A stretch of 48,191 bases of DNA from a virus. The stretch covers positions 1 through 48,191 of IMG/VR virus record IMGVR_UViG_3300008448_000148; one strand, 5' to 3'. The position numbers and the translations under genes were made by a program. The notes below the pieces were generated by a model. That model was not told the origin of the DNA. It saw only the letters and a program-made list of their open reading frames with translations, and ran no database searches. Position 1 is the stretch's first letter, and the number at the start of each line of letters is the position of its first letter. This document shows, piece by piece, positions 1 through 48,191 of the stretch.

Positions 1-242
1 CCTGATTTAGCTTTATCATAAGCTTCTTTTTCAGCTTCATGTTCTTTCTTTTTTATATCTGCCAACTTTCTATAAAAATATCTTCTTATGTGTGTTGGCA
101 TATTCCAAAGATCTGAGTAAGTGAAACCCATCTTTCCATAATACATGAGATCAAAAATCTCATCTTGCAGAACGCCCCTATAATTAGAGGCTAGGCCAAA
201 AAAACTGAACCGTGATGGGCATAGCCATCTTTTCTTGTTCAT
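1..242 (-). CDS. gp51-like baseplate/tail assembly protein (partial, 3' end beyond window)
   Basis: The frame is open from an ATG at 242 to the window edge, so the C-terminus is missing. It overlaps the last 59 bases of the gp26-like gene in the +1 frame. The visible product contains DEIFDL, then MYYGKMGFTYSDLWNMP and a basic RRYFYRKL segment followed by a Lys/Glu-rich helix. From memory, short proteins with this pattern follow the gp26-like gene in T4-like marine phages and are annotated as gp51-type baseplate hub assembly factors. No domain hit was computed. An alternative is synthesis as a frameshift extension of the upstream protein, because the frame stays open through the overlap and a run of seven T lies there. 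The next in-frame ATG is at 146, but it would remove the DEIFDL part. Confidence 0.55.
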   Translation of the reverse strand, partial: MNKKRWLCPSRFSFFGLASNYRGVLQDEIFDLMYYGKMGFTYSDLWNMPTHIRRYFYRKLADIKKKEHEAEKEAYDKAKS

Positions 243-1044
243 AATCACAATGTGGACAAGTAAACGAGAATGTTGAATCCACATCTGGAGTTATTTCTTT
301 TACAAAGCTTCTTAGTGCTAGAGAATCTCTTGATAGCATGTTATCAACAAAGTTATTGATATGATTTCTGTCTTCATTTCCATCCACAGCAACAATCATA
401 TATTTTAATCTTGTTGTAAGTTCTGAATCTACTCCAGTGATTTTGCTAAGCTTTTTATATTTTTTTACTGCTTCTTCAATTTCTTTTTCGTCTCCGTGAG
501 TCAAAAACTTTAAAGTTAAATTGTTTTTTCCTGTTGGAAGACTAAAACCATATGTTGTTTGACCTTTTGTAAACTTTGACCAATCTATTTCTTTTGATTC
601 GAAACTTTGCAAGTCAATGTGTTGTTTTGTTTTTTCACCACAATTTGGACAAGTAATTTCTACTTCATAATCTGGTCCATAAGCTAAAATTCTAGCTGCA
701 ATAAAGATGGCATTCTTATCTATCGTGAGTATTTCATTATAGTTTACTTTAGTCATTATTAATGAACTTAGTAGTTTATCAATTACTACACCTTGTTTAA
801 TTAAACTTTGAGATGCTAGAATGTCTTCTTCCTTAGCAGTCATATACTTCATTTCAATGGTACCTGAAGAAAGGGGATGGCCTTCCGGATAAAAATACCC
901 TTTTGAAGGTAATTCTATAATTTCTGTTGGTGTGTTTGAAGCTTTTGCTATTTCTTTACTTGAATCTGCTAAAAACTTTGCTTTCAGCTCCTCGTTGGAT
1001 ATTGGATTGGCTGAGGGGTAATTGTCGTCTACAACTTTTGTCAT
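184..1044 (-). CDS. 26: T4 gp26-like baseplate hub/assembly protein
   Basis: This 286-residue protein matches, from memory, the T4 gp26 baseplate family (Pfam T4_baseplate). It has LPSKGYFYPEGHPLSSG at about 45-61, MTAKEEDIL at 68-76 and an AARILAYG segment at 116-123. Two CxxC pairs, Cys132/135 and Cys263/266, suggest a zinc ribbon. The function expected from T4 is hub assembly, or a tail-assembly chaperone role, in the host cytoplasm. It ends in FFWPSL and overlaps the next ORF. A TATTTATA motif lies 33 nt upstream of the ATG, after the end of the 250-residue gene, so it may head its own transcript. The family call is fairly secure and the exact role less so. Confidence 0.7.
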   Translation of the reverse strand: MTKVVDDNYPSANPISNEELKAKFLADSSKEIAKASNTPTEIIELPSKGYFYPEGHPLSSGTIEMKYMTAKEEDILASQSLIKQGVVIDKLLSSLIMTKVNYNEILTIDKNAIFIAARILAYGPDYEVEITCPNCGEKTKQHIDLQSFESKEIDWSKFTKGQTTYGFSLPTGKNNLTLKFLTHGDEKEIEEAVKKYKKLSKITGVDSELTTRLKYMIVAVDGNEDRNHINNFVDNMLSRDSLALRSFVKEITPDVDSTFSFTCPHCDYEQEKMAMPITVQFFWPSL

Positions 1045-1077
1045 GATTAAAACTTTTTAAGGTAACTTGTTATTTAT

Positions 1078-1085
1078 TATAAATA
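1078..1085 (-). promoter_or_regulatory. TATTTATA late-promoter-like motif upstream of gp26-like gene
   Basis: The coding strand reads CTATTTATAATAAA. The motif ends 33 nt before the ATG at 1044. It is one of 18 similarly placed copies in the window. Confidence 0.55.
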
Positions 1086-1102
1086 GGGGCTGTTGCTAAA
1101 TA

Positions 1103-1855
1103 TTAACCTAGTTGAGCTTGATATTCATTGAGGTCATTGTCGGTGGCTTGCAAGTATGTTATTACTCCTTCACCTATATATATGTTGTTTATTGTAAACA
1201 AATAATCTGAGTTTATATTTGTTACTGCACAGCTTGCTTGTGTTCCATAGATTTCTTTTAGCTTTGTGGTAAGTAAAGTTGATAGGTTTGGATCTAGGAA
1301 ATTTGTGCTCTCTAAGCCTAAATCTATTATTATTGATCCTATCGTACTTTCGATTATTAAATACTGTATAAAGGTTGTGTTTGGATCAACAACCCCCTCA
1401 AGTAGAGCTGTCGCTGTTGGTTTAGTTTCGCAAAAGTTTCCTAACATTGTAACACTACTAATGCGGTCCTCCTCGGGATTGTATACTCTTAAATTTTTAC
1501 TTTCTTCCCCCCCTATAAACCAAATATATAAAGCTCTTCCGTTTTTGCTATAAGCTTCAACATACTCAAGTCCAGTGGGTGGATTGTATCTTCCATCAAT
1601 CCATATTGGACTACCATCAATTCTCCAACCGGTAAAGTCTGGGTTTGTTGTTTCAATATAGTAATACTTGTAGCAGGTTTTATTTGCTGTGGATCTTCCT
1701 CCACCACTCGATGCTGCTGATGTGGTTGTTGTGACACTTTCTACTATCACCGCTTGTTCGGCTAAATACCACATATACCTTTGTCGTATCTGTTCTGTGG
1801 TTAATCCTCTATTTTGAGGTAATAGTGCATATTGTGGCCAGTTAATAAATTGCAT
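1103..1855 (-). CDS. hypothetical protein, probably virion or tail associated
   Basis: I do not recognise this 250-residue protein. The N-terminus (QFINWPQYALLPQNRGLTTE) is followed by a predicted helix rich in Gln and Tyr, then a Ser/Thr/Gly-rich linker at about 43-57. The rest looks like beta structure with several aromatic residues. The composition and the position between the tail tube and the gp26-like gene suggest a tail or baseplate component. No signal peptide or membrane segment is visible. A TATTTATA motif sits 11 nt upstream of the ATG, and the upstream neighbour is a homing endonuclease ending at 1866. Confidence 0.6.
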   Translation of the reverse strand: MQFINWPQYALLPQNRGLTTEQIRQRYMWYLAEQAVIVESVTTTTSAASSGGGRSTANKTCYKYYYIETTNPDFTGWRIDGSPIWIDGRYNPPTGLEYVEAYSKNGRALYIWFIGGEESKNLRVYNPEEDRISSVTMLGNFCETKPTATALLEGVVDPNTTFIQYLIIESTIGSIIIDLGLESTNFLDPNLSTLLTTKLKEIYGTQASCAVTNINSDYLFTINNIYIGEGVITYLQATDNDLNEYQAQLG

Positions 1856-1865
1856 ACATTCTTTA

Positions 1866-3242
1866 TTATAAATAGGGTATTGTTATGTTAAGCTCATATT
1901 TTATTGTACCGCAATCCCAAATCCTATCATAACCCAAATCTCGCATTATTTCCCATTCGGTTTTACTAGCATCTGCCCCTAAGGATAATAATACTGACTT
2001 TCTAAAATTGTAGCGATATAATCTTACTCTGTAATCCTTGGTGTACCAATAACTTGGAGCACTCTCAGACACCTTTTTAAATCCTATTTGCTCATATAGG
2101 TTTCCAACTGACCACCTCTTATCTGCATAGCTTATGATCTTTGTTGGTTTGTGTTTTTTAATGAAGTAGCTTAATAGCTTACTTGCGCCACCTAATACCA
2201 TTCCAGTTGATGCAAATCTTGACAACTCCCACTTACCCTCTTCTTTTATTGTTCCCATGCTATTACGTCCAACTGAAAAAGTCATAAGGGCAACTAGTAA
2301 ATCATTGTGAAATAGTCCTATTTTATGTTTTGATTTGTCACCACCTTGTATGTGGTTAGCTTCTAAAAACACATTGGCTTCTTTTGGTGTTAATTCTCTT
2401 ATAGTGCATTTTCTTGCATATATCCTATCACTACTACACCCTAGTATGTTTTTCAGCTTACCTTTAACTAATTCCTGCTTATTTTGCCACTCGTCTGAGA
2501 ATATGTGGATGAGTCTTATTCCTAGTTTTTCTAAGGTTTTAGTTTTGTTTAGGTGATATTTTCTATCTGCTATTTTTGATTCTGAGTGGTAATATAAGCC
2601 GTCATACTCTATTGCTATGCTTTTGGTTGGTATGTATATATCTATCTCCTTTCCATTTAACAGGGTTCTATTATTCTCTTCTATTAGGTCTGCAGAAATT
2701 AAAGACTTGATATAAGTTGTTATTTCCTTTTCGTCTTTTGATTGATTAGCAAAGCTAGGTGCATAAGGTTTTCCATATTTTGTTAGGCAGGTTTGAATTC
2801 GCTTTTTCATAGAGTCGTCACTGAACCTTGGATGATTGCTACCATACTTCTCTGCAGCGGTTTGTCTTATGGATTCAATTATATCTTTGTTCTTCGTAGG
2901 AAAAATATAGCCATACTTTTGTAGATTGGTTTTGTGTTGTTTCTCTAGCATACTATCCTTGTTTTTAGATATGTGTGCATATCTACATTTTTTATCACAA
3001 AAGGCTTTGGTTTCGCTTTTTAATGTTATAAATTCTTTTGCACAAAAAACACACTTTCTTGTCTCGGACCCTACCGTTCCTTTTAACTTTTTTGTATTAT
3101 TTATTTTTCTTGATTTACTCTTGCAACCCTCCTCAGTTTTACCATAATCTACCATACAAGACCTACTACAAAACTTCTTTTTTTGCGATTGATAACTTTC
3201 AAAAGATTGCTTACAAGACAAACAAGGTGTGATGACTTTCAT
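1866..3242 (-). CDS. large free-standing homing endonuclease: zinc fingers + Vsr-like nuclease + GNAT-like domain
   Basis: The 458 residues hold four parts. First come two treble-clef zinc fingers (Cys7/10/25/29 and Cys64/67/82/86). Next are three helical repeats around KYG at about 109-165, typical of DNA-binding regions of phage homing endonucleases. Then a PD-(D/E)XK/Vsr-like nuclease with EID at 199-201, IEYDGLYYHS at 211-220 and HIFSDEW at 246-252. Last is a C-terminal segment of about 265-430 with an N-acetyltransferase-like pattern (ELTPKEA, WELSRFAS, NLYEQIGF). It presumably cuts phage DNA and spreads its own gene. It sits between tail tube and tail genes, behind a terminator and with its own TATTTATA motif only 3 nt before the ATG. 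The GNAT-like assignment is by pattern only. Confidence 0.72.
   Translation of the reverse strand: MKVITPCLSCKQSFESYQSQKKKFCSRSCMVDYGKTEEGCKSKSRKINNTKKLKGTVGSETRKCVFCAKEFITLKSETKAFCDKKCRYAHISKNKDSMLEKQHKTNLQKYGYIFPTKNKDIIESIRQTAAEKYGSNHPRFSDDSMKKRIQTCLTKYGKPYAPSFANQSKDEKEITTYIKSLISADLIEENNRTLLNGKEIDIYIPTKSIAIEYDGLYYHSESKIADRKYHLNKTKTLEKLGIRLIHIFSDEWQNKQELVKGKLKNILGCSSDRIYARKCTIRELTPKEANVFLEANHIQGGDKSKHKIGLFHNDLLVALMTFSVGRNSMGTIKEEGKWELSRFASTGMVLGGASKLLSYFIKKHKPTKIISYADKRWSVGNLYEQIGFKKVSESAPSYWYTKDYRVRLYRYNFRKSVLLSLGADASKTEWEIMRDLGYDRIWDCGTIKYELNITIPYL
1867..1874 (-). promoter_or_regulatory. TATTTATA motif upstream of the 250-residue gene
   Basis: The coding strand reads CCTATTTATAATAAAGAATGT, immediately followed by the ATG at 1855. 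It overlaps the stop region of the upstream endonuclease gene. Confidence 0.55.
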
Positions 3243-3245
3243 GCT

Positions 3246-3253
3246 TATAAATA
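3246..3253 (-). promoter_or_regulatory. TATTTATA motif directly before the endonuclease start codon
   Basis: The coding strand reads TATATTTATAAGCATG, so only 3 nt separate the motif from the ATG. If it is a -10 element, the mRNA would be leaderless or would use a later start. Confidence 0.5.
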
Positions 3254-3270
3254 TACACTTTTTTGACCAA

Positions 3271-3309
3271 AAAGAAAAATCCTATAAGCTTTTTTTGCCT
3301 ATAGGATTT
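3271..3309 (-). terminator. intrinsic terminator downstream of the tail tube gene
   Basis: A 10-bp perfect stem (3277-3286 with 3300-3309) has a 13-nt A-rich loop. On the minus strand it is followed by a T-rich stretch. It lies 45 bases past the gp19 stop codon and before the endonuclease cassette. Confidence 0.8.
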
Positions 3310-3353
3310 AAAATAAAATTTGTTAACGAGATACTTAAACCAAGTTTAAAAAA

Positions 3354-3842
3354 CTAGTAGTTTAATACTGCGTAATCGTATCCTATTGTTAATTGGATTT
3401 CAACTTGTGTTTCAGTTGACCAATCCAAGTCACCAAAGTTTGCTGTTTTAATATAAGCTCCTACTATAGTCCAATTTTCAATTTTATCTCCTACTGGACC
3501 TAATGTAAAAATATCAAAACTCTTTTTATAGAAGTCCGCATACCCATCTCTTCCAGTTACTGATTCATGAGCTGTTCTAACCCACTCCATTACTGATTGA
3601 GCTCCTGAAGGAACTATTGGATCGTATAAAGTCATTGTTAAATCTTGCCACTTACACTTTCCTTTCAGCTTGCGTATAATATTTATATGGTCTAACACTA
3701 CTTCACCACATTCAAGCTGCGGTCTGTTCACTTTTTTCATTATAAAGGCAGGAATACCTTGTACTTGCATTATAAACCTATTTTGTACTTTAGGTTCATA
3801 TGGTGTGTAGAATATTTCCTCGTTTTCTATTAAATTTGCCAT
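3354..3842 (-). CDS. 19: tail tube protein (T4 gp19-like)
   Basis: A 162-residue protein of the usual gp19 length, placed directly downstream of the sheath gene as in T4. It starts with an acidic segment, then FYTPYEPKVQNRFIMQVQGI, characteristic of T4-superfamily tube proteins, and ends in a beta-rich EIQLTIGYDYAVL segment. It would polymerise into the inner tail tube through which DNA passes. The next element downstream is a strong terminator, consistent with high expression as the last gene of a unit. A TATTTATA motif lies 21 nt upstream. No Shine-Dalgarno is visible before the ATG. Confidence 0.88.
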   Translation of the reverse strand: MANLIENEEIFYTPYEPKVQNRFIMQVQGIPAFIMKKVNRPQLECGEVVLDHINIIRKLKGKCKWQDLTMTLYDPIVPSGAQSVMEWVRTAHESVTGRDGYADFYKKSFDIFTLGPVGDKIENWTIVGAYIKTANFGDLDWSTETQVEIQLTIGYDYAVLNY

Positions 3843-3863
3843 GTTATTGCTTTTTTATTTTTA

Positions 3864-3871
3864 TATAAATA
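3864..3871 (-). promoter_or_regulatory. TATTTATA motif upstream of gp19
   Basis: The coding strand reads ATATTTATATAAAAATAAA. The motif ends 21 nt before the gp19 ATG and abuts the stop codon of the sheath gene. Confidence 0.55.
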
Positions 3872-6268
3872 TTATGCATTAGTAAAAGTTGCTCCAGTTG
3901 GAAGAATATTAAAGTCAAGTATAATATATTCAGCTGATTTTGCAGGTTGTAGATATATTTGACCATACATGATATTTCTATCAATTACATCTGGGGTATT
4001 GTTTGTTTCATCCATTACTACTCTGAAGGCATATAAACCTTGACGTGACTTTACAGTATCTAGGTAAGGTGTTACAATGTTTATAAATCTTTGACGAGTT
4101 GCTGTTGTGTTATTTTCAAACACTAAGTAACGACTTGAACTTGCAATAAACTTTTTAAGTGTAATTAACAATCTTCTCACATTAATTCTGTCTAATGCTG
4201 AAGGTTTAACTTGTAATGTTTTTTGACCCCATATACAGATTCCTTGTGCTGGAAAAGTTGCTATTGGATTAATTCTGTTTTCATATAGATCATCACGATT
4301 TGCTTGAGTTAACTTAGATTCTGCATCAATTGCTTCTGCTACACCACCTCTGTTTAATCCTGCAGGGGCAAACCATTCATAAGACACTGAATCATTATAA
4401 GCAAATACTCTTGGTACTACAACTGAAGGTGGTACCCAAACTGGTTTATTTCTGTCTGTGTCAAGTATTTTAACCCAAGGCCAATATACACCAACATAGT
4501 TTGAATCAATTGAGCTGTTTGCTACTGCTGATACTGCAGCTGCTGCAGATGAACCTTGTACTACTGGGTCTGCTATTACAAAAGCATCTCCTCTGTCCTC
4601 AGCTACTTCAATGGCTTTGTTTATGATAGATGAGTGGTCTGCTATTGTTGCACCTGGTGTTACAATCAAGTTTACATCGTATGAATTTGCATCACTAATC
4701 ACATTCAAAGCTTTTATGTAGGCAACTGAACCTGGTGATGAAGCGTTTGTGCAATCCATTCCAAACAAGTTTCCTGGGAGTATATTTGCTCCTGTATTTT
4801 TAGGAATTGCTGGATCCATTCCATCAAAACCTCCTTGCAAAGCAACATTAAATTTAAGTACATTGGAAACATCCAACCCAGCAAACACTGAGGCTGATAT
4901 GCTTGATCCACCAACAAAGGTAGAGTTTGTACTTACTTTTGATGCACTTGGGTGTACAAAACACTCATCTAAGTTAAACCCACTTCCGTTTTGTACAGTT
5001 CCATATGCTAAAGGTTTCAAATAGTTTGCATTATCAGCTACTATGTAATCCCAACCATAATAAGCTTTTTTATTATAAGCTCCGTTGATTACTGTGTTTT
5101 GTGTAATATAAGAGGCTGTTGGCATACTAAAGCTTGAAGAAATTGGTTGAACCATTGCTTCAAAACCATAAGGTCTTACATTTGCGGTAATAGCTTTGTT
5201 TTTTACATCGTCAACTACCTCTATACGAATATAGTTAGAAACATTATCATAATCTCCATTTAATGTAGCTACTCCAGCATCACTAACTGTGTAATATCTA
5301 TCTCCAATTTTACGACAAATGTAATTTGGTGAATCTGGGTCTAGGTTCAAGTTGTTGAATGTTTCCAATACTACTGGTCTTTGATCAGTGTCATCATATT
5401 CTCTCACCAACAAAGTAAATAATCCATAATTTGTACCTTGTAATGTTCCAGGCAATGCATTATTGATGATGCTAATCTTTACTGAGGTGTTGGTATCTGT
5501 ACCATCAGCTAAGGTTTTAACTTGGAATAGTTGAAGCTTTTGACCTCCTATAATTTGTGAGGTTATATATGGTGTTGTAGCTGGTTGGTAAGTTGCTGCT
5601 GTGGATTGTGATAAATTAAGCAATGCTGCTGTGTCTATAGCAGATCCAGTAACTACAGCATGTATTGAGCCTGATAGTCCAGTTTGAGTACTTAGGAAGT
5701 TTGTAAAATAAGTTTGAGTGTAACCTCTATTTGCTCCTCTTACTGAAGTACCTAAAACATTGGTTAAAGAGTTTACACTAGCTGGGTTTAATGAGGCTGT
5801 TAATCTTTGTACTGACACATTTGAGCCTGATAAGCTAAATCCGAAGGATCCTGTCACACTTTGACCAACAAAAGCACTAAAGTCTGATCTGAAGTAATCA
5901 GATCCGCTAGATCTTCCTACTGTGACCGTTGGTTGAATAACTCCTACTAATCTATATCCTAGACTTGATGAGTGTATGATTTGCACCGCATTAGTAGAGT
6001 AACCACCTTCTTGTAGAACTCTCACTACTGTTACGGTTCCTGCTGATTGTAAATAACTCTTTACTGTATATGGTACATAAGTTTCTTCACTTAAACCACC
6101 AAACTTTGCAATAAAGTCGTTAAAGTTGTTAACTATAGTGGGTACAAATGCAGGTCCTTTTGTTGTTGGACCAATCACAACAGCTCCTATTTCAGAGACA
6201 CCTGTTGGTAAAAACGAAAGATCTTTCTCGTTAGTAAAGACGGCTGGTGATACTATTCTTTCTGCCAT
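3872..6268 (-). CDS. 18: tail sheath protein (T4 gp18-like)
   Basis: This 798-residue protein is longer than T4 gp18 (659). The N-terminal region has the phage sheath signature: SPAVFTNEKDLS, GAVVIGPTTKGPAFVPT and NFNDFIAKFGG. The C-terminal part includes RINVRRLLITLKKFIASSSR, FEPN-like FENNTTATRQRF and DEtNNTPDVIDRNIMYGQIY, the conserved sheath polymerisation and contraction domain. The middle (about 130-480) is variable and Ser/Thr-rich, and probably forms surface insertions. It forms the contractile tube around gp19. A TATTTATA motif lies 31 nt upstream of the ATG. Confidence 0.93.
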   Translation of the reverse strand: MAERIVSPAVFTNEKDLSFLPTGVSEIGAVVIGPTTKGPAFVPTIVNNFNDFIAKFGGLSEETYVPYTVKSYLQSAGTVTVVRVLQEGGYSTNAVQIIHSSSLGYRLVGVIQPTVTVGRSSGSDYFRSDFSAFVGQSVTGSFGFSLSGSNVSVQRLTASLNPASVNSLTNVLGTSVRGANRGYTQTYFTNFLSTQTGLSGSIHAVVTGSAIDTAALLNLSQSTAATYQPATTPYITSQIIGGQKLQLFQVKTLADGTDTNTSVKISIINNALPGTLQGTNYGLFTLLVREYDDTDQRPVVLETFNNLNLDPDSPNYICRKIGDRYYTVSDAGVATLNGDYDNVSNYIRIEVVDDVKNKAITANVRPYGFEAMVQPISSSFSMPTASYITQNTVINGAYNKKAYYGWDYIVADNANYLKPLAYGTVQNGSGFNLDECFVHPSASKVSTNSTFVGGSSISASVFAGLDVSNVLKFNVALQGGFDGMDPAIPKNTGANILPGNLFGMDCTNASSPGSVAYIKALNVISDANSYDVNLIVTPGATIADHSSIINKAIEVAEDRGDAFVIADPVVQGSSAAAAVSAVANSSIDSNYVGVYWPWVKILDTDRNKPVWVPPSVVVPRVFAYNDSVSYEWFAPAGLNRGGVAEAIDAESKLTQANRDDLYENRINPIATFPAQGICIWGQKTLQVKPSALDRINVRRLLITLKKFIASSSRYLVFENNTTATRQRFINIVTPYLDTVKSRQGLYAFRVVMDETNNTPDVIDRNIMYGQIYLQPAKSAEYIILDFNILPTGATFTNA

Positions 6269-6299
6269 TTTAAATTGTTTGCGTTAATTAATTGTTTAA

Positions 6300-6307
6300 T
6301 ATAAATA
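6300..6307 (-). promoter_or_regulatory. TATTTATA motif upstream of gp18
   Basis: The coding strand reads CTATTTATATTAAAC. The motif ends 31 nt before the sheath ATG at 6268. Confidence 0.55.
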
Positions 6308-6335
6308 GTCTACCATAACTTGAAACCTTATAGTT

Positions 6336-6611
6336 TTATTTGGGTTTTGGTGTAAATTCCCCAGATTCTAAATTTAAAGAACCTTCACCATATTTTTTAT
6401 CTAAGTTATCGGCTAGTGCTTTTTCCTCTGTGTTTGTTTGTTTTATTTGGTCAATAATCAAGGCTTCTTTTTCTTGTAAACTTTGCAAATATTCTTTTGC
6501 GGTTTCAAGTGATAACTTTAATTGTACTAACTCAATCCCTAACACACTGTATTTTTCTTGTAGAGTTTTTATTTGGGCTAACTCCTCTGCTGTAAAATTT
6601 ATTTTTTCCAT
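6336..6611 (-). CDS. small coiled-coil protein, function unknown
   Basis: The 91 residues are almost entirely a predicted coiled coil (FTAEELAQIKTLQEKYSVLG, then a Lys/Glu/Gln-rich heptad pattern to about residue 75), with a short tail of Gly, Ser and Pro. It sits between the fibre-like gene cluster and the sheath, with its own TATTTATA motif 17 nt upstream. It could be a small tail chaperone or a fibre-attachment factor. I do not recognise the family. Confidence 0.65.
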   Translation of the reverse strand: MEKINFTAEELAQIKTLQEKYSVLGIELVQLKLSLETAKEYLQSLQEKEALIIDQIKQTNTEEKALADNLDKKYGEGSLNLESGEFTPKPK

Positions 6612-6628
6612 TATTAGTAACTGTTTGT

Positions 6629-6636
6629 TATAAATA
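6629..6636 (-). promoter_or_regulatory. TATTTATA motif upstream of the 91-residue gene
   Basis: The coding strand reads CATATTTATAACAAACAG. The motif ends 17 nt before the ATG at 6611. Confidence 0.55.
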
Positions 6637-6649
6637 TGATCACCCTTGG

Positions 6650-8584
6650 TTAAAATAAAGCCGGATCAGCAGGATTATCTCCTAATCCATAATATGATGT
6701 AGGTTGATATGTAATTGGATTATTGTGAGCTAATCCAAATGCACTTCCACCTTCAAAACTTATAAAACCTAAATTAGTGTTACTTCTACTTCCTCTACTA
6801 GATAATAGTTTTACTTGTCCTCTTCTGGAGATTGTCATATTAGAGGGTGATACCCACCTTGCAAATTTTTCAAAACCATCAGTAAATATAATTGTTATGT
6901 TTGTGGTATTTGTAGATCTTACTACACAAAACCTTCCTGGTCTTCCTCCAAAAAATTCATTCATTGTTTGAGTTGTTCCACCAGTTATTGTGACTGTATC
7001 AAAAGCTATTCTATGCATATTTACCCATCCAGCACTAGTTGCAGTAACAAGTAAAGTTGTTCCTCTAGCTATTACTGTTCCTTTTATGTAGTTTAAATTT
7101 CCGTTTTTATATAGATTTGGAAATGTAGTATTAGCTGATGCACCTAACCTATAGGTTCCTCCGGTATTAATTACTAGAGGATTTGAAAAAACAGTAGATG
7201 ATCCTCCATGTACCCAAAATCCACTACCAATTAAATTGATAGTAGCTGTTCCTTGGACTGCCCCAGAATTAGAATTTTCTAAGCTTCCGTTTACATATAT
7301 ACTAGATCCATTTAAAGTTAGACCAACAGTTGCTGCAAATCTTAGGTAGGTACACCAAATATCTATAAGTATACTCCACGTACCAAAAGTTACATTAGAC
7401 CCAATGTCTACTCTATTCCAGCTTGTGCCTAAGGTATCAATTGATCCTATTGCGTTTGTGATACTTAATACTCTTGGTGGTATAAATGTCCCACTTGTTA
7501 ATTTAAAAGAAACATCTGTAAGAGAGCCTAAAACAAAAATATCAGTTGTAAATGTAACTAAAGGCATATCTATATCAATCAATTTCCAAGCGTTTATGGT
7601 ATTGGATGATATAGAAATTGTACCTGATGTTGTACTGGAAGTTCCTCCATTAAAGTTTAAAGTAGGTTTTGTTCCACCACCGCTTGGAACTTGAACGTTT
7701 CCTAGAGTACCGGTATATGTGTTTAAGTAAATTTTGAAATCACCAACTAAACCCAATGCTCCAGACATATTTAATGTGTTGCACCAAAGGTCGTTAGTTA
7801 AAGTTGTAGTTCCACCACCTGCTGCTATTATTATGTTCCATTTCACATTAGATCCTAGATTAAGAGTTCCTAGAGTCATGGTTAAAGTTGCTGAAGCAGC
7901 GTTCACTACTCCAGAAGTGTATGAGAATGTACCTGTTGTACTGCTAAAGTTAACAGCTGATATAGTTATAGTATTTGCACCACTGTTTAAATTAAGATTT
8001 GTTAACGTTCCAAACTGTCCATTTAGTGTGCCCCCAGCAATCACAAACGTGGTTAAAGAAGTCACTCCTTGAAAAGGTTGGTCAACCGTGTTATTGATAC
8101 CAGCATTGCAAGTTATTGTTCTTCCACCAGCAAATATATTGGCTAAATTATTTCCTACACTACCTGTATTTGTTACTACTCCACCAAAGGTACAATCTGC
8201 GGCAATTGTATATGTTTTTGACGTAGAGATGGTAATAAACCTAAATTCATTAGGCCATATATAACCATTTGGAGTATAGGTGGCTGAGACGTTATTAAAT
8301 GCTAAAAATCCTGTGCCTCCTACACCCATTCCAGCTCCAAGCGTTATGTTACCACTCACACTGATACCAAAATCCATTGTAATGGTATTTATGTAATTAG
8401 TAAAGTTTATTGTAAGACAGACTCTATTAGAAGCGTTTACTGTACAATTTGCTGAGTTAGCATCAAATACTGCATCATCAGCTGCAGTTGGAACTGCTCC
8501 ATCTGCTGGTCCTCCTGTACTTAATGACCAATTAGCAGCATCTCCCCAATTTGCTCCGGCGTTTCTAAAATAGTACGTAGCCAT
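6650..8584 (-). CDS. large repetitive beta-rich virion protein, probable fibre/adhesin
   Basis: This 644-residue protein is rich in Gly, Asn, Thr and Ser, with many short beta-strand-like units (patterns of the GTLTNLNLNSGANTITI type), suggesting a beta-helix or beta-solenoid. The N-terminus YYFRNAGANWGDAANWSLS resembles starts of repetitive surface proteins in environmental phages. There is no signal peptide. The stop overlaps the start of nothing else in frame, while its ATG overlaps the stop of the 79-residue gene upstream, so the two are translationally coupled. It probably decorates the tail or binds host glycans. This is inferred from composition and position. Confidence 0.65.
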   Translation of the reverse strand: MATYYFRNAGANWGDAANWSLSTGGPADGAVPTAADDAVFDANSANCTVNASNRVCLTINFTNYINTITMDFGISVSGNITLGAGMGVGGTGFLAFNNVSATYTPNGYIWPNEFRFITISTSKTYTIAADCTFGGVVTNTGSVGNNLANIFAGGRTITCNAGINNTVDQPFQGVTSLTTFVIAGGTLNGQFGTLTNLNLNSGANTITISAVNFSSTTGTFSYTSGVVNAASATLTMTLGTLNLGSNVKWNIIIAAGGGTTTLTNDLWCNTLNMSGALGLVGDFKIYLNTYTGTLGNVQVPSGGGTKPTLNFNGGTSSTTSGTISISSNTINAWKLIDIDMPLVTFTTDIFVLGSLTDVSFKLTSGTFIPPRVLSITNAIGSIDTLGTSWNRVDIGSNVTFGTWSILIDIWCTYLRFAATVGLTLNGSSIYVNGSLENSNSGAVQGTATINLIGSGFWVHGGSSTVFSNPLVINTGGTYRLGASANTTFPNLYKNGNLNYIKGTVIARGTTLLVTATSAGWVNMHRIAFDTVTITGGTTQTMNEFFGGRPGRFCVVRSTNTTNITIIFTDGFEKFARWVSPSNMTISRRGQVKLLSSRGSRSNTNLGFISFEGGSAFGLAHNNPITYQPTSYYGLGDNPADPALF

Positions 8585-8823
8585 TAAAAAATAATATCCT
8601 TGTTAACTTCTATTTGTGGTATTAAAGCTTGAATTTCTAATGCTAACCTTTTCTTTTCTATTTCTGTTAACCCTCTATTAATAATATTCTGATTTATTTC
8701 ATTTATGTCTTTAGGAGCAAAATGAGCTACTTCTACTTCAAATTCATCATTATATCTCACAAGCGTATATAAAAATTCTCTGTCTGTTCTTGTACTTAAA
8801 ATTACAAATTTATTTTCTTCCAT
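8584..8823 (-). CDS. small acidic hypothetical protein
   Basis: The 79 residues contain VILSTRTDREFLYTLVRYND and a helical, charged second half (INQNIINRGLTEIEKKRLAL). There is no membrane segment. It lies in an uninterrupted run of fibre-like genes and overlaps the next gene, so it may be a fibre assembly factor. I do not recognise the family. Confidence 0.55.
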   Translation of the reverse strand: MEENKFVILSTRTDREFLYTLVRYNDEFEVEVAHFAPKDINEINQNIINRGLTEIEKKRLALEIQALIPQIEVNKDIIF

Positions 8824-8834
8824 ATTTTTTATAA

Positions 8835-9266
8835 TTAATAATTTCCTGCGAATGCTTGAGCATCAAATTGATCAAGAGGACTATTAAAGGCTGATTGGGC
8901 AACAAATAAAGCTGAGCCTGAAGGCATATATAATGGTAAGTCAAACGTATAGATTGAAGTGGCACCAACTGTTCCAACAGCTCTTGTGACTGCACTGGTT
9001 AATACTTCGCCTACAAGAAAGCATGTACCAGAACCAGATTGATTTGTTGGTGAATAAAATATCTTGTGAGTCATGGCTGTTGTTGCTCCTGCGGAAGCGG
9101 TTGCTGAGTTACGAAACCTGACCCCATCCACTCTTGTTCCATCTAATGATGCTGTTAATAATGTTACTAAAGTTCCAGCTCCATTTGAAGCTGTTGTAGC
9201 CGCTGTTATTCTAGCTACTCCTACGTTAGGCGTGAGTACAAAAATTGGGTTTAAATTTTGTGCCAT
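8835..9266 (-). CDS. small beta-rich virion protein (hypothetical)
   Basis: A 143-residue protein, low in charge and rich in Ala, Thr, Gly and Ser, with segments such as ASNGAGTLVTLLTASLDGTR and THKIFYSPTNQ. It looks like a single beta-sandwich of the kind found in phage head or tail decoration proteins. It starts 2 bases after the stop of the 524-residue fibre-like gene. Its DNA-level neighbours are all virion-like genes. The role is unknown. Confidence 0.55.
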   Translation of the reverse strand: MAQNLNPIFVLTPNVGVARITAATTASNGAGTLVTLLTASLDGTRVDGVRFRNSATASAGATTAMTHKIFYSPTNQSGSGTCFLVGEVLTSAVTRAVGTVGATSIYTFDLPLYMPSGSALFVAQSAFNSPLDQFDAQAFAGNY

Positions 9267-9268
9267 AA

Positions 9269-10843
9269 TTACATAAAATTATAATAATTAAAAAGTTTTG
9301 TGCTATTGTTTGCTACTGAGTTAATTGTTACTGATCCAGTACCTGATGTTGGACTTATAGTTACATTTTGTCCGGCTATAATTTGAGTGACTCCACCTCC
9401 CCCACCACTACCTGTGTCAACTGTGATTGGAAAAGTACTTCCATCTCCTTTTGTAAAAGTTATAGTGTTTAAACTGACTGATGCTGTAGTCAGTAAACTT
9501 CCAGTTGATACTGAAGGTCCTCCGCCGATCGCTGAAGAAGCTGTATAAAATAATTGACCTGATTGAGTGTTGTAAGTTAATACGTGTCCAGATCCTGGAT
9601 TTAATGTTGATCCAGATATAAACACAGAGCCTGAAAGAGTTGTTGAGCCTTTGTTTATAACACTGCCACTAACATTTAAACTACCAGTTAAACCATAACT
9701 ACCAGTTAATTGTTTTGAGTCTATCCATAAACTACCGCTTTTAACTAATAAGTCACCATAAGAACTTGTAGTTGTGTTGTCTAGTACGTCGTGTAGTTCT
9801 CCCAACTCATATCCGTTATCTATTTTAACTTGTAGTATACCATTAGTAGATGCTACTACTACTTGTCCAAGTCTTACAGTATGCTTAGGTGCTACCGGTT
9901 TAGTATCTGTATATTGACCTGATGAGGATAAATATAATAATGTTGCTGGTGCAAACCCGTTTGTGTTGATACCAGTAATTTCTCCATCAGTTACTGCGTA
10001 ACCGAATTGGTTAGCATTTATATCTTGAGCTATAAGTCCAATGGTATATGCTGAGCTAGGATCATTTTCCCAACTTGCTGATGTAAATGTAGCAAATTGT
10101 CCTGAATTACCACTAATATAAACAACTGTTCCTTTAGTCAGTGTGTAGGAATTTGTATTTCTTCCTCTTAAAACACTTACATGGCCTGCAGAAATGGTGA
10201 AGTTGTTAACATCAGTATCAATTTGTAATGTTTTACGATCCACATCCCAATGCACTCTTCCTTCTGAGTGGGCAAGTGTTCCTGGGTCTAAAGTGTAATC
10301 AATGTAATCAACAGTTGATATATATGACTGGGTTACTAATAGCGATCCAGTTAGTAAAATGTTATTGTTTACATAATCATACTTAAAGTTTCCTGATCCA
10401 TTAAAAGTACTTCCACTATTAAATTGTATTGCTTGCTCTGGACCTCCTGGAGATGTTGAGCCACTTCCACTCCCTGTTAAATCACTCAACATTGCAAAGG
10501 TTTCTGTCGGTCCTGCCTTATCGGGAATTTGAAATTCAGTTGCAGTTGTTAAATTTGGCGATGTGATTGTTGCGTTTCCTAAAGCATTATTGATAATTAT
10601 TTGGTTGTGCTTAATTTGAATGCTTTCTCCTGCGCCATTGTCAACAATAATTGGGTTTGATGTTGTATTGCCTGCGGTTGTAACTTGTTGCAAGTCAGGT
10701 ATACTACCAGTTCCGCCTGACCCTGTGTTAACAGTTATATTAAAGGTTGTACCATCTCCTTTGGTAAAGGTGATTGTATTTAAACTAACAGATGCTGTTG
10801 TTAGTATGGAACCTGATATCTGCTTAAACCTTAATAATGACAT
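9269..10843 (-). CDS. tail-fibre-like protein with duplicated terminal segment
   Basis: This 524-residue protein is rich in Ser, Gly and Thr with many short SGS/GSL beta repeats (YGLTGSLNVSGSV, TTLSGSVFISGSTL), typical of phage fibres. A segment of about 35 residues near the N-terminus (SILTTASVSLNTITFTKGDG, then TTFNITVNTGSGG) recurs almost exactly near residues 450-485. A Glu/His-containing central part (HSEGRVHWDVDRKTLQI) resembles domains seen in other fibre proteins. It follows the gp15-like gene closely. It is likely part of a tail fibre or collar whisker, and no receptor can be inferred. Confidence 0.65.
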   Translation of the reverse strand: MSLLRFKQISGSILTTASVSLNTITFTKGDGTTFNITVNTGSGGTGSIPDLQQVTTAGNTTSNPIIVDNGAGESIQIKHNQIIINNALGNATITSPNLTTATEFQIPDKAGPTETFAMLSDLTGSGSGSTSPGGPEQAIQFNSGSTFNGSGNFKYDYVNNNILLTGSLLVTQSYISTVDYIDYTLDPGTLAHSEGRVHWDVDRKTLQIDTDVNNFTISAGHVSVLRGRNTNSYTLTKGTVVYISGNSGQFATFTSASWENDPSSAYTIGLIAQDINANQFGYAVTDGEITGINTNGFAPATLLYLSSSGQYTDTKPVAPKHTVRLGQVVVASTNGILQVKIDNGYELGELHDVLDNTTTSSYGDLLVKSGSLWIDSKQLTGSYGLTGSLNVSGSVINKGSTTLSGSVFISGSTLNPGSGHVLTYNTQSGQLFYTASSAIGGGPSVSTGSLLTTASVSLNTITFTKGDGSTFPITVDTGSGGGGGVTQIIAGQNVTISPTSGTGSVTINSVANNSTKLFNYYNFM

Positions 10844-10847
10844 TTTG

Positions 10848-11729
10848 TTAGATGCTTCCTGTTATAGGCCCTTGAATTATTATTCTGTTATTAACTGCTT
10901 CTTGTGTTTTTGTAAATGTAGATGCTGGTGCATCAGGATCCACTTCCAGTACAACTTGTCTTGCATCAAAAGTTTTTGGAGATAACTTGTTGCTTAACTC
11001 TTTTGCTAAGGCGTCTGGGACTAGATAGCCAAATAATGTTAATGTAAAGTTAGTGCGTACAATTCTATCATTGTCTAGTAGCAGGTCTGTTGTGTTTGTA
11101 AAATTGTCAATTTTAGTTCTAAACCTAAACTTATCCTTTTCTCCCCAAAAACTTCCTTCGGTGTAAATTATAGACTCCACAATTTTATTCATATGCTCAA
11201 CAAAGTCGGTCCAAATAATTATATCATAAGTGACATCTACATACTCTGGAACTACCGTGTTAATAAAAGTTTTAATTGGTTTGCTGTTTGTTAATACACT
11301 AAACTGATCATACCTGTTTTCTTGAGTGTATTTGACTTCTTGGGTGTAATATGCTGCTGGTGTGTTTGCATCCACTTTTGATCCAAGTGTTTTGTTTTTA
11401 GTAATGCCAGTTCTCTTGTAAGCTATCAAAGGAGCTTGTATTTTGCCTAGCTTATCTCTAAAGTAACCATCAGCTTGGACATTTTTCCACTTTTCTGGTG
11501 ATCCGTATATTACTGGTACTTCTTGCATTCTTCCAAAGTCATTTATGTCTGGTCTGATTACATTATCAAAATACCACTTGATAGCATTGTCTATGTCATA
11601 TAAACCAATGCTTAATTCCTTTATCTTATCGTTATCCCTACGTATATCATTAGCACGTGAATATTCATCATCCTTCTTACCGGTGAGAATTTCGTGTTGT
11701 GTTTTTGGTAATGGTTTTTTTGAATACAT
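10848..11729 (-). CDS. 15: tail sheath stabiliser / tail completion protein (T4 gp15-like)
   Basis: A 293-residue protein. The segments NDFGRMQEVPVIYGSPEKW at about 63-81 and VDVTYDIIIWTDFVEHMNKI in the middle fit, from memory, the T4 gp15 family, which caps the tail and joins it to the neck. The length is close to the 272 residues of T4 gp15. It follows the gp14-like gene without a gap (ATG at 11729 meets that gene's stop), giving the order gp13, gp14, gp15 as in T4. Assignment rests on motif recall and synteny, not on a search. Confidence 0.65.
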   Translation of the reverse strand: MYSKKPLPKTQHEILTGKKDDEYSRANDIRRDNDKIKELSIGLYDIDNAIKWYFDNVIRPDINDFGRMQEVPVIYGSPEKWKNVQADGYFRDKLGKIQAPLIAYKRTGITKNKTLGSKVDANTPAAYYTQEVKYTQENRYDQFSVLTNSKPIKTFINTVVPEYVDVTYDIIIWTDFVEHMNKIVESIIYTEGSFWGEKDKFRFRTKIDNFTNTTDLLLDNDRIVRTNFTLTLFGYLVPDALAKELSNKLSPKTFDARQVVLEVDPDAPASTFTKTQEAVNNRIIIQGPITGSI

Positions 11730-12238
11730 TATTGTCTAGCGTCTATTAATTGTAATCTTGCTACTCTTGTCAAATGAGTTGTACAAATTATAGATAAATT
11801 TTCCCCAAACTCAGATCCTACATTTTTTGGATAGTCTGGGTCTTTTCCTAATATAAATTGGTTGTCACTTACGTTGTCTATTTCATAATAGTTTCCTCTC
11901 ACTTCAATCATGTCCCCTTCTTGTGGCACTAAATCTAACTCTTTAAGTGTTGGTCTGAGAAATCTAAACCTTATTCCTTGACTTTTGTCCATACCAAATT
12001 GGTCATCTTGCAATGAAGCTATATCATCTCTTTCTATTAAGCAAGATAATCTTATAGGCATGTAATATGTTTTTTGAGCAGAGGCCTCACCATACAAGTT
12101 GTTTGGATTAATACTTTTAGCTTCTGGTAAGTATATTTCATAATAATCAACCTCTTGTTGGATAACGTTGTTGATCAACTCTTTGTTTACGTTTACTATA
12201 AACGATATGTCTCTTGATGAACCAAATAATGCACACAT
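11729..12238 (-). CDS. 14: neck protein (T4 gp14-like)
   Basis: The 169 residues include INPNNLYGEASAQKTYYMPI and a conserved-looking EGDMIEVRGNYYEIDNV. This fits head-tail connector proteins of T4-like marine phages annotated as gp14, although it is shorter than T4 gp14 (256). It lies between the gp13-like and gp15-like genes, which supports the call. It would form the neck ring together with gp13 on the portal after packaging. It could also be another head-tail joining protein. Confidence 0.6.
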   Translation of the reverse strand: MCALFGSSRDISFIVNVNKELINNVIQQEVDYYEIYLPEAKSINPNNLYGEASAQKTYYMPIRLSCLIERDDIASLQDDQFGMDKSQGIRFRFLRPTLKELDLVPQEGDMIEVRGNYYEIDNVSDNQFILGKDPDYPKNVGSEFGENLSIICTTHLTRVARLQLIDARQ

Positions 12239-12249
12239 TATATTTTTAT

Positions 12250-13425
12250 CTATTTAATGTAAATGAATAAAGGTACTTTGTTCAGTTGTGACTGCATTGC
12301 TGTTGAAATAGCCTGTTCTTGTTCCATTTGAGCTTGTCTACTCATTCCTTGCAACAAATCTTTCAACTCAGTAATAAGGTTTGTTTTATCTTCCCTTCCT
12401 TGAGCTACAAGATCTGTTCCGTTTAATGTTGCGTCTGCTCCTGGGATTGGTATGGTGCTATATTTTCCTCTTACAAGTCCTAGCATTTCTTTTGCAATTG
12501 CTAGAGTGTATTTATAGATCCACTGTACACCTATATCCTTTATGTTTGTGAATTGAATTCTGGAATATGGAACATTGCTAATGTCACTAATAGATCCTGA
12601 GTTAATTTTTAATGGGTTGTTTCTATCATCTACTTTGATATAATCAAACCACAGTTTCAACTCAGTAGTTGGTATTGGAAATATTCTTAGTTTGTTGTTT
12701 CTCAACTCAAAGCTGTAATTTGACTTTCTAATTTGATCATTTAACTCAATTGCTTGCATACGAAGTAAATCTGCATACAAAGGCATCACTAGAAAAGACA
12801 CTGCTGGTGAATAAGATCCCCAACCAAAACTGTCCAACAACTGTTGAGTACCGGCTCCTGTCCCCACATAAGGATCAAAATATCTTACAATGGCTGGTGA
12901 AAACTCGTGAAAAATTCTTTTGATCTCTATTCTAGATCCAGATTCTTGAGTATCTGCCCAAAGAGCGTTTAAGTCATATGAGCTTGTTCCTGGTGTTAAA
13001 TCAACATATCCTTTTTTATAATCTACATCTCCACCACTACCGGCTTCGCTGCCATACTGCTTTGCTAAGTCGATAGTTCTTCCTAAGTTTGGTTGTATAG
13101 TTCTTCCTGATAATTCGTTTGTCTGTGGAGTACCAACTAAAGTGAGCATGTAGTCCTTTGCGTTGCTCATATTTACTTGCGTACTGAATTCTGTAACAGC
13201 CTCTTCAAAAGCTGCAAAAAAATTGATGTCTTGGAGCTCCACTTCCATGATTGGATAACCCAATCTTCTTGCACACCAATCAGCTACTTTGTCAGCTTCG
13301 GTTTTAAACACATTATCAGCGTCATAATAGCCAAAGGGTGTTGGTCTGATTGTGATTGAACCAGTGTAGTAAGAGGCTGAGAGGGCTATGAAGGAACTGG
13401 ATCCGGGCCATATGGGAATATTCAT
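12250..13425 (-). CDS. 13: neck protein (T4 gp13-like)
   Basis: This 391-residue protein carries a RRLGYPIMEVELQDINFFAAFEEA-type segment at about 53-77 (split here only by description) and YTLAIAKEMLGLVRGKYST followed by IPIPGADATLNGTDL near the C-terminus. Both are hallmarks I associate with gp13 neck proteins of T4-like cyanophages and relatives. T4 gp13 has 309 residues. The C-terminal 40 residues are helical and Gln/Met-rich. It heads the neck operon with a TATTTATA motif 16 nt upstream of its ATG and PhoH immediately before it. Confidence 0.68.
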   Translation of the reverse strand: MNIPIWPGSSSFIALSASYYTGSITIRPTPFGYYDADNVFKTEADKVADWCARRLGYPIMEVELQDINFFAAFEEAVTEFSTQVNMSNAKDYMLTLVGTPQTNELSGRTIQPNLGRTIDLAKQYGSEAGSGGDVDYKKGYVDLTPGTSSYDLNALWADTQESGSRIEIKRIFHEFSPAIVRYFDPYVGTGAGTQQLLDSFGWGSYSPAVSFLVMPLYADLLRMQAIELNDQIRKSNYSFELRNNKLRIFPIPTTELKLWFDYIKVDDRNNPLKINSGSISDISNVPYSRIQFTNIKDIGVQWIYKYTLAIAKEMLGLVRGKYSTIPIPGADATLNGTDLVAQGREDKTNLITELKDLLQGMSRQAQMEQEQAISTAMQSQLNKVPLFIYIK

Positions 13426-13441
13426 GGTAGAATGATTTAAC

Positions 13442-13449
13442 TATAAATA
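13442..13449 (-). promoter_or_regulatory. TATTTATA motif upstream of the gp13-like gene
   Basis: The coding strand reads GATATTTATAGTTAAATC. It abuts the stop codon of phoH and ends 16 nt before the ATG at 13425. Confidence 0.55.
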
Positions 13450-14118
13450 TCAGCTTCCATACTCATAATCTAGTATTTTTCCAACTAAATCTGATCTGTG
13501 GTTTTCTTTTAACTTGATCCATTTTATTTCTTCTATCTTCTTGGATAACTCTATAGCATAGGATAATCCAGTGATTGACTCTTTGGTGTCTTGCTGCTCA
13601 TTATCACCATTAATAATAATTTTACCAGTTTTACCTAAGCGAGTTAAAATAGCTAGCATTTCTGCTTTGGTTAAGTTTTGAGCTTCCTCTACAATTAAAA
13701 TATCATCTATTGTTTTACCTCTGATGAATTGTACTGGCATTGCTCTTATTTTTTCATCTTTAACAAGTTGCGGTATTTCTGTTTTATTTGTACAACACTT
13801 GCTCAAGTTTTCTATGAAGGCTTCCATATAGGGATTAAACTTCTCGTTTAACTCACCAGGCAGGAATCCTAAAGATTTACCTACTTCTATTGCCGCTCTT
13901 GTGTTCCAAATGCAATCAACTTCTTTCTTTTTTAAAAAGTCTAATGCTGCTTGTGCACAAACCAGGCTCTTTCCTGATCCTGCTCTTCCTGTTACTATTA
14001 CAATCTGGTTTTCAACTATTAACCTTTTTGCTTCTTTTTGCTCATCATTTAGTTGTAGCTGGTTGATGGCTTTGATCTCACCTTTTCTTTGACGATTTGG
14101 CTCTTTCATAATTCCCAT
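13450..14118 (-). CDS. phoH: PhoH-like P-loop ATPase
   Basis: The protein has 222 residues, or 219 if the ATG at 14109 is used. There is a Walker A GRAGSGKS at 44-51, a Walker B-like DDILIVEEAQN near 138-148, and the family segments GFLPGELNEKFNPYMEAF and IINGDNEQQD. PhoH-like proteins are common auxiliary genes of marine phages. The ATPase is predicted to act on RNA, but its role in infection is not settled. It sits between a GIY-YIG cassette and the neck operon, after a terminator and its own TATTTATA motif. The second ATG leaves more room after the motif, so either start is possible. Confidence 0.9.
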   Translation of the reverse strand: MGIMKEPNRQRKGEIKAINQLQLNDEQKEAKRLIVENQIVIVTGRAGSGKSLVCAQAALDFLKKKEVDCIWNTRAAIEVGKSLGFLPGELNEKFNPYMEAFIENLSKCCTNKTEIPQLVKDEKIRAMPVQFIRGKTIDDILIVEEAQNLTKAEMLAILTRLGKTGKIIINGDNEQQDTKESITGLSYAIELSKKIEEIKWIKLKENHRSDLVGKILDYEYGS

Positions 14119-14122
14119 TTAT

Positions 14123-14130
14123 TATAAATA
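14123..14130 (-). promoter_or_regulatory. TATTTATA motif upstream of phoH
   Basis: The coding strand reads GACTATTTATAATAAATGGG. It is 4 nt before the first ATG (14118) and 13 nt before the second (14109). Confidence 0.55.
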
Positions 14131-14154
14131 GTCAAACAACCAATAGTTTGTAAA

Positions 14155-14179
14155 ATAAAAAAACCCCAAGAAATTGGGG
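14155..14179 (-). terminator. intrinsic terminator after the GIY-YIG gene
   Basis: Stem CCCCAA/TTGGGG (14164-14169 with 14174-14179) has a 4-nt loop. On the minus strand it is followed by TTTTTTTATTTTA. It lies just past the stop of the GIY-YIG gene. Confidence 0.88.
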
Positions 14180-14187
14180 CCTTAAAA

Positions 14188-14757
14188 CTAACCTTTAATA
14201 AACTTTCCGTTGGCATCCTTTTTTAAATTTCTAGATTTTAGCCAAGCTCTTCTTTCTTCGTATTTAATAGGCCCATCTTCTGGACCATGTCTTTGTATAA
14301 ACCAGTCTAGGCTGTATCGTCCAACTGCAGCTGCTTTTTGTTTTGCCTTTGCTGAGTCTGAGTGGTGTTTACCTCTGGTTGGGTTCTGGCCGTTCAGGTT
14401 GAGTTGTCTCATTTTATCTACAAACTCTTTATACTCTGGGGTGTCTTTTCTATTTATCCAAACGTCTCCTCCATCCTTTGTGTTGTATTGTACGTTAAGT
14501 CCTTCCCTTACTGTGTCAAATAAGTTAATATAAAACAATTCTGTTTTGTAAGCTGTGTCATAGCCTACTACTTCAGCTACTATTTCTTTGGTGAAGTTTT
14601 CCCAACCATGCTTTCTTATAGAATCATATAGAGGGTGTTGATAACCACTCTTTGCTTTAGATAGGTGTTTAGTTAACCTACTGTTAAAATTTGTTGTTCT
14701 ACCTATGTAAATCCTGCCGCTAGGACTTGTTATTTTGTAAATGTAATGTTTTTCCAT
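14188..14757 (-). CDS. GIY-YIG homing endonuclease (Seg-like)
   Basis: The 189 residues start with a GIY-YIG nuclease domain (HYIYKITSPSGRIYIGRTTN, then R and H-containing helix and ...TELFYINLF). A NUMOD3-like DNA-binding motif follows (NGQNPTRGKHHSDSAKAKQK). The ATG at 14757 is preferred over one at 14784, because the upstream ATG lies inside the TATATTTATA promoter-like motif. The gene is a self-contained cassette: the gp23 terminator lies upstream, then its own TATTTATA motif, the ORF and its own terminator. It presumably promotes its own spread by cutting phages lacking it. The cleavage target is probably in or near gp23 or phoH. Confidence 0.88.
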   Translation of the reverse strand: MEKHYIYKITSPSGRIYIGRTTNFNSRLTKHLSKAKSGYQHPLYDSIRKHGWENFTKEIVAEVVGYDTAYKTELFYINLFDTVREGLNVQYNTKDGGDVWINRKDTPEYKEFVDKMRQLNLNGQNPTRGKHHSDSAKAKQKAAAVGRYSLDWFIQRHGPEDGPIKYEERRAWLKSRNLKKDANGKFIKG

Positions 14758-14770
14758 AAAACTTATTTTA

Positions 14771-14778
14771 TATAAATA
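14771..14778 (-). promoter_or_regulatory. TATTTATA motif upstream of the GIY-YIG gene
   Basis: The coding strand reads GTATATTTATATAAAATAAG. The motif ends 13 nt before the preferred ATG at 14757. Confidence 0.55.
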
Positions 14779-14814
14779 TACCATAAAACTATCAAAAGTC
14801 CAAATTTTATGGAA

Positions 14815-14843
14815 AATAAAAAAACCCCATCTTTTGGATGGGG
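14815..14843 (-). terminator. intrinsic terminator after the major capsid gene
   Basis: Stem CCCCATC/GATGGGG (14825-14831 with 14837-14843) has a 5-nt loop. On the minus strand it is followed by seven T and more T-rich sequence. It is about 27 nt past the gp23 stop. Confidence 0.9.
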
Positions 14844-14870
14844 CCTTCTTATTTAATCTAATCTAATCTC

Positions 14871-16496
14871 TTAGATATTGTTCAAATCTGCTACGTATAC
14901 CTTTCCGTAAAACTCTGGGCGGGTTACCACTTTCGCGTAACGGGTCATTACACCACGTCTCGGGATAAAGTTATTCGGGTCATACACAAGCGGAGTCAAC
15001 ATTAATGGAATGTATGGAGCATATACAGCACCAGTTTCCAAGAATTGTGATCCACGGAAGCCCATCAAGATGGTGTTTTCTTGCATGTATGGGTTCTTGT
15101 AAACAGTATAGCGACTAGTTAAAGCACCTACTTTCTGAACACCCATTGCATACTTCATTTTTGTTCCATCACCATCAGCAGCGTATCCTGGGATTGACTC
15201 TAGGATAGTTGACACGTTAGGAGAACATACTAAGAAGTTTGCACCACCACGCATTGTTTTGGCATGAATTTGGTTACTTACTTTTTGAAGTTTAGTACCC
15301 AAAGTTGCAAACCAAGTACCTTGAATATAAGCTTGACCGTTAAATTGGCTTTGAGCAAATGTGCTAGTAGCTGAATTCCACTCTTGACCAACTTTAGCTG
15401 ACCAGTAATCAGTTGTAGCAGCTGCTGAAATTAACATATCTAAGATCTCCAAGTCAATTTCCATAGAAACATACTCAGATAACATTGCTGTTAATTCGCC
15501 TTCAGCATTGATTGAATGGTAAGCATTTAAGTCTTGAGCAAATTCAGGAGTCCAACTTGCTTTCAACTTACGAGTTTTAGCAGTAATTGGAATTGAGCGC
15601 ATTTGCAATTCAATCTCAGGAATGTTTAAGTTTGTGTCAAGTGAACGATTGTTTGCAGTTACACCAACACTTTCAAAATCATTTCTGTTATCGTTAGTAG
15701 GTTGCAATGAGTAAGATACTGCAGCTGTGAAAGATCCAGTTGTTACAGCACTACCAGTGATGATAAACACCAAGTCATTACCTGAAATCTTAGTGAATGC
15801 TGGTAAGTATCCAGTTCCTGCTGATAATGCTGTTGAACCTGAGAAAGGAATAAATGAACGTACAGCATATAAATCTGCAGTTGTATTGTTAGTAAAGAAG
15901 TTAGTGAAGGTAATTTTCTTGTACCCCGAAGTTGCAGTACCAACTGATGCAGTGTATGCACCATCATAGTTTACATCTCCTACAGTAGCAGATGCAGTTG
16001 AATAAGCACCAGATCCAGTACCAACATAGTTGATAGAGTATCCAAAGCGACCAGCACCATAAAGACCATCTGAAGGATCTCCAGAAGCGGTTGTGATACC
16101 TTGTAAAGTACCAGTTTGGTTTTGGCCAGTTGGAGCAAATCCAAAAGGTTGCTTGTTGTTACCATACTTAAAGTCAAGATAGAATACAAGACCTGAAGGC
16201 AAGTTCATAGGTTGTACAGAAACAAACTCTTTAGAAGCTATTTCTCCAAAAATCCTACGAACAAGTGGCAAAGCCACCCCAGTCCATTGTTCAAATCCAG
16301 CTCCAGAACCACCTGCAGTAGTTGCAGATCCTTCTTTTACTAATTGTCTTGCTTGGTTTTCAAGCAAGATGGCTAATGTTGATTTTTCATTGCCACCTTT
16401 AACGCCTTCCATGAGGCCGGTCTTAGACCATTTTGCGATAAGAGGTTTCACTTCTGCACCTCTATTAGTCTCGCCCATGTTTTCAAATAAATTCAT
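14871..16496 (-). CDS. 23: major capsid protein (T4 gp23-like)
   Basis: A 541-residue protein, close to T4 gp23 (521). The N-terminus MNLFENMGETNRGAEVKPLI is followed by the conserved RRIFGEIASKEFVSVQPMN at about 82-100 and LDFKYGNNKQPFGFAP. The middle has NIPEIELQMRSIPITAKTRK, and the C-terminus has RRGVMTRYAKVVTRPEFYGK, all characteristic of gp23. The first 50-60 residues should be a propeptide removed by gp21. Glu46 (LLE) and Glu55 (VKE) are candidate cleavage sites. The gene is followed by a strong terminator and preceded closely by the scaffold gene. The leader has no Shine-Dalgarno and reads CAACCTAAAAAC before ATG. Confidence 0.97.
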   Translation of the reverse strand: MNLFENMGETNRGAEVKPLIAKWSKTGLMEGVKGGNEKSTLAILLENQARQLVKEGSATTAGGSGAGFEQWTGVALPLVRRIFGEIASKEFVSVQPMNLPSGLVFYLDFKYGNNKQPFGFAPTGQNQTGTLQGITTASGDPSDGLYGAGRFGYSINYVGTGSGAYSTASATVGDVNYDGAYTASVGTATSGYKKITFTNFFTNNTTADLYAVRSFIPFSGSTALSAGTGYLPAFTKISGNDLVFIITGSAVTTGSFTAAVSYSLQPTNDNRNDFESVGVTANNRSLDTNLNIPEIELQMRSIPITAKTRKLKASWTPEFAQDLNAYHSINAEGELTAMLSEYVSMEIDLEILDMLISAAATTDYWSAKVGQEWNSATSTFAQSQFNGQAYIQGTWFATLGTKLQKVSNQIHAKTMRGGANFLVCSPNVSTILESIPGYAADGDGTKMKYAMGVQKVGALTSRYTVYKNPYMQENTILMGFRGSQFLETGAVYAPYIPLMLTPLVYDPNNFIPRRGVMTRYAKVVTRPEFYGKVYVADLNNI

Positions 16497-16519
16497 GTTT
16501 TTAGGTTGTTGATTAATGA

Positions 16520-17479
16520 TTAATAATTGTTGTTATAGTTAACTAGTTCTTTGAAACGATTATAGATAGCATCACTTTCAGTTAAGATTTTAGTTGTCTT
16601 TTTCTGAGGAGCTGACGCAAACCCTTCTGTGATTTTGTTAACCTTGTTGCTTGTTTTTGTAACAGGCTTGTTGTTGATTGATTCTACTAACGTGCTGTAA
16701 ATGAGTTTTGTTTCACGTACGTTTTTAGCACGATCAAAAGTTTCAATAATTTTAACTTTTTGAGACTCGGTTAAGTTTGCCTTACGGAAAAGCTTATTTA
16801 CAAAAAGAAGTTTAGCGTTTAATAGGTTTACTTCGCTTAATTTGCCACGTAAAAACTTAATTACGTTATAAGCTTCATTAAGCTCAGTTTCCATCATTTT
16901 GCTTTTCTTCATTTTCATTTTTGCTTCCTCCATTTCCTCTTTGTCTTCTTTTTCTTCTTCTTCACCTTCTTCCTCTTTCAAAGCTTGGATAAGTTCGTTG
17001 AGATCAATTTCTTCATCCATTTCGTTTTCTCCATAAGCTTCTGGATCTTCAGTTTCCTCCATTGACTCCTCTTCCTCAGCAGATACTTCTTCACCTTCTT
17101 CGCTTTCAAGTTCACGAAGCAACTCTTCTAATTCTTCATCGTCAGAAAAATCTTCTTCTTCCTCTTCGGCAGGCATTTCCTCATCATCTGAAAAATCCTC
17201 CTCTTCGGCAGGCATTTCTTCTTCGGCAGGAGCTCCTTCGTCATCAGAGAAGTTCTCTTCGTCTTCTTCCTCACGGATTCCAGCCAACTCTTGCATTTTT
17301 GCTACTTCATCTTCGGTAGACATTTCCTCCGTTTCATCAGCTTCCTCAGCAATTTTATGAGAGAGCATGGACTGAAGCTTGGGAGCAAAAGCTTCTTCTA
17401 AAGCAGCTTTAGCATTTGCAAGAGCAGTTTCGCGTACGGCTTTTGCGTCAGCGATTGCATCTTTTAGCAATTTGTTCAT
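16520..17479 (-). CDS. 22: acidic prohead scaffold / core protein (T4 gp22-like)
   Basis: The 319 residues begin with an Ala-rich helix, followed by an extremely acidic region of about 45-195. This contains three copies of a FSDDE unit separated by Pro-Ala-Glu runs. The C-terminal half is basic and helical (LNEAYNVIKFLRGKLSEVNL). Composition, helical content and position directly between gp21 and gp23 indicate the gp22-like scaffold that shapes the prohead and is later digested by gp21. Homology to T4 gp22 cannot be shown by eye, so the call rests on synteny and composition. A long structured leader precedes it. Confidence 0.8.
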   Translation of the reverse strand: MNKLLKDAIADAKAVRETALANAKAALEEAFAPKLQSMLSHKIAEEADETEEMSTEDEVAKMQELAGIREEEDEENFSDDEGAPAEEEMPAEEEDFSDDEEMPAEEEEEDFSDDEELEELLRELESEEGEEVSAEEEESMEETEDPEAYGENEMDEEIDLNELIQALKEEEGEEEEKEDKEEMEEAKMKMKKSKMMETELNEAYNVIKFLRGKLSEVNLLNAKLLFVNKLFRKANLTESQKVKIIETFDRAKNVRETKLIYSTLVESINNKPVTKTSNKVNKITEGFASAPQKKTTKILTESDAIYNRFKELVNYNNNY

Positions 17480-17498
17480 CTTTGTTTTTTGTTTTTAA

Positions 17499-17562
17499 TG
17501 TCCTGAGGCTATTGAGAGCCACAATAAGAATAATTTTATAGGACACTATAATAAGGATAGTG
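17499..17562 (-). promoter_or_regulatory. possible structured 5' leader of the scaffold-capsid unit
   Basis: Two nested stems, TGTCCT/AGGACA (17499-17504 with 17540-17545) and GGCT/AGCC (17507-17510 with 17517-17520), are followed upstream by CACTAT/ATAGTG (17544-17549 with 17557-17562). The last overlaps the first by two bases, so the structures are alternatives or mutually exclusive. The stretch lies between the terminator and the scaffold ATG at 17479, where no gene is present. It may hold the start site for the gp22-gp23 mRNA. No TATTTATA copy is present here. Confidence 0.3.
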
Positions 17563-17584
17563 TATTTGATTATAAGTATCTCCT

Positions 17585-17616
17585 TAAAAAGCAAAACCCA
17601 CTTTTTAGGTGGGTTT
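17585..17616 (-). terminator. intrinsic terminator after the prohead membrane-protein gene
   Basis: Stem AAACCCAC/GTGGGTTT (17594-17601 with 17609-17616) has a 7-nt loop. On the minus strand it is followed by TTTTGCTTTTTAAGG. It separates the packaging/protease unit from gp22-gp23. Confidence 0.88.
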
Positions 17617-17641
17617 ATTTAAACTTTTTGTGTATTTTTTA

Positions 17642-18286
17642 TTATGATACTGTATTCAAGCCAATTTTTGCAAGAAAATTTTTCACTTCACCTGTTTTTA
17701 CTGAGGCCATCGCCGCTTCAAATGCGCTTAGAGAAAAGCCAGCTGCTCCAGTTGTTCCTTTTGCCGCCATTGCTTGCTTGAAAGCTGTTATCGAGCCTAT
17801 ACCGCTATACACTGCTAAACCCGCCACAATAACATAGTAAACTACCTCAGCTACTTTGTCTTGAGCTGTGTCACCTTTTATGCCAGCTTTATCAAAAACT
17901 CCTGACAGCTTGAGAATATATTTCACGCCCTTTATGTATAATTTATGCCACTTATGTGTAAACTCAATTATTCTTGAAGCCATTTCTGATTCATTTTCTT
18001 TTGCTTCGCCAGGCTTCACTATTTTTTTAAACTTAGTGACTATTTTGCTAAGTGCCTTAACAAATATTTCAACTAATCTAGGAAAAGCTAGTATGAAGCC
18101 TATTACAGCCACCACACCAAGTGCTTCATTTAATGATGCATTGCTTTTGTTTACTTCCTGCTCAATTTCTACTTTGTTTGTTTCAAACTCTTGACCTAAT
18201 GTTTTAAAAGCGTCACCCATCGCTTGATCAAGGGCGTCTATCTGAGCTTTGTTTTCTACCTCCTTTAATAGGTTTTGCAGTTTCAT
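17642..18286 (-). CDS. predicted membrane protein in the prohead cluster
   Basis: The 214 residues start with [13 protein letters not shown], which fits a capsid-targeting leader with an LKE cleavage site. Two hydrophobic segments follow, ALGVVAVIGFILAF at about 55-68 (continuing to about 80) and VVYYVIVAGLAVYSGIGSI at about 150-168, separated by a basic stretch. It lies between gp21 and gp22 and overlaps the upstream core gene by 4 bases. It could anchor or initiate proheads at the inner membrane (the role of gp20/gp40 in T4), or be a packaged internal protein that inserts into the membrane on injection. I do not recognise the family. Confidence 0.6.
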   Translation of the reverse strand: MKLQNLLKEVENKAQIDALDQAMGDAFKTLGQEFETNKVEIEQEVNKSNASLNEALGVVAVIGFILAFPRLVEIFVKALSKIVTKFKKIVKPGEAKENESEMASRIIEFTHKWHKLYIKGVKYILKLSGVFDKAGIKGDTAQDKVAEVVYYVIVAGLAVYSGIGSITAFKQAMAAKGTTGAAGFSLSAFEAAMASVKTGEVKNFLAKIGLNTVS

Positions 18287-18846
18287 TTTCCTTTTTTAAA
18301 GAACTTTTTTGTTTGCTCCGTTATATCATCAAAATTCACAAATACATCTACACCATCTGGTTCTACTTGTACTGTCAACCCATCCTTAGTAATTTTTTTT
18401 ACCGTTCCTTGATTGTTTGTGAATAAAGCATCGTTGTATTTCTTAACTGCACTAAGATTAAAGTTAATCTTTAGGTTGTTTTCTTGTTTTTCTGGTTTAG
18501 CTTCTTTACTTGGTTTTTCCTCACCTTTTTCCTCTCCACCTTCCTCTTCCCCACTAGGTTCCTCCTCAGCAGCTGCTGCAAATGGATTCTCTTCTCCTTC
18601 CTCTTCTTTTGGTGCTTCTTCTTCCTTTTCAGCTTCAATAAGGGAAGATAATAACATGTCATCCTCTTTTAAGGCTTGTGCTGCTTTTAGTTTATCTTGT
18701 GCTGCTTTTCTTTTTGCCTCTGCTGCTTTTACCTCTGCAGCTGCTGCGTCAATTTCTGCTTTTTTAACTGCTGGGTCAGTTGCTTCTTTTAAGGCCTCTT
18801 GTACAAGCTTTCTTATATATTGCCTTATAATATTACTTTTGGCCAT
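18283..18846 (-). CDS. probable prohead core protein with acidic linker and KOW-like end
   Basis: The 187 residues comprise a basic N-terminal helix ([18 protein letters not shown]), an Ala/Lys coiled coil, a Glu/Pro-rich acidic linker at about 70-122, and a small C-terminal beta domain. That last part contains [19 protein letters not shown], which resembles a KOW/SH3-like barrel. It overlaps both neighbours by a few bases within the gp21-to-scaffold run. The composition suggests a minor core or scaffold protein processed by gp21. No family assignment. Confidence 0.6.
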
Positions 18847-19315
18847 GTTTAATGTTTTTGGAAATAGTTTGTCTGCGGTTCATTAAATACTTGTCTGACT
18901 TATCAACATCTCCATCATTATCAACATCAGAGTCTTCTTGTCCTACTGAATCCATTGCTTCTGCTATTTCAAAATATCTACCTAAAGTACCACCCATTTC
19001 TTCATACAAGGCTTCTGCTCTTTGTTGTAGTTTAGAAACTTCAGCTACGGTTTTATTAAATTCTTTTGCTGCGTCTTTTAAAGTTTTTAAATTACGCTTT
19101 ACTGTCATTTCGTCAAACCAATCTTGAGTTTCTTGTAATACTACATGCTCAGCATTTTCAATAATTTTATTAATTGCTGTTGATGCTTCTTTTAATCCAC
19201 TGCTTCTGTATATAGCTTTGCCATACTCGTTAAACTTAGCTACCTCTTTTAAGAAGGCACCTCTGTCTACTTTACCGTTCTCGGTTATGTTTTCTACTAT
19301 TTTCTTAAGTTTCAT
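18833..19315 (-). CDS. probable prohead internal protein with EF-hand-like loop
   Basis: The 160 residues start [15 protein letters not shown], a capsid-targeting-like leader (IVE as a gp21 site). A largely helical body follows, with [20 protein letters not shown] near the C-terminus. [12 protein letters not shown] has the Asp spacing of an EF-hand or dockerin calcium loop, followed by YLMNRR. It directly follows gp21 (1-base gap) and overlaps the next core gene. It may be an internal head protein whose calcium loop stabilises the prohead. The function is inferred. Confidence 0.6.
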
Positions 19316-19316
19316 G

Positions 19317-19934
19317 TTACATTATTGAAATTATATCACTAATAAGTGTGTTGATTTTTGAATATTGATTTTGTGCGTTTTTATTTCCTTTATTTTCATG
19401 TAAGTTTGTCATGAAAGCTCCTTGTGTAGATGGATTAGATACTAAGTCCCAACAAACAATTTCAAAATCACCTGCTACTTCAACTTTTCCTTCCCCTAAT
19501 TCTCTAACACTACCCATGCCTCTAGAACTGATCCCTAGTCTGATTCCAGCTTTCAATAACTCTCTTGCTATATTTCCCGATGGTGTTGACAATATTTCAA
19601 TTTTACCCATCAAGTCCGTTCCATCAAACCACAAATCAACAATGTTGTGTGATACATTAGATAGGTTTACCACCTGCGACTCTGGATGATCTAATTCACC
19701 TAAAGCTCTACGTTCTGCTATAAATGACTGCTTATACTTATCAGCCTCTCTTTTGAGTATGTTTAAAGGATAACTTCTTCCGTTTTGGTTAAAGTTTTTG
19801 TCACTATCAGTGCTTCCTCTTTGCATAATACCACTAACAATTAACTTTCCATCATTCTTTGTGATAGATTCGTTGATTTGCTCGGGTGTGTATTGTATTG
19901 ACCCAATATGGTCAACTATTAATTGTTTATTCAT
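19317..19934 (-). CDS. 21: prohead serine protease (T4 gp21-like)
   Basis: The 205 residues contain the U9/S78-type prohead protease signature: His83 in GELDHPES, Ser126/127 in GISSRGMGS and Asp163 in CWDLVSNPS. It would mature gp23 and digest scaffold and leader peptides, cutting after (L/I)xE. The ATG at 19934 is chosen over an upstream TTG at 19940. Both overlap the end of the previous gene. It lies in the standard position between portal and capsid. Confidence 0.93.
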
Positions 19935-20661
19935 TTCCAAATATTTTTTGCAGATTGGTTACCACCTCGGTTGGTTGAGTATATATATTTCCTAAAGGCT
20001 CATCTTCCTCATATCCCTCATATACTAAATCACCTTGATTAAAATTTAGTGCGTGTGGTTCTCCATTTACCATTATATCAAACTGTGCTTCTAGTATTCT
20101 GTATTCCACATCTTGTGTTTGCACTTGCAAACCAGCTTGTTTAAGTAGGCTTAATATCTTCTGCTCTACATCCTCAGAAACACCTTCTTTAAGTCCTGCT
20201 AGTTTTCCAGCTTTAAAATTTATCTCAGCTACCCTTTGTCTTATTTTATCTATTGCTTCATTTGTTTTTTTCCAATATTTTACACTATCGGCTGTTGATT
20301 CTTGCTTTAGTTTTAAACTGTGATTTAAAGCTCTTGATATTTCTCTTAATGTGCGGTTTGCTTCTAGAATTCTACTGTTAATTTTTTGACTTTGGGTAGC
20401 TGATTGATCTTCTTTAAACTCTTTATAGTTTAGTTCGTGTAGTTTTACAAAATTGATTTTTTCTTTTGGGGCTTTTATTGAGTAGGCATACTGATCATCG
20501 GTCACATCAATGTTTTGAGTTCCTTCCGAATCAGGGTCACTAGAAAAAGCTTTTACACTCAGAAAACCAGGTGCATTAGCTGTGGTGCTGCCTTCCTTCA
20601 TTTTCTTAGACTGCTTTTTAATGTATTGCTTGATTTCTTGAATTTCTTCCTTATTTAACAT
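19927..20661 (-). CDS. conserved head-module protein, function unknown
   Basis: The 244 residues are mostly helical: a basic start (EEIQEIKQYIKKQSKKMKEG), a Ser/Asp-rich linker, a long helix at about 90-165, and an acidic tail with LVYEGYEEDEPLG. It overlaps both the 285-residue gene and gp21 by a few bases, so it is translated as part of the head operon. It may be a prohead core or portal-associated protein. No motif identifies it. Confidence 0.6.
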   Translation of the reverse strand: MLNKEEIQEIKQYIKKQSKKMKEGSTTANAPGFLSVKAFSSDPDSEGTQNIDVTDDQYAYSIKAPKEKINFVKLHELNYKEFKEDQSATQSQKINSRILEANRTLREISRALNHSLKLKQESTADSVKYWKKTNEAIDKIRQRVAEINFKAGKLAGLKEGVSEDVEQKILSLLKQAGLQVQTQDVEYRILEAQFDIMVNGEPHALNFNQGDLVYEGYEEDEPLGNIYTQPTEVVTNLQKIFGNE

Positions 20662-21508
20662 TTTTTAGCTCTTTTAGCAGTTCATGATACAATAATAATG
20701 ATAGGATATGATCCTCCTTTATTGTTTTTATCTTTTTGAAACGATCTAACATAGTAGTCACTTCGTTTAATTTAATCAAAGTTACCTTATCTTTAATTTT
20801 AAGTTTGAACTTTTCAATTTGTCTTTGTATCCCCTCACTTTCAGCTACTAAGATTTTTTTCAAATCCTCTGTGTTTGAAACATTATTAATATACTCCTTT
20901 AGTAGGCTTTTTTGTTTTGTGGAAAGTCCTGCATACCTTTCATTAAATTTGTCGATCATTAACTTGTATGCTAATATTCTGATTTCCTTGTCTTGTTTCA
21001 GATAACTTTCTACAATCTCACTTACTGCTTGATTACTATTTTGTGTTTTCTTTCTTGTTAGATGCTCTACAAGTGTGAACCTACTTTGTACAACTTCGGA
21101 TAGCCTAGATATAGTAGTTCCTTCAAAAACACGATATATAGAAGCATACACTTTATACTCGTTTAGGTTTGTTTTAAAGAAATCAATAACATCATAATGC
21201 TTTTTTATCTCTCTAATTAAATTATACTTTTCTTGCTTTAGTGATTCTTTCTTTAGCTTATTATGTAGTTTAATTGTAGTGTTAATTAGATAATTTGCCT
21301 TTTCTGAGCTATTGTATTTTTCCTTCAGTAAGGTTTGATATAATAGCAACTCCTTGGCCAAGGTAGTATTTGGTTTGAAATACTCTTTTATTATTAATAA
21401 AGCTGGTGATTTATCTGACCCTTGTAGTGTGTCAGCTGCTACTTGTCTTGTTAGCAATTCAAACAAGATTCCAGTATTCCTGATTTTGGAGTGTGTTGAT
21501 TTTTTCAT
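20651..21508 (-). CDS. conserved helical head-module protein, function unknown
   Basis: A 285-residue, Lys/Leu-rich helical protein beginning MKKSTHSKIRNTGILFELLT. From memory, proteins with NTGILFELLTRQV occur next to the portal gene in environmental T4-like phages, but no function is known. It follows the portal gene directly with a TATTTATT variant 5 nt before its ATG. It may assist portal or prohead assembly. Confidence 0.62.
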   Translation of the reverse strand: MKKSTHSKIRNTGILFELLTRQVAADTLQGSDKSPALLIIKEYFKPNTTLAKELLLYQTLLKEKYNSSEKANYLINTTIKLHNKLKKESLKQEKYNLIREIKKHYDVIDFFKTNLNEYKVYASIYRVFEGTTISRLSEVVQSRFTLVEHLTRKKTQNSNQAVSEIVESYLKQDKEIRILAYKLMIDKFNERYAGLSTKQKSLLKEYINNVSNTEDLKKILVAESEGIQRQIEKFKLKIKDKVTLIKLNEVTTMLDRFKKIKTIKEDHILSLLLYHELLKELKNVK

Positions 21509-21513
21509 CTATT

Positions 21514-21521
21514 AATAAATA
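21514..21521 (-). promoter_or_regulatory. TATTTATT variant motif between portal and the 285-residue gene
   Basis: The coding strand reads CCATATTTATTAATAGATG. One base differs from the common octamer. It ends 5 nt before the ATG at 21508. Confidence 0.4.
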
Positions 21522-21533
21522 TGGTGCAGTTCT

Positions 21534-23369
21534 TTATTCCTCCTGTAAAATGTTGTCCTCGTTTAATAAATTTGGCTCGGCATTATCTTTATAAGTTTCA
21601 TTTAATGCCTTTCTTTTAGTTTGGTCATATCTGTCTAACATATTTTTATATTTCTCACGATTTTCATAAACCTTTCTTATGGTTTTATTGCCTAGTGGAT
21701 CCCACCCTAGTGGATGCTCGTGAGTACCATAGGTGCCTGGTTCTTCGGGTCTTCCAGCTCCTGGCCATCCTCCTTCTGGTGTTTGTCTTTCATCGTACCC
21801 TTTTGGAACTCCACTACTACCTTTATACAAGTTTGCTATATCGTGAGGTGTTCCAAAGGATTGTCCAGTTTTTACTGGGTCGTTGCCTTCTGTTTGTATC
21901 TGCTCAATTCTAAATCTTGCTTTCGCATCTTCAATTATTCTATTCTGCTCTTTCAGATATTCAGCTTCGTGCATGTTAAATAAATTTTCATAGATCCAAG
22001 ATCTACTAAACAACTTCTTATCTACCATATCACCAGCTAAAGTGACTTTGGATGTCCAAAGCTCTATTTTTTCTTTTTCATATACAGTTGATGGTGAGGT
22101 TAAAGATAATTCAAAATCAACTAAATCTTCATCTCTAAAGCCTTGCGCATACAAGTGTACTACAGCAATCTTATATAATTCGGAAGCTATGATTCTTTGT
22201 ATTCTTTCAATCGTTCTTGCAAATCTAAAGTCTTGAGCTGCTAAAGTTGCTTTACCCGTAGTGTCTTCTTCATACCCCAAATAAGCTTTTGGTATCTTTA
22301 AAGACGCCATCATCCTATTTTTTAAGTAATCTATATCTTGAATACTATCATACTGAATTCCTGTTAGATTTTCTATTGAAGTTCCACTCTCTGATCCGCG
22401 AACTGGAAGATAGAAATCTTCTAATAGGTTTTGCATGTTATACTTTAAATTATACTCACCCGTATTAGGATCCATGTATGGAACCTTTTTCATCTTATTA
22501 GTCATTGCTTCCATGAAAGCATCAACTTCGTTTGGTGGAATGTTACCTATATCTATTTTAAAAATACGCTTGTCTGGAGCTCTCATGATACGGTGTATCA
22601 ACATTGCATCTTCCATCAACACTAACTGCTTCCACACCTTACGCGCTGGCTCTAATAAAGAACGTCCATAAGGTAAAAAGTTTGTGTCTGTAAGCAGTCT
22701 GAAATGAGCTATTTCATAGTTCTCGTATTCATCCACATCCTTGTCGTTTGCTCCACCATACTTACTTGATAAAGCTGTGTAGTCTCTTTTGAACCTAACT
22801 CTTGATGGGTTTTCTGGATCAAAATTTTCTTCTCTAATCATCTCATAGGCTGAAATAGGATCTACTCCTATGACTCCAAACTTTTCAGCTACATGCAAGT
22901 GCAAAAAGAAGTCACCATATTTCACAACATTTCTTATCCAAGGCCATAAGTTAAATTCAACATTCAAGATATCGTAAAACAAATTATGTAACACTTTATG
23001 GACTTTCTCATTGTTTGTGGTAATAGCCAACACATCACCATATTCATTTTTCACAGTACACTCATCTGCATACACGTCTAGTGCTGCTGATAAAATGCTA
23101 TCCGTCTCCATAGCCTCATAATCTCTAAACAACTCCAACCTTGTATAAAGTTGTAGCTGGCCAGCATGCATTGAAAATCCTGGTGTTGTTGAAAATAATC
23201 GAGAGAACCTATCAACTCTTCTGTTAGTTTGTATATTTCCATCTGATTGAATGTGGTTTGTGTCAATTACTTTTAATTGACTACCTCCTACATTACGAAT
23301 AATAACGTCCGTACTGAATAGTTTGCGTAATCTGCCAAAAAGATTTGTATTTTGATTTTGATCGGCCAT
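21534..23369 (-). CDS. 20: portal protein (T4 gp20-like)
   Basis: A 611-residue protein (T4 gp20 has 524). Characteristic portal segments are YRdYE-like FRDYEAMETDSILSAALDVY at about 80-100, NVVKYGDFFLHL at about 148-159, and RRIHRIMRAPDKRIFKIDIG-type RIMRAPDKRIFKIDIGN near 260-276. A later one is DYLKNRMMASLKIPKAYLGY with EEDTTGKATLAAQD. It forms the dodecameric DNA portal and prohead initiator. The C-terminal 100 residues are Pro/Gly-rich then charged. It directly follows gp17, with gp18/gp19 absent from between them, unlike T4. Confidence 0.95.
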   Translation of the reverse strand: MADQNQNTNLFGRLRKLFSTDVIIRNVGGSQLKVIDTNHIQSDGNIQTNRRVDRFSRLFSTTPGFSMHAGQLQLYTRLELFRDYEAMETDSILSAALDVYADECTVKNEYGDVLAITTNNEKVHKVLHNLFYDILNVEFNLWPWIRNVVKYGDFFLHLHVAEKFGVIGVDPISAYEMIREENFDPENPSRVRFKRDYTALSSKYGGANDKDVDEYENYEIAHFRLLTDTNFLPYGRSLLEPARKVWKQLVLMEDAMLIHRIMRAPDKRIFKIDIGNIPPNEVDAFMEAMTNKMKKVPYMDPNTGEYNLKYNMQNLLEDFYLPVRGSESGTSIENLTGIQYDSIQDIDYLKNRMMASLKIPKAYLGYEEDTTGKATLAAQDFRFARTIERIQRIIASELYKIAVVHLYAQGFRDEDLVDFELSLTSPSTVYEKEKIELWTSKVTLAGDMVDKKLFSRSWIYENLFNMHEAEYLKEQNRIIEDAKARFRIEQIQTEGNDPVKTGQSFGTPHDIANLYKGSSGVPKGYDERQTPEGGWPGAGRPEEPGTYGTHEHPLGWDPLGNKTIRKVYENREKYKNMLDRYDQTKRKALNETYKDNAEPNLLNEDNILQEE

Positions 23370-23383
23370 TAGTCTTTATTTTA

Positions 23384-23391
23384 TATAAATA
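23384..23391 (-). promoter_or_regulatory. TATTTATA motif upstream of the portal gene
   Basis: The coding strand reads GATATTTATATAAAATAAAG. It abuts the stop codon of the terminase C-part and ends 14 nt before the ATG at 23369. Confidence 0.55.
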
Positions 23392-24561
23392 TCATAAGAG
23401 CCAGTTAATGTCCTCTTGTGTATCTTGGTTTATTCTTATTTTCCAACTATCGTTAGTATTGCTAGGCTTGTATACTGAGGCTGCAGATCTAATATTTGAT
23501 ATTGCTGCTCTGTTGATGTCTATGCCAGCTTGCCTTAATCGTAAAGCTGTGTCTCTCACCCACAAACCTTGTCCAAAACTCATTACTAAATCATCATTAT
23601 ATCCACCAGCTGCTTCTGCCTTTCCAGTCTTGTAAATAAAAACTCGCAGTTCTTCAATAAGTCGCTTACTCTTTATTATACAGCTTCTTTCACGCATTAG
23701 CAAATCCAACTTACTAATAATTAAAGGTCTTACTTTGTGGGAGGTTGTAAAGCCAGCTATCAAGTTGGATCTGTCAGCTAAGTCATAACCTTTTGTTAAA
23801 TATTTGTCAGAATCTATTGCTGCATCTTTAGGAGTATAATATAAGTTTCTGTAACCTCTCTCTAATATTTGTTGAATAGCTGCCCATCCTACATTTGCAT
23901 TTTCTACTACAAGCAAAGCATCATTATATTCAGTGGAGATTGCTACAAGCATATTTCCATAATCTTTTGTACTCAACTGACCCTTGTATTCAGCTACTTG
24001 TGTAACAGACTCTACATCAATAACATGAAATGCTGAATAATCTGTTCCATCACCTCTAGCGACGTCAGCTGTTACAATATAGTTCTTTGAGTAGTCGGGA
24101 ACTTCCCACACCCAAAGATTTCCATCAAAACCTCTTTTTTCTAATGGTTCTTGAATAAAAGTTTGAGCATAGTAGTTTATCAAATCGGGAGGTATTACAG
24201 TGTTTCCTGAAGTTGAAAAGTCACAGTCGCAGTTGTGAACTGTTATATTATTTGCGTAGTATATGTGTGAATCAACCTCTATAAGGTCATAAAAACAATC
24301 TTGAGTTGCTCTCCTGTCTATATTTACTATTTTTTTCTTACCATCTTTACTATCCAACAACGTTCCTTTGCTTAAATCACAGGCATGATACTCAACTCCA
24401 TTTGAGTAAACTCGATGTTCCGGCGTACATGATAATTTACTACCGTCCTCAAAGGATATTGTATACCAATCACTTCGTGATACTTTTTTTAGTCCTTTAA
24501 AGGCTTCAAATCCGGTAGGAGTTAAGACTTCATAATTAATATTCTGTAATACTTCCGTCAT
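23392..24561 (-). CDS. 17: large terminase C-part (gp17 nuclease domain) preceded by C-half of a split intein
   Basis: The 389 residues consist of a 110-residue split-intein C-half (24232-24561) and the gp17 C-extein from Cys111. Intein marks are SCTPEHRVY at about 44-52 (block B, TxxH), CFYDLIEVDSHIYYANN (block F) and terminal His109-Asn110, followed by Cys111 as the +1 nucleophile. The extein has the RNase H-like terminase nuclease residues: Asp166 in TADVARGDGTD, Glu220 in LLVVENANVG and Asp323/324 in GYNDDLVMSFG. Trans-splicing with the N-part would restore a 523-residue terminase joined as AAQE-CDCDF. The ATG at 24561 overlaps the stop of the endonuclease ORF, suggesting coupled translation. 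Confidence 0.93.
   Translation of the reverse strand: MTEVLQNINYEVLTPTGFEAFKGLKKVSRSDWYTISFEDGSKLSCTPEHRVYSNGVEYHACDLSKGTLLDSKDGKKKIVNIDRRATQDCFYDLIEVDSHIYYANNITVHNCDCDFSTSGNTVIPPDLINYYAQTFIQEPLEKRGFDGNLWVWEVPDYSKNYIVTADVARGDGTDYSAFHVIDVESVTQVAEYKGQLSTKDYGNMLVAISTEYNDALLVVENANVGWAAIQQILERGYRNLYYTPKDAAIDSDKYLTKGYDLADRSNLIAGFTTSHKVRPLIISKLDLLMRERSCIIKSKRLIEELRVFIYKTGKAEAAGGYNDDLVMSFGQGLWVRDTALRLRQAGIDINRAAISNIRSAASVYKPSNTNDSWKIRINQDTQEDINWLL
24232..24561 (-). other. split intein, C-terminal fragment (110 residues)
   Basis: It covers Hint blocks B, F and G, ending VHN before Cys. Together with the 34-residue fragment at 25371-25472 it gives a complete mini-intein of about 144 residues. The break near the N-terminus is of the atypical kind known, from memory, for the AceL-TerL intein of an Antarctic-lake phage. 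Confidence 0.9.
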
Positions 24562-25378
24562 ATTTTAATCTTACTATTTTACAGTGTAATATATTCTTTA
24601 TAGTGTCTTGCCTTAATAAATCTCTTTTTTTCAAGGACCCATCCGGTTGAAAGTGGTGTTTTTCATCATACTCAAAAGCAATGTTTGTTGATAGACTATA
24701 CCCATCTAAATAATATCCAGCAACTTTAAATTCACCCCCATTTTCTGCGTGAATTAGGTCTGTTACACCCATGTCGTAAGCAAGCTGCTCTAACAGAGGT
24801 ATAGATTGCTTATTGTAGTTGACACTTTTTAGTCCAACTTTACTTTCAACTTGCCTTTGCATTGTAATTCTTTTGTGCTCTGAGCAGAAGCGACAGTGCT
24901 TACCAAAAGTGTACCTTTTACCACAAGAACATTTTGCTCTATTTAGATCATAGTCATATACTACAATTAACTTCAACTTTTGTTCTAAAGTTGTTTTTAT
25001 AGGTAGATTATTTGTGTGTGTTATAATCGACTTATATAAAGCGGGATTGTGTTTAATCATACTTCTATATTTAGTCTTACCTAAATAATTTTTCCACAAC
25101 TCATTCTCCTCTAATAAACTCTTCAATTTACTTTTTGTGTATACCTTTGCTGATTGCATGGTTGTTTCAACTTTTTTATAACCTTTTTTTACATAATCCG
25201 AATTATACTGAGACTTGCTCTTCTTTTCTGGATTAAATCCTATCTGCATGACCTCACGTTCACCAAACCGATCCCTATAATCTTTACTAGTCATGCTATG
25301 TTCCTTCATAAGATGCTGATGCAGCTGCTTGGCTCTATACACACCACATACACGACATATTAAAAGTTTATTGTTCAT
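24536..25378 (-). CDS. homing endonuclease between the split terminase halves (PD-(D/E)XK/Vsr-like)
   Basis: The 280 residues start with a C2H2/Ros-type zinc finger (Cys8, Cys11, His20/22/27). A basic helical region and a second zinc-binding patch follow (Cys150, Cys152, Cys162, Cys165). The C-terminal nuclease has Glu206 in GGEFKVAGYYLDGYS, FEYDEKHHF at 225-233 and a KIVRLKYD strand. This fits the Vsr-like EDxHD homing endonuclease group described with fractured, split-intein genes. It has no intein sequence of its own. Its ATG overlaps the stop of the terminase N-part and its stop overlaps the ATG of the C-part. It presumably cuts an uninterrupted terminase gene at the insertion point. Confidence 0.85.
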   Translation of the reverse strand: MNNKLLICRVCGVYRAKQLHQHLMKEHSMTSKDYRDRFGEREVMQIGFNPEKKSKSQYNSDYVKKGYKKVETTMQSAKVYTKSKLKSLLEENELWKNYLGKTKYRSMIKHNPALYKSIITHTNNLPIKTTLEQKLKLIVVYDYDLNRAKCSCGKRYTFGKHCRFCSEHKRITMQRQVESKVGLKSVNYNKQSIPLLEQLAYDMGVTDLIHAENGGEFKVAGYYLDGYSLSTNIAFEYDEKHHFQPDGSLKKRDLLRQDTIKNILHCKIVRLKYDGSITEY

Positions 25379-26204
25379 TTTGTAACCTCCTTTCTAGTTC
25401 AAAAATGCTAATTGTTTCAACTAGCCTAGTCTGTTTGTTTCTAATGGTTACTTCTGTGTTCCCTAGCACACACTCCTGAGCTGCTAGCCTCACTCCTAAC
25501 TCAGCATCTTGTCTATCTCTCCAAGCCTGATCTCTTTCAGGATGTACTTGCCAAGGTAACCTCACTGTCTTAAAGCTGTTTTCTCCTGCTTCTGCATTTA
25601 CCCACAATTTATGAAAAAAGTTACTTGTACCATTAGGTGTGGATAAGATTATACCTTGACCACCAGTTGATAAAGTTTGTTGCAAAGAAGCCCATAATTC
25701 TTCAGCTGAGTCGACGAATGCAGCTTCATCTATGATTACTAATGATAAAGCTTCTGAACGACCTGATGTTCCTGTACTAGAAACTGCTTTGACTTGTGAT
25801 CCGTTTGATAGTCTTAATGATAGTTTATTGTCCTCAACTGCTTTTAATTTTAACCAGCTTGGCAGATTTTCATACATAACCTTTATTTTTGTAACAAGGT
25901 TTTTGGAGGTTGTTTGGTCAATAGCTACTACTAGACAGTTTTTATCACTATTAAACAATATTAACCACAGTGCATATCCTGCAATTAAGGTTGATATACC
26001 TAATTGTCTTGATTTGAGAATGATCACACGATCATGTTGAAGAAAATCCTCTAGACTATCTTCTTGATATGGATATAGCTTGAAGGGAACTTTTCCTTTT
26101 TGTGGGTGTTGAATCACACAATACTTTTTCATGAAGTATGCTGGTGATTTTGCACACTTTACATACTCCTCTTTGATTATCTCTTTGAGGCTTTTTTCAT
26201 TCAT
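25368..26204 (-). CDS. 17: large terminase N-part (gp17 ATPase domain) ending in N-half of a split intein
   Basis: The 278 residues comprise the gp17 N-extein (1-244) and a 34-residue intein N-fragment from Cys245. The ATPase has a deviant Walker A KSRQLGISTL at 64-73 (Lys early, Ile in place of the usual Lys before Ser/Thr, as in many terminases). It also has Walker B VIIDEAA at 156-162 and the coupling motif STPNG at 188-192. The intein fragment begins CVLGNTEVTIRNK, a block A pattern (CLxGDTxV). The ORF stops 34 residues into the intein. ATP hydrolysis by this part drives DNA packaging after joining to the nuclease part. Confidence 0.94.
   Translation of the reverse strand: MNEKSLKEIIKEEYVKCAKSPAYFMKKYCVIQHPQKGKVPFKLYPYQEDSLEDFLQHDRVIILKSRQLGISTLIAGYALWLILFNSDKNCLVVAIDQTTSKNLVTKIKVMYENLPSWLKLKAVEDNKLSLRLSNGSQVKAVSSTGTSGRSEALSLVIIDEAAFVDSAEELWASLQQTLSTGGQGIILSTPNGTSNFFHKLWVNAEAGENSFKTVRLPWQVHPERDQAWRDRQDAELGVRLAAQECVLGNTEVTIRNKQTRLVETISIFELERRLQNEQ
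25371..25472 (-). other. split intein, N-terminal fragment (34 residues)
   Basis: Cys1 (codon 25470-25472) follows extein AAQE. The fragment carries block A and a short helix (ISIFELERRL) before the stop. It is slightly longer than the 25 residues I recall for the AceL-TerL N-fragment. It partners the C-fragment at 24232-24561. Confidence 0.9.
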
Positions 26205-26218
26205 TGTAACCTATTTTT

Positions 26219-26626
26219 TTAGTTAGTCGCAAAGCCAATAAAGGCTGTCAGTGTCGTAACGGCTAAAGCAAAACTTAAAATCTTTCTTGTGATTATTAAT
26301 CTTTTATTCTTTTTAGCTAGTGTTTCTGCTTCTTGTGTTTGTTTTTCAATAATTTGATCTTTGAGCGCTAACTGGGTTGTGCAAATGATTACCTTTTCCT
26401 CGCAGATTGATGTAATACTATCTTGTAAAGAGACTTTCTTCTCCGTATCTTGTAGAATCTGCTTAGTTAAATATAACTCAACTTTTGCCTTATCCCCTTC
26501 AATTAAATCAATAGCAACTTTTTTTGCTGTTTGATAAGGTAAACAAACCTTACTTGTATCTATCTGCGAAAAACTGGTTAAGCTCAGTAGGAGTAAGCTT
26601 ATTAATATTTTTAATTTTAGCTTCAT
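26219..26626 (-). CDS. exported coiled-coil protein with C-terminal membrane segment, spanin candidate
   Basis: The 135 residues start with a signal peptide (KILISLLLLSLTSFSQ), cut probably after Gln21 in a style typical of Bacteroidota. A helical region with KVCLPYQTAKKVAIDLIEGD follows, then a coiled coil, basic residues and a hydrophobic stretch ILSFALAVTTLTAFIGFA at the C-terminus. Similar short proteins occur in lysis regions of flavobacterial phages, from memory. It overlaps the preceding TM/coiled-coil gene by 77 bases in another frame, an arrangement reminiscent of Rz/Rz1. No lipobox is seen, so the spanin role is speculative. Confidence 0.6.
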   Translation of the reverse strand: MKLKLKILISLLLLSLTSFSQIDTSKVCLPYQTAKKVAIDLIEGDKAKVELYLTKQILQDTEKKVSLQDSITSICEEKVIICTTQLALKDQIIEKQTQEAETLAKKNKRLIITRKILSFALAVTTLTAFIGFATN

Positions 26627-26882
26627 AAAAGTTTCGTATGTTTGTAATGGTTTGTTTTTTTGCTACAATTTCCTTGTCTAATGCTTTGACACTATCCTTA
26701 TATTGTGTAATTAGGCTGTCTGCTTGGGCTTTTTTATATTCAAGTTGTGTTATAACTACCTTTAAACTATCTATTTCTTTGTTTGGATAAATAGTTGGAA
26801 CTTCCTGTGTCGGTTTAAAAATAATGTAACCAAACAAAATTATTACTAAAGCAGCTAAAATGGTTGTAATATTAAACTTCAT
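26550..26882 (-). CDS. membrane-anchored coiled-coil protein, i-spanin candidate
   Basis: The 110 residues have an N-terminal transmembrane helix (ITTILAALVIILFGYIIF), then a long Lys/Asp/Gln coiled coil and no cysteine. This is the architecture of Rz-type inner-membrane spanins or of other small phage envelope proteins. The next gene starts inside its 3' end in a different frame. No holin or endolysin is recognised in the window, which weakens the lysis interpretation. Confidence 0.55.
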   Translation of the reverse strand: MKFNITTILAALVIILFGYIIFKPTQEVPTIYPNKEIDSLKVVITQLEYKKAQADSLITQYKDSVKALDKEIVAKKQTITNIRNFYEAKIKNINKLTPTELNQFFADRYK

Positions 26883-27190
26883 TATCTGATTGTTCTGCTT
26901 TTTACACCTTTAAGAATACCTAACTTTGTATCGCTTCCAAAGCCCCACGAATCAATTATTATTGATAGCATTTCCTCAACTTCTTGTGAGTCAACATCTA
27001 AATCCATACCTTTTATTTTTCTTATGAACTCAGTGGTTTTGTCTGATATGACATCCGACTCGTCCTTTGCTTCCTCCTCTGGTTCTTGGTTTGTTTTTTC
27101 TTCCTCTTCAGCTTCTCTCAGTATTGATTGTATCTCTCTACGTAAGTAGTTGCGCAGGGTTGCTTCCTTTAGGGATTGTCTTTTTTTCAT
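26882..27190 (-). CDS. small acidic protein, possible packaged internal protein
   Basis: The 102 residues begin MKKRQSLKEATLRNYLRREI and include SILREAEEEEK, then a Glu-rich stretch and a small helical C-terminal domain. LKE at 7-9 and LRE further on match the (L/I)xE cutting rule of gp21-type proteases. The ATG overlaps the stop of the gene upstream. The function is unknown. Confidence 0.5.
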   Translation of the reverse strand: MKKRQSLKEATLRNYLRREIQSILREAEEEEKTNQEPEEEAKDESDVISDKTTEFIRKIKGMDLDVDSQEVEEMLSIIIDSWGFGSDTKLGILKGVKSRTIR

Positions 27191-27594
27191 TTTACTTTAT
27201 CTATTAAGTCTAAAAATTTATTTGTTTTTGCATCAAAGTTTTTCTTGTCTTTATCATCAAAAGGCATTACCTCTATAGTATTGTCTTTTTGCTTCATTTT
27301 GCATATAGTAGCGTCAAACCTCTCAAGACCCGTCAAAGTGTAGATCATTCCAAATACACCTTCTTTTTCGGTGATTTTAGCCATAATCTGAGCGTCCTTC
27401 ATAATTAGATCTAGTGCACCAAAATCAGTTACCTCAGCTATAAAAATATGCTCCTCTCCTTTAGTACCTAAATACTTAAATAAAGGCTTATACCCGTGTG
27501 TAGTTTGAAATTGACGGAAATAAGGTAAGGCCATTAATTCTGGCTTTGTTTGTTCTTCTGCTTCACGCAGTGGTAATAGATTGACTAGTTTCAT
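27187..27594 (-). CDS. small protein with capsid-targeting-like leader, function unknown
   Basis: The 135 residues start MKLVNLLPLREAEEQ, with LRE at 9-11 as a possible gp21 site. The body is a mixed alpha/beta domain with YFRQFQTTHGYKPLFKYLG and FGMIYTLTGLERFDATICKM, which I do not recognise. It has a TATTTATA motif 15 nt upstream of its ATG and overlaps the next gene by 4 bases. It may be injected with the DNA. Confidence 0.55.
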   Translation of the reverse strand: MKLVNLLPLREAEEQTKPELMALPYFRQFQTTHGYKPLFKYLGTKGEEHIFIAEVTDFGALDLIMKDAQIMAKITEKEGVFGMIYTLTGLERFDATICKMKQKDNTIEVMPFDDKDKKNFDAKTNKFLDLIDKVK

Positions 27595-27608
27595 TAGCTT
27601 GTGCTTTT

Positions 27609-28172
27609 TTATAAATATGCTTGTGTTTGTAGTTCCTGCCCTGTTTTTGCATCTATCAACGATAAATTAAGATCTTGATATTTACTCAACCTCTTTCCAA
27701 CAGCTATTAGGTTTTTTATGGAGTCGTCTATGAACTTAATGTTTTTATAACCCCTTTTCACATTTGCCTCTATCCAATTTGCTTTTAGTTCTGGATCCGG
27801 TCCTGCTACCCCTACTACGTAAACTTGGAGGTTATGCTTCTGTTTTAAATGTTGCATTATAGGAAAGGCCAATCTTCTAGCTGTCAATACGGTTGTTTTT
27901 ATGCCTGGATTAGATGCTGACTTTTTAATCTGCTCTAAGTTTCTTGTAATAGGTTTTGAATCCTTTATCATCTTGTCAAAGTCTGAATAATCAAACCTCT
28001 CTCCCGGTTGTATTTTATATGTAGCAAACTCTGCGCTTGATAGTTTTTTTACTTGACCAAGTTTATTAACAACTTTAACATTAGTTTCTGTGTCAACTAA
28101 TGTATCATCAAAGTCATAAATGTGGAGTGTCTTGCCTTGAAGTTCGTTAATTATTTTTTTTAATTTGATCAT
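27609..28172 (-). CDS. HAD-superfamily phosphatase with capsid-targeting-like leader
   Basis: From the ATG at 28172 (a TTG at 28208 is less likely) the protein has 187 residues. Motif I is IYDFDDTLVDTE with Asp20 or Asp22 as the probable nucleophile, motif II is VLTAR at 95-99, and motif IV is FIDDS at 147-151. It could be a polynucleotide 3'-phosphatase or a nucleotidase. The leader MIKLKKIINELQGK fits the gp21 site INE. It is near the ligase fusion (31.7-34.4 kb), so a role in end repair is conceivable. The substrate cannot be read from the sequence. Confidence 0.8.
   Translation of the reverse strand: MIKLKKIINELQGKTLHIYDFDDTLVDTETNVKVVNKLGQVKKLSSAEFATYKIQPGERFDYSDFDKMIKDSKPITRNLEQIKKSASNPGIKTTVLTARRLAFPIMQHLKQKHNLQVYVVGVAGPDPELKANWIEANVKRGYKNIKFIDDSIKNLIAVGKRLSKYQDLNLSLIDAKTGQELQTQAYL
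27610..27617 (-). promoter_or_regulatory. TATTTATA motif upstream of the 135-residue gene
   Basis: The coding strand reads GCATATTTATAAAAAAGC. The motif ends 15 nt before the ATG at 27594. Confidence 0.5.
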
Positions 28173-28368
28173 TTTTATAAAAGTATTGAAAGAATATGGA
28201 TAATCCAAAAAACACTCCCGCTACACAATACAAAACAAAGTTGGCGCTCCATAAACTTCCTGTCAAGGATACTAACCAATACTGAATTATATCGAATCCA
28301 AATGGATTGAAGAATAATGCTACCATTAAGCACCAAGTTCCTATTTTTCTTTTGATCGCATCTATCAC
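28147..28368 (-). CDS. small membrane protein (two TM segments)
   Basis: The 73 residues start at a GTG (28368), because the frame has no ATG before residue 16 and a stop lies just upstream. Hydrophobic segments are TWCLMVALFFNPFGFDIIQY and NFVLYCVAGVFFGLSIFFQY, followed by a basic tail. It overlaps the start of the HAD gene. Small two-helix proteins of this kind are common in T4-like marine phages. The role is unknown, and a holin is possible but unsupported. Confidence 0.6.
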   Translation of the reverse strand: MIDAIKRKIGTWCLMVALFFNPFGFDIIQYWLVSLTGSLWSANFVLYCVAGVFFGLSIFFQYFYKNDQIKKNN

Positions 28369-28382
28369 CGTCCATGCAGTGT

Positions 28383-28595
28383 TTATTTAATTTGACTTCT
28401 TTTTATTTCTTGCAATATAGCTTTATGAATAGCCTTGCGTAGCAGCTCTTCTACATTCTCTTTAGCGTTGATATGTAAAGCTGCTAAATATTTGCGTAAA
28501 GCTGTTTTATTTCCAGCAGTAGCACCCACACGTTTGCCAGTGTCTTTTTTATAAACTACATACTCGTCTCCTTGTTTTTTTATTTTATAAGGCAT
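28383..28595 (-). CDS. small conserved phage protein, function unknown
   Basis: The 70 residues start MPYKIKKQGDEYVVYKKDTG and contain KRVGATAGNKTALRKYLAAL, a pattern widespread in small proteins of T4-like marine phages. The C-terminus is a basic/amphipathic helix. It sits in the accessory run between the small membrane protein and the possible peptidase. The function is unknown. Confidence 0.6.
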   Translation of the reverse strand: MPYKIKKQGDEYVVYKKDTGKRVGATAGNKTALRKYLAALHINAKENVEELLRKAIHKAILQEIKRSQIK

Positions 28596-28597
28596 GT

Positions 28598-29188
28598 TTA
28601 TTGTTTTTTTGCGATTACCGCGTTTTTAACTGCTTTCAGGACCTCAACCATGTCTTTGTTTATGTCTCCTATTGAGTACCTGTTAAAAGTAGAATTCCAA
28701 TTATTAGAAGTAGCAACCCACTTTGTTAAAGTTTGGATTGTTAGTCCTTCTTGCTCAACTAGTTTAATGCTTGGGTAAACTTTATCCCACCACTTTCTAG
28801 AGTGAACTCCTGAAGAGTCAATATAATGATTCCCTACTTTTAAGGTTATGTGTATACACATATGATCGTCCCTATAAGCTTCACGTAAGCTACTGTATTG
28901 ATTGATTTTTCCTTTAGGCAGCTGCTTGTTTGGCCATCGATCAAAAAAAGTGATTTCCGGAGTTATACCTAGATATTTGCGCATGTTATAATATAACAAC
29001 TTTGCAAACACACCACATCCTCCATAGTTGATCTCGCTGTGAGGTGTTTGTGGAGTAATGTTATCCCGCTCCATGTCAGCAAATTTTCCATGGATCTTGC
29101 GGAGACCGATGTTAAATTCTTTTTCTTGAGTACCTGTCATTGCTCCAGTTTTTGAAAGCTCTTGTAGTATTTGCTGTAGTTTAATCAT
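28598..29188 (-). CDS. possible cysteine peptidase-like protein with capsid-targeting-like leader
   Basis: The 196 residues start MIKLQQILQELSKTG (LQE as a gp21 site). A Cys-helix segment INYGGCGVFAKLLYY (Cys58) is followed by DDHMCIHITLKV and GNHYIDSSGVHS. The order Cys, His (109 or 113), Asp124 resembles papain-like or NlpC/P60 folds, which cut peptidoglycan or proteins. If the leader is real, the mature enzyme would be carried in the head. The catalytic call is by pattern only and could be wrong. Confidence 0.5.
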   Translation of the reverse strand: MIKLQQILQELSKTGAMTGTQEKEFNIGLRKIHGKFADMERDNITPQTPHSEINYGGCGVFAKLLYYNMRKYLGITPEITFFDRWPNKQLPKGKINQYSSLREAYRDDHMCIHITLKVGNHYIDSSGVHSRKWWDKVYPSIKLVEQEGLTIQTLTKWVATSNNWNSTFNRYSIGDINKDMVEVLKAVKNAVIAKKQ

Positions 29189-29214
29189 TGTACTAGTTAC
29201 TTATATATCTTTTT

Positions 29215-29295
29215 TTACCATTTTTTACAACTCCAATATCTAGGTTTGTATCCTTTCTTCTGTGTTGATAGACAATAGCCATTATGCAATCTTGC
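29215..29295 (-). other. out-of-frame remnant of a second Cys/Trp repeat after the 158-residue gene
   Basis: In the +1 frame relative to the upstream gene the DNA encodes RLHNGYCLSTQKKGYKPRYW then SCKKW and a stop. This closely parallels that gene's own C-terminal RARHKCSQKKDRTSAGYWSC. Fifteen bases (GATATTGGAGTTGTA) are identical in both copies. It looks like a duplicated C-terminal unit separated by a one-base shift near 29290-29310. Confidence 0.45.
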
Positions 29296-29758
29296 TAACA
29301 GGTTTACTAGACCACATCCTACAACTCCAATATCCTGCTGATGTTCTGTCCTTTTTTTGTGAACACTTGTGTCGAGCTCTGAATGCTTTTTTGCGTTTTG
29401 GATTGTCTCTCTTAATTGATAAGCCTGGATCCCCAAAATTTACTTTTACCACATTACCTTTATCATTCTTTACATATACTGCGAATTTTTTGGGTCCTCC
29501 CTTCGGTCTGAATGGCTTTCCTAACTGAACTGTGCGACCTTGATATTCTGCTTCGTTTAGTTCCGTTTTACCATCTCTGATGTCTTCTAATAAAGCTAAT
29601 GCACAAACTTCACACATTGTGATTTCATCCATAGCATTTATTTTTTTAGCTGCTGCTACCGCTTTTTTATAAGCTTCTGAACCTTTAGGAGCTGGCTTTT
29701 CTCCTCTTGCTCTTTTTGCTCTAATATTGTGCCAAAGGCCTTTTGATTCTTCGTTCAT
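29282..29758 (-). CDS. conserved phage protein with C-terminal Cys/Trp motif
   Basis: The 158 residues include a Lys/Arg-rich start (NIRAKRARGEKPAPKGSEAY), a middle Cys pair in MCEVCALALLEDI, and the conserved segment LGKPFRPKGGPKKFAVYVKN followed by GNVVKVNFGDPGL. The end has RARHKCSQKKDRTSAGYWSC. From memory this family is common in T4-like marine phages and is fused to or next to head genes in some. The function is unknown, and metal binding is likely. The C-terminus may have been shortened by a frameshift (see the remnant downstream). A TATTTATA motif lies 3 nt before the ATG. Confidence 0.7.
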   Translation of the reverse strand: MNEESKGLWHNIRAKRARGEKPAPKGSEAYKKAVAAAKKINAMDEITMCEVCALALLEDIRDGKTELNEAEYQGRTVQLGKPFRPKGGPKKFAVYVKNDKGNVVKVNFGDPGLSIKRDNPKRKKAFRARHKCSQKKDRTSAGYWSCRMWSSKPVSKIA

Positions 29759-29761
29759 GTT

Positions 29762-29769
29762 TATAAATA
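29762..29769 (-). promoter_or_regulatory. TATTTATA motif directly before the 158-residue gene
   Basis: The coding strand reads AACTATTTATAAACATG, leaving a 3-nt gap to the ATG. It abuts the stop of the upstream gene. Confidence 0.5.
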
Positions 29770-29770
29770 G

Positions 29771-30436
29771 TTAAAATACTTTTTTGTAGGAAAGCATTTT
29801 TGGTTCATGTAAATATTTAATTTTATCTAAACCATAATACTCAGCTTTGAATCGAGCCTGAGCATATTCATTAAACTCATGGTTACTTTCAAAGTATGGT
29901 TTAAGATCCTTATAAGCTTGTTCCCAATTTGTATTTTGAATTAAATTTTCCATTGCAGCTAGATGATCTCTGTAAAGATCGTATTCATGAAAATCGTGCT
30001 CAATGTGTATTAATTCATAAACCTTTCCATCCACAATATAATCTAAACAAAAATCTACCATATATTTTGGTGTAAGATTTAGTAGCTTTACTAGTCTTGG
30101 ATGCTTTTGTGAAAAAAACTTAATTTGCTCTAAGGCTTCTCCTTCATAAGCATATCTCACATTAACATGACAATGATCTAAAAACAAGTATGGATGACTT
30201 TCTTTTTGTTTCATCCAATCTTGTATACAAGCAGCTGCGTCGGTCGGTGAGCCTGGGACTAGAACGTGTCCTAATACGTTATTTGCTTTGTGTAATTGTG
30301 ATTCAATAAAAGTAAGCTCATAACCAAATCTATCAAAAAAGTCTGGAACTTTTATTTTACTAAAAATAGTAGAATCTTCTAGAGGCTTGCTTAGGTAAGG
30401 GTGAGATGGAATGTTATATGGTAAAACCTCAAACAT
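29771..30436 (-). CDS. conserved hypothetical protein, aromatic- and His-rich
   Basis: I do not recognise this 221-residue protein. It is rich in His, Tyr and Phe, with FLDHCHVNVRYAYEGEALEQ and a LIHIEHDFHEYDLYRDH cluster that could bind metal. There is no signal peptide or membrane segment. Its ATG directly follows the stop of the Cys-rich gene upstream, so the two are probably co-transcribed. Confidence 0.6.
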   Translation of the reverse strand: MFEVLPYNIPSHPYLSKPLEDSTIFSKIKVPDFFDRFGYELTFIESQLHKANNVLGHVLVPGSPTDAAACIQDWMKQKESHPYLFLDHCHVNVRYAYEGEALEQIKFFSQKHPRLVKLLNLTPKYMVDFCLDYIVDGKVYELIHIEHDFHEYDLYRDHLAAMENLIQNTNWEQAYKDLKPYFESNHEFNEYAQARFKAEYYGLDKIKYLHEPKMLSYKKVF

Positions 30437-30855
30437 TAGTTATCTTTTATTGGTCCTCCAACTACCCAAGCATCACAAGTTCTTTTAGCTGCACATTTGA
30501 ATTTTAAAAATCTGCAGTATCCTAATTGTCCAGCTTCTATTACTTGATAGGGGTCTTCTGATCCTTCATCGTTACCAATTCCCTTTGCAATACAATCTAG
30601 AGTTTTAGTAGTCACATCAAAGGCTGCACAGTTTCCACATAAAGATTTTTTTGCTTCTGCTGGTGAGTCCAACTGCCACATATCCACTTTCTTTTCCCAA
30701 AACTTTTTATTTGGTTCGTTTGGGTTTAATGGACCGTAGCCATATTCATCAATTCCTTTTTGACGATTTTTTAAATTAAGTTCAATGTTTTGTGTTGCTG
30801 GTGGGCACTTGGTTGGCTCATCAGCTTCGTAAAGTAGATCCCTAAGCTTTATCAT
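30436..30855 (-). CDS. Cys-rich conserved phage protein with capsid-targeting-like leader
   Basis: The 139 residues start MIKLRDLLYEADEP (LYE as a gp21 site). Cysteines follow in SLCGNCAAFDVTTKTLDCIA, LGYCRFLKFKCAAKRTCDAW and GGPI. Conserved CxNCAAF and GYC..FKC..RTC motifs resemble, from memory, small proteins of T4-like marine phages compared with high-potential iron-sulphur proteins. Metal or Fe-S binding is likely, but no activity is known. It overlaps the zinc-ribbon gene upstream. Confidence 0.6.
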   Translation of the reverse strand: MIKLRDLLYEADEPTKCPPATQNIELNLKNRQKGIDEYGYGPLNPNEPNKKFWEKKVDMWQLDSPAEAKKSLCGNCAAFDVTTKTLDCIAKGIGNDEGSEDPYQVIEAGQLGYCRFLKFKCAAKRTCDAWVVGGPIKDN

Positions 30856-31354
30856 TGTTCTTGTATTTTTCTATTTTATCTTTAAGCTCAGTTACTTCTT
30901 TCTCAGCTACTTTCTTAATAAAATCTTTTCCAGCATCTCTCCAATTTTCAATTACACCATCCTCAGTCACATTTGATTTTGATACCGTACTTTCTACATA
31001 CTCTCCAACAGCTGCTTCAAACTCTTTACACCAAGCTTCTGCGTTTGCGGTTATTTTGGCTTTTTCATACTCTGCCCATTTTCCAGCTTTCATTATTTCG
31101 TGCTCCATGTCTATTACACAGTTAAAACATGTTTTGTGGATAGACCACATTTTTTCACTCAAGTAGTGATTCATGGAACCTTTACATTTTGGACAAACCA
31201 AAGGTGTTAAAAAAGCTTTGCGTGCATTGTCCATTTTTGTGAGGGTCTTTTTAATTCCATTTTTAATGGTCCAAGTTTTTCCTCCCTCTTCCCACACATC
31301 TCCTTCTATGCGTTTTTGTGTGTTTTTGTTTGTCGTAACTAAGTGTAAACTCAT
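30842..31354 (-). CDS. zinc-ribbon-containing phage protein, function unknown
   Basis: The 170 residues hold a basic N-terminal domain (GKTWTIKNGIKKTLTKMDNA), a zinc ribbon CPKCKGSMNHYLSEKMW then CFNC, and a Lys/Glu-rich helical C-terminus. It overlaps its neighbours by a few bases in the accessory run. It may bind nucleic acid. No family assignment. Confidence 0.6.
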   Translation of the reverse strand: MSLHLVTTNKNTQKRIEGDVWEEGGKTWTIKNGIKKTLTKMDNARKAFLTPLVCPKCKGSMNHYLSEKMWSIHKTCFNCVIDMEHEIMKAGKWAEYEKAKITANAEAWCKEFEAAVGEYVESTVSKSNVTEDGVIENWRDAGKDFIKKVAEKEVTELKDKIEKYKNNDKA

Positions 31355-31665
31355 CGTGTTTTATAATTATATTTTTGTAGCAGTAATTCAATTCGTTTAT
31401 CAAACTTACGCAAAGATCTGCGTAGTTCCATTTTTATAGCTTCTCCAAGCTTTGCTGCTTCTTCTTTATCTGCAACGCCTCTGAAAAACTCTTTTCCACC
31501 GGTAGATGAAATACTAATGGTAAAAGTTGCTTCAGGACTTCCTTCTTCACCAACTTGTTTAAAATCAGTGTCGTAATGGAGAGTCATGTTTGTGTTTGGT
31601 GATGTGGCGATAGCTTCCTTTTTTTCGTTAAGCTTTCGTTTATCCAAAAGGTTAGATAATTTCAT
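31351..31665 (-). CDS. small protein with capsid-targeting-like leader, function unknown
   Basis: The 104 residues start MKLSNLLDKRKLNEKK, with LNE at 12-14 as a gp21 site. A beta-rich domain follows (NMTLHYDTDFKQV, EATFTISISSTGG), ending in a basic helix. A TATTTATT variant motif lies 16 nt upstream. The function is unknown. Confidence 0.55.
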   Translation of the reverse strand: MKLSNLLDKRKLNEKKEAIATSPNTNMTLHYDTDFKQVGEEGSPEATFTISISSTGGKEFFRGVADKEEAAKLGEAIKMELRRSLRKFDKRIELLLQKYNYKTR

Positions 31666-31681
31666 GTTATAGTTGTTTAAT

Positions 31682-31689
31682 AATAAATA
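31682..31689 (-). promoter_or_regulatory. TATTTATT variant motif upstream of the 104-residue gene
   Basis: The coding strand reads ACCTATTTATTATTAAAC. It differs by one base from the octamer and ends 16 nt before the ATG at 31665. Confidence 0.45.
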
Positions 31690-31702
31690 GGTGTGTTTTA
31701 TC

Positions 31703-34375
31703 TCAAAATCTCATGTAGCCGATGATTTGATTTATTGGAGCAAAAAGTCCTGTGAGCTTGTAAAGCTTTCCATTATGCTTAAACACGATTCCTTCTGTTG
31801 GTACAATTGCTTTAAATCCTCCAATATCTTTTATTCTTGTTAATTCTCGTTTTAAAAATTCCAAAGAAGCTTTATCATCCTCTCCTTCTGGTGTTTTTGC
31901 TGCTTGCTTTATTTTCTCAATGGAAGCTCGTAGTTCTTTGCGTATTGATCTAACCCCTTCGTCTGGATTAAGAGATACTAAGTTTTCTACATTTTGCAAA
32001 ACATATACACCAAGCTTTAAAAATAACGTTTCAACCTCTTTTATGGCAACTTTCTTTTGTTTGTTGTATTCTGACTTATCGAAGTCGGTTACCCAATTTG
32101 AAAACTGACCGTTATCAATTTGAGCTTTTACATCCTTAATGCTTGTTTCTTTGTTTGAAAAACCCCATCTATTAACCAACAATTCTACAACGTTGTTTGG
32201 AATATTGTAGCTATAGTCTTTAGCCTTGTTTTTTATATAATCCCTCCACCAGTTTTTTATATAGTCACCTATAGTACTCTGTTGATTGAGCTTATATTTT
32301 GATTGTATGCTTTTAAGTGTGGTTAATAATTCTTTTTGTTGATTTTTATAGTCAGCTGATTTTTTAATTTTGGCTGGATCACTCACTCGAATCTCGTATG
32401 TTTTTTGACTTTGAGCTTCGATTTGTCTTAAAGCTCCTTCCAATTGTTTTGCGGGTGTTGAATCTTCGCTCACCACATTTCCAGCTTCATCGTAAGTTCT
32501 TATATTATGTAGTCTTAGTTGTGTTGCTCCGTAAGGAATAACATTAGCCGTTGCTGGATAAAGCACCTCAAAATTTAAAAACTTTTTTCCATTATCAAAA
32601 AAGTACTTTTTCTGCTGAGTGGTCAAGCTATTAATAGCTGTTTCCAAATCCTTCATTGCTTCTGTAAAAGCTGTTTGTATCGAACCTCTACCAGCAAACA
32701 TATCCTCTACCTGCTTTGTTGTAAGTGAATTTGCTCCAAAGTTTTTTATTTGACCTTTATTTCTTGCCGCTCTTACTTGACCATCTTTATAAGTGACCAT
32801 TAAATTTTGGCCATCAAGCTTTTCTTGTGCAAACTCCACTTCACCACCTAATGTTGTCATTATCATGTTTTTAACATCCTCAAAGGTAAGTTCCACGTCT
32901 TCGTATGGATGAACAAGATGCCCTGCAGCTCCTCCGCACAAAAGTAACTCTCTACCAAATAAACTATTTGCATCATCTTCATACAATGCAATATCCCTAA
33001 GTAGATGCGATAATGATATACTACTCTTAGCTCCCTTAGCTTCATTAATTGCTTTTGGTAGTATTTGAAAGTTTGCTGGATGGGCTATTATACTAATGCT
33101 AATACCTTTCCTGTATCCCTCATCTATGGACAGTTTGTGGTCTAGGTGGTAGTGATGACCTCGCAGCTTAGCGTTTTCTATACTATGAAAGTACTTTGTA
33201 AAATTTTGTTGAGTTGCTTCTCGGACTTTCTGTGTATAGTATTTTTTATCCTCTCTTTCACCAGGCCTGTACATTAATCCCAGCTCATACATATGCTCTC
33301 TAAACTCGGTACTATTTCTTCTTTCTGTGAAGAGCTGTCTCCGCAGATCTCTAAGCTCTACGGTGTAGGATTCTTTAACCCCTTGTGATATCTTTTCCCT
33401 AACTTCAGGTCGTTTAGATGAATTTGCTTCTCCAAACCTTGGGTTATTGTAATTTTCATTTCCATATCGGGAAAGTTTTGTTTGTTTTGCTTTTTCCACG
33501 TTTGCAGCTTCTTTCACACTTCCAAACCTATCTTCTTTTGTTTTTTTAATTTTATCTATGTTTTTTTGATCTTTCATTGGATTGTTGACTCTTAGCGTAT
33601 GTTTAAGATTGTCACTATGTGTTGCGGCTCCAGGATACTTATTTAGGTATTCGAGTATAGTCATCTGGTGTTTGTGTTTTAAATGATTTGGTGTTATCTG
33701 CTTTAAAACGCTTCCACAAATTTCACAAACGACTCCTTCTGTGAGAAGTTCGGACATTAGTTCCTTTGTTAAAATGCTATATATAGGTTTCAAAATACTT
33801 TCTTCTGTGTTAGGATAGTTTGTAATGAAGTTTTGGTAATCTCTATTCCTTATATCCTTACGTAGTGTTGAAGCGCTTATTCCAGCTCCGTTTAAGTTAT
33901 CTGTTCTGTCTGCATAAACTAGAGGTCTTGCGTCTAAAGGTAATTCAATTACTTTTACTCCCTTTTTGTGGTATTTTCCACCTTCAGCGTGTGATGTTGT
34001 AAATTGTTGTACACGCTTATAGTCTTCACCCTTTGTACTTGATGCTAATGCGTAAGTTCCAGGTGCAGCTGTTTCTAGAAATTTATATGCGGCTGCTAAA
34101 GGACTGTTTTCATTTACTCGCTGTATAGTGATCTCTGGTATGTTGCTTGTCAACTTTTCCCAAACTCTCACACTATCATCTCTCGTTATTCCCTCCCTCG
34201 GTTCTGGACCTATGAGTATTTTAACTTCTATTACTCCAGGTTGGGCTGCGTATTTTTTTGCTAGATCTAGGTGGCCACCATGTGGTGGTTTAAATCCACC
34301 AGGTAGTAGTACAGTTGTGTTTACTGACTCATCCTCTAGAATTCCCTCTACTAAATATTTAACTAAGTTGTTCAT
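31703..34375 (-). CDS. nucleotidylyltransferase-polynucleotide ligase fusion with inserted HNH endonuclease
   Basis: The 890 residues hold three parts. Residues 1-214 form a cytidylyltransferase-like domain with GGFKPPHGGHLDL at 26-38 (HxGH) and GISASTLRKD at 165-174 (ISxSxxR type). Residues about 215-480 resemble a homing endonuclease: a C2H2 finger at about 217-236, DRFG/SRYG repeats, and the HNH pattern HHYHLDHKLSIDEG at 407-420. From 481 a ligase-type nucleotidyltransferase has EKLDGQNLMVTYKDG (Lys519), FEVLYPATANV and EGIVFKHNGKLYKLTG near the end. The insertion interrupts a GGAAGH motif that I expect to follow directly on LLTEG. The leader MNNLVKYLVEG fits a gp21 site (LVE). No intein motifs flank the insertion. 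Confidence 0.8.
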   Translation of the reverse strand: MNNLVKYLVEGILEDESVNTTVLLPGGFKPPHGGHLDLAKKYAAQPGVIEVKILIGPEPREGITRDDSVRVWEKLTSNIPEITIQRVNENSPLAAAYKFLETAAPGTYALASSTKGEDYKRVQQFTTSHAEGGKYHKKGVKVIELPLDARPLVYADRTDNLNGAGISASTLRKDIRNRDYQNFITNYPNTEESILKPIYSILTKELMSELLTEGVVCEICGSVLKQITPNHLKHKHQMTILEYLNKYPGAATHSDNLKHTLRVNNPMKDQKNIDKIKKTKEDRFGSVKEAANVEKAKQTKLSRYGNENYNNPRFGEANSSKRPEVREKISQGVKESYTVELRDLRRQLFTERRNSTEFREHMYELGLMYRPGEREDKKYYTQKVREATQQNFTKYFHSIENAKLRGHHYHLDHKLSIDEGYRKGISISIIAHPANFQILPKAINEAKGAKSSISLSHLLRDIALYEDDANSLFGRELLLCGGAAGHLVHPYEDVELTFEDVKNMIMTTLGGEVEFAQEKLDGQNLMVTYKDGQVRAARNKGQIKNFGANSLTTKQVEDMFAGRGSIQTAFTEAMKDLETAINSLTTQQKKYFFDNGKKFLNFEVLYPATANVIPYGATQLRLHNIRTYDEAGNVVSEDSTPAKQLEGALRQIEAQSQKTYEIRVSDPAKIKKSADYKNQQKELLTTLKSIQSKYKLNQQSTIGDYIKNWWRDYIKNKAKDYSYNIPNNVVELLVNRWGFSNKETSIKDVKAQIDNGQFSNWVTDFDKSEYNKQKKVAIKEVETLFLKLGVYVLQNVENLVSLNPDEGVRSIRKELRASIEKIKQAAKTPEGEDDKASLEFLKRELTRIKDIGGFKAIVPTEGIVFKHNGKLYKLTGLFAPINQIIGYMRF
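32936..33733 (-). mobile_element. in-frame HNH homing-endonuclease insertion inside the ligase fusion gene
   Basis: It covers about residues 215-480 of the 890-residue protein. It starts with a zinc finger like that of the terminase endonuclease (CEICGSVLKQITPNHLKHKH) and ends shortly before GGAAGHLVHPYED. The boundaries are estimated from the expected continuous motif EGGAAGHL in relatives. Confidence 0.6.
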
Positions 34376-34913
34376 TATTTTGCTGTTTATTATAAATAGG
34401 ATTGTTTACCGTTTGCCGTCTCACTGCTGCTAGCTCTTTTTCTAGCTTTTCGACTCGATCCATTAAGTTTAGTAATATTTTACCCACTGGTACTTTTGCT
34501 ATATCGTCATATCGTTTTAGAAATAACTCATCTGCTACTACGTTACCATCAAAAAAAGCTTTAAAGTTTGTATATTTTTGCTCGTCTATGGATTGTCCAA
34601 CATAGATTTTATCCATATTTCTATATGGTACTAATTCTCTTTTTTCTATGTCTTTTGATAGTGGATTATAAGACAGATAATGCAATATAAAAAGTACTGG
34701 ATCTGCTTTTAATTGTTTATCAACTGAGGGCATTCCAATCCTAAGCGTGAATGGATTATCTTTGTGTTTTTGTTTTATCTGCTCTATGTTTTCTCCGTTC
34801 CAGCCTTGATAAATTCCGTTAATGTGTATTTTTCCCAACACCATATCGTTTGTTAGTGTTTGAACTGCTGGAAAGGGTATCTTACAATTTTGTATTGTTT
34901 TTGAATTAATCAT
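34359..34913 (-). CDS. hypothetical protein with C-terminal coiled coil
   Basis: I do not recognise this 184-residue protein. It has a beta-rich start (KIHINGIYQGWNGENIEQ), a LVPYRNMDKIYVGQSIDEQK middle, and a coiled coil at about 145-170 followed by a Gln/Asn-rich tail. It follows three virion-like genes and overlaps the ligase fusion start by 17 bases. It may be a trimeric virion accessory protein. Confidence 0.55.
   Translation of the reverse strand: MINSKTIQNCKIPFPAVQTLTNDMVLGKIHINGIYQGWNGENIEQIKQKHKDNPFTLRIGMPSVDKQLKADPVLFILHYLSYNPLSKDIEKRELVPYRNMDKIYVGQSIDEQKYTNFKAFFDGNVVADELFLKRYDDIAKVPVGKILLNLMDRVEKLEKELAAVRRQTVNNPIYNKQQNNEQLS
34391..34398 (-). promoter_or_regulatory. TATTTATA motif upstream of the ligase fusion gene
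   Basis: The coding strand reads CCTATTTATAATAAACAGC. It lies inside the 3' end of the upstream gene and 15 nt before the ATG at 34375. Confidence 0.55.
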
Positions 34914-36136
34914 TATTCGGTTATTATTCCTCCTGGGTTTTGTGTTTCATTTTGAGCTATCACTCCTCCAACCGTTAAAGGTGCTATAAATCTGGGGTCT
35001 GTTGTTTTGCCTATCTTGCATATAGATATATCATCTATTATAATTCCAAAATAGGTTTCATCAACTCTTGAACCAGATGGCTCAAAACATAGTTGGGCTG
35101 GATATCCATATTGTATTAGGTTTACACTAAAGGTATTTATCGTGTTAAAAGATAATATTGGAATATTTAAGCTAGGTATGTTACTGCCTATTTTAATTAT
35201 GTTGTTTTCGGGTGGATAGTAGCTGCCTACATTGTCTCTTACGTTAGCTATAAACACACTCATAAAGGTTCCATCATCGGGATCTATACCCAGACTAGCA
35301 TCCTTTTTTATGGTGAAAGTGACATTATATATACCACCGTTTTCATCAAAAAAATCATTAGCATTAAGACCAGAATACTTTTTTAACCAGTAGTCGGTTG
35401 CTGTTGCTCCACTACCACTATACGGAATTGGAAAAAATAACCTTCTCTTTTTTAACCCCTCAAACCTTGCTGCTGGTGTCAATCCTATTGATTGCGATTC
35501 CATGGAATTGCTAACAGCAGCCTTTGTAATTCCAATACCTCCAGACTGATCAAAGAAACCATACTCGACAAGTTCTCCAGTAGGATAGTCTAAAGCGTAG
35601 GTATAGTTGCTTATGTCTGGTACTGGGTATGTGCTTGTTTGATTGGCTTCAAAAGAAAAAGTTACCGGTGTTATTGCATCGTTGGCATATAACTTTCTGT
35701 TGTATATTTCCCAGCTGCTTGTTATATTGTAGAGCCTTGTACCAAAACTTGTTCCGTTTCTATCATTTCTATAGTTGAAACTCTCTGAGGTTTGTGTATA
35801 GCTCCAAGTATGATAACCACTTGTTGTTTGATAAGACCATGATGGTGTAAGACAGTTCCATAAAAAATCCCCAGCCATTGATCCCCACGGAAATGCAACA
35901 GATATTGTTGGATATGTTGAGCTTGTTACCCTTGTTGTAGGATATGTGGTTGTTCCTGTTACTGTAGTGAATCCTGTGTAAGTGTCTCCTGGATAGTTGA
36001 GAAATGATTGTGAGTATCCATTTGCATTTACTTTTGCCCATCCATCTGCTGTACTAAATAGCGTGTCAGGATTTGTTGAGGATGCTGATGGGAATATTTT
36101 ATATGTGATTCTCGATGCTTTTGTTGTAAACGCCAT
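34913..36136 (-). CDS. virion/adhesin-like protein
   Basis: A 407-residue, Ser/Thr/Tyr-rich beta protein without signal peptide. Segments such as GYSQSFLNYPGDTYTGFTTV and LPTS-type repeats suggest a fibre or baseplate appendage. A C-terminal stretch (FGIIIDDISICKIG) resembles carbohydrate-binding jelly-roll modules, though this is by impression only. It follows the 819-residue gene with a 3-base gap. Confidence 0.55.
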   Translation of the reverse strand: MAFTTKASRITYKIFPSASSTNPDTLFSTADGWAKVNANGYSQSFLNYPGDTYTGFTTVTGTTTYPTTRVTSSTYPTISVAFPWGSMAGDFLWNCLTPSWSYQTTSGYHTWSYTQTSESFNYRNDRNGTSFGTRLYNITSSWEIYNRKLYANDAITPVTFSFEANQTSTYPVPDISNYTYALDYPTGELVEYGFFDQSGGIGITKAAVSNSMESQSIGLTPAARFEGLKKRRLFFPIPYSGSGATATDYWLKKYSGLNANDFFDENGGIYNVTFTIKKDASLGIDPDDGTFMSVFIANVRDNVGSYYPPENNIIKIGSNIPSLNIPILSFNTINTFSVNLIQYGYPAQLCFEPSGSRVDETYFGIIIDDISICKIGKTTDPRFIAPLTVGGVIAQNETQNPGGIITE

Positions 36137-36139
36137 GTT

Positions 36140-38599
36140 TTATATTGTTGGATCAAATTTTCCTACTGCTGTGACTATGTCAACTGGTCCTAATGTGTAT
36201 TTTAAAATTGAGGTGTCAAACACAACTGTACACGTATTATTTCCGTTATCTGTAAAGCTCGTAACTGCACTTGGTTCTATAAACTGTCCGTTGATAAAGA
36301 ACAAGAAGTCAGCTTTTGTTGGTGGTGTTAAGGCTGTCCCACTAGGTGGTGTAGCAAATGCTGCACTACTAAATACGACTGTGTTTGTTACTGTGCTTAC
36401 TACTTGCTCTTTTGTTATGCTTAAGTTTAAGTAAACAATTGTTGTTGTCGTATCTGTACCTGGCACTGTTAGTCCATCTTCTTTAGAATCTTGTACTAAA
36501 GAAAAATTTCCCACCCCTGAATAATACTCAAATCTACTATTCTGGGCTTGACATGTGTTGCTTGGTATTTCAGTCTTGAAATTTACAACTAAGTCATCTA
36601 TAAAAGTTGTGTTTTCGGATTGCTTTCCAGTGTAGTCAAAATAATCAATCTTAAAATCTATCGATTGTGATAGCAATAAGGCTTTTGATAACTCTTCGGG
36701 TACCGGTACAGCAAATTGGACTAGTTTTGGGGTGAATCCGTTTAATGTATAAGGTTTTATTGATATGTCCGATACATAAGCATATCCAGTGATACCTGGT
36801 GTCTCATCCACTACTCTAGCTCTAAATAAAGGTCTTCCAAAGCCATTACTGTCAGTCTCATAATCAAATAGCACTCGTCCATAATACTTCTGACTTGCAC
36901 TGTCGTTTTGTATTTTTCCTATATATTTACCAAATCTGTTTGTGTTTGCTGGATATCTTTCTAATTCAGAATTTCTCGACGCTAAGAAGGCTTTTGGTTG
37001 TGTTAGTGGAGTTATTATGTTTGTACTTAAATTATCGCTATTTCCATATATTTCTAACTCCATATACGGATCTAACACAACATAAAAGCTTAGGGTGTAA
37101 GCCTGGTCCATTGTGTAGTTCTGTGAGTATTTTGTTGTTAGTATGCTTGACGTGTCATTTGATGCTGTTAAACAAGCCGATTCTATTAAAACACTGTTAT
37201 TGTAATTTGGTGTGAGGGCCGCTCCAATTGAGGCTGGAGTCTCATTGTGTACTTGCCAGTTTTGTGTTAATACATCTAAGTTACTAAACTGACCTATTAT
37301 TCTATATTCTGAGTCATACTTAGAGTAGTTAGTAGGATTTGGATACTTGGCATCTGTTAAATATTCAACAGGCTGTATTATCTGATCGTTGAGTTGTTTA
37401 TATTCCCCTGTGATTGAGCCTAATTTTGCGTATGATTTTATTCTATAAACTTCTCCACTAGCTGGTGCTAGATTCTCAAAAGTAAATTCTAAATATGATT
37501 GATTTACGGTGGTGCTTTCAGAAAAGGTTGTCGATGTTGGTATATAAGAAACGCTACCAGTGAAGTTTCTAGCTTCTCTGTAAGTATATGTTTGGTTTTC
37601 TTCTACCAAATCCACACTTAATGGTATATTGATAATGCATTTAGTATCATTTATTACTTCCACAATTGTAGCTCCATAGGATGATAGCTGCTCTTGTGGG
37701 CTGCCTGAAACAATCGTTGTTGCCGGTGGTGTAGGTAATAATGTTTGTGGTGTGGATGCTGAGCTATGAAACTCAAAGTAGCCACCTAAAAATGACTTGG
37801 AGAAAAAAGATGAGGTTGCTGTTAAAAATGTTCCAAACCGGTTAGTATAACTGATTTTATAACCCGCTTCAATATCCTGATCAACTTCACGTAGTGTTGT
37901 ATTGACTGAGTTAATTGTTGCTGGTTGGTTATTAGGATTAATGGAAATAGCTCTAATTCTTGGGTCTAGGATTTCCTCACTCGAACCAAAATCTCTATCA
38001 TATCCTTGAAAATTGGATTGTATAATAGAAAGTTGACTGGCAGAGGAAGTTATAACATTATATGGTAATCCACCAGTAAACACTCTTGTCTTTGCCCTCA
38101 GTGGTGCTGTAACTTGTACCACGGAAACAGATGGAGCCTTGTCAAAAAATAATTCAGCATTGTTTCTTTCATATGGTAAAACTTCAAAATCTTTACTCCA
38201 TCGAATATTGAATTGATTAGATAAACTTTGTGGTACTTCACGACCTTCAAAATCAAATAAAGCTATACCCACTACATGTATGGTAGCTATCCCAGCAGCT
38301 GTAATATCGTATATGTCAAAACTTATATAGTAATTATTAAACCTATCCTCATAAGCCAACACTTCAGCATAGATATTTTTTCCTACGGAGTCAATGATTT
38401 CAACGTCGATAGGTGATTCAATTTTTAAGTTTTGATCGTTTCCTCGCAAAACAAGTAAATAACGCCCTCCACCTACTATTGTTGGAAAACTTGTTACATC
38501 AAAATAATCTGGTGATAAATCACTCCTATCTTCAATATAGAAGGTTCTGTTAGAGTATCCTCTTGATACTGGTATGCGGTAAAAACTTGTTATTGCCAT
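36140..38599 (-). CDS. large virion protein, probable baseplate/fibre component
   Basis: The 819 residues start MAITSFYRIPVSRGYSNRTF and DLSPDYFDVTSFPTIVGGGR, then RGNDQNLKIESPIDVEIID, a beta-rich organisation with several Ig-like-looking repeats. The composition is Ser/Thr/Tyr-rich with few Cys. It could be a T4 gp10- or fibre-type protein, but I cannot name a family. It heads a unit with a TATTTATA motif 4 nt before its ATG. Confidence 0.6.
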   Translation of the reverse strand: MAITSFYRIPVSRGYSNRTFYIEDRSDLSPDYFDVTSFPTIVGGGRYLLVLRGNDQNLKIESPIDVEIIDSVGKNIYAEVLAYEDRFNNYYISFDIYDITAAGIATIHVVGIALFDFEGREVPQSLSNQFNIRWSKDFEVLPYERNNAELFFDKAPSVSVVQVTAPLRAKTRVFTGGLPYNVITSSASQLSIIQSNFQGYDRDFGSSEEILDPRIRAISINPNNQPATINSVNTTLREVDQDIEAGYKISYTNRFGTFLTATSSFFSKSFLGGYFEFHSSASTPQTLLPTPPATTIVSGSPQEQLSSYGATIVEVINDTKCIINIPLSVDLVEENQTYTYREARNFTGSVSYIPTSTTFSESTTVNQSYLEFTFENLAPASGEVYRIKSYAKLGSITGEYKQLNDQIIQPVEYLTDAKYPNPTNYSKYDSEYRIIGQFSNLDVLTQNWQVHNETPASIGAALTPNYNNSVLIESACLTASNDTSSILTTKYSQNYTMDQAYTLSFYVVLDPYMELEIYGNSDNLSTNIITPLTQPKAFLASRNSELERYPANTNRFGKYIGKIQNDSASQKYYGRVLFDYETDSNGFGRPLFRARVVDETPGITGYAYVSDISIKPYTLNGFTPKLVQFAVPVPEELSKALLLSQSIDFKIDYFDYTGKQSENTTFIDDLVVNFKTEIPSNTCQAQNSRFEYYSGVGNFSLVQDSKEDGLTVPGTDTTTTIVYLNLSITKEQVVSTVTNTVVFSSAAFATPPSGTALTPPTKADFLFFINGQFIEPSAVTSFTDNGNNTCTVVFDTSILKYTLGPVDIVTAVGKFDPTI

Positions 38600-38603
38600 T
38601 ACC

Positions 38604-38611
38604 TATAAATA
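38604..38611 (-). promoter_or_regulatory. TATTTATA motif directly before the 819-residue gene
   Basis: The coding strand reads GTGATATTTATAGGTAATG, leaving a 4-nt gap to the ATG at 38599. Confidence 0.5.
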
Positions 38612-38615
38612 TCAC

Positions 38616-41600
38616 TTAACAGTTTATATGACTAAATTCATCTTTACGATCAATTGTAATAATATTGTCTACCATGTCACGCACCACATCAATGTGTGAT
38701 ATGATCAAAGTAAATTTGAAAAATTCCTTTATGTAAGTAAAAAAGGCGTGCATTGAGTTTAAATTTGAAGAGTCTAATACACCAAGTCCTTCATCAATGG
38801 CCATGAAATCTGGCTTAGGTAAGTTTGTTATTTTAATTAAGGCTATTCTCAGCGCTAGTGAGGATATGAAACGCTCCATTCCGGAAGCAAGCTCTAATGG
38901 CCATCTATTACCATCATAACAGATAAATACGTTTATATTTTTGCCATCTGTCTCCAACTCTACTGTAAAATCTATTACCTGAGATAATATGTTGTTGACA
39001 CAGTCTTGTAGGTAAGGTACTGCTTTTCCTATTAATATATAAGGAATACCATCTTTACACATTGCTTTGCAATAGTAATCATAAGCTAGATGCTTCTCTG
39101 ATAATTCCTGCATATGAGTTATCCTCTTGACACATTCGTCAATGGTTTGCTCTGTTACTTTAACTTTGCTATGAAGGTCCTTCACAATGTTGGTTTTTTT
39201 AGAAAGTTCAATCTTCTTTAAAGAAACTTCACCAGCTGCCTTTTTTATTTCTGCTTGTATTTTTTTGTTGTTTTCTAAGACAGCAAGGTTATCTTGGTAA
39301 GTTTGTATATTACCTTCGGTAGTTTGAATTTTATGCTCAGCTAGCTTTTGATCCTTTTGAGCTCCTTCAAAGGCTAACTCTAACTTCTCACAAACAGTCT
39401 CTTGTTTAAGTAGCTTTTCCTCCAAATCTCGCAAACTTGTAGCTTGATCCTCTAGATATTGATTTGCCGCTAGAAAATCCTTAATTTGCTGTATGTTGTC
39501 TAATAAATTTTTGACTGTGACTTTGTCTACTTCTAACTCTTCTTTAGTGTTGATTGCATCTTTTACAAAAATGTTTGAGGTGCAGTATTTACAATTAGGA
39601 TCGTACTCATGTTGCTTTAACTTTTCAAGCTTTTCTAGTTTATTTGCCACAGTCATTTTAAGCGATTGTAACTTATTATCCAATAGAGCTTTTTGCTTTA
39701 AACTACTCTCATATTCTAAGAAGGCTTGTTGGTCAAACTTATCTACAAGATCTGCCTTTTGTTGTGTTAACAATGACAACTGCTCGTTTGATTTATCTAA
39801 CAACTCCTTAACCTCTTTCTGCTTTGCGGTTAAGTTTTTTATGTGATCCTCAAGTGTTTTCTTCTGGTTGATTAGATTATTAATATCTAGTCCATCTGCA
39901 TTACTTGGTTGCAAAGCCTTGTTATATTCTTGTAATTTTTCCTGTAATTCTTCTAAATCTTCCTGTACAGAATTAGCTTCTTGTACAGCTACTTCATACA
40001 GCTTAACAAAATTTTCTTTGTTTCTTTCAGCGTCTCCTAGCTTTGTTTCAAAGTCTTGTTTTTGATACTCTTCTAATAGGACTGTTGTTGTTTTTATCTC
40101 CTTATTTGCTAACTCATATAAAGTATCAAACAAACGTAAGTCAAGAAAATTAGCCAATAGATCCTTACGTTCACTTTGAGTTTTTTCTATAAAGTTGGAA
40201 TTATTACCCTGCAGAGATAACGCCGTTAAAACAAAATCATCAAAGGTACCTACGTAGGATTGGATGATTTTGTCTGTGTCTCTTCTTTGCTCTCCATTCA
40301 ACATTATCCTCTCACCTTCAGCATTTACATACCAAAAATCAATATCAACCCTCAGTCTTCCAGCTAATGGTCCTTTAGCATATCGAGTAGCTCTTTTTTC
40401 AACAAAATAATCACAACCATTTAGTTCAAACTGAAGCTTGCAATGAAAGTTATCTTTCTTGTTGTTTAGTACTTGATCAGCTTTGCTGGCACGTGCTGAA
40501 TAATCAAATAAGCAAAAACATAACGCGTCTAACACTGCAGACTTTCCTGCGTGATTTGGCGCAAATAAACCACATGTTCCATCAAATTTTTCAAAGTCCA
40601 CAACATTGTTTTCACCATAACTAAACATATTACTAAACTCAAACTTCTTAGGTTTCCACACTACATTTCGAGCTAGCTCACTTTGAACCACCGATTGGTT
40701 TAGTTGCATGTTTATGTTAAGGATCACTTCCAAAGTCTCGTCATCAATGTTGAGTTGGGACAGGTAATCCTTTATTAATTGGTTTTGATACTGTATGTTT
40801 CGTATGTCTCCTTGATTGAGGGACTCGCCAAATAGAGTTGTGTTGTTAAGTGAACCGCTTTTATCTAACCGATGCACTAAGACATCGCTATTTTTATATA
40901 GTTTTCGAATAGTTGCCAACATTCTCTTTAAATCGGCTGGTGTACTTCCCTTTGCTCTTAGTCGTACATTTGTCTTTGAAGTGATTGGAAGGTTATCTGG
41001 TAACTTATCTCCCTCTACATCAACCGTAAAAAAGCCGTATTCGTTTGAAATATCAGTAAACTTGCAACTTAAATCATCCAACTTTACCAAAGCATATCCA
41101 TGTCCTTCAAAAGATTCTCCAAAGTTTTGTTGCACAAGACTGCCTGGGAAAAACATTAAGGGATCTGATTTTGAAAAGACCTGCCTTTTGTGGATATCAC
41201 CTAACAATACTAAATCAAATCCTGCAAATATATCCCAATCGAGACCGTGTGATAAAGATAAGCCACTATCAACTTTGCTGTTAGCAACAGTGCCATGATA
41301 CATAGCAACCTTTTTTGAGCATTTAACTTTGATTTTATCAGCAGTAACATAATCCTCTTTTTTATCTAGTAAAGACATGACGCTAATAGCCAAGTCTCCA
41401 ATTTTATATACTCCTGAATTTCTGAGATAGAATAAGTTTGGATGCTTGCAAGCCTCAACAATGGGTGTTAGGGCATCTAATCGACTGTTATTATTTAGAT
41501 TAGTATCATGGTTGCCTGTAATAACTATAGTTGGTACTCTATCAGCTAACTCTGAGAAGAAGGAGGAAACTACTTGTATAAGCTCTGGGCTCATATCTGT

Positions 41601-41786
41601 TTTAGCATGCACTATGTCGCCACCGATTGTAACAATACTATTAGGTGGTAAGTTATCAACATCTTCATAAAGCTTTTTAAATACTGCTATATATTCTTTA
41701 TGTCTTTTCCAATTTCTTATGTGAATATCTGCTATGTGTAATATATATTCAACCTTTACTATTTCTGCTTTTATTTTATTTATCAT
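38616..41786 (-). CDS. 47-46: fused gp47-gp46 recombination nuclease (SbcD-SbcC / Mre11-Rad50)
   Basis: One ORF of 1056 residues. Residues 1 to about 370 are the Mre11/SbcD phosphoesterase: IADIHIR at 18-24, GGDIVH at 55-60, GNHD at 91-94, a conserved His near 164 and LLGDIHKRQ at about 194-202. From about 378 the Rad50/SbcC part starts, with a Walker A-like APNHAGKS at 409-416 (Ala for the first Gly). A long coiled coil spans about 560-900 with a zinc hook CKYC at 732-735. Signature LASGMERFISSLALRIAL, Walker B FMAIDEGLGVLD and SHID follow. In T4, gp47 and gp46 are separate proteins that resect DNA ends for recombination-dependent replication. Confidence 0.93.
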   Translation of the reverse strand: MINKIKAEIVKVEYILHIADIHIRNWKRHKEYIAVFKKLYEDVDNLPPNSIVTIGGDIVHAKTDMSPELIQVVSSFFSELADRVPTIVITGNHDTNLNNNSRLDALTPIVEACKHPNLFYLRNSGVYKIGDLAISVMSLLDKKEDYVTADKIKVKCSKKVAMYHGTVANSKVDSGLSLSHGLDWDIFAGFDLVLLGDIHKRQVFSKSDPLMFFPGSLVQQNFGESFEGHGYALVKLDDLSCKFTDISNEYGFFTVDVEGDKLPDNLPITSKTNVRLRAKGSTPADLKRMLATIRKLYKNSDVLVHRLDKSGSLNNTTLFGESLNQGDIRNIQYQNQLIKDYLSQLNIDDETLEVILNINMQLNQSVVQSELARNVVWKPKKFEFSNMFSYGENNVVDFEKFDGTCGLFAPNHAGKSAVLDALCFCLFDYSARASKADQVLNNKKDNFHCKLQFELNGCDYFVEKRATRYAKGPLAGRLRVDIDFWYVNAEGERIMLNGEQRRDTDKIIQSYVGTFDDFVLTALSLQGNNSNFIEKTQSERKDLLANFLDLRLFDTLYELANKEIKTTTVLLEEYQKQDFETKLGDAERNKENFVKLYEVAVQEANSVQEDLEELQEKLQEYNKALQPSNADGLDINNLINQKKTLEDHIKNLTAKQKEVKELLDKSNEQLSLLTQQKADLVDKFDQQAFLEYESSLKQKALLDNKLQSLKMTVANKLEKLEKLKQHEYDPNCKYCTSNIFVKDAINTKEELEVDKVTVKNLLDNIQQIKDFLAANQYLEDQATSLRDLEEKLLKQETVCEKLELAFEGAQKDQKLAEHKIQTTEGNIQTYQDNLAVLENNKKIQAEIKKAAGEVSLKKIELSKKTNIVKDLHSKVKVTEQTIDECVKRITHMQELSEKHLAYDYYCKAMCKDGIPYILIGKAVPYLQDCVNNILSQVIDFTVELETDGKNINVFICYDGNRWPLELASGMERFISSLALRIALIKITNLPKPDFMAIDEGLGVLDSSNLNSMHAFFTYIKEFFKFTLIISHIDVVRDMVDNIITIDRKDEFSHINC

Positions 41787-41818
41787 AATATAATGAAGTT
41801 ACTAATTTTTTTTGACAC

Positions 41819-42748
41819 TTACAACAGGCTACCTAGTTTGAAAGAAACAAGCTTAGCAAAATCAACTTTTTCAGCCTGATTAATGCACTCCACCATCTTT
41901 GTGTATCCTAATACACTAGGATCTTTATCAGGTAAGTGTGTGATTTTTACGTCTATTCCGTGATTTATAAAGTACTCAACATAATCATAAGAGTTAGCAA
42001 CTGCATCTTTATCCAGACACATATTGACACACTTCACATTATGTAGAATTTTAGTTTTTAGCTTATCCAGTATTTGCTTTCCAAATAATGGTATTGCGTT
42101 TCTCTTTACTGCAATTGCATCAAAGACACCCTCAACAATAGTTATAGGCTCATTCCAATTTATTTGATTCTCAAAACCTATTACATCTTTTGATATTGGT
42201 GGATTTTTATGTTGAATAGTGGCATCGTCATAATAGGACCTGCCGACAAAAAAGTTTAAATTATTGTCTTCATCATAGCTGGGAATAATTAACATTCCTC
42301 CATACGGACCACTTTCGCAGTAACCAATCCGATATCTTAGTATGTCAACAGCTGTTAGACCTCTTTTTACCAACGCATAGTATAATGCGTTTTTGTAATC
42401 TGGAGTATTTTGCTTTTTGTATAGGGGTATATACTCATCGGGTAGAGTTATAAAAACATCACCTTTCTGCTTCTGCTTGCTTAGAGGTTGCATTTCACCA
42501 TAAATATGCTTTACTTTTTTGATTGAGTCAACAGTAGCATTAGACTTTTTTAAAAGTGAACCTATAGTCAAACCTCGACTAGAGCATACCCAGCAGTGGT
42601 ATTTTTGTGTAATTATATTTACTTGCAACTTTTTCTTGTAATGATTGCAGAAAGGACAGTAATAACTTATTTCACCATTTTTGTGATTTGATCCTGTCCC
42701 TAAATGGTTATCTAAAATATTTTTTACTTGTAATAGATCTATTGTCAT
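41819..42748 (-). CDS. 61: DNA primase (T4 gp61 / DnaG type)
   Basis: From the ATG at 42748 (a TTG at 42763 is less likely) the protein has 309 residues. A zinc ribbon (CPFC at 31-34, HCWVC at 51-55) is followed by the DnaG-type polymerase/TOPRIM core. This includes FFVGRSYYDD, TIVEGVFDAIAVKRNAIPLF and NMCLDKDAVANSYDY. It would make RNA primers for lagging-strand synthesis with a gp41-type helicase not present in this window. It lies between the resolvase and the gp47-gp46 fusion, in a small DNA-metabolism cluster. Confidence 0.9.
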   Translation of the reverse strand: MTIDLLQVKNILDNHLGTGSNHKNGEISYYCPFCNHYKKKLQVNIITQKYHCWVCSSRGLTIGSLLKKSNATVDSIKKVKHIYGEMQPLSKQKQKGDVFITLPDEYIPLYKKQNTPDYKNALYYALVKRGLTAVDILRYRIGYCESGPYGGMLIIPSYDEDNNLNFFVGRSYYDDATIQHKNPPISKDVIGFENQINWNEPITIVEGVFDAIAVKRNAIPLFGKQILDKLKTKILHNVKCVNMCLDKDAVANSYDYVEYFINHGIDVKITHLPDKDPSVLGYTKMVECINQAEKVDFAKLVSFKLGSLL

Positions 42749-42784
42749 ATTACAACTATACAACTTTTATTCCAAATCACAAGA

Positions 42785-43186
42785 CTACAATAGCCAGTTA
42801 TCTGGAATACACTTATCAGCATATAAAAAGCCATATTTCACACACCAATCAGCATAAGTAGTCTTTGACCCTTTTCTTATTTTATTTTTAGAATTTTGAA
42901 AAACAAACCGAACATCCAACTCAGGGTGCTGTTCCTTTATTAGAAGGTGTTTCTTTCTATCTTCCATAACAAAACGACCTTTTGTTTCTATAAAAATGCC
43001 ATTAGGTAATTTGAAATCTGGAGTGTAAATGTGATTGGAAGCTGGGATGGTGTACTTAATTGTGTGTTTTTCGTATTCACCATCGATTGACTTAGCAGTT
43101 AAACTTTTGTTAATAACCTCTTCCAAACCGCTTCTAAAGCCATGCTTTGCAGCAGCTTCTCTTTTTGTAAACCTTTTTCTTGCCAT
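42785..43186 (-). CDS. T7 endonuclease I-like Holliday junction resolvase
   Basis: The 133 residues from the ATG at 43186 (a TTG at 43201 was rejected) match T7 gp3 closely from memory. FRSGLEEVINKSL with Glu22, IPASNHIYTPDFKLPNGIFI with Asp57, and ETKGR with Glu67 and Lys69 correspond to T7 Glu20, Asp55, Glu65 and Lys67. REDRKKHLL-like DRKKHLLIKEQHPELDVRFV follows. It should resolve branched DNA before packaging or degrade host DNA. Finding it in a T4-like genome in place of T4 endonuclease VII (gp49) is unusual. Confidence 0.93.
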   Translation of the reverse strand: MARKRFTKREAAAKHGFRSGLEEVINKSLTAKSIDGEYEKHTIKYTIPASNHIYTPDFKLPNGIFIETKGRFVMEDRKKHLLIKEQHPELDVRFVFQNSKNKIRKGSKTTYADWCVKYGFLYADKCIPDNWLL

Positions 43187-43190
43187 ATAA

Positions 43191-45155
43191 CTATCTATCA
43201 AATTTTACTATTATTGTTGTGTCTGTGTTTGCTGCTAATTGTATTGGAGAGCTGAGTTTGCCTACTGCTACTAATTGATAATCATCGTTGTACAAGCCTA
43301 CCGTTGTCACAAAAGGTCTAAAACTTGAGCCAGTCATGAAAGCTTTGTAAACAAATTGATTCATCTCTGGGTTATATTCTTGCACTGTGCGGTTCATGCT
43401 CATTCCAAATTCTCCTGGATTAATAGTACATGAAACCTCTGTTTCCCATATCGTATGAGTACCTCTTGCATCAGCAGATACAATATCCATATATTTTGTA
43501 GGTTCAGCTGTTAGAACCACCATACCTTGATTATAAAATACATTTCCAACTATGTTGCTTCCAATGTTTTGAGTGTGTCTTAGAATACTAACATCCTGGT
43601 TTGAGCCAGTGGCTGTTAAGGCCTGGCTGAAAAACTTTAAGCTTGCAATAACTCCTGTGAAGTTTCTCTGGTAGTTGTTGTCGCTACCAATAAAAATATT
43701 TGCTTGATTTGAACATTTTGCTGGAACGGATATGTCGCTACCTGAAGCCTGTAGAGTATTATCAACGTATAAGGATAATAATGATCCACTTTTTACTACA
43801 GCTACGTGGTGAACTTCATTAATGGATACAGCACTACTAGTGATAGCAGCTAACTCATTACTTCCATCTCGCTCAAATCTTATCTTTGACTCACTCGTGA
43901 ACAAGAGCCTATAAGGAGTTTTTGTGGAAGTAGAAACACTAAAAACATTACCATTCTCATCTATCCTCAAATCCTCTGAAGGGCCTTCCTTTGTTAATAT
44001 AATCGAGCCTGAAGTGCTTGTTGGCACTACTTGAGGCATAATGACGGTACTAATTGAAAAGTTGGAATTCTCAAAATTATAACTTGGGTTATACTCACCA
44101 GGCACAATGGTCCAACTTGAGCTTAAACTTGCTGTAAAAAAAGGAACTACTCCATACAATCTATAAACTGGATTTAAAGCACTACCAGTTTGTATATGAT
44201 CAAACTTAATATTTTTGTAGTGTGTTTCCTTTACACGCCAGTTTCCTCTATTAAAGCTGCTTGTAAAAGAAACAAAGTCTTCATTCTGGTATTTGTATCC
44301 GTTATCTAAGGGCCACTCACCACTCAAAGGCTTAGACACAGAGCCAGAAACACTTACAAAAGCTCCACCTGAACTTGTATAAGGTGTAATTATACTTCCA
44401 CTAATAAGTAAGTTTCCAAACCCATCATCTACTATTTGTAGGGATTGGGTTTGAGCTAGTGACATAGTTGGCGAGAGTGCATAATTTGCATTAATTATTA
44501 CTGAGCCTGGGAGTATTGATTCACCAAATTTGGATTGAGGCATGCTTATAACCCAAGCTTCTTTACTTAGTTTTCTTACTTGTTTGTTTATATTACCGCT
44601 GCCAAAAGTTGCTTTATTGTTTGTGTAAAAATCACGATAAAATAAATGATCAACGGATCTATGTACAACACGTTGTAGTTTGTCATTAGCAGTGGTTGGT
44701 TCTATACTATCAAAAATAGGATTACCCTGCTCAAAAGTCTGACTTAAATTGAGTGTGCGAGTCATTGTTCCTGGGTTTGCAGGAGAAGATGATCCAAACG
44801 CCTTATTTGTGTGTACAACCCAAACACTCTGAGTGTAATATGACGCTAATACAACTGCCTGACCCTCATAAGAGGAGTTTACGTATCCAGGATCTTGAGC
44901 GATTGTAACTACATCACCAACCTTAAAGGGTGGTTCTTGGGCAGGCCCTACAAAGGAGGCTGACCCAGCTGCTCCACCATAAGAATCTGAAGAGCCATTA
45001 TCAGCAAAATACCACTTAGTAGTGGCTGGATAATAATCAGCTTTATAGAGGGTGAATGTACTACTTCCGGAGATATTAGCCGACCAAAGCTTGTGAGCTC
45101 GGAAAGGAGTTATTCTGATGTCGGATTGATCTAAACTTTTAAAAATACCTGCCAT
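43191..45155 (-). CDS. virion/adhesin-like protein with LamG-type lectin domain
   Basis: The 654 residues begin MAGIFKSLDQSDIRITPFRA and end LYNDDYQLVAVGKLSSPIQL, a start and end shared with the next gene upstream (45290-46339). Between about 370 and 520 lies a concanavalin/LamG-like pattern: FSISTVIMPQ, YRLLFTSESKIRFERDG, VHHVAVVKSGSLLSLYVDNT and FTGVIASLKFFSQAL. It is probably a fibre or baseplate-attached adhesin that binds host surface sugars. It starts after a terminator with its own TATTTATT variant motif. Confidence 0.65.
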   Translation of the reverse strand: MAGIFKSLDQSDIRITPFRAHKLWSANISGSSTFTLYKADYYPATTKWYFADNGSSDSYGGAAGSASFVGPAQEPPFKVGDVVTIAQDPGYVNSSYEGQAVVLASYYTQSVWVVHTNKAFGSSSPANPGTMTRTLNLSQTFEQGNPIFDSIEPTTANDKLQRVVHRSVDHLFYRDFYTNNKATFGSGNINKQVRKLSKEAWVISMPQSKFGESILPGSVIINANYALSPTMSLAQTQSLQIVDDGFGNLLISGSIITPYTSSGGAFVSVSGSVSKPLSGEWPLDNGYKYQNEDFVSFTSSFNRGNWRVKETHYKNIKFDHIQTGSALNPVYRLYGVVPFFTASLSSSWTIVPGEYNPSYNFENSNFSISTVIMPQVVPTSTSGSIILTKEGPSEDLRIDENGNVFSVSTSTKTPYRLLFTSESKIRFERDGSNELAAITSSAVSINEVHHVAVVKSGSLLSLYVDNTLQASGSDISVPAKCSNQANIFIGSDNNYQRNFTGVIASLKFFSQALTATGSNQDVSILRHTQNIGSNIVGNVFYNQGMVVLTAEPTKYMDIVSADARGTHTIWETEVSCTINPGEFGMSMNRTVQEYNPEMNQFVYKAFMTGSSFRPFVTTVGLYNDDYQLVAVGKLSSPIQLAANTDTTIIVKFDR

Positions 45156-45160
45156 ATATT

Positions 45161-45168
45161 AATAAATA
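45161..45168 (-). promoter_or_regulatory. TATTTATT variant motif upstream of the LamG protein gene
   Basis: The coding strand reads ACATATTTATTAATATATG. It ends 5 nt before the ATG at 45155 and follows a terminator. Confidence 0.45.
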
Positions 45169-45179
45169 TGTTTTAAAGC

Positions 45180-45213
45180 GAAAAACCCTTCAAAACAATA
45201 CTTGAAGGGTTTT
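45180..45213 (-). terminator. intrinsic terminator between the two paralogous virion genes
   Basis: A 12-bp stem (45182-45193 with 45202-45213, AAAACCCTTCAA/TTGAAGGGTTTT) has an 8-nt loop. On the minus strand a short T-run follows. It is about 76 bases past the stop of the 349-residue gene. Confidence 0.88.
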
Positions 45214-45289
45214 GGTCCAAGGATACTATCCATGGAGGGGTTCTAATCTATTGGTGATTATGTTCTAGTTTAACTTTTATTAAGACTTC

Positions 45290-46339
45290 TCAAAAATCCA
45301 ATTTTACCTTCACAAGTGCCTCACGATTAAAGCTCTTCAACAAAGGTCTACTTAACTTAGCAACTGCTAACAAGCGATTATTATTATCATACATTCCAAT
45401 CGTAGTAACATATACACTAGGATTTCTTAACATGCTTGCATGACGGAAAGCACCAGTACTACCAGTTACAAATGTTGGATTGTTTGAAAAGTTGAATTGC
45501 TTGTTTGTGATTCTCACAAAATAGTGAGTGGAATTTATTTTTTCTTCACTTCTAGCAGCAAAGTAGCTAGAACCACTTATGTGTAAAGACATGCTAACAT
45601 GATTACGAGCTTGTACGTTGGAACTTGAATTAAAAGGTATCCCTAGTTCTGTAGCTAACCTGTTAGCATTAAACACAAACACACCCTGATCTGGATAAAA
45701 CAATCCATACTGCACGTTTGAAGCTGTTACACCACCGGAACCACTATATATTCCAAATACACGACCCGAAGAGTTAATAGTTGGAGTTTCGTTTGCACCA
45801 CTGCCATCTATAAAAACTCTATAAGCTGTTGGCCAAGTAGAAGAAACAGATCCACTACCTAATCTCAGTTCCCAGTTTCCTGGATCTACCTTTTGACGGA
45901 ATCTTGCACGAGCAACATTTATTACAATGATGTCATCAGGATCATTTGTACCACCGGAACCATTATCAAAAGTAAACGATTGATCTGTTGGAGGTAAGAG
46001 TTGATTTCTATATTGTGAATATATTGCCCTAGATGGAGTGTCATTAATGTTCTGACCGGTTGTATTAACATCTCCAATAGATCCACTACCATTTTTATTA
46101 CCATATGCTATTGCAAATTGTACTTGAGCATTAGAATCGGTGGCTGGGTTCTTATGAAAAATATTCATAAAGTAATCCCCAGATTGCGATAGTTGTGTTG
46201 AGGATGTAAAAAAACCAATTCCTGAGGCAAATGATGCCGAGTAGGGGTTCATATTTTCTGACCATATAGGCTGCGATACGGTTTGAACGTCTCCAGGAAC
46301 TATATCATCTGATGTGAAGGATTTGAAAATTTCTGCCAT
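45290..46339 (-). CDS. virion protein, paralogue of the LamG-containing protein
   Basis: The 349 residues start MAEIFKSFTSDDIVPGDVQT and end with VTTIGMYDNNNRLLAVAKLS, parallel to the 654-residue neighbour. It lacks the LamG insert and holds a Gly/Ser-rich beta domain instead. It is probably a structural or fibre-attachment protein. A terminator follows it, while no TATTTATA motif was found before its ATG. The function is inferred from composition and paralogy. Confidence 0.65.
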   Translation of the reverse strand: MAEIFKSFTSDDIVPGDVQTVSQPIWSENMNPYSASFASGIGFFTSSTQLSQSGDYFMNIFHKNPATDSNAQVQFAIAYGNKNGSGSIGDVNTTGQNINDTPSRAIYSQYRNQLLPPTDQSFTFDNGSGGTNDPDDIIVINVARARFRQKVDPGNWELRLGSGSVSSTWPTAYRVFIDGSGANETPTINSSGRVFGIYSGSGGVTASNVQYGLFYPDQGVFVFNANRLATELGIPFNSSSNVQARNHVSMSLHISGSSYFAARSEEKINSTHYFVRITNKQFNFSNNPTFVTGSTGAFRHASMLRNPSVYVTTIGMYDNNNRLLAVAKLSRPLLKSFNREALVKVKLDF

Positions 46340-46369
46340 TGTTGTGTTTTATGAGGTAGAATTAATTTA

Positions 46370-47131
46370 TTATTGTGGATTGCTTGTTGGACCGCCTACT
46401 AACGGTGTTCCTAATGTTGGAGCTACGTTTAACACTGCAAACTGTGAAGGATCTACTGTGATTGTAACAGTTACAAATCCACCAGTCTCGTTGCCAATAA
46501 AGGTTAATAAGGCTCTGCGTACGGTTGTTAAATCTGATTGTGATTTTGGTTTAATAACAAACTGCTTACCTACCCTAGAAATAGTTGAACCTGCTGTAGT
46601 CATTCCAGTAACTTCATCATCCAAGAAGCTTGTAACACTCACTGTACCACCTGCAGGATTTGATTGTCCTGAAGCTCTTGGAATAATCACTTGACCACCT
46701 GGAGCTACTTCTAAACTTGCCACAGTATCATCACTCAAAATAGCTGTGTATCCAGCTGAGTCGTTTCCACCTGGAAGGTTAATAGTTGTTGGAGTGAATA
46801 TTTGCTGTTGCAATAAAGAGGTAAATGTTACAGCTGACGGTGTGACTGTGATTACTGGAATACCGATTGCATCTTTTGGCAAAGTTACAAGCTTATAACG
46901 AAGCATTTGCGATTCATCAGGCAACGCCTCAAGAATTGGCATAGCTTCAATCACCGCTCCATAATAGTTTGTTCCTAAAGTGTGCGCAGGATTCCATAGA
47001 TCATAATCTATTTCATCATCACTTAAAGCAAATTTTGTAATGTCGAGCCTTCCTCCGGCTGCTAATATTTGTCTTCCTTTGTTTGTTAAGATTGCGTCTA
47101 CTGTTACTGTAGAATTATCTAGATATGCCAT
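46370..47131 (-). CDS. conserved virion protein of T4-like environmental phages
   Basis: The 253 residues start MAYLDNSTVTVDAILTNKGR, QILAAGGRLDITKFALSDDE and IDYDLWNPAHTLGTNYYGAV. From memory this start is shared by a family of structural proteins in environmental, Bacteroidota-type T4-like phages. The C-terminal half is beta-rich and may be Ig-like. It is probably a tail or fibre component. It precedes the paralogous virion genes by 30 bases. Confidence 0.6.
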   Translation of the reverse strand: MAYLDNSTVTVDAILTNKGRQILAAGGRLDITKFALSDDEIDYDLWNPAHTLGTNYYGAVIEAMPILEALPDESQMLRYKLVTLPKDAIGIPVITVTPSAVTFTSLLQQQIFTPTTINLPGGNDSAGYTAILSDDTVASLEVAPGGQVIIPRASGQSNPAGGTVSVTSFLDDEVTGMTTAGSTISRVGKQFVIKPKSQSDLTTVRRALLTFIGNETGGFVTVTITVDPSQFAVLNVAPTLGTPLVGGPTSNPQ

Positions 47132-47170
47132 GTTATTATATAATTATTTGTTATGTTTTTTTGGGTGTAA

Positions 47171-47701
47171 CTAGTTCTTATAGAGAAAGAAATAGTGACC
47201 ATTATTAAATTGTTTCATTCCTAACCTACTAGCAATCATTGGTGCTACTTTTTTATATAGTGCTTGTCTAGATGGTTCTTTGGCCGAGAAAAACGCATAA
47301 TTGATTTTTTCTCGTTTTACTTTATCAATTACGGCATTAATAACAATACCAAATATTTTTGCTGCCTCTTTGCCACCTAAACCAGTAACACCCTTACCTT
47401 CTTCTTCATCTCCAAATTCGATATGATACCCCTCACGAACAAAAGTATCAAACAGCTCTGGATCGGAGCTTTTAGGCAGACCCTTTTCTATCAATTGATA
47501 AACCTCATCAGGAAGATCTAACAATTCCATGTTTTCTAATCTAATTTCGTATTTACGATTGTTTGGTCCAGTAAATACAGCGCTATAATCATCATATTCA
47601 AATGCTCCATCTTCAGTCGTCCATTTGACCTTTTCTTTTGTGTCAAACAGCTCTTTTACTACCTCTTCTCTAACGATTTGTTTTAATTCTGATCTTTTCA
47701 T
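47171..47701 (-). CDS. conserved phage protein, function unknown
   Basis: The 176 residues start MKRSELKQIVREEVVKELFD. This leader and the segment REGYHIEFGDEEEGKGVTGL are followed by AKIFGIVINAVIDKVKREKI and a FFSAKEPSRQALYKKVAPMI segment. From memory, proteins with this FsAkepSR..LY pattern are common in T4-like marine phages and may have a GNAT-like fold, but no activity is known. A TATTTATA motif lies 15 nt upstream. Confidence 0.6.
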   Translation of the reverse strand: MKRSELKQIVREEVVKELFDTKEKVKWTTEDGAFEYDDYSAVFTGPNNRKYEIRLENMELLDLPDEVYQLIEKGLPKSSDPELFDTFVREGYHIEFGDEEEGKGVTGLGGKEAAKIFGIVINAVIDKVKREKINYAFFSAKEPSRQALYKKVAPMIASRLGMKQFNNGHYFFLYKN

Positions 47702-47716
47702 TTTAGCATGCTTTAT

Positions 47717-47724
47717 TATAAATA
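47717..47724 (-). promoter_or_regulatory. TATTTATA motif upstream of the 176-residue gene
   Basis: The coding strand reads GCATATTTATAATAAAGC. It lies just past the stop of the partial gene and 15 nt before the ATG at 47701. Confidence 0.55.
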
Positions 47725-47750
47725 TGCTTTGTTATTATTTTACACCACTT

Positions 47751-48191
47751 TTATCTGCGGGCTCTTTGTGTTTGCCTTGTTGTGGCAGGTCTAACTCTTG
47801 GGTTAATAGTTAACTGATTAGGATTTACTGGGGTTATTGTGATCACTGGACCTCTGTCGATTGTGTCGTTGCTGTTTACATTATAATCCGGTGATGTTAA
47901 TTTACATCCTTCATACCTAGCATTTACCATTCCTTTACTATACTGTAAATGAAAGTCTTGAGTATCGGATCTATAATTAAGACACTGAACTGCTAACTTG
48001 GTAATTCTCACAACATTGTTTACTGCATATACAGGCTTTATAACTTTAAATTGAGATCTAAGTCCTAGTTGATTGCCCGTTGCTTTTGTTATAAAAGATG
48101 TACTATATGTCACTGGAGATCCACCAGAACCATTAACTGTAAAACTCTGCGTTAAGTTGGATGAAAAATCACCAAAGTATAAAGTAAATAA
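47751..48191 (-). CDS. hypothetical, beta-rich protein (5' end beyond window)
   Basis: The frame is open from the window edge to a stop at 47751. A GTG at 48113 is only an internal valine, because upstream codons read LFTLYFGDFSSNLTQSFTVN in frame without a stop. The visible 146 residues are beta-rich and end in an Arg/Thr-rich tail (RVRPATTRQTQRARR). Composition suggests a virion or adhesin protein, but the missing start prevents a call. Confidence 0.65.
   Translation of the reverse strand, partial: LFTLYFGDFSSNLTQSFTVNGSGGSPVTYSTSFITKATGNQLGLRSQFKVIKPVYAVNNVVRITKLAVQCLNYRSDTQDFHLQYSKGMVNARYEGCKLTSPDYNVNSNDTIDRGPVITITPVNPNQLTINPRVRPATTRQTQRARR

What the first reader, a model, noticed from the sequence alone, without database searches (positions are those of the whole stretch)
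23392..26204. Fractured terminase gene with an atypically split intein and an interposed homing endonuclease
gp17 is encoded by two ORFs. The first ends 34 residues into an intein (CVLGNTEV... block A). The second begins with 110 residues carrying block B (TPEH), block F and terminal His-Asn followed by Cys. Between them is a free-standing Vsr-like endonuclease ORF, and the three ORFs overlap by 11 and 26 bases. A terminase of 523 residues should arise only by protein trans-splicing. Similar atypical split inteins are known from memory (AceL-TerL, 25 + 104 residues), and fractured genes with EDxHD-type endonucleases were described in metagenomes. This instance has its own sequence, a longer N-fragment and Asn in place of Asp in block A (GNT rather than GDT). 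The insertion point is a conserved Cys just before the nuclease domain.
Basis: partly seen in the sequence, partly recalled or inferred. Interest (0 to 1): 0.92.

Follow-up and report, generated by a model that had tools for sequence, protein, structure and literature searches.

The report
Phage packaging gene split by intein
In this bacterial virus the gene for the DNA-packaging motor is broken into two pieces, with a DNA-cutting enzyme gene sitting in the gap; the two protein pieces carry the halves of a self-splicing "intein" that should weld them back together, an arrangement already known but here shown, with many relatives, to be a mobile and repeatedly rearranged module.

Summary
On the minus strand, TerL (gp17-like) is encoded by two ORFs: 278 aa (TerL 1-244 plus a 34-aa intein-N) and 389 aa (a 110-aa intein-C plus TerL 245-523). 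A 280-aa nuclease ORF lies between them, overlapping by 11 and 26 nt. Intein-C is a Hint domain: a profile built without the window gives E=1.2e-25, and its AlphaFold model best matches CatC (6dsl, TM 0.80), the engineered consensus of AceL/GOS-TerL. Intein-N is supported by shuffles and by relatives. Uninterrupted relatives encode the 523-aa protein at the same place; the closest (L002, 89% identity) is empty. At least eleven further viral contigs (L255-L266) carry the same TerL family, split intein and nuclease family. Dozens more, and cultured phages, have hinge-split TerL inteins with GIY-YIG or other nucleases, or none. It is therefore a new member of a known kind (a "fractured gene" with an AceL/GOS-TerL-type intein), not a new system. 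GNT in block A and the 34-aa N-fragment are not distinctive. Added here: the module is mobile, its nuclease slot varies and is sometimes empty, and insertion sites 6 bp apart are used. Trans-splicing and homing are inferred, not shown.

The parts
25473..26204 (-). TerL N-extein (residues 1-244; ATPase domain)
   Evidence: PF03237 E=2e-9, phrog_5989 E=6.7e-43; 59% identical to Flavobacterium phage immuto TerL; collinear with uninterrupted TerL L002-L046
25371..25472 (-). Intein N-fragment, 34 aa, Cys1 and block A (CVLGNT), ends after the helix-like segment ISIFELERRL (split site S2 type, by sequence alignment)
   Evidence: S2 definition from PMC13014065
25368..25378 (-). 11-nt overlap of TerL-N ORF and nuclease ORF; AGGAGG lies 7 nt upstream of the nuclease ATG (25386-25391)
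24536..25378 (-). Free-standing putative homing endonuclease, 280 aa, with invariant GGE216, D225-GY, N232, E236, E239, H242, R256 and near-invariant D253
   Evidence: alignments A3 and A5; homologues inside fractured TerL genes L255-L266
25262..25372 (-). N-terminal Ros/MucR-like zinc-finger segment of the nuclease (residues 3-39)
   Evidence: PF05443 E=3.6e-5, 1.2 bits below the gathering cut-off; conserved in L255 and L256
24536..24561 (-). 26-nt overlap of nuclease ORF and TerL-C ORF
24232..24561 (-). Intein C-fragment, 110 aa: block B (CTPEH), block F, HN terminus
   Evidence: CatC 6dsl E=2e-11, profile E=1.2e-25, AF2 pLDDT 87.5 and Foldseek 6dsl TM 0.80
23392..24231 (-). TerL C-extein (residues 245-523, begins Cys+1 CDCDF; nuclease domain) and stop
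   Evidence: T4-type gp17 structures 3c6a/3cpe E about 1e-7; 51% identical to immuto TerL

Best explanation
This is a 'fractured' terminase gene. Two half-proteins are translated from overlapping ORFs. The 34-aa IntN on the first associates with the 110-aa IntC on the second to form a Hint fold. Class-1 trans-splicing (Cys1, block B TxxH, penultimate His, terminal Asn, Cys+1) then excises the intein and joins residue 244 to 245, giving the 523-aa TerL. The interposed nuclease ORF is most likely a homing endonuclease that recognises the uninterrupted AAQE|CDCDF region of terL in co-infecting phages, so that repair copies IntN, nuclease and IntC into it. The insertion is tolerated because splicing restores TerL. 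Shown: anatomy, homology, fold of IntC, empty-site and filled-site relatives, patchy distribution. Inferred: that splicing occurs, that the nuclease cuts, where it cuts, and homing.
For: Exact anatomy. Hint homology and fold. IntN test. Splice residues conserved: H49, N110 and C111 invariant, H109 and D92 at least 90%. Empty-site TerL at 89% identity (L002) and many more. TerL tree: the 10 split rows need 8 label changes, at least 6 forced by well-supported branches, and the window is sister to an empty gene at 100/100. Same TerL family, split intein and nuclease family in L255-L266. Codons -4 to +4 around the site are among the most conserved nucleotides of the stretch. The intein persists without a nuclease in L237/L240/L251, which match L235 minus the nuclease ORF, and fused into one ORF in L229, so TerL appears to depend on the intein rather than on the nuclease.
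Against: No expression or splicing data. IntN alone is weakly significant. No elevated nucleotide identity to L002 at the junction, so no trace of recent co-conversion. The nuclease could not be tied by sequence or fold to a characterised homing enzyme. No other public viral contig holds this exact junction.
Confidence: 0.88

Rival explanations
1. Genes in pieces: the ATPase and nuclease halves work as two polypeptides without splicing, as reported for a phage ribonucleotide reductase split by a homing endonuclease (cited in PMC10448857). The intein remnants would be passive.
For: The break lies at the boundary between the two TerL domains; the precedent is cited.
Against: All splicing residues are intact. 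Nuclease-free relatives keep a full intein, split or joined in one ORF. Relatives as far as T4-like phages of Vibrio, Serratia and Providencia keep both intein halves.
Confidence: 0.06
2. Recently decayed element: the intein or nuclease is no longer active and the virus is defective at this locus.
For: Metagenomic contig of one virus; no functional data.
Against: All three ORFs are open and the conserved residues of intein and nuclease are kept.
Confidence: 0.05
3. Assembly artefact: the three ORFs come from one continuous gene broken by misassembly.
For: Single record (G000, 48,191 bp, linear); exact junction not found in other contigs.
Against: The same arrangement occurs in independent contigs L255, L256, L259, L260, L263, L264 and L106 and in cultured phages PSTRCR_127 and 92A1 with another nuclease.
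Confidence: 0.01
4. RNA-level splicing (an intron) joins the halves.
For: Homing endonucleases also ride in group I introns.
Against: No Rfam family reaches its gathering score anywhere in the window, while a complete split Hint domain is present.
Confidence: 0.01

Closest known systems
AceL-TerL / GOS-TerL / Cat atypically split inteins
   Same: Same host protein and hinge region, Hint fold (6dsl TM 0.80), split after the first helix (S2), short IntN (25-37 aa) and long IntC (about 104 aa)
   Different: About 31-37% identical to Cat-type IntC; inserted 2 codons upstream (QE|CDC instead of QExx|C); TerL of a Flavobacterium/Microcystis-phage-like lineage; Cat-like loci found here mostly carry a GIY-YIG ORF, not this nuclease
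Fractured genes (Dassa et al. 2009, NAR 37:2560; paper not held, recalled from memory)
   Same: Conserved enzyme broken in two by a split intein with a free-standing endonuclease gene between the halves; a Vsr-related nuclease family in about half of them
   Different: The recalled list covers DNA synthesis and repair enzymes; here the gene is the packaging terminase
Split gp17 of cultured T4-like phages (Aeromonas PX29 17A/17B; Providencia PSTRCR_127; Serratia 92A1; Vibrio K469, Va1, EniLVp02)
   Same: Hinge-site split intein at the same split position, overlapping ORFs
   Different: GIY-YIG or other nuclease, free, fused to either half, or absent
Campylobacter phages CP21 and IBB_35 terL (PMC3322345)
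   Same: TerL interrupted by inteins and nuclease ORFs
   Different: Other insertion sites (near Walker B); described by the authors as an intein plus an intron

Membership tests
Fractured gene with split intein | Conserved enzyme encoded by two ORFs, each ending or beginning with half an intein | tested here: met
Fractured gene with split intein | Free-standing endonuclease ORF between the halves | tested here: met
   280-aa ORF; homologues in the same position in L255-L266; cleavage not tested
Fractured gene with split intein | Halves are joined by trans-splicing | not testable with these tools
   residues intact; needs co-expression
AceL/GOS-TerL-type atypically split intein | Hint fold, IntC most similar to Cat consensus among solved structures | tested here: met
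AceL/GOS-TerL-type atypically split intein | Split after first helix with IntN of about 15-37 aa | tested here: met
   34 aa; alignment with relatives; helix by homology, not modelled; literature values
AceL/GOS-TerL-type atypically split intein | Insertion at the same codon of TerL as Cat-type relatives | tested here: not met
   QE|CDC here versus QExx|C there, 6 bp apart; not a defining feature of the intein type, but of the exact allele
AceL/GOS-TerL-type atypically split intein | Cys1 (or Ser1), TxxH, His-Asn end, Cys+1 | tested here: met
EDxHD (Vsr-like) homing endonuclease | E/D/(E)/H/D catalytic pattern | tested here: met
   E216, D225, E236, H242 invariant, D253 at least 90% in 27 sequences; assignment of these residues to the named motif is by eye
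EDxHD (Vsr-like) homing endonuclease | Sequence or fold match to I-Bth0305I or Vsr | tested here: inconclusive
   no PDB profile hit; Foldseek only weak, several PD-(D/E)xK-type nucleases, none at E<=0.001; relatives match DUF559
T4-type terminase large subunit | gp17-like ATPase plus nuclease domains, collinear with intact relatives | tested here: met

The most novel reading that the evidence does not exclude
The hinge of TerL holds a split intein that acts as a reusable landing slot. Nucleases of different families (EDxHD-like, GIY-YIG, MTES_1575/DUF559 type, DUF7487/HNH-like) enter and leave the same split position, fused to the N-half, free, fused to the C-half or absent, and the break can heal into one ORF. 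Insertion sites 6 bp apart would reflect different nuclease specificities.
Probability: 0.45. Interest if true: 0.6.

Novelty: new member of a known kind. Interest (0 to 1): 0.45.

Why it matters
It confirms from raw sequence a naturally split intein with a short N-fragment, a type that is useful for protein labelling and semisynthesis. It also places that intein in a large set of natural variants (with nuclease, without nuclease, joined in one ORF, empty site) that makes the origin and reversal of gene fracturing directly testable.

Tried and rejected
Rfam scan for an intron: nothing. IntN against PDB: no hit. HEN profile against PDB: no hit. Bacillus phage 0305phi8-36 (source of I-Bth0305I) is not in the phage collection under two accessions, so the direct EDxHD comparison could not be made. 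Exact-junction search for a second copy: none. Genome collection: none. Co-conversion signal against L002: none. An IntC tree to count nuclease exchanges is mostly unresolved; two changes for GIY-YIG are forced, but a single origin of the EDxHD-like group is not excluded. Dassa 2009, Bachmann 2015, Taylor 2011 and Stevens 2018 are not held. L102, L103, L104, L108 and L115 were classed automatically and not all checked by hand.

Full report
What is there. On the minus strand three ORFs overlap: 25368-26204 (278 aa), 24536-25378 (280 aa) and 23392-24561 (389 aa), with overlaps of 11 and 26 nt. The first is a terminase large subunit up to residue 244 followed by CVLGNTEVTIRNKQTRLVETISIFELERRLQNEQ. 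The third begins with 110 residues ending VHN and continues CDCDF... as TerL. Joined, TerL is 523 aa. TerL assignment: PF03237 and several PHROG terminase families, T4-type gp17 structures. The nearest cultured relatives for TerL and portal are Flavobacterium phage immuto and Microcystis phage Mel-JY01 at 48-59%. The window is a 48,191-bp linear virus record.

Is it an intein? IntC: phmmer finds CatC (6dsl, E=2e-11) and gp41-1. A profile built from relatives without the window gives E=1.2e-25, the only significant hit among 1226 six-frame ORFs. The profile of A4 (which includes the window) finds CatC at 1.1e-35, gp41-1 and VidaL. The AlphaFold2 model (pLDDT 87.5) best matches 6dsl, TM 0.80, rmsd 1.8. 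IntN is short: top-ranked but E=0.23 in the window-wide search. With the position fixed, 1 of 20,000 shuffles and 0 of 420 real C-starting 34-mers score as high, and phmmer to the IntN of L105 gives 1.6e-6. H49, N110 and C111 are invariant and H109 and D92 nearly so in 28 sequences.

Relatives of the gene. TerL genes of the same family are uninterrupted in L002-L046 (L002: 89%). At the same point, others (L047, L049, L051, L054, L071, L076, L081 and more) carry contiguous inteins about 1.1 kb long; I read them as LAGLIDADG-type by eye, not by profile. L255-L266 (L265 is the same contig as L106) carry the split intein with a homologous nuclease. In L257 and L266 the nuclease is fused to the N-half. 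Window, L255, L256 and L266 insert at QE|C; L257, L258, L259, L260, L263, L264 and L106 insert at QECD|C, 6 bp downstream. The three nucleases with the N-terminal zinc-finger segment (window, L255, L256) are all QE|C. This is suggestive only, because L266 lacks that segment yet uses QE|C.

Mobility. In a TerL tree of 47 rows the 10 split rows need 8 changes, at least 6 forced by starred branches, and the window is sister to the empty L002 (100/100) within a clade of empty genes. Loci were found partly by searching for the nuclease and intein, so frequencies are biased, but the scatter is not explained by that. The joined site AAQE|CDCDF has invariant first and second codon positions in 47 non-redundant sequences, as expected of a protein-critical site and suitable for a homing target. 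No co-conversion trace to L002 is seen.

The kind is widespread. Cat-type fractured TerL genes are abundant in IMG/VR (L112, L117, L177-L254), mostly with a 189-aa GIY-YIG ORF. L237, L240 and L251 match L235 with the nuclease removed, still split; L229 is one open 678-aa ORF with a contiguous mini-intein. Cultured phages show a free GIY-YIG ORF (PSTRCR_127, 92A1), GIY-YIG fused to the C-half (PX29, annotated so by its depositors), an N-half fusion (K469, 1.244.A), another nuclease fused to the C-half (Va1), and no nuclease (EniLVp02). Which state is ancestral is not established; loss and gain of the nuclease are both possible.

The nuclease. It has invariant GGE216, D225, E236, E239, H242 and near-invariant D253. 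Relatives match DUF559 or MTES_1575 weakly. The model (pLDDT 84.8, pTM 0.53) gives only weak Foldseek matches, several of them PD-(D/E)xK-type nucleases.

Known or new. Literature read here: AceL-TerL IntN 25 aa, GOS-TerL 37, Cat 30+104 (PMC11766414); atypical split sites S1 and S2, with AceL/GOS at S2 after helix 1 (PMC13014065); a fractured PolB with HNH nuclease in Pseudomonas phage MIJ3 (PMC6892783). Dassa et al. 2009 is not held; its content is from memory. On this basis the find is a new member of a known kind.

Noticed in passing
window 1866-3242 (-): 458-aa ORF with DUF7487 and MTES_1575 (restriction-like) matches near a T4 baseplate gene: probably a second, free-standing homing-type nuclease of another family.
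   Followed up: partly
L086 (Campylobacter phage CP21) and L087 (IBB_35): TerL holds two further inteins near Walker B. CP21 appears to have the second as a contiguous mini-intein where IBB_35 has a MobE-like nuclease between the halves (and a frameshift); the published 'intron' (PMC3322345) may instead be a second intein.
   Followed up: partly
L229, L235, L237, L240, L251: Near-identical TerL inteins in three states: split with nuclease, split without nuclease, and joined in one ORF.
   Followed up: yes
L082 4044-6131: NrdA split by a canonically split intein (long N-fragment with block B, short C-fragment) with no nuclease between.
   Followed up: no
L094 (Vibrio phage VP-1), L100, L107, L111, L114, L116, L117, L118: TerL genes with a second intein at the Walker A or B motif besides the hinge intein.
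   Followed up: no
L119 3859-3973: Hinge intein with Ser at position 1 (SLAHNT) and Cys+1, like the unusual GOS-TerL combination.
   Followed up: no
window 25386-25391 (-): AGGAGG 7 nt upstream of the nuclease start lies inside the intein-N coding sequence; no comparable site precedes the TerL-C start.
   Followed up: no
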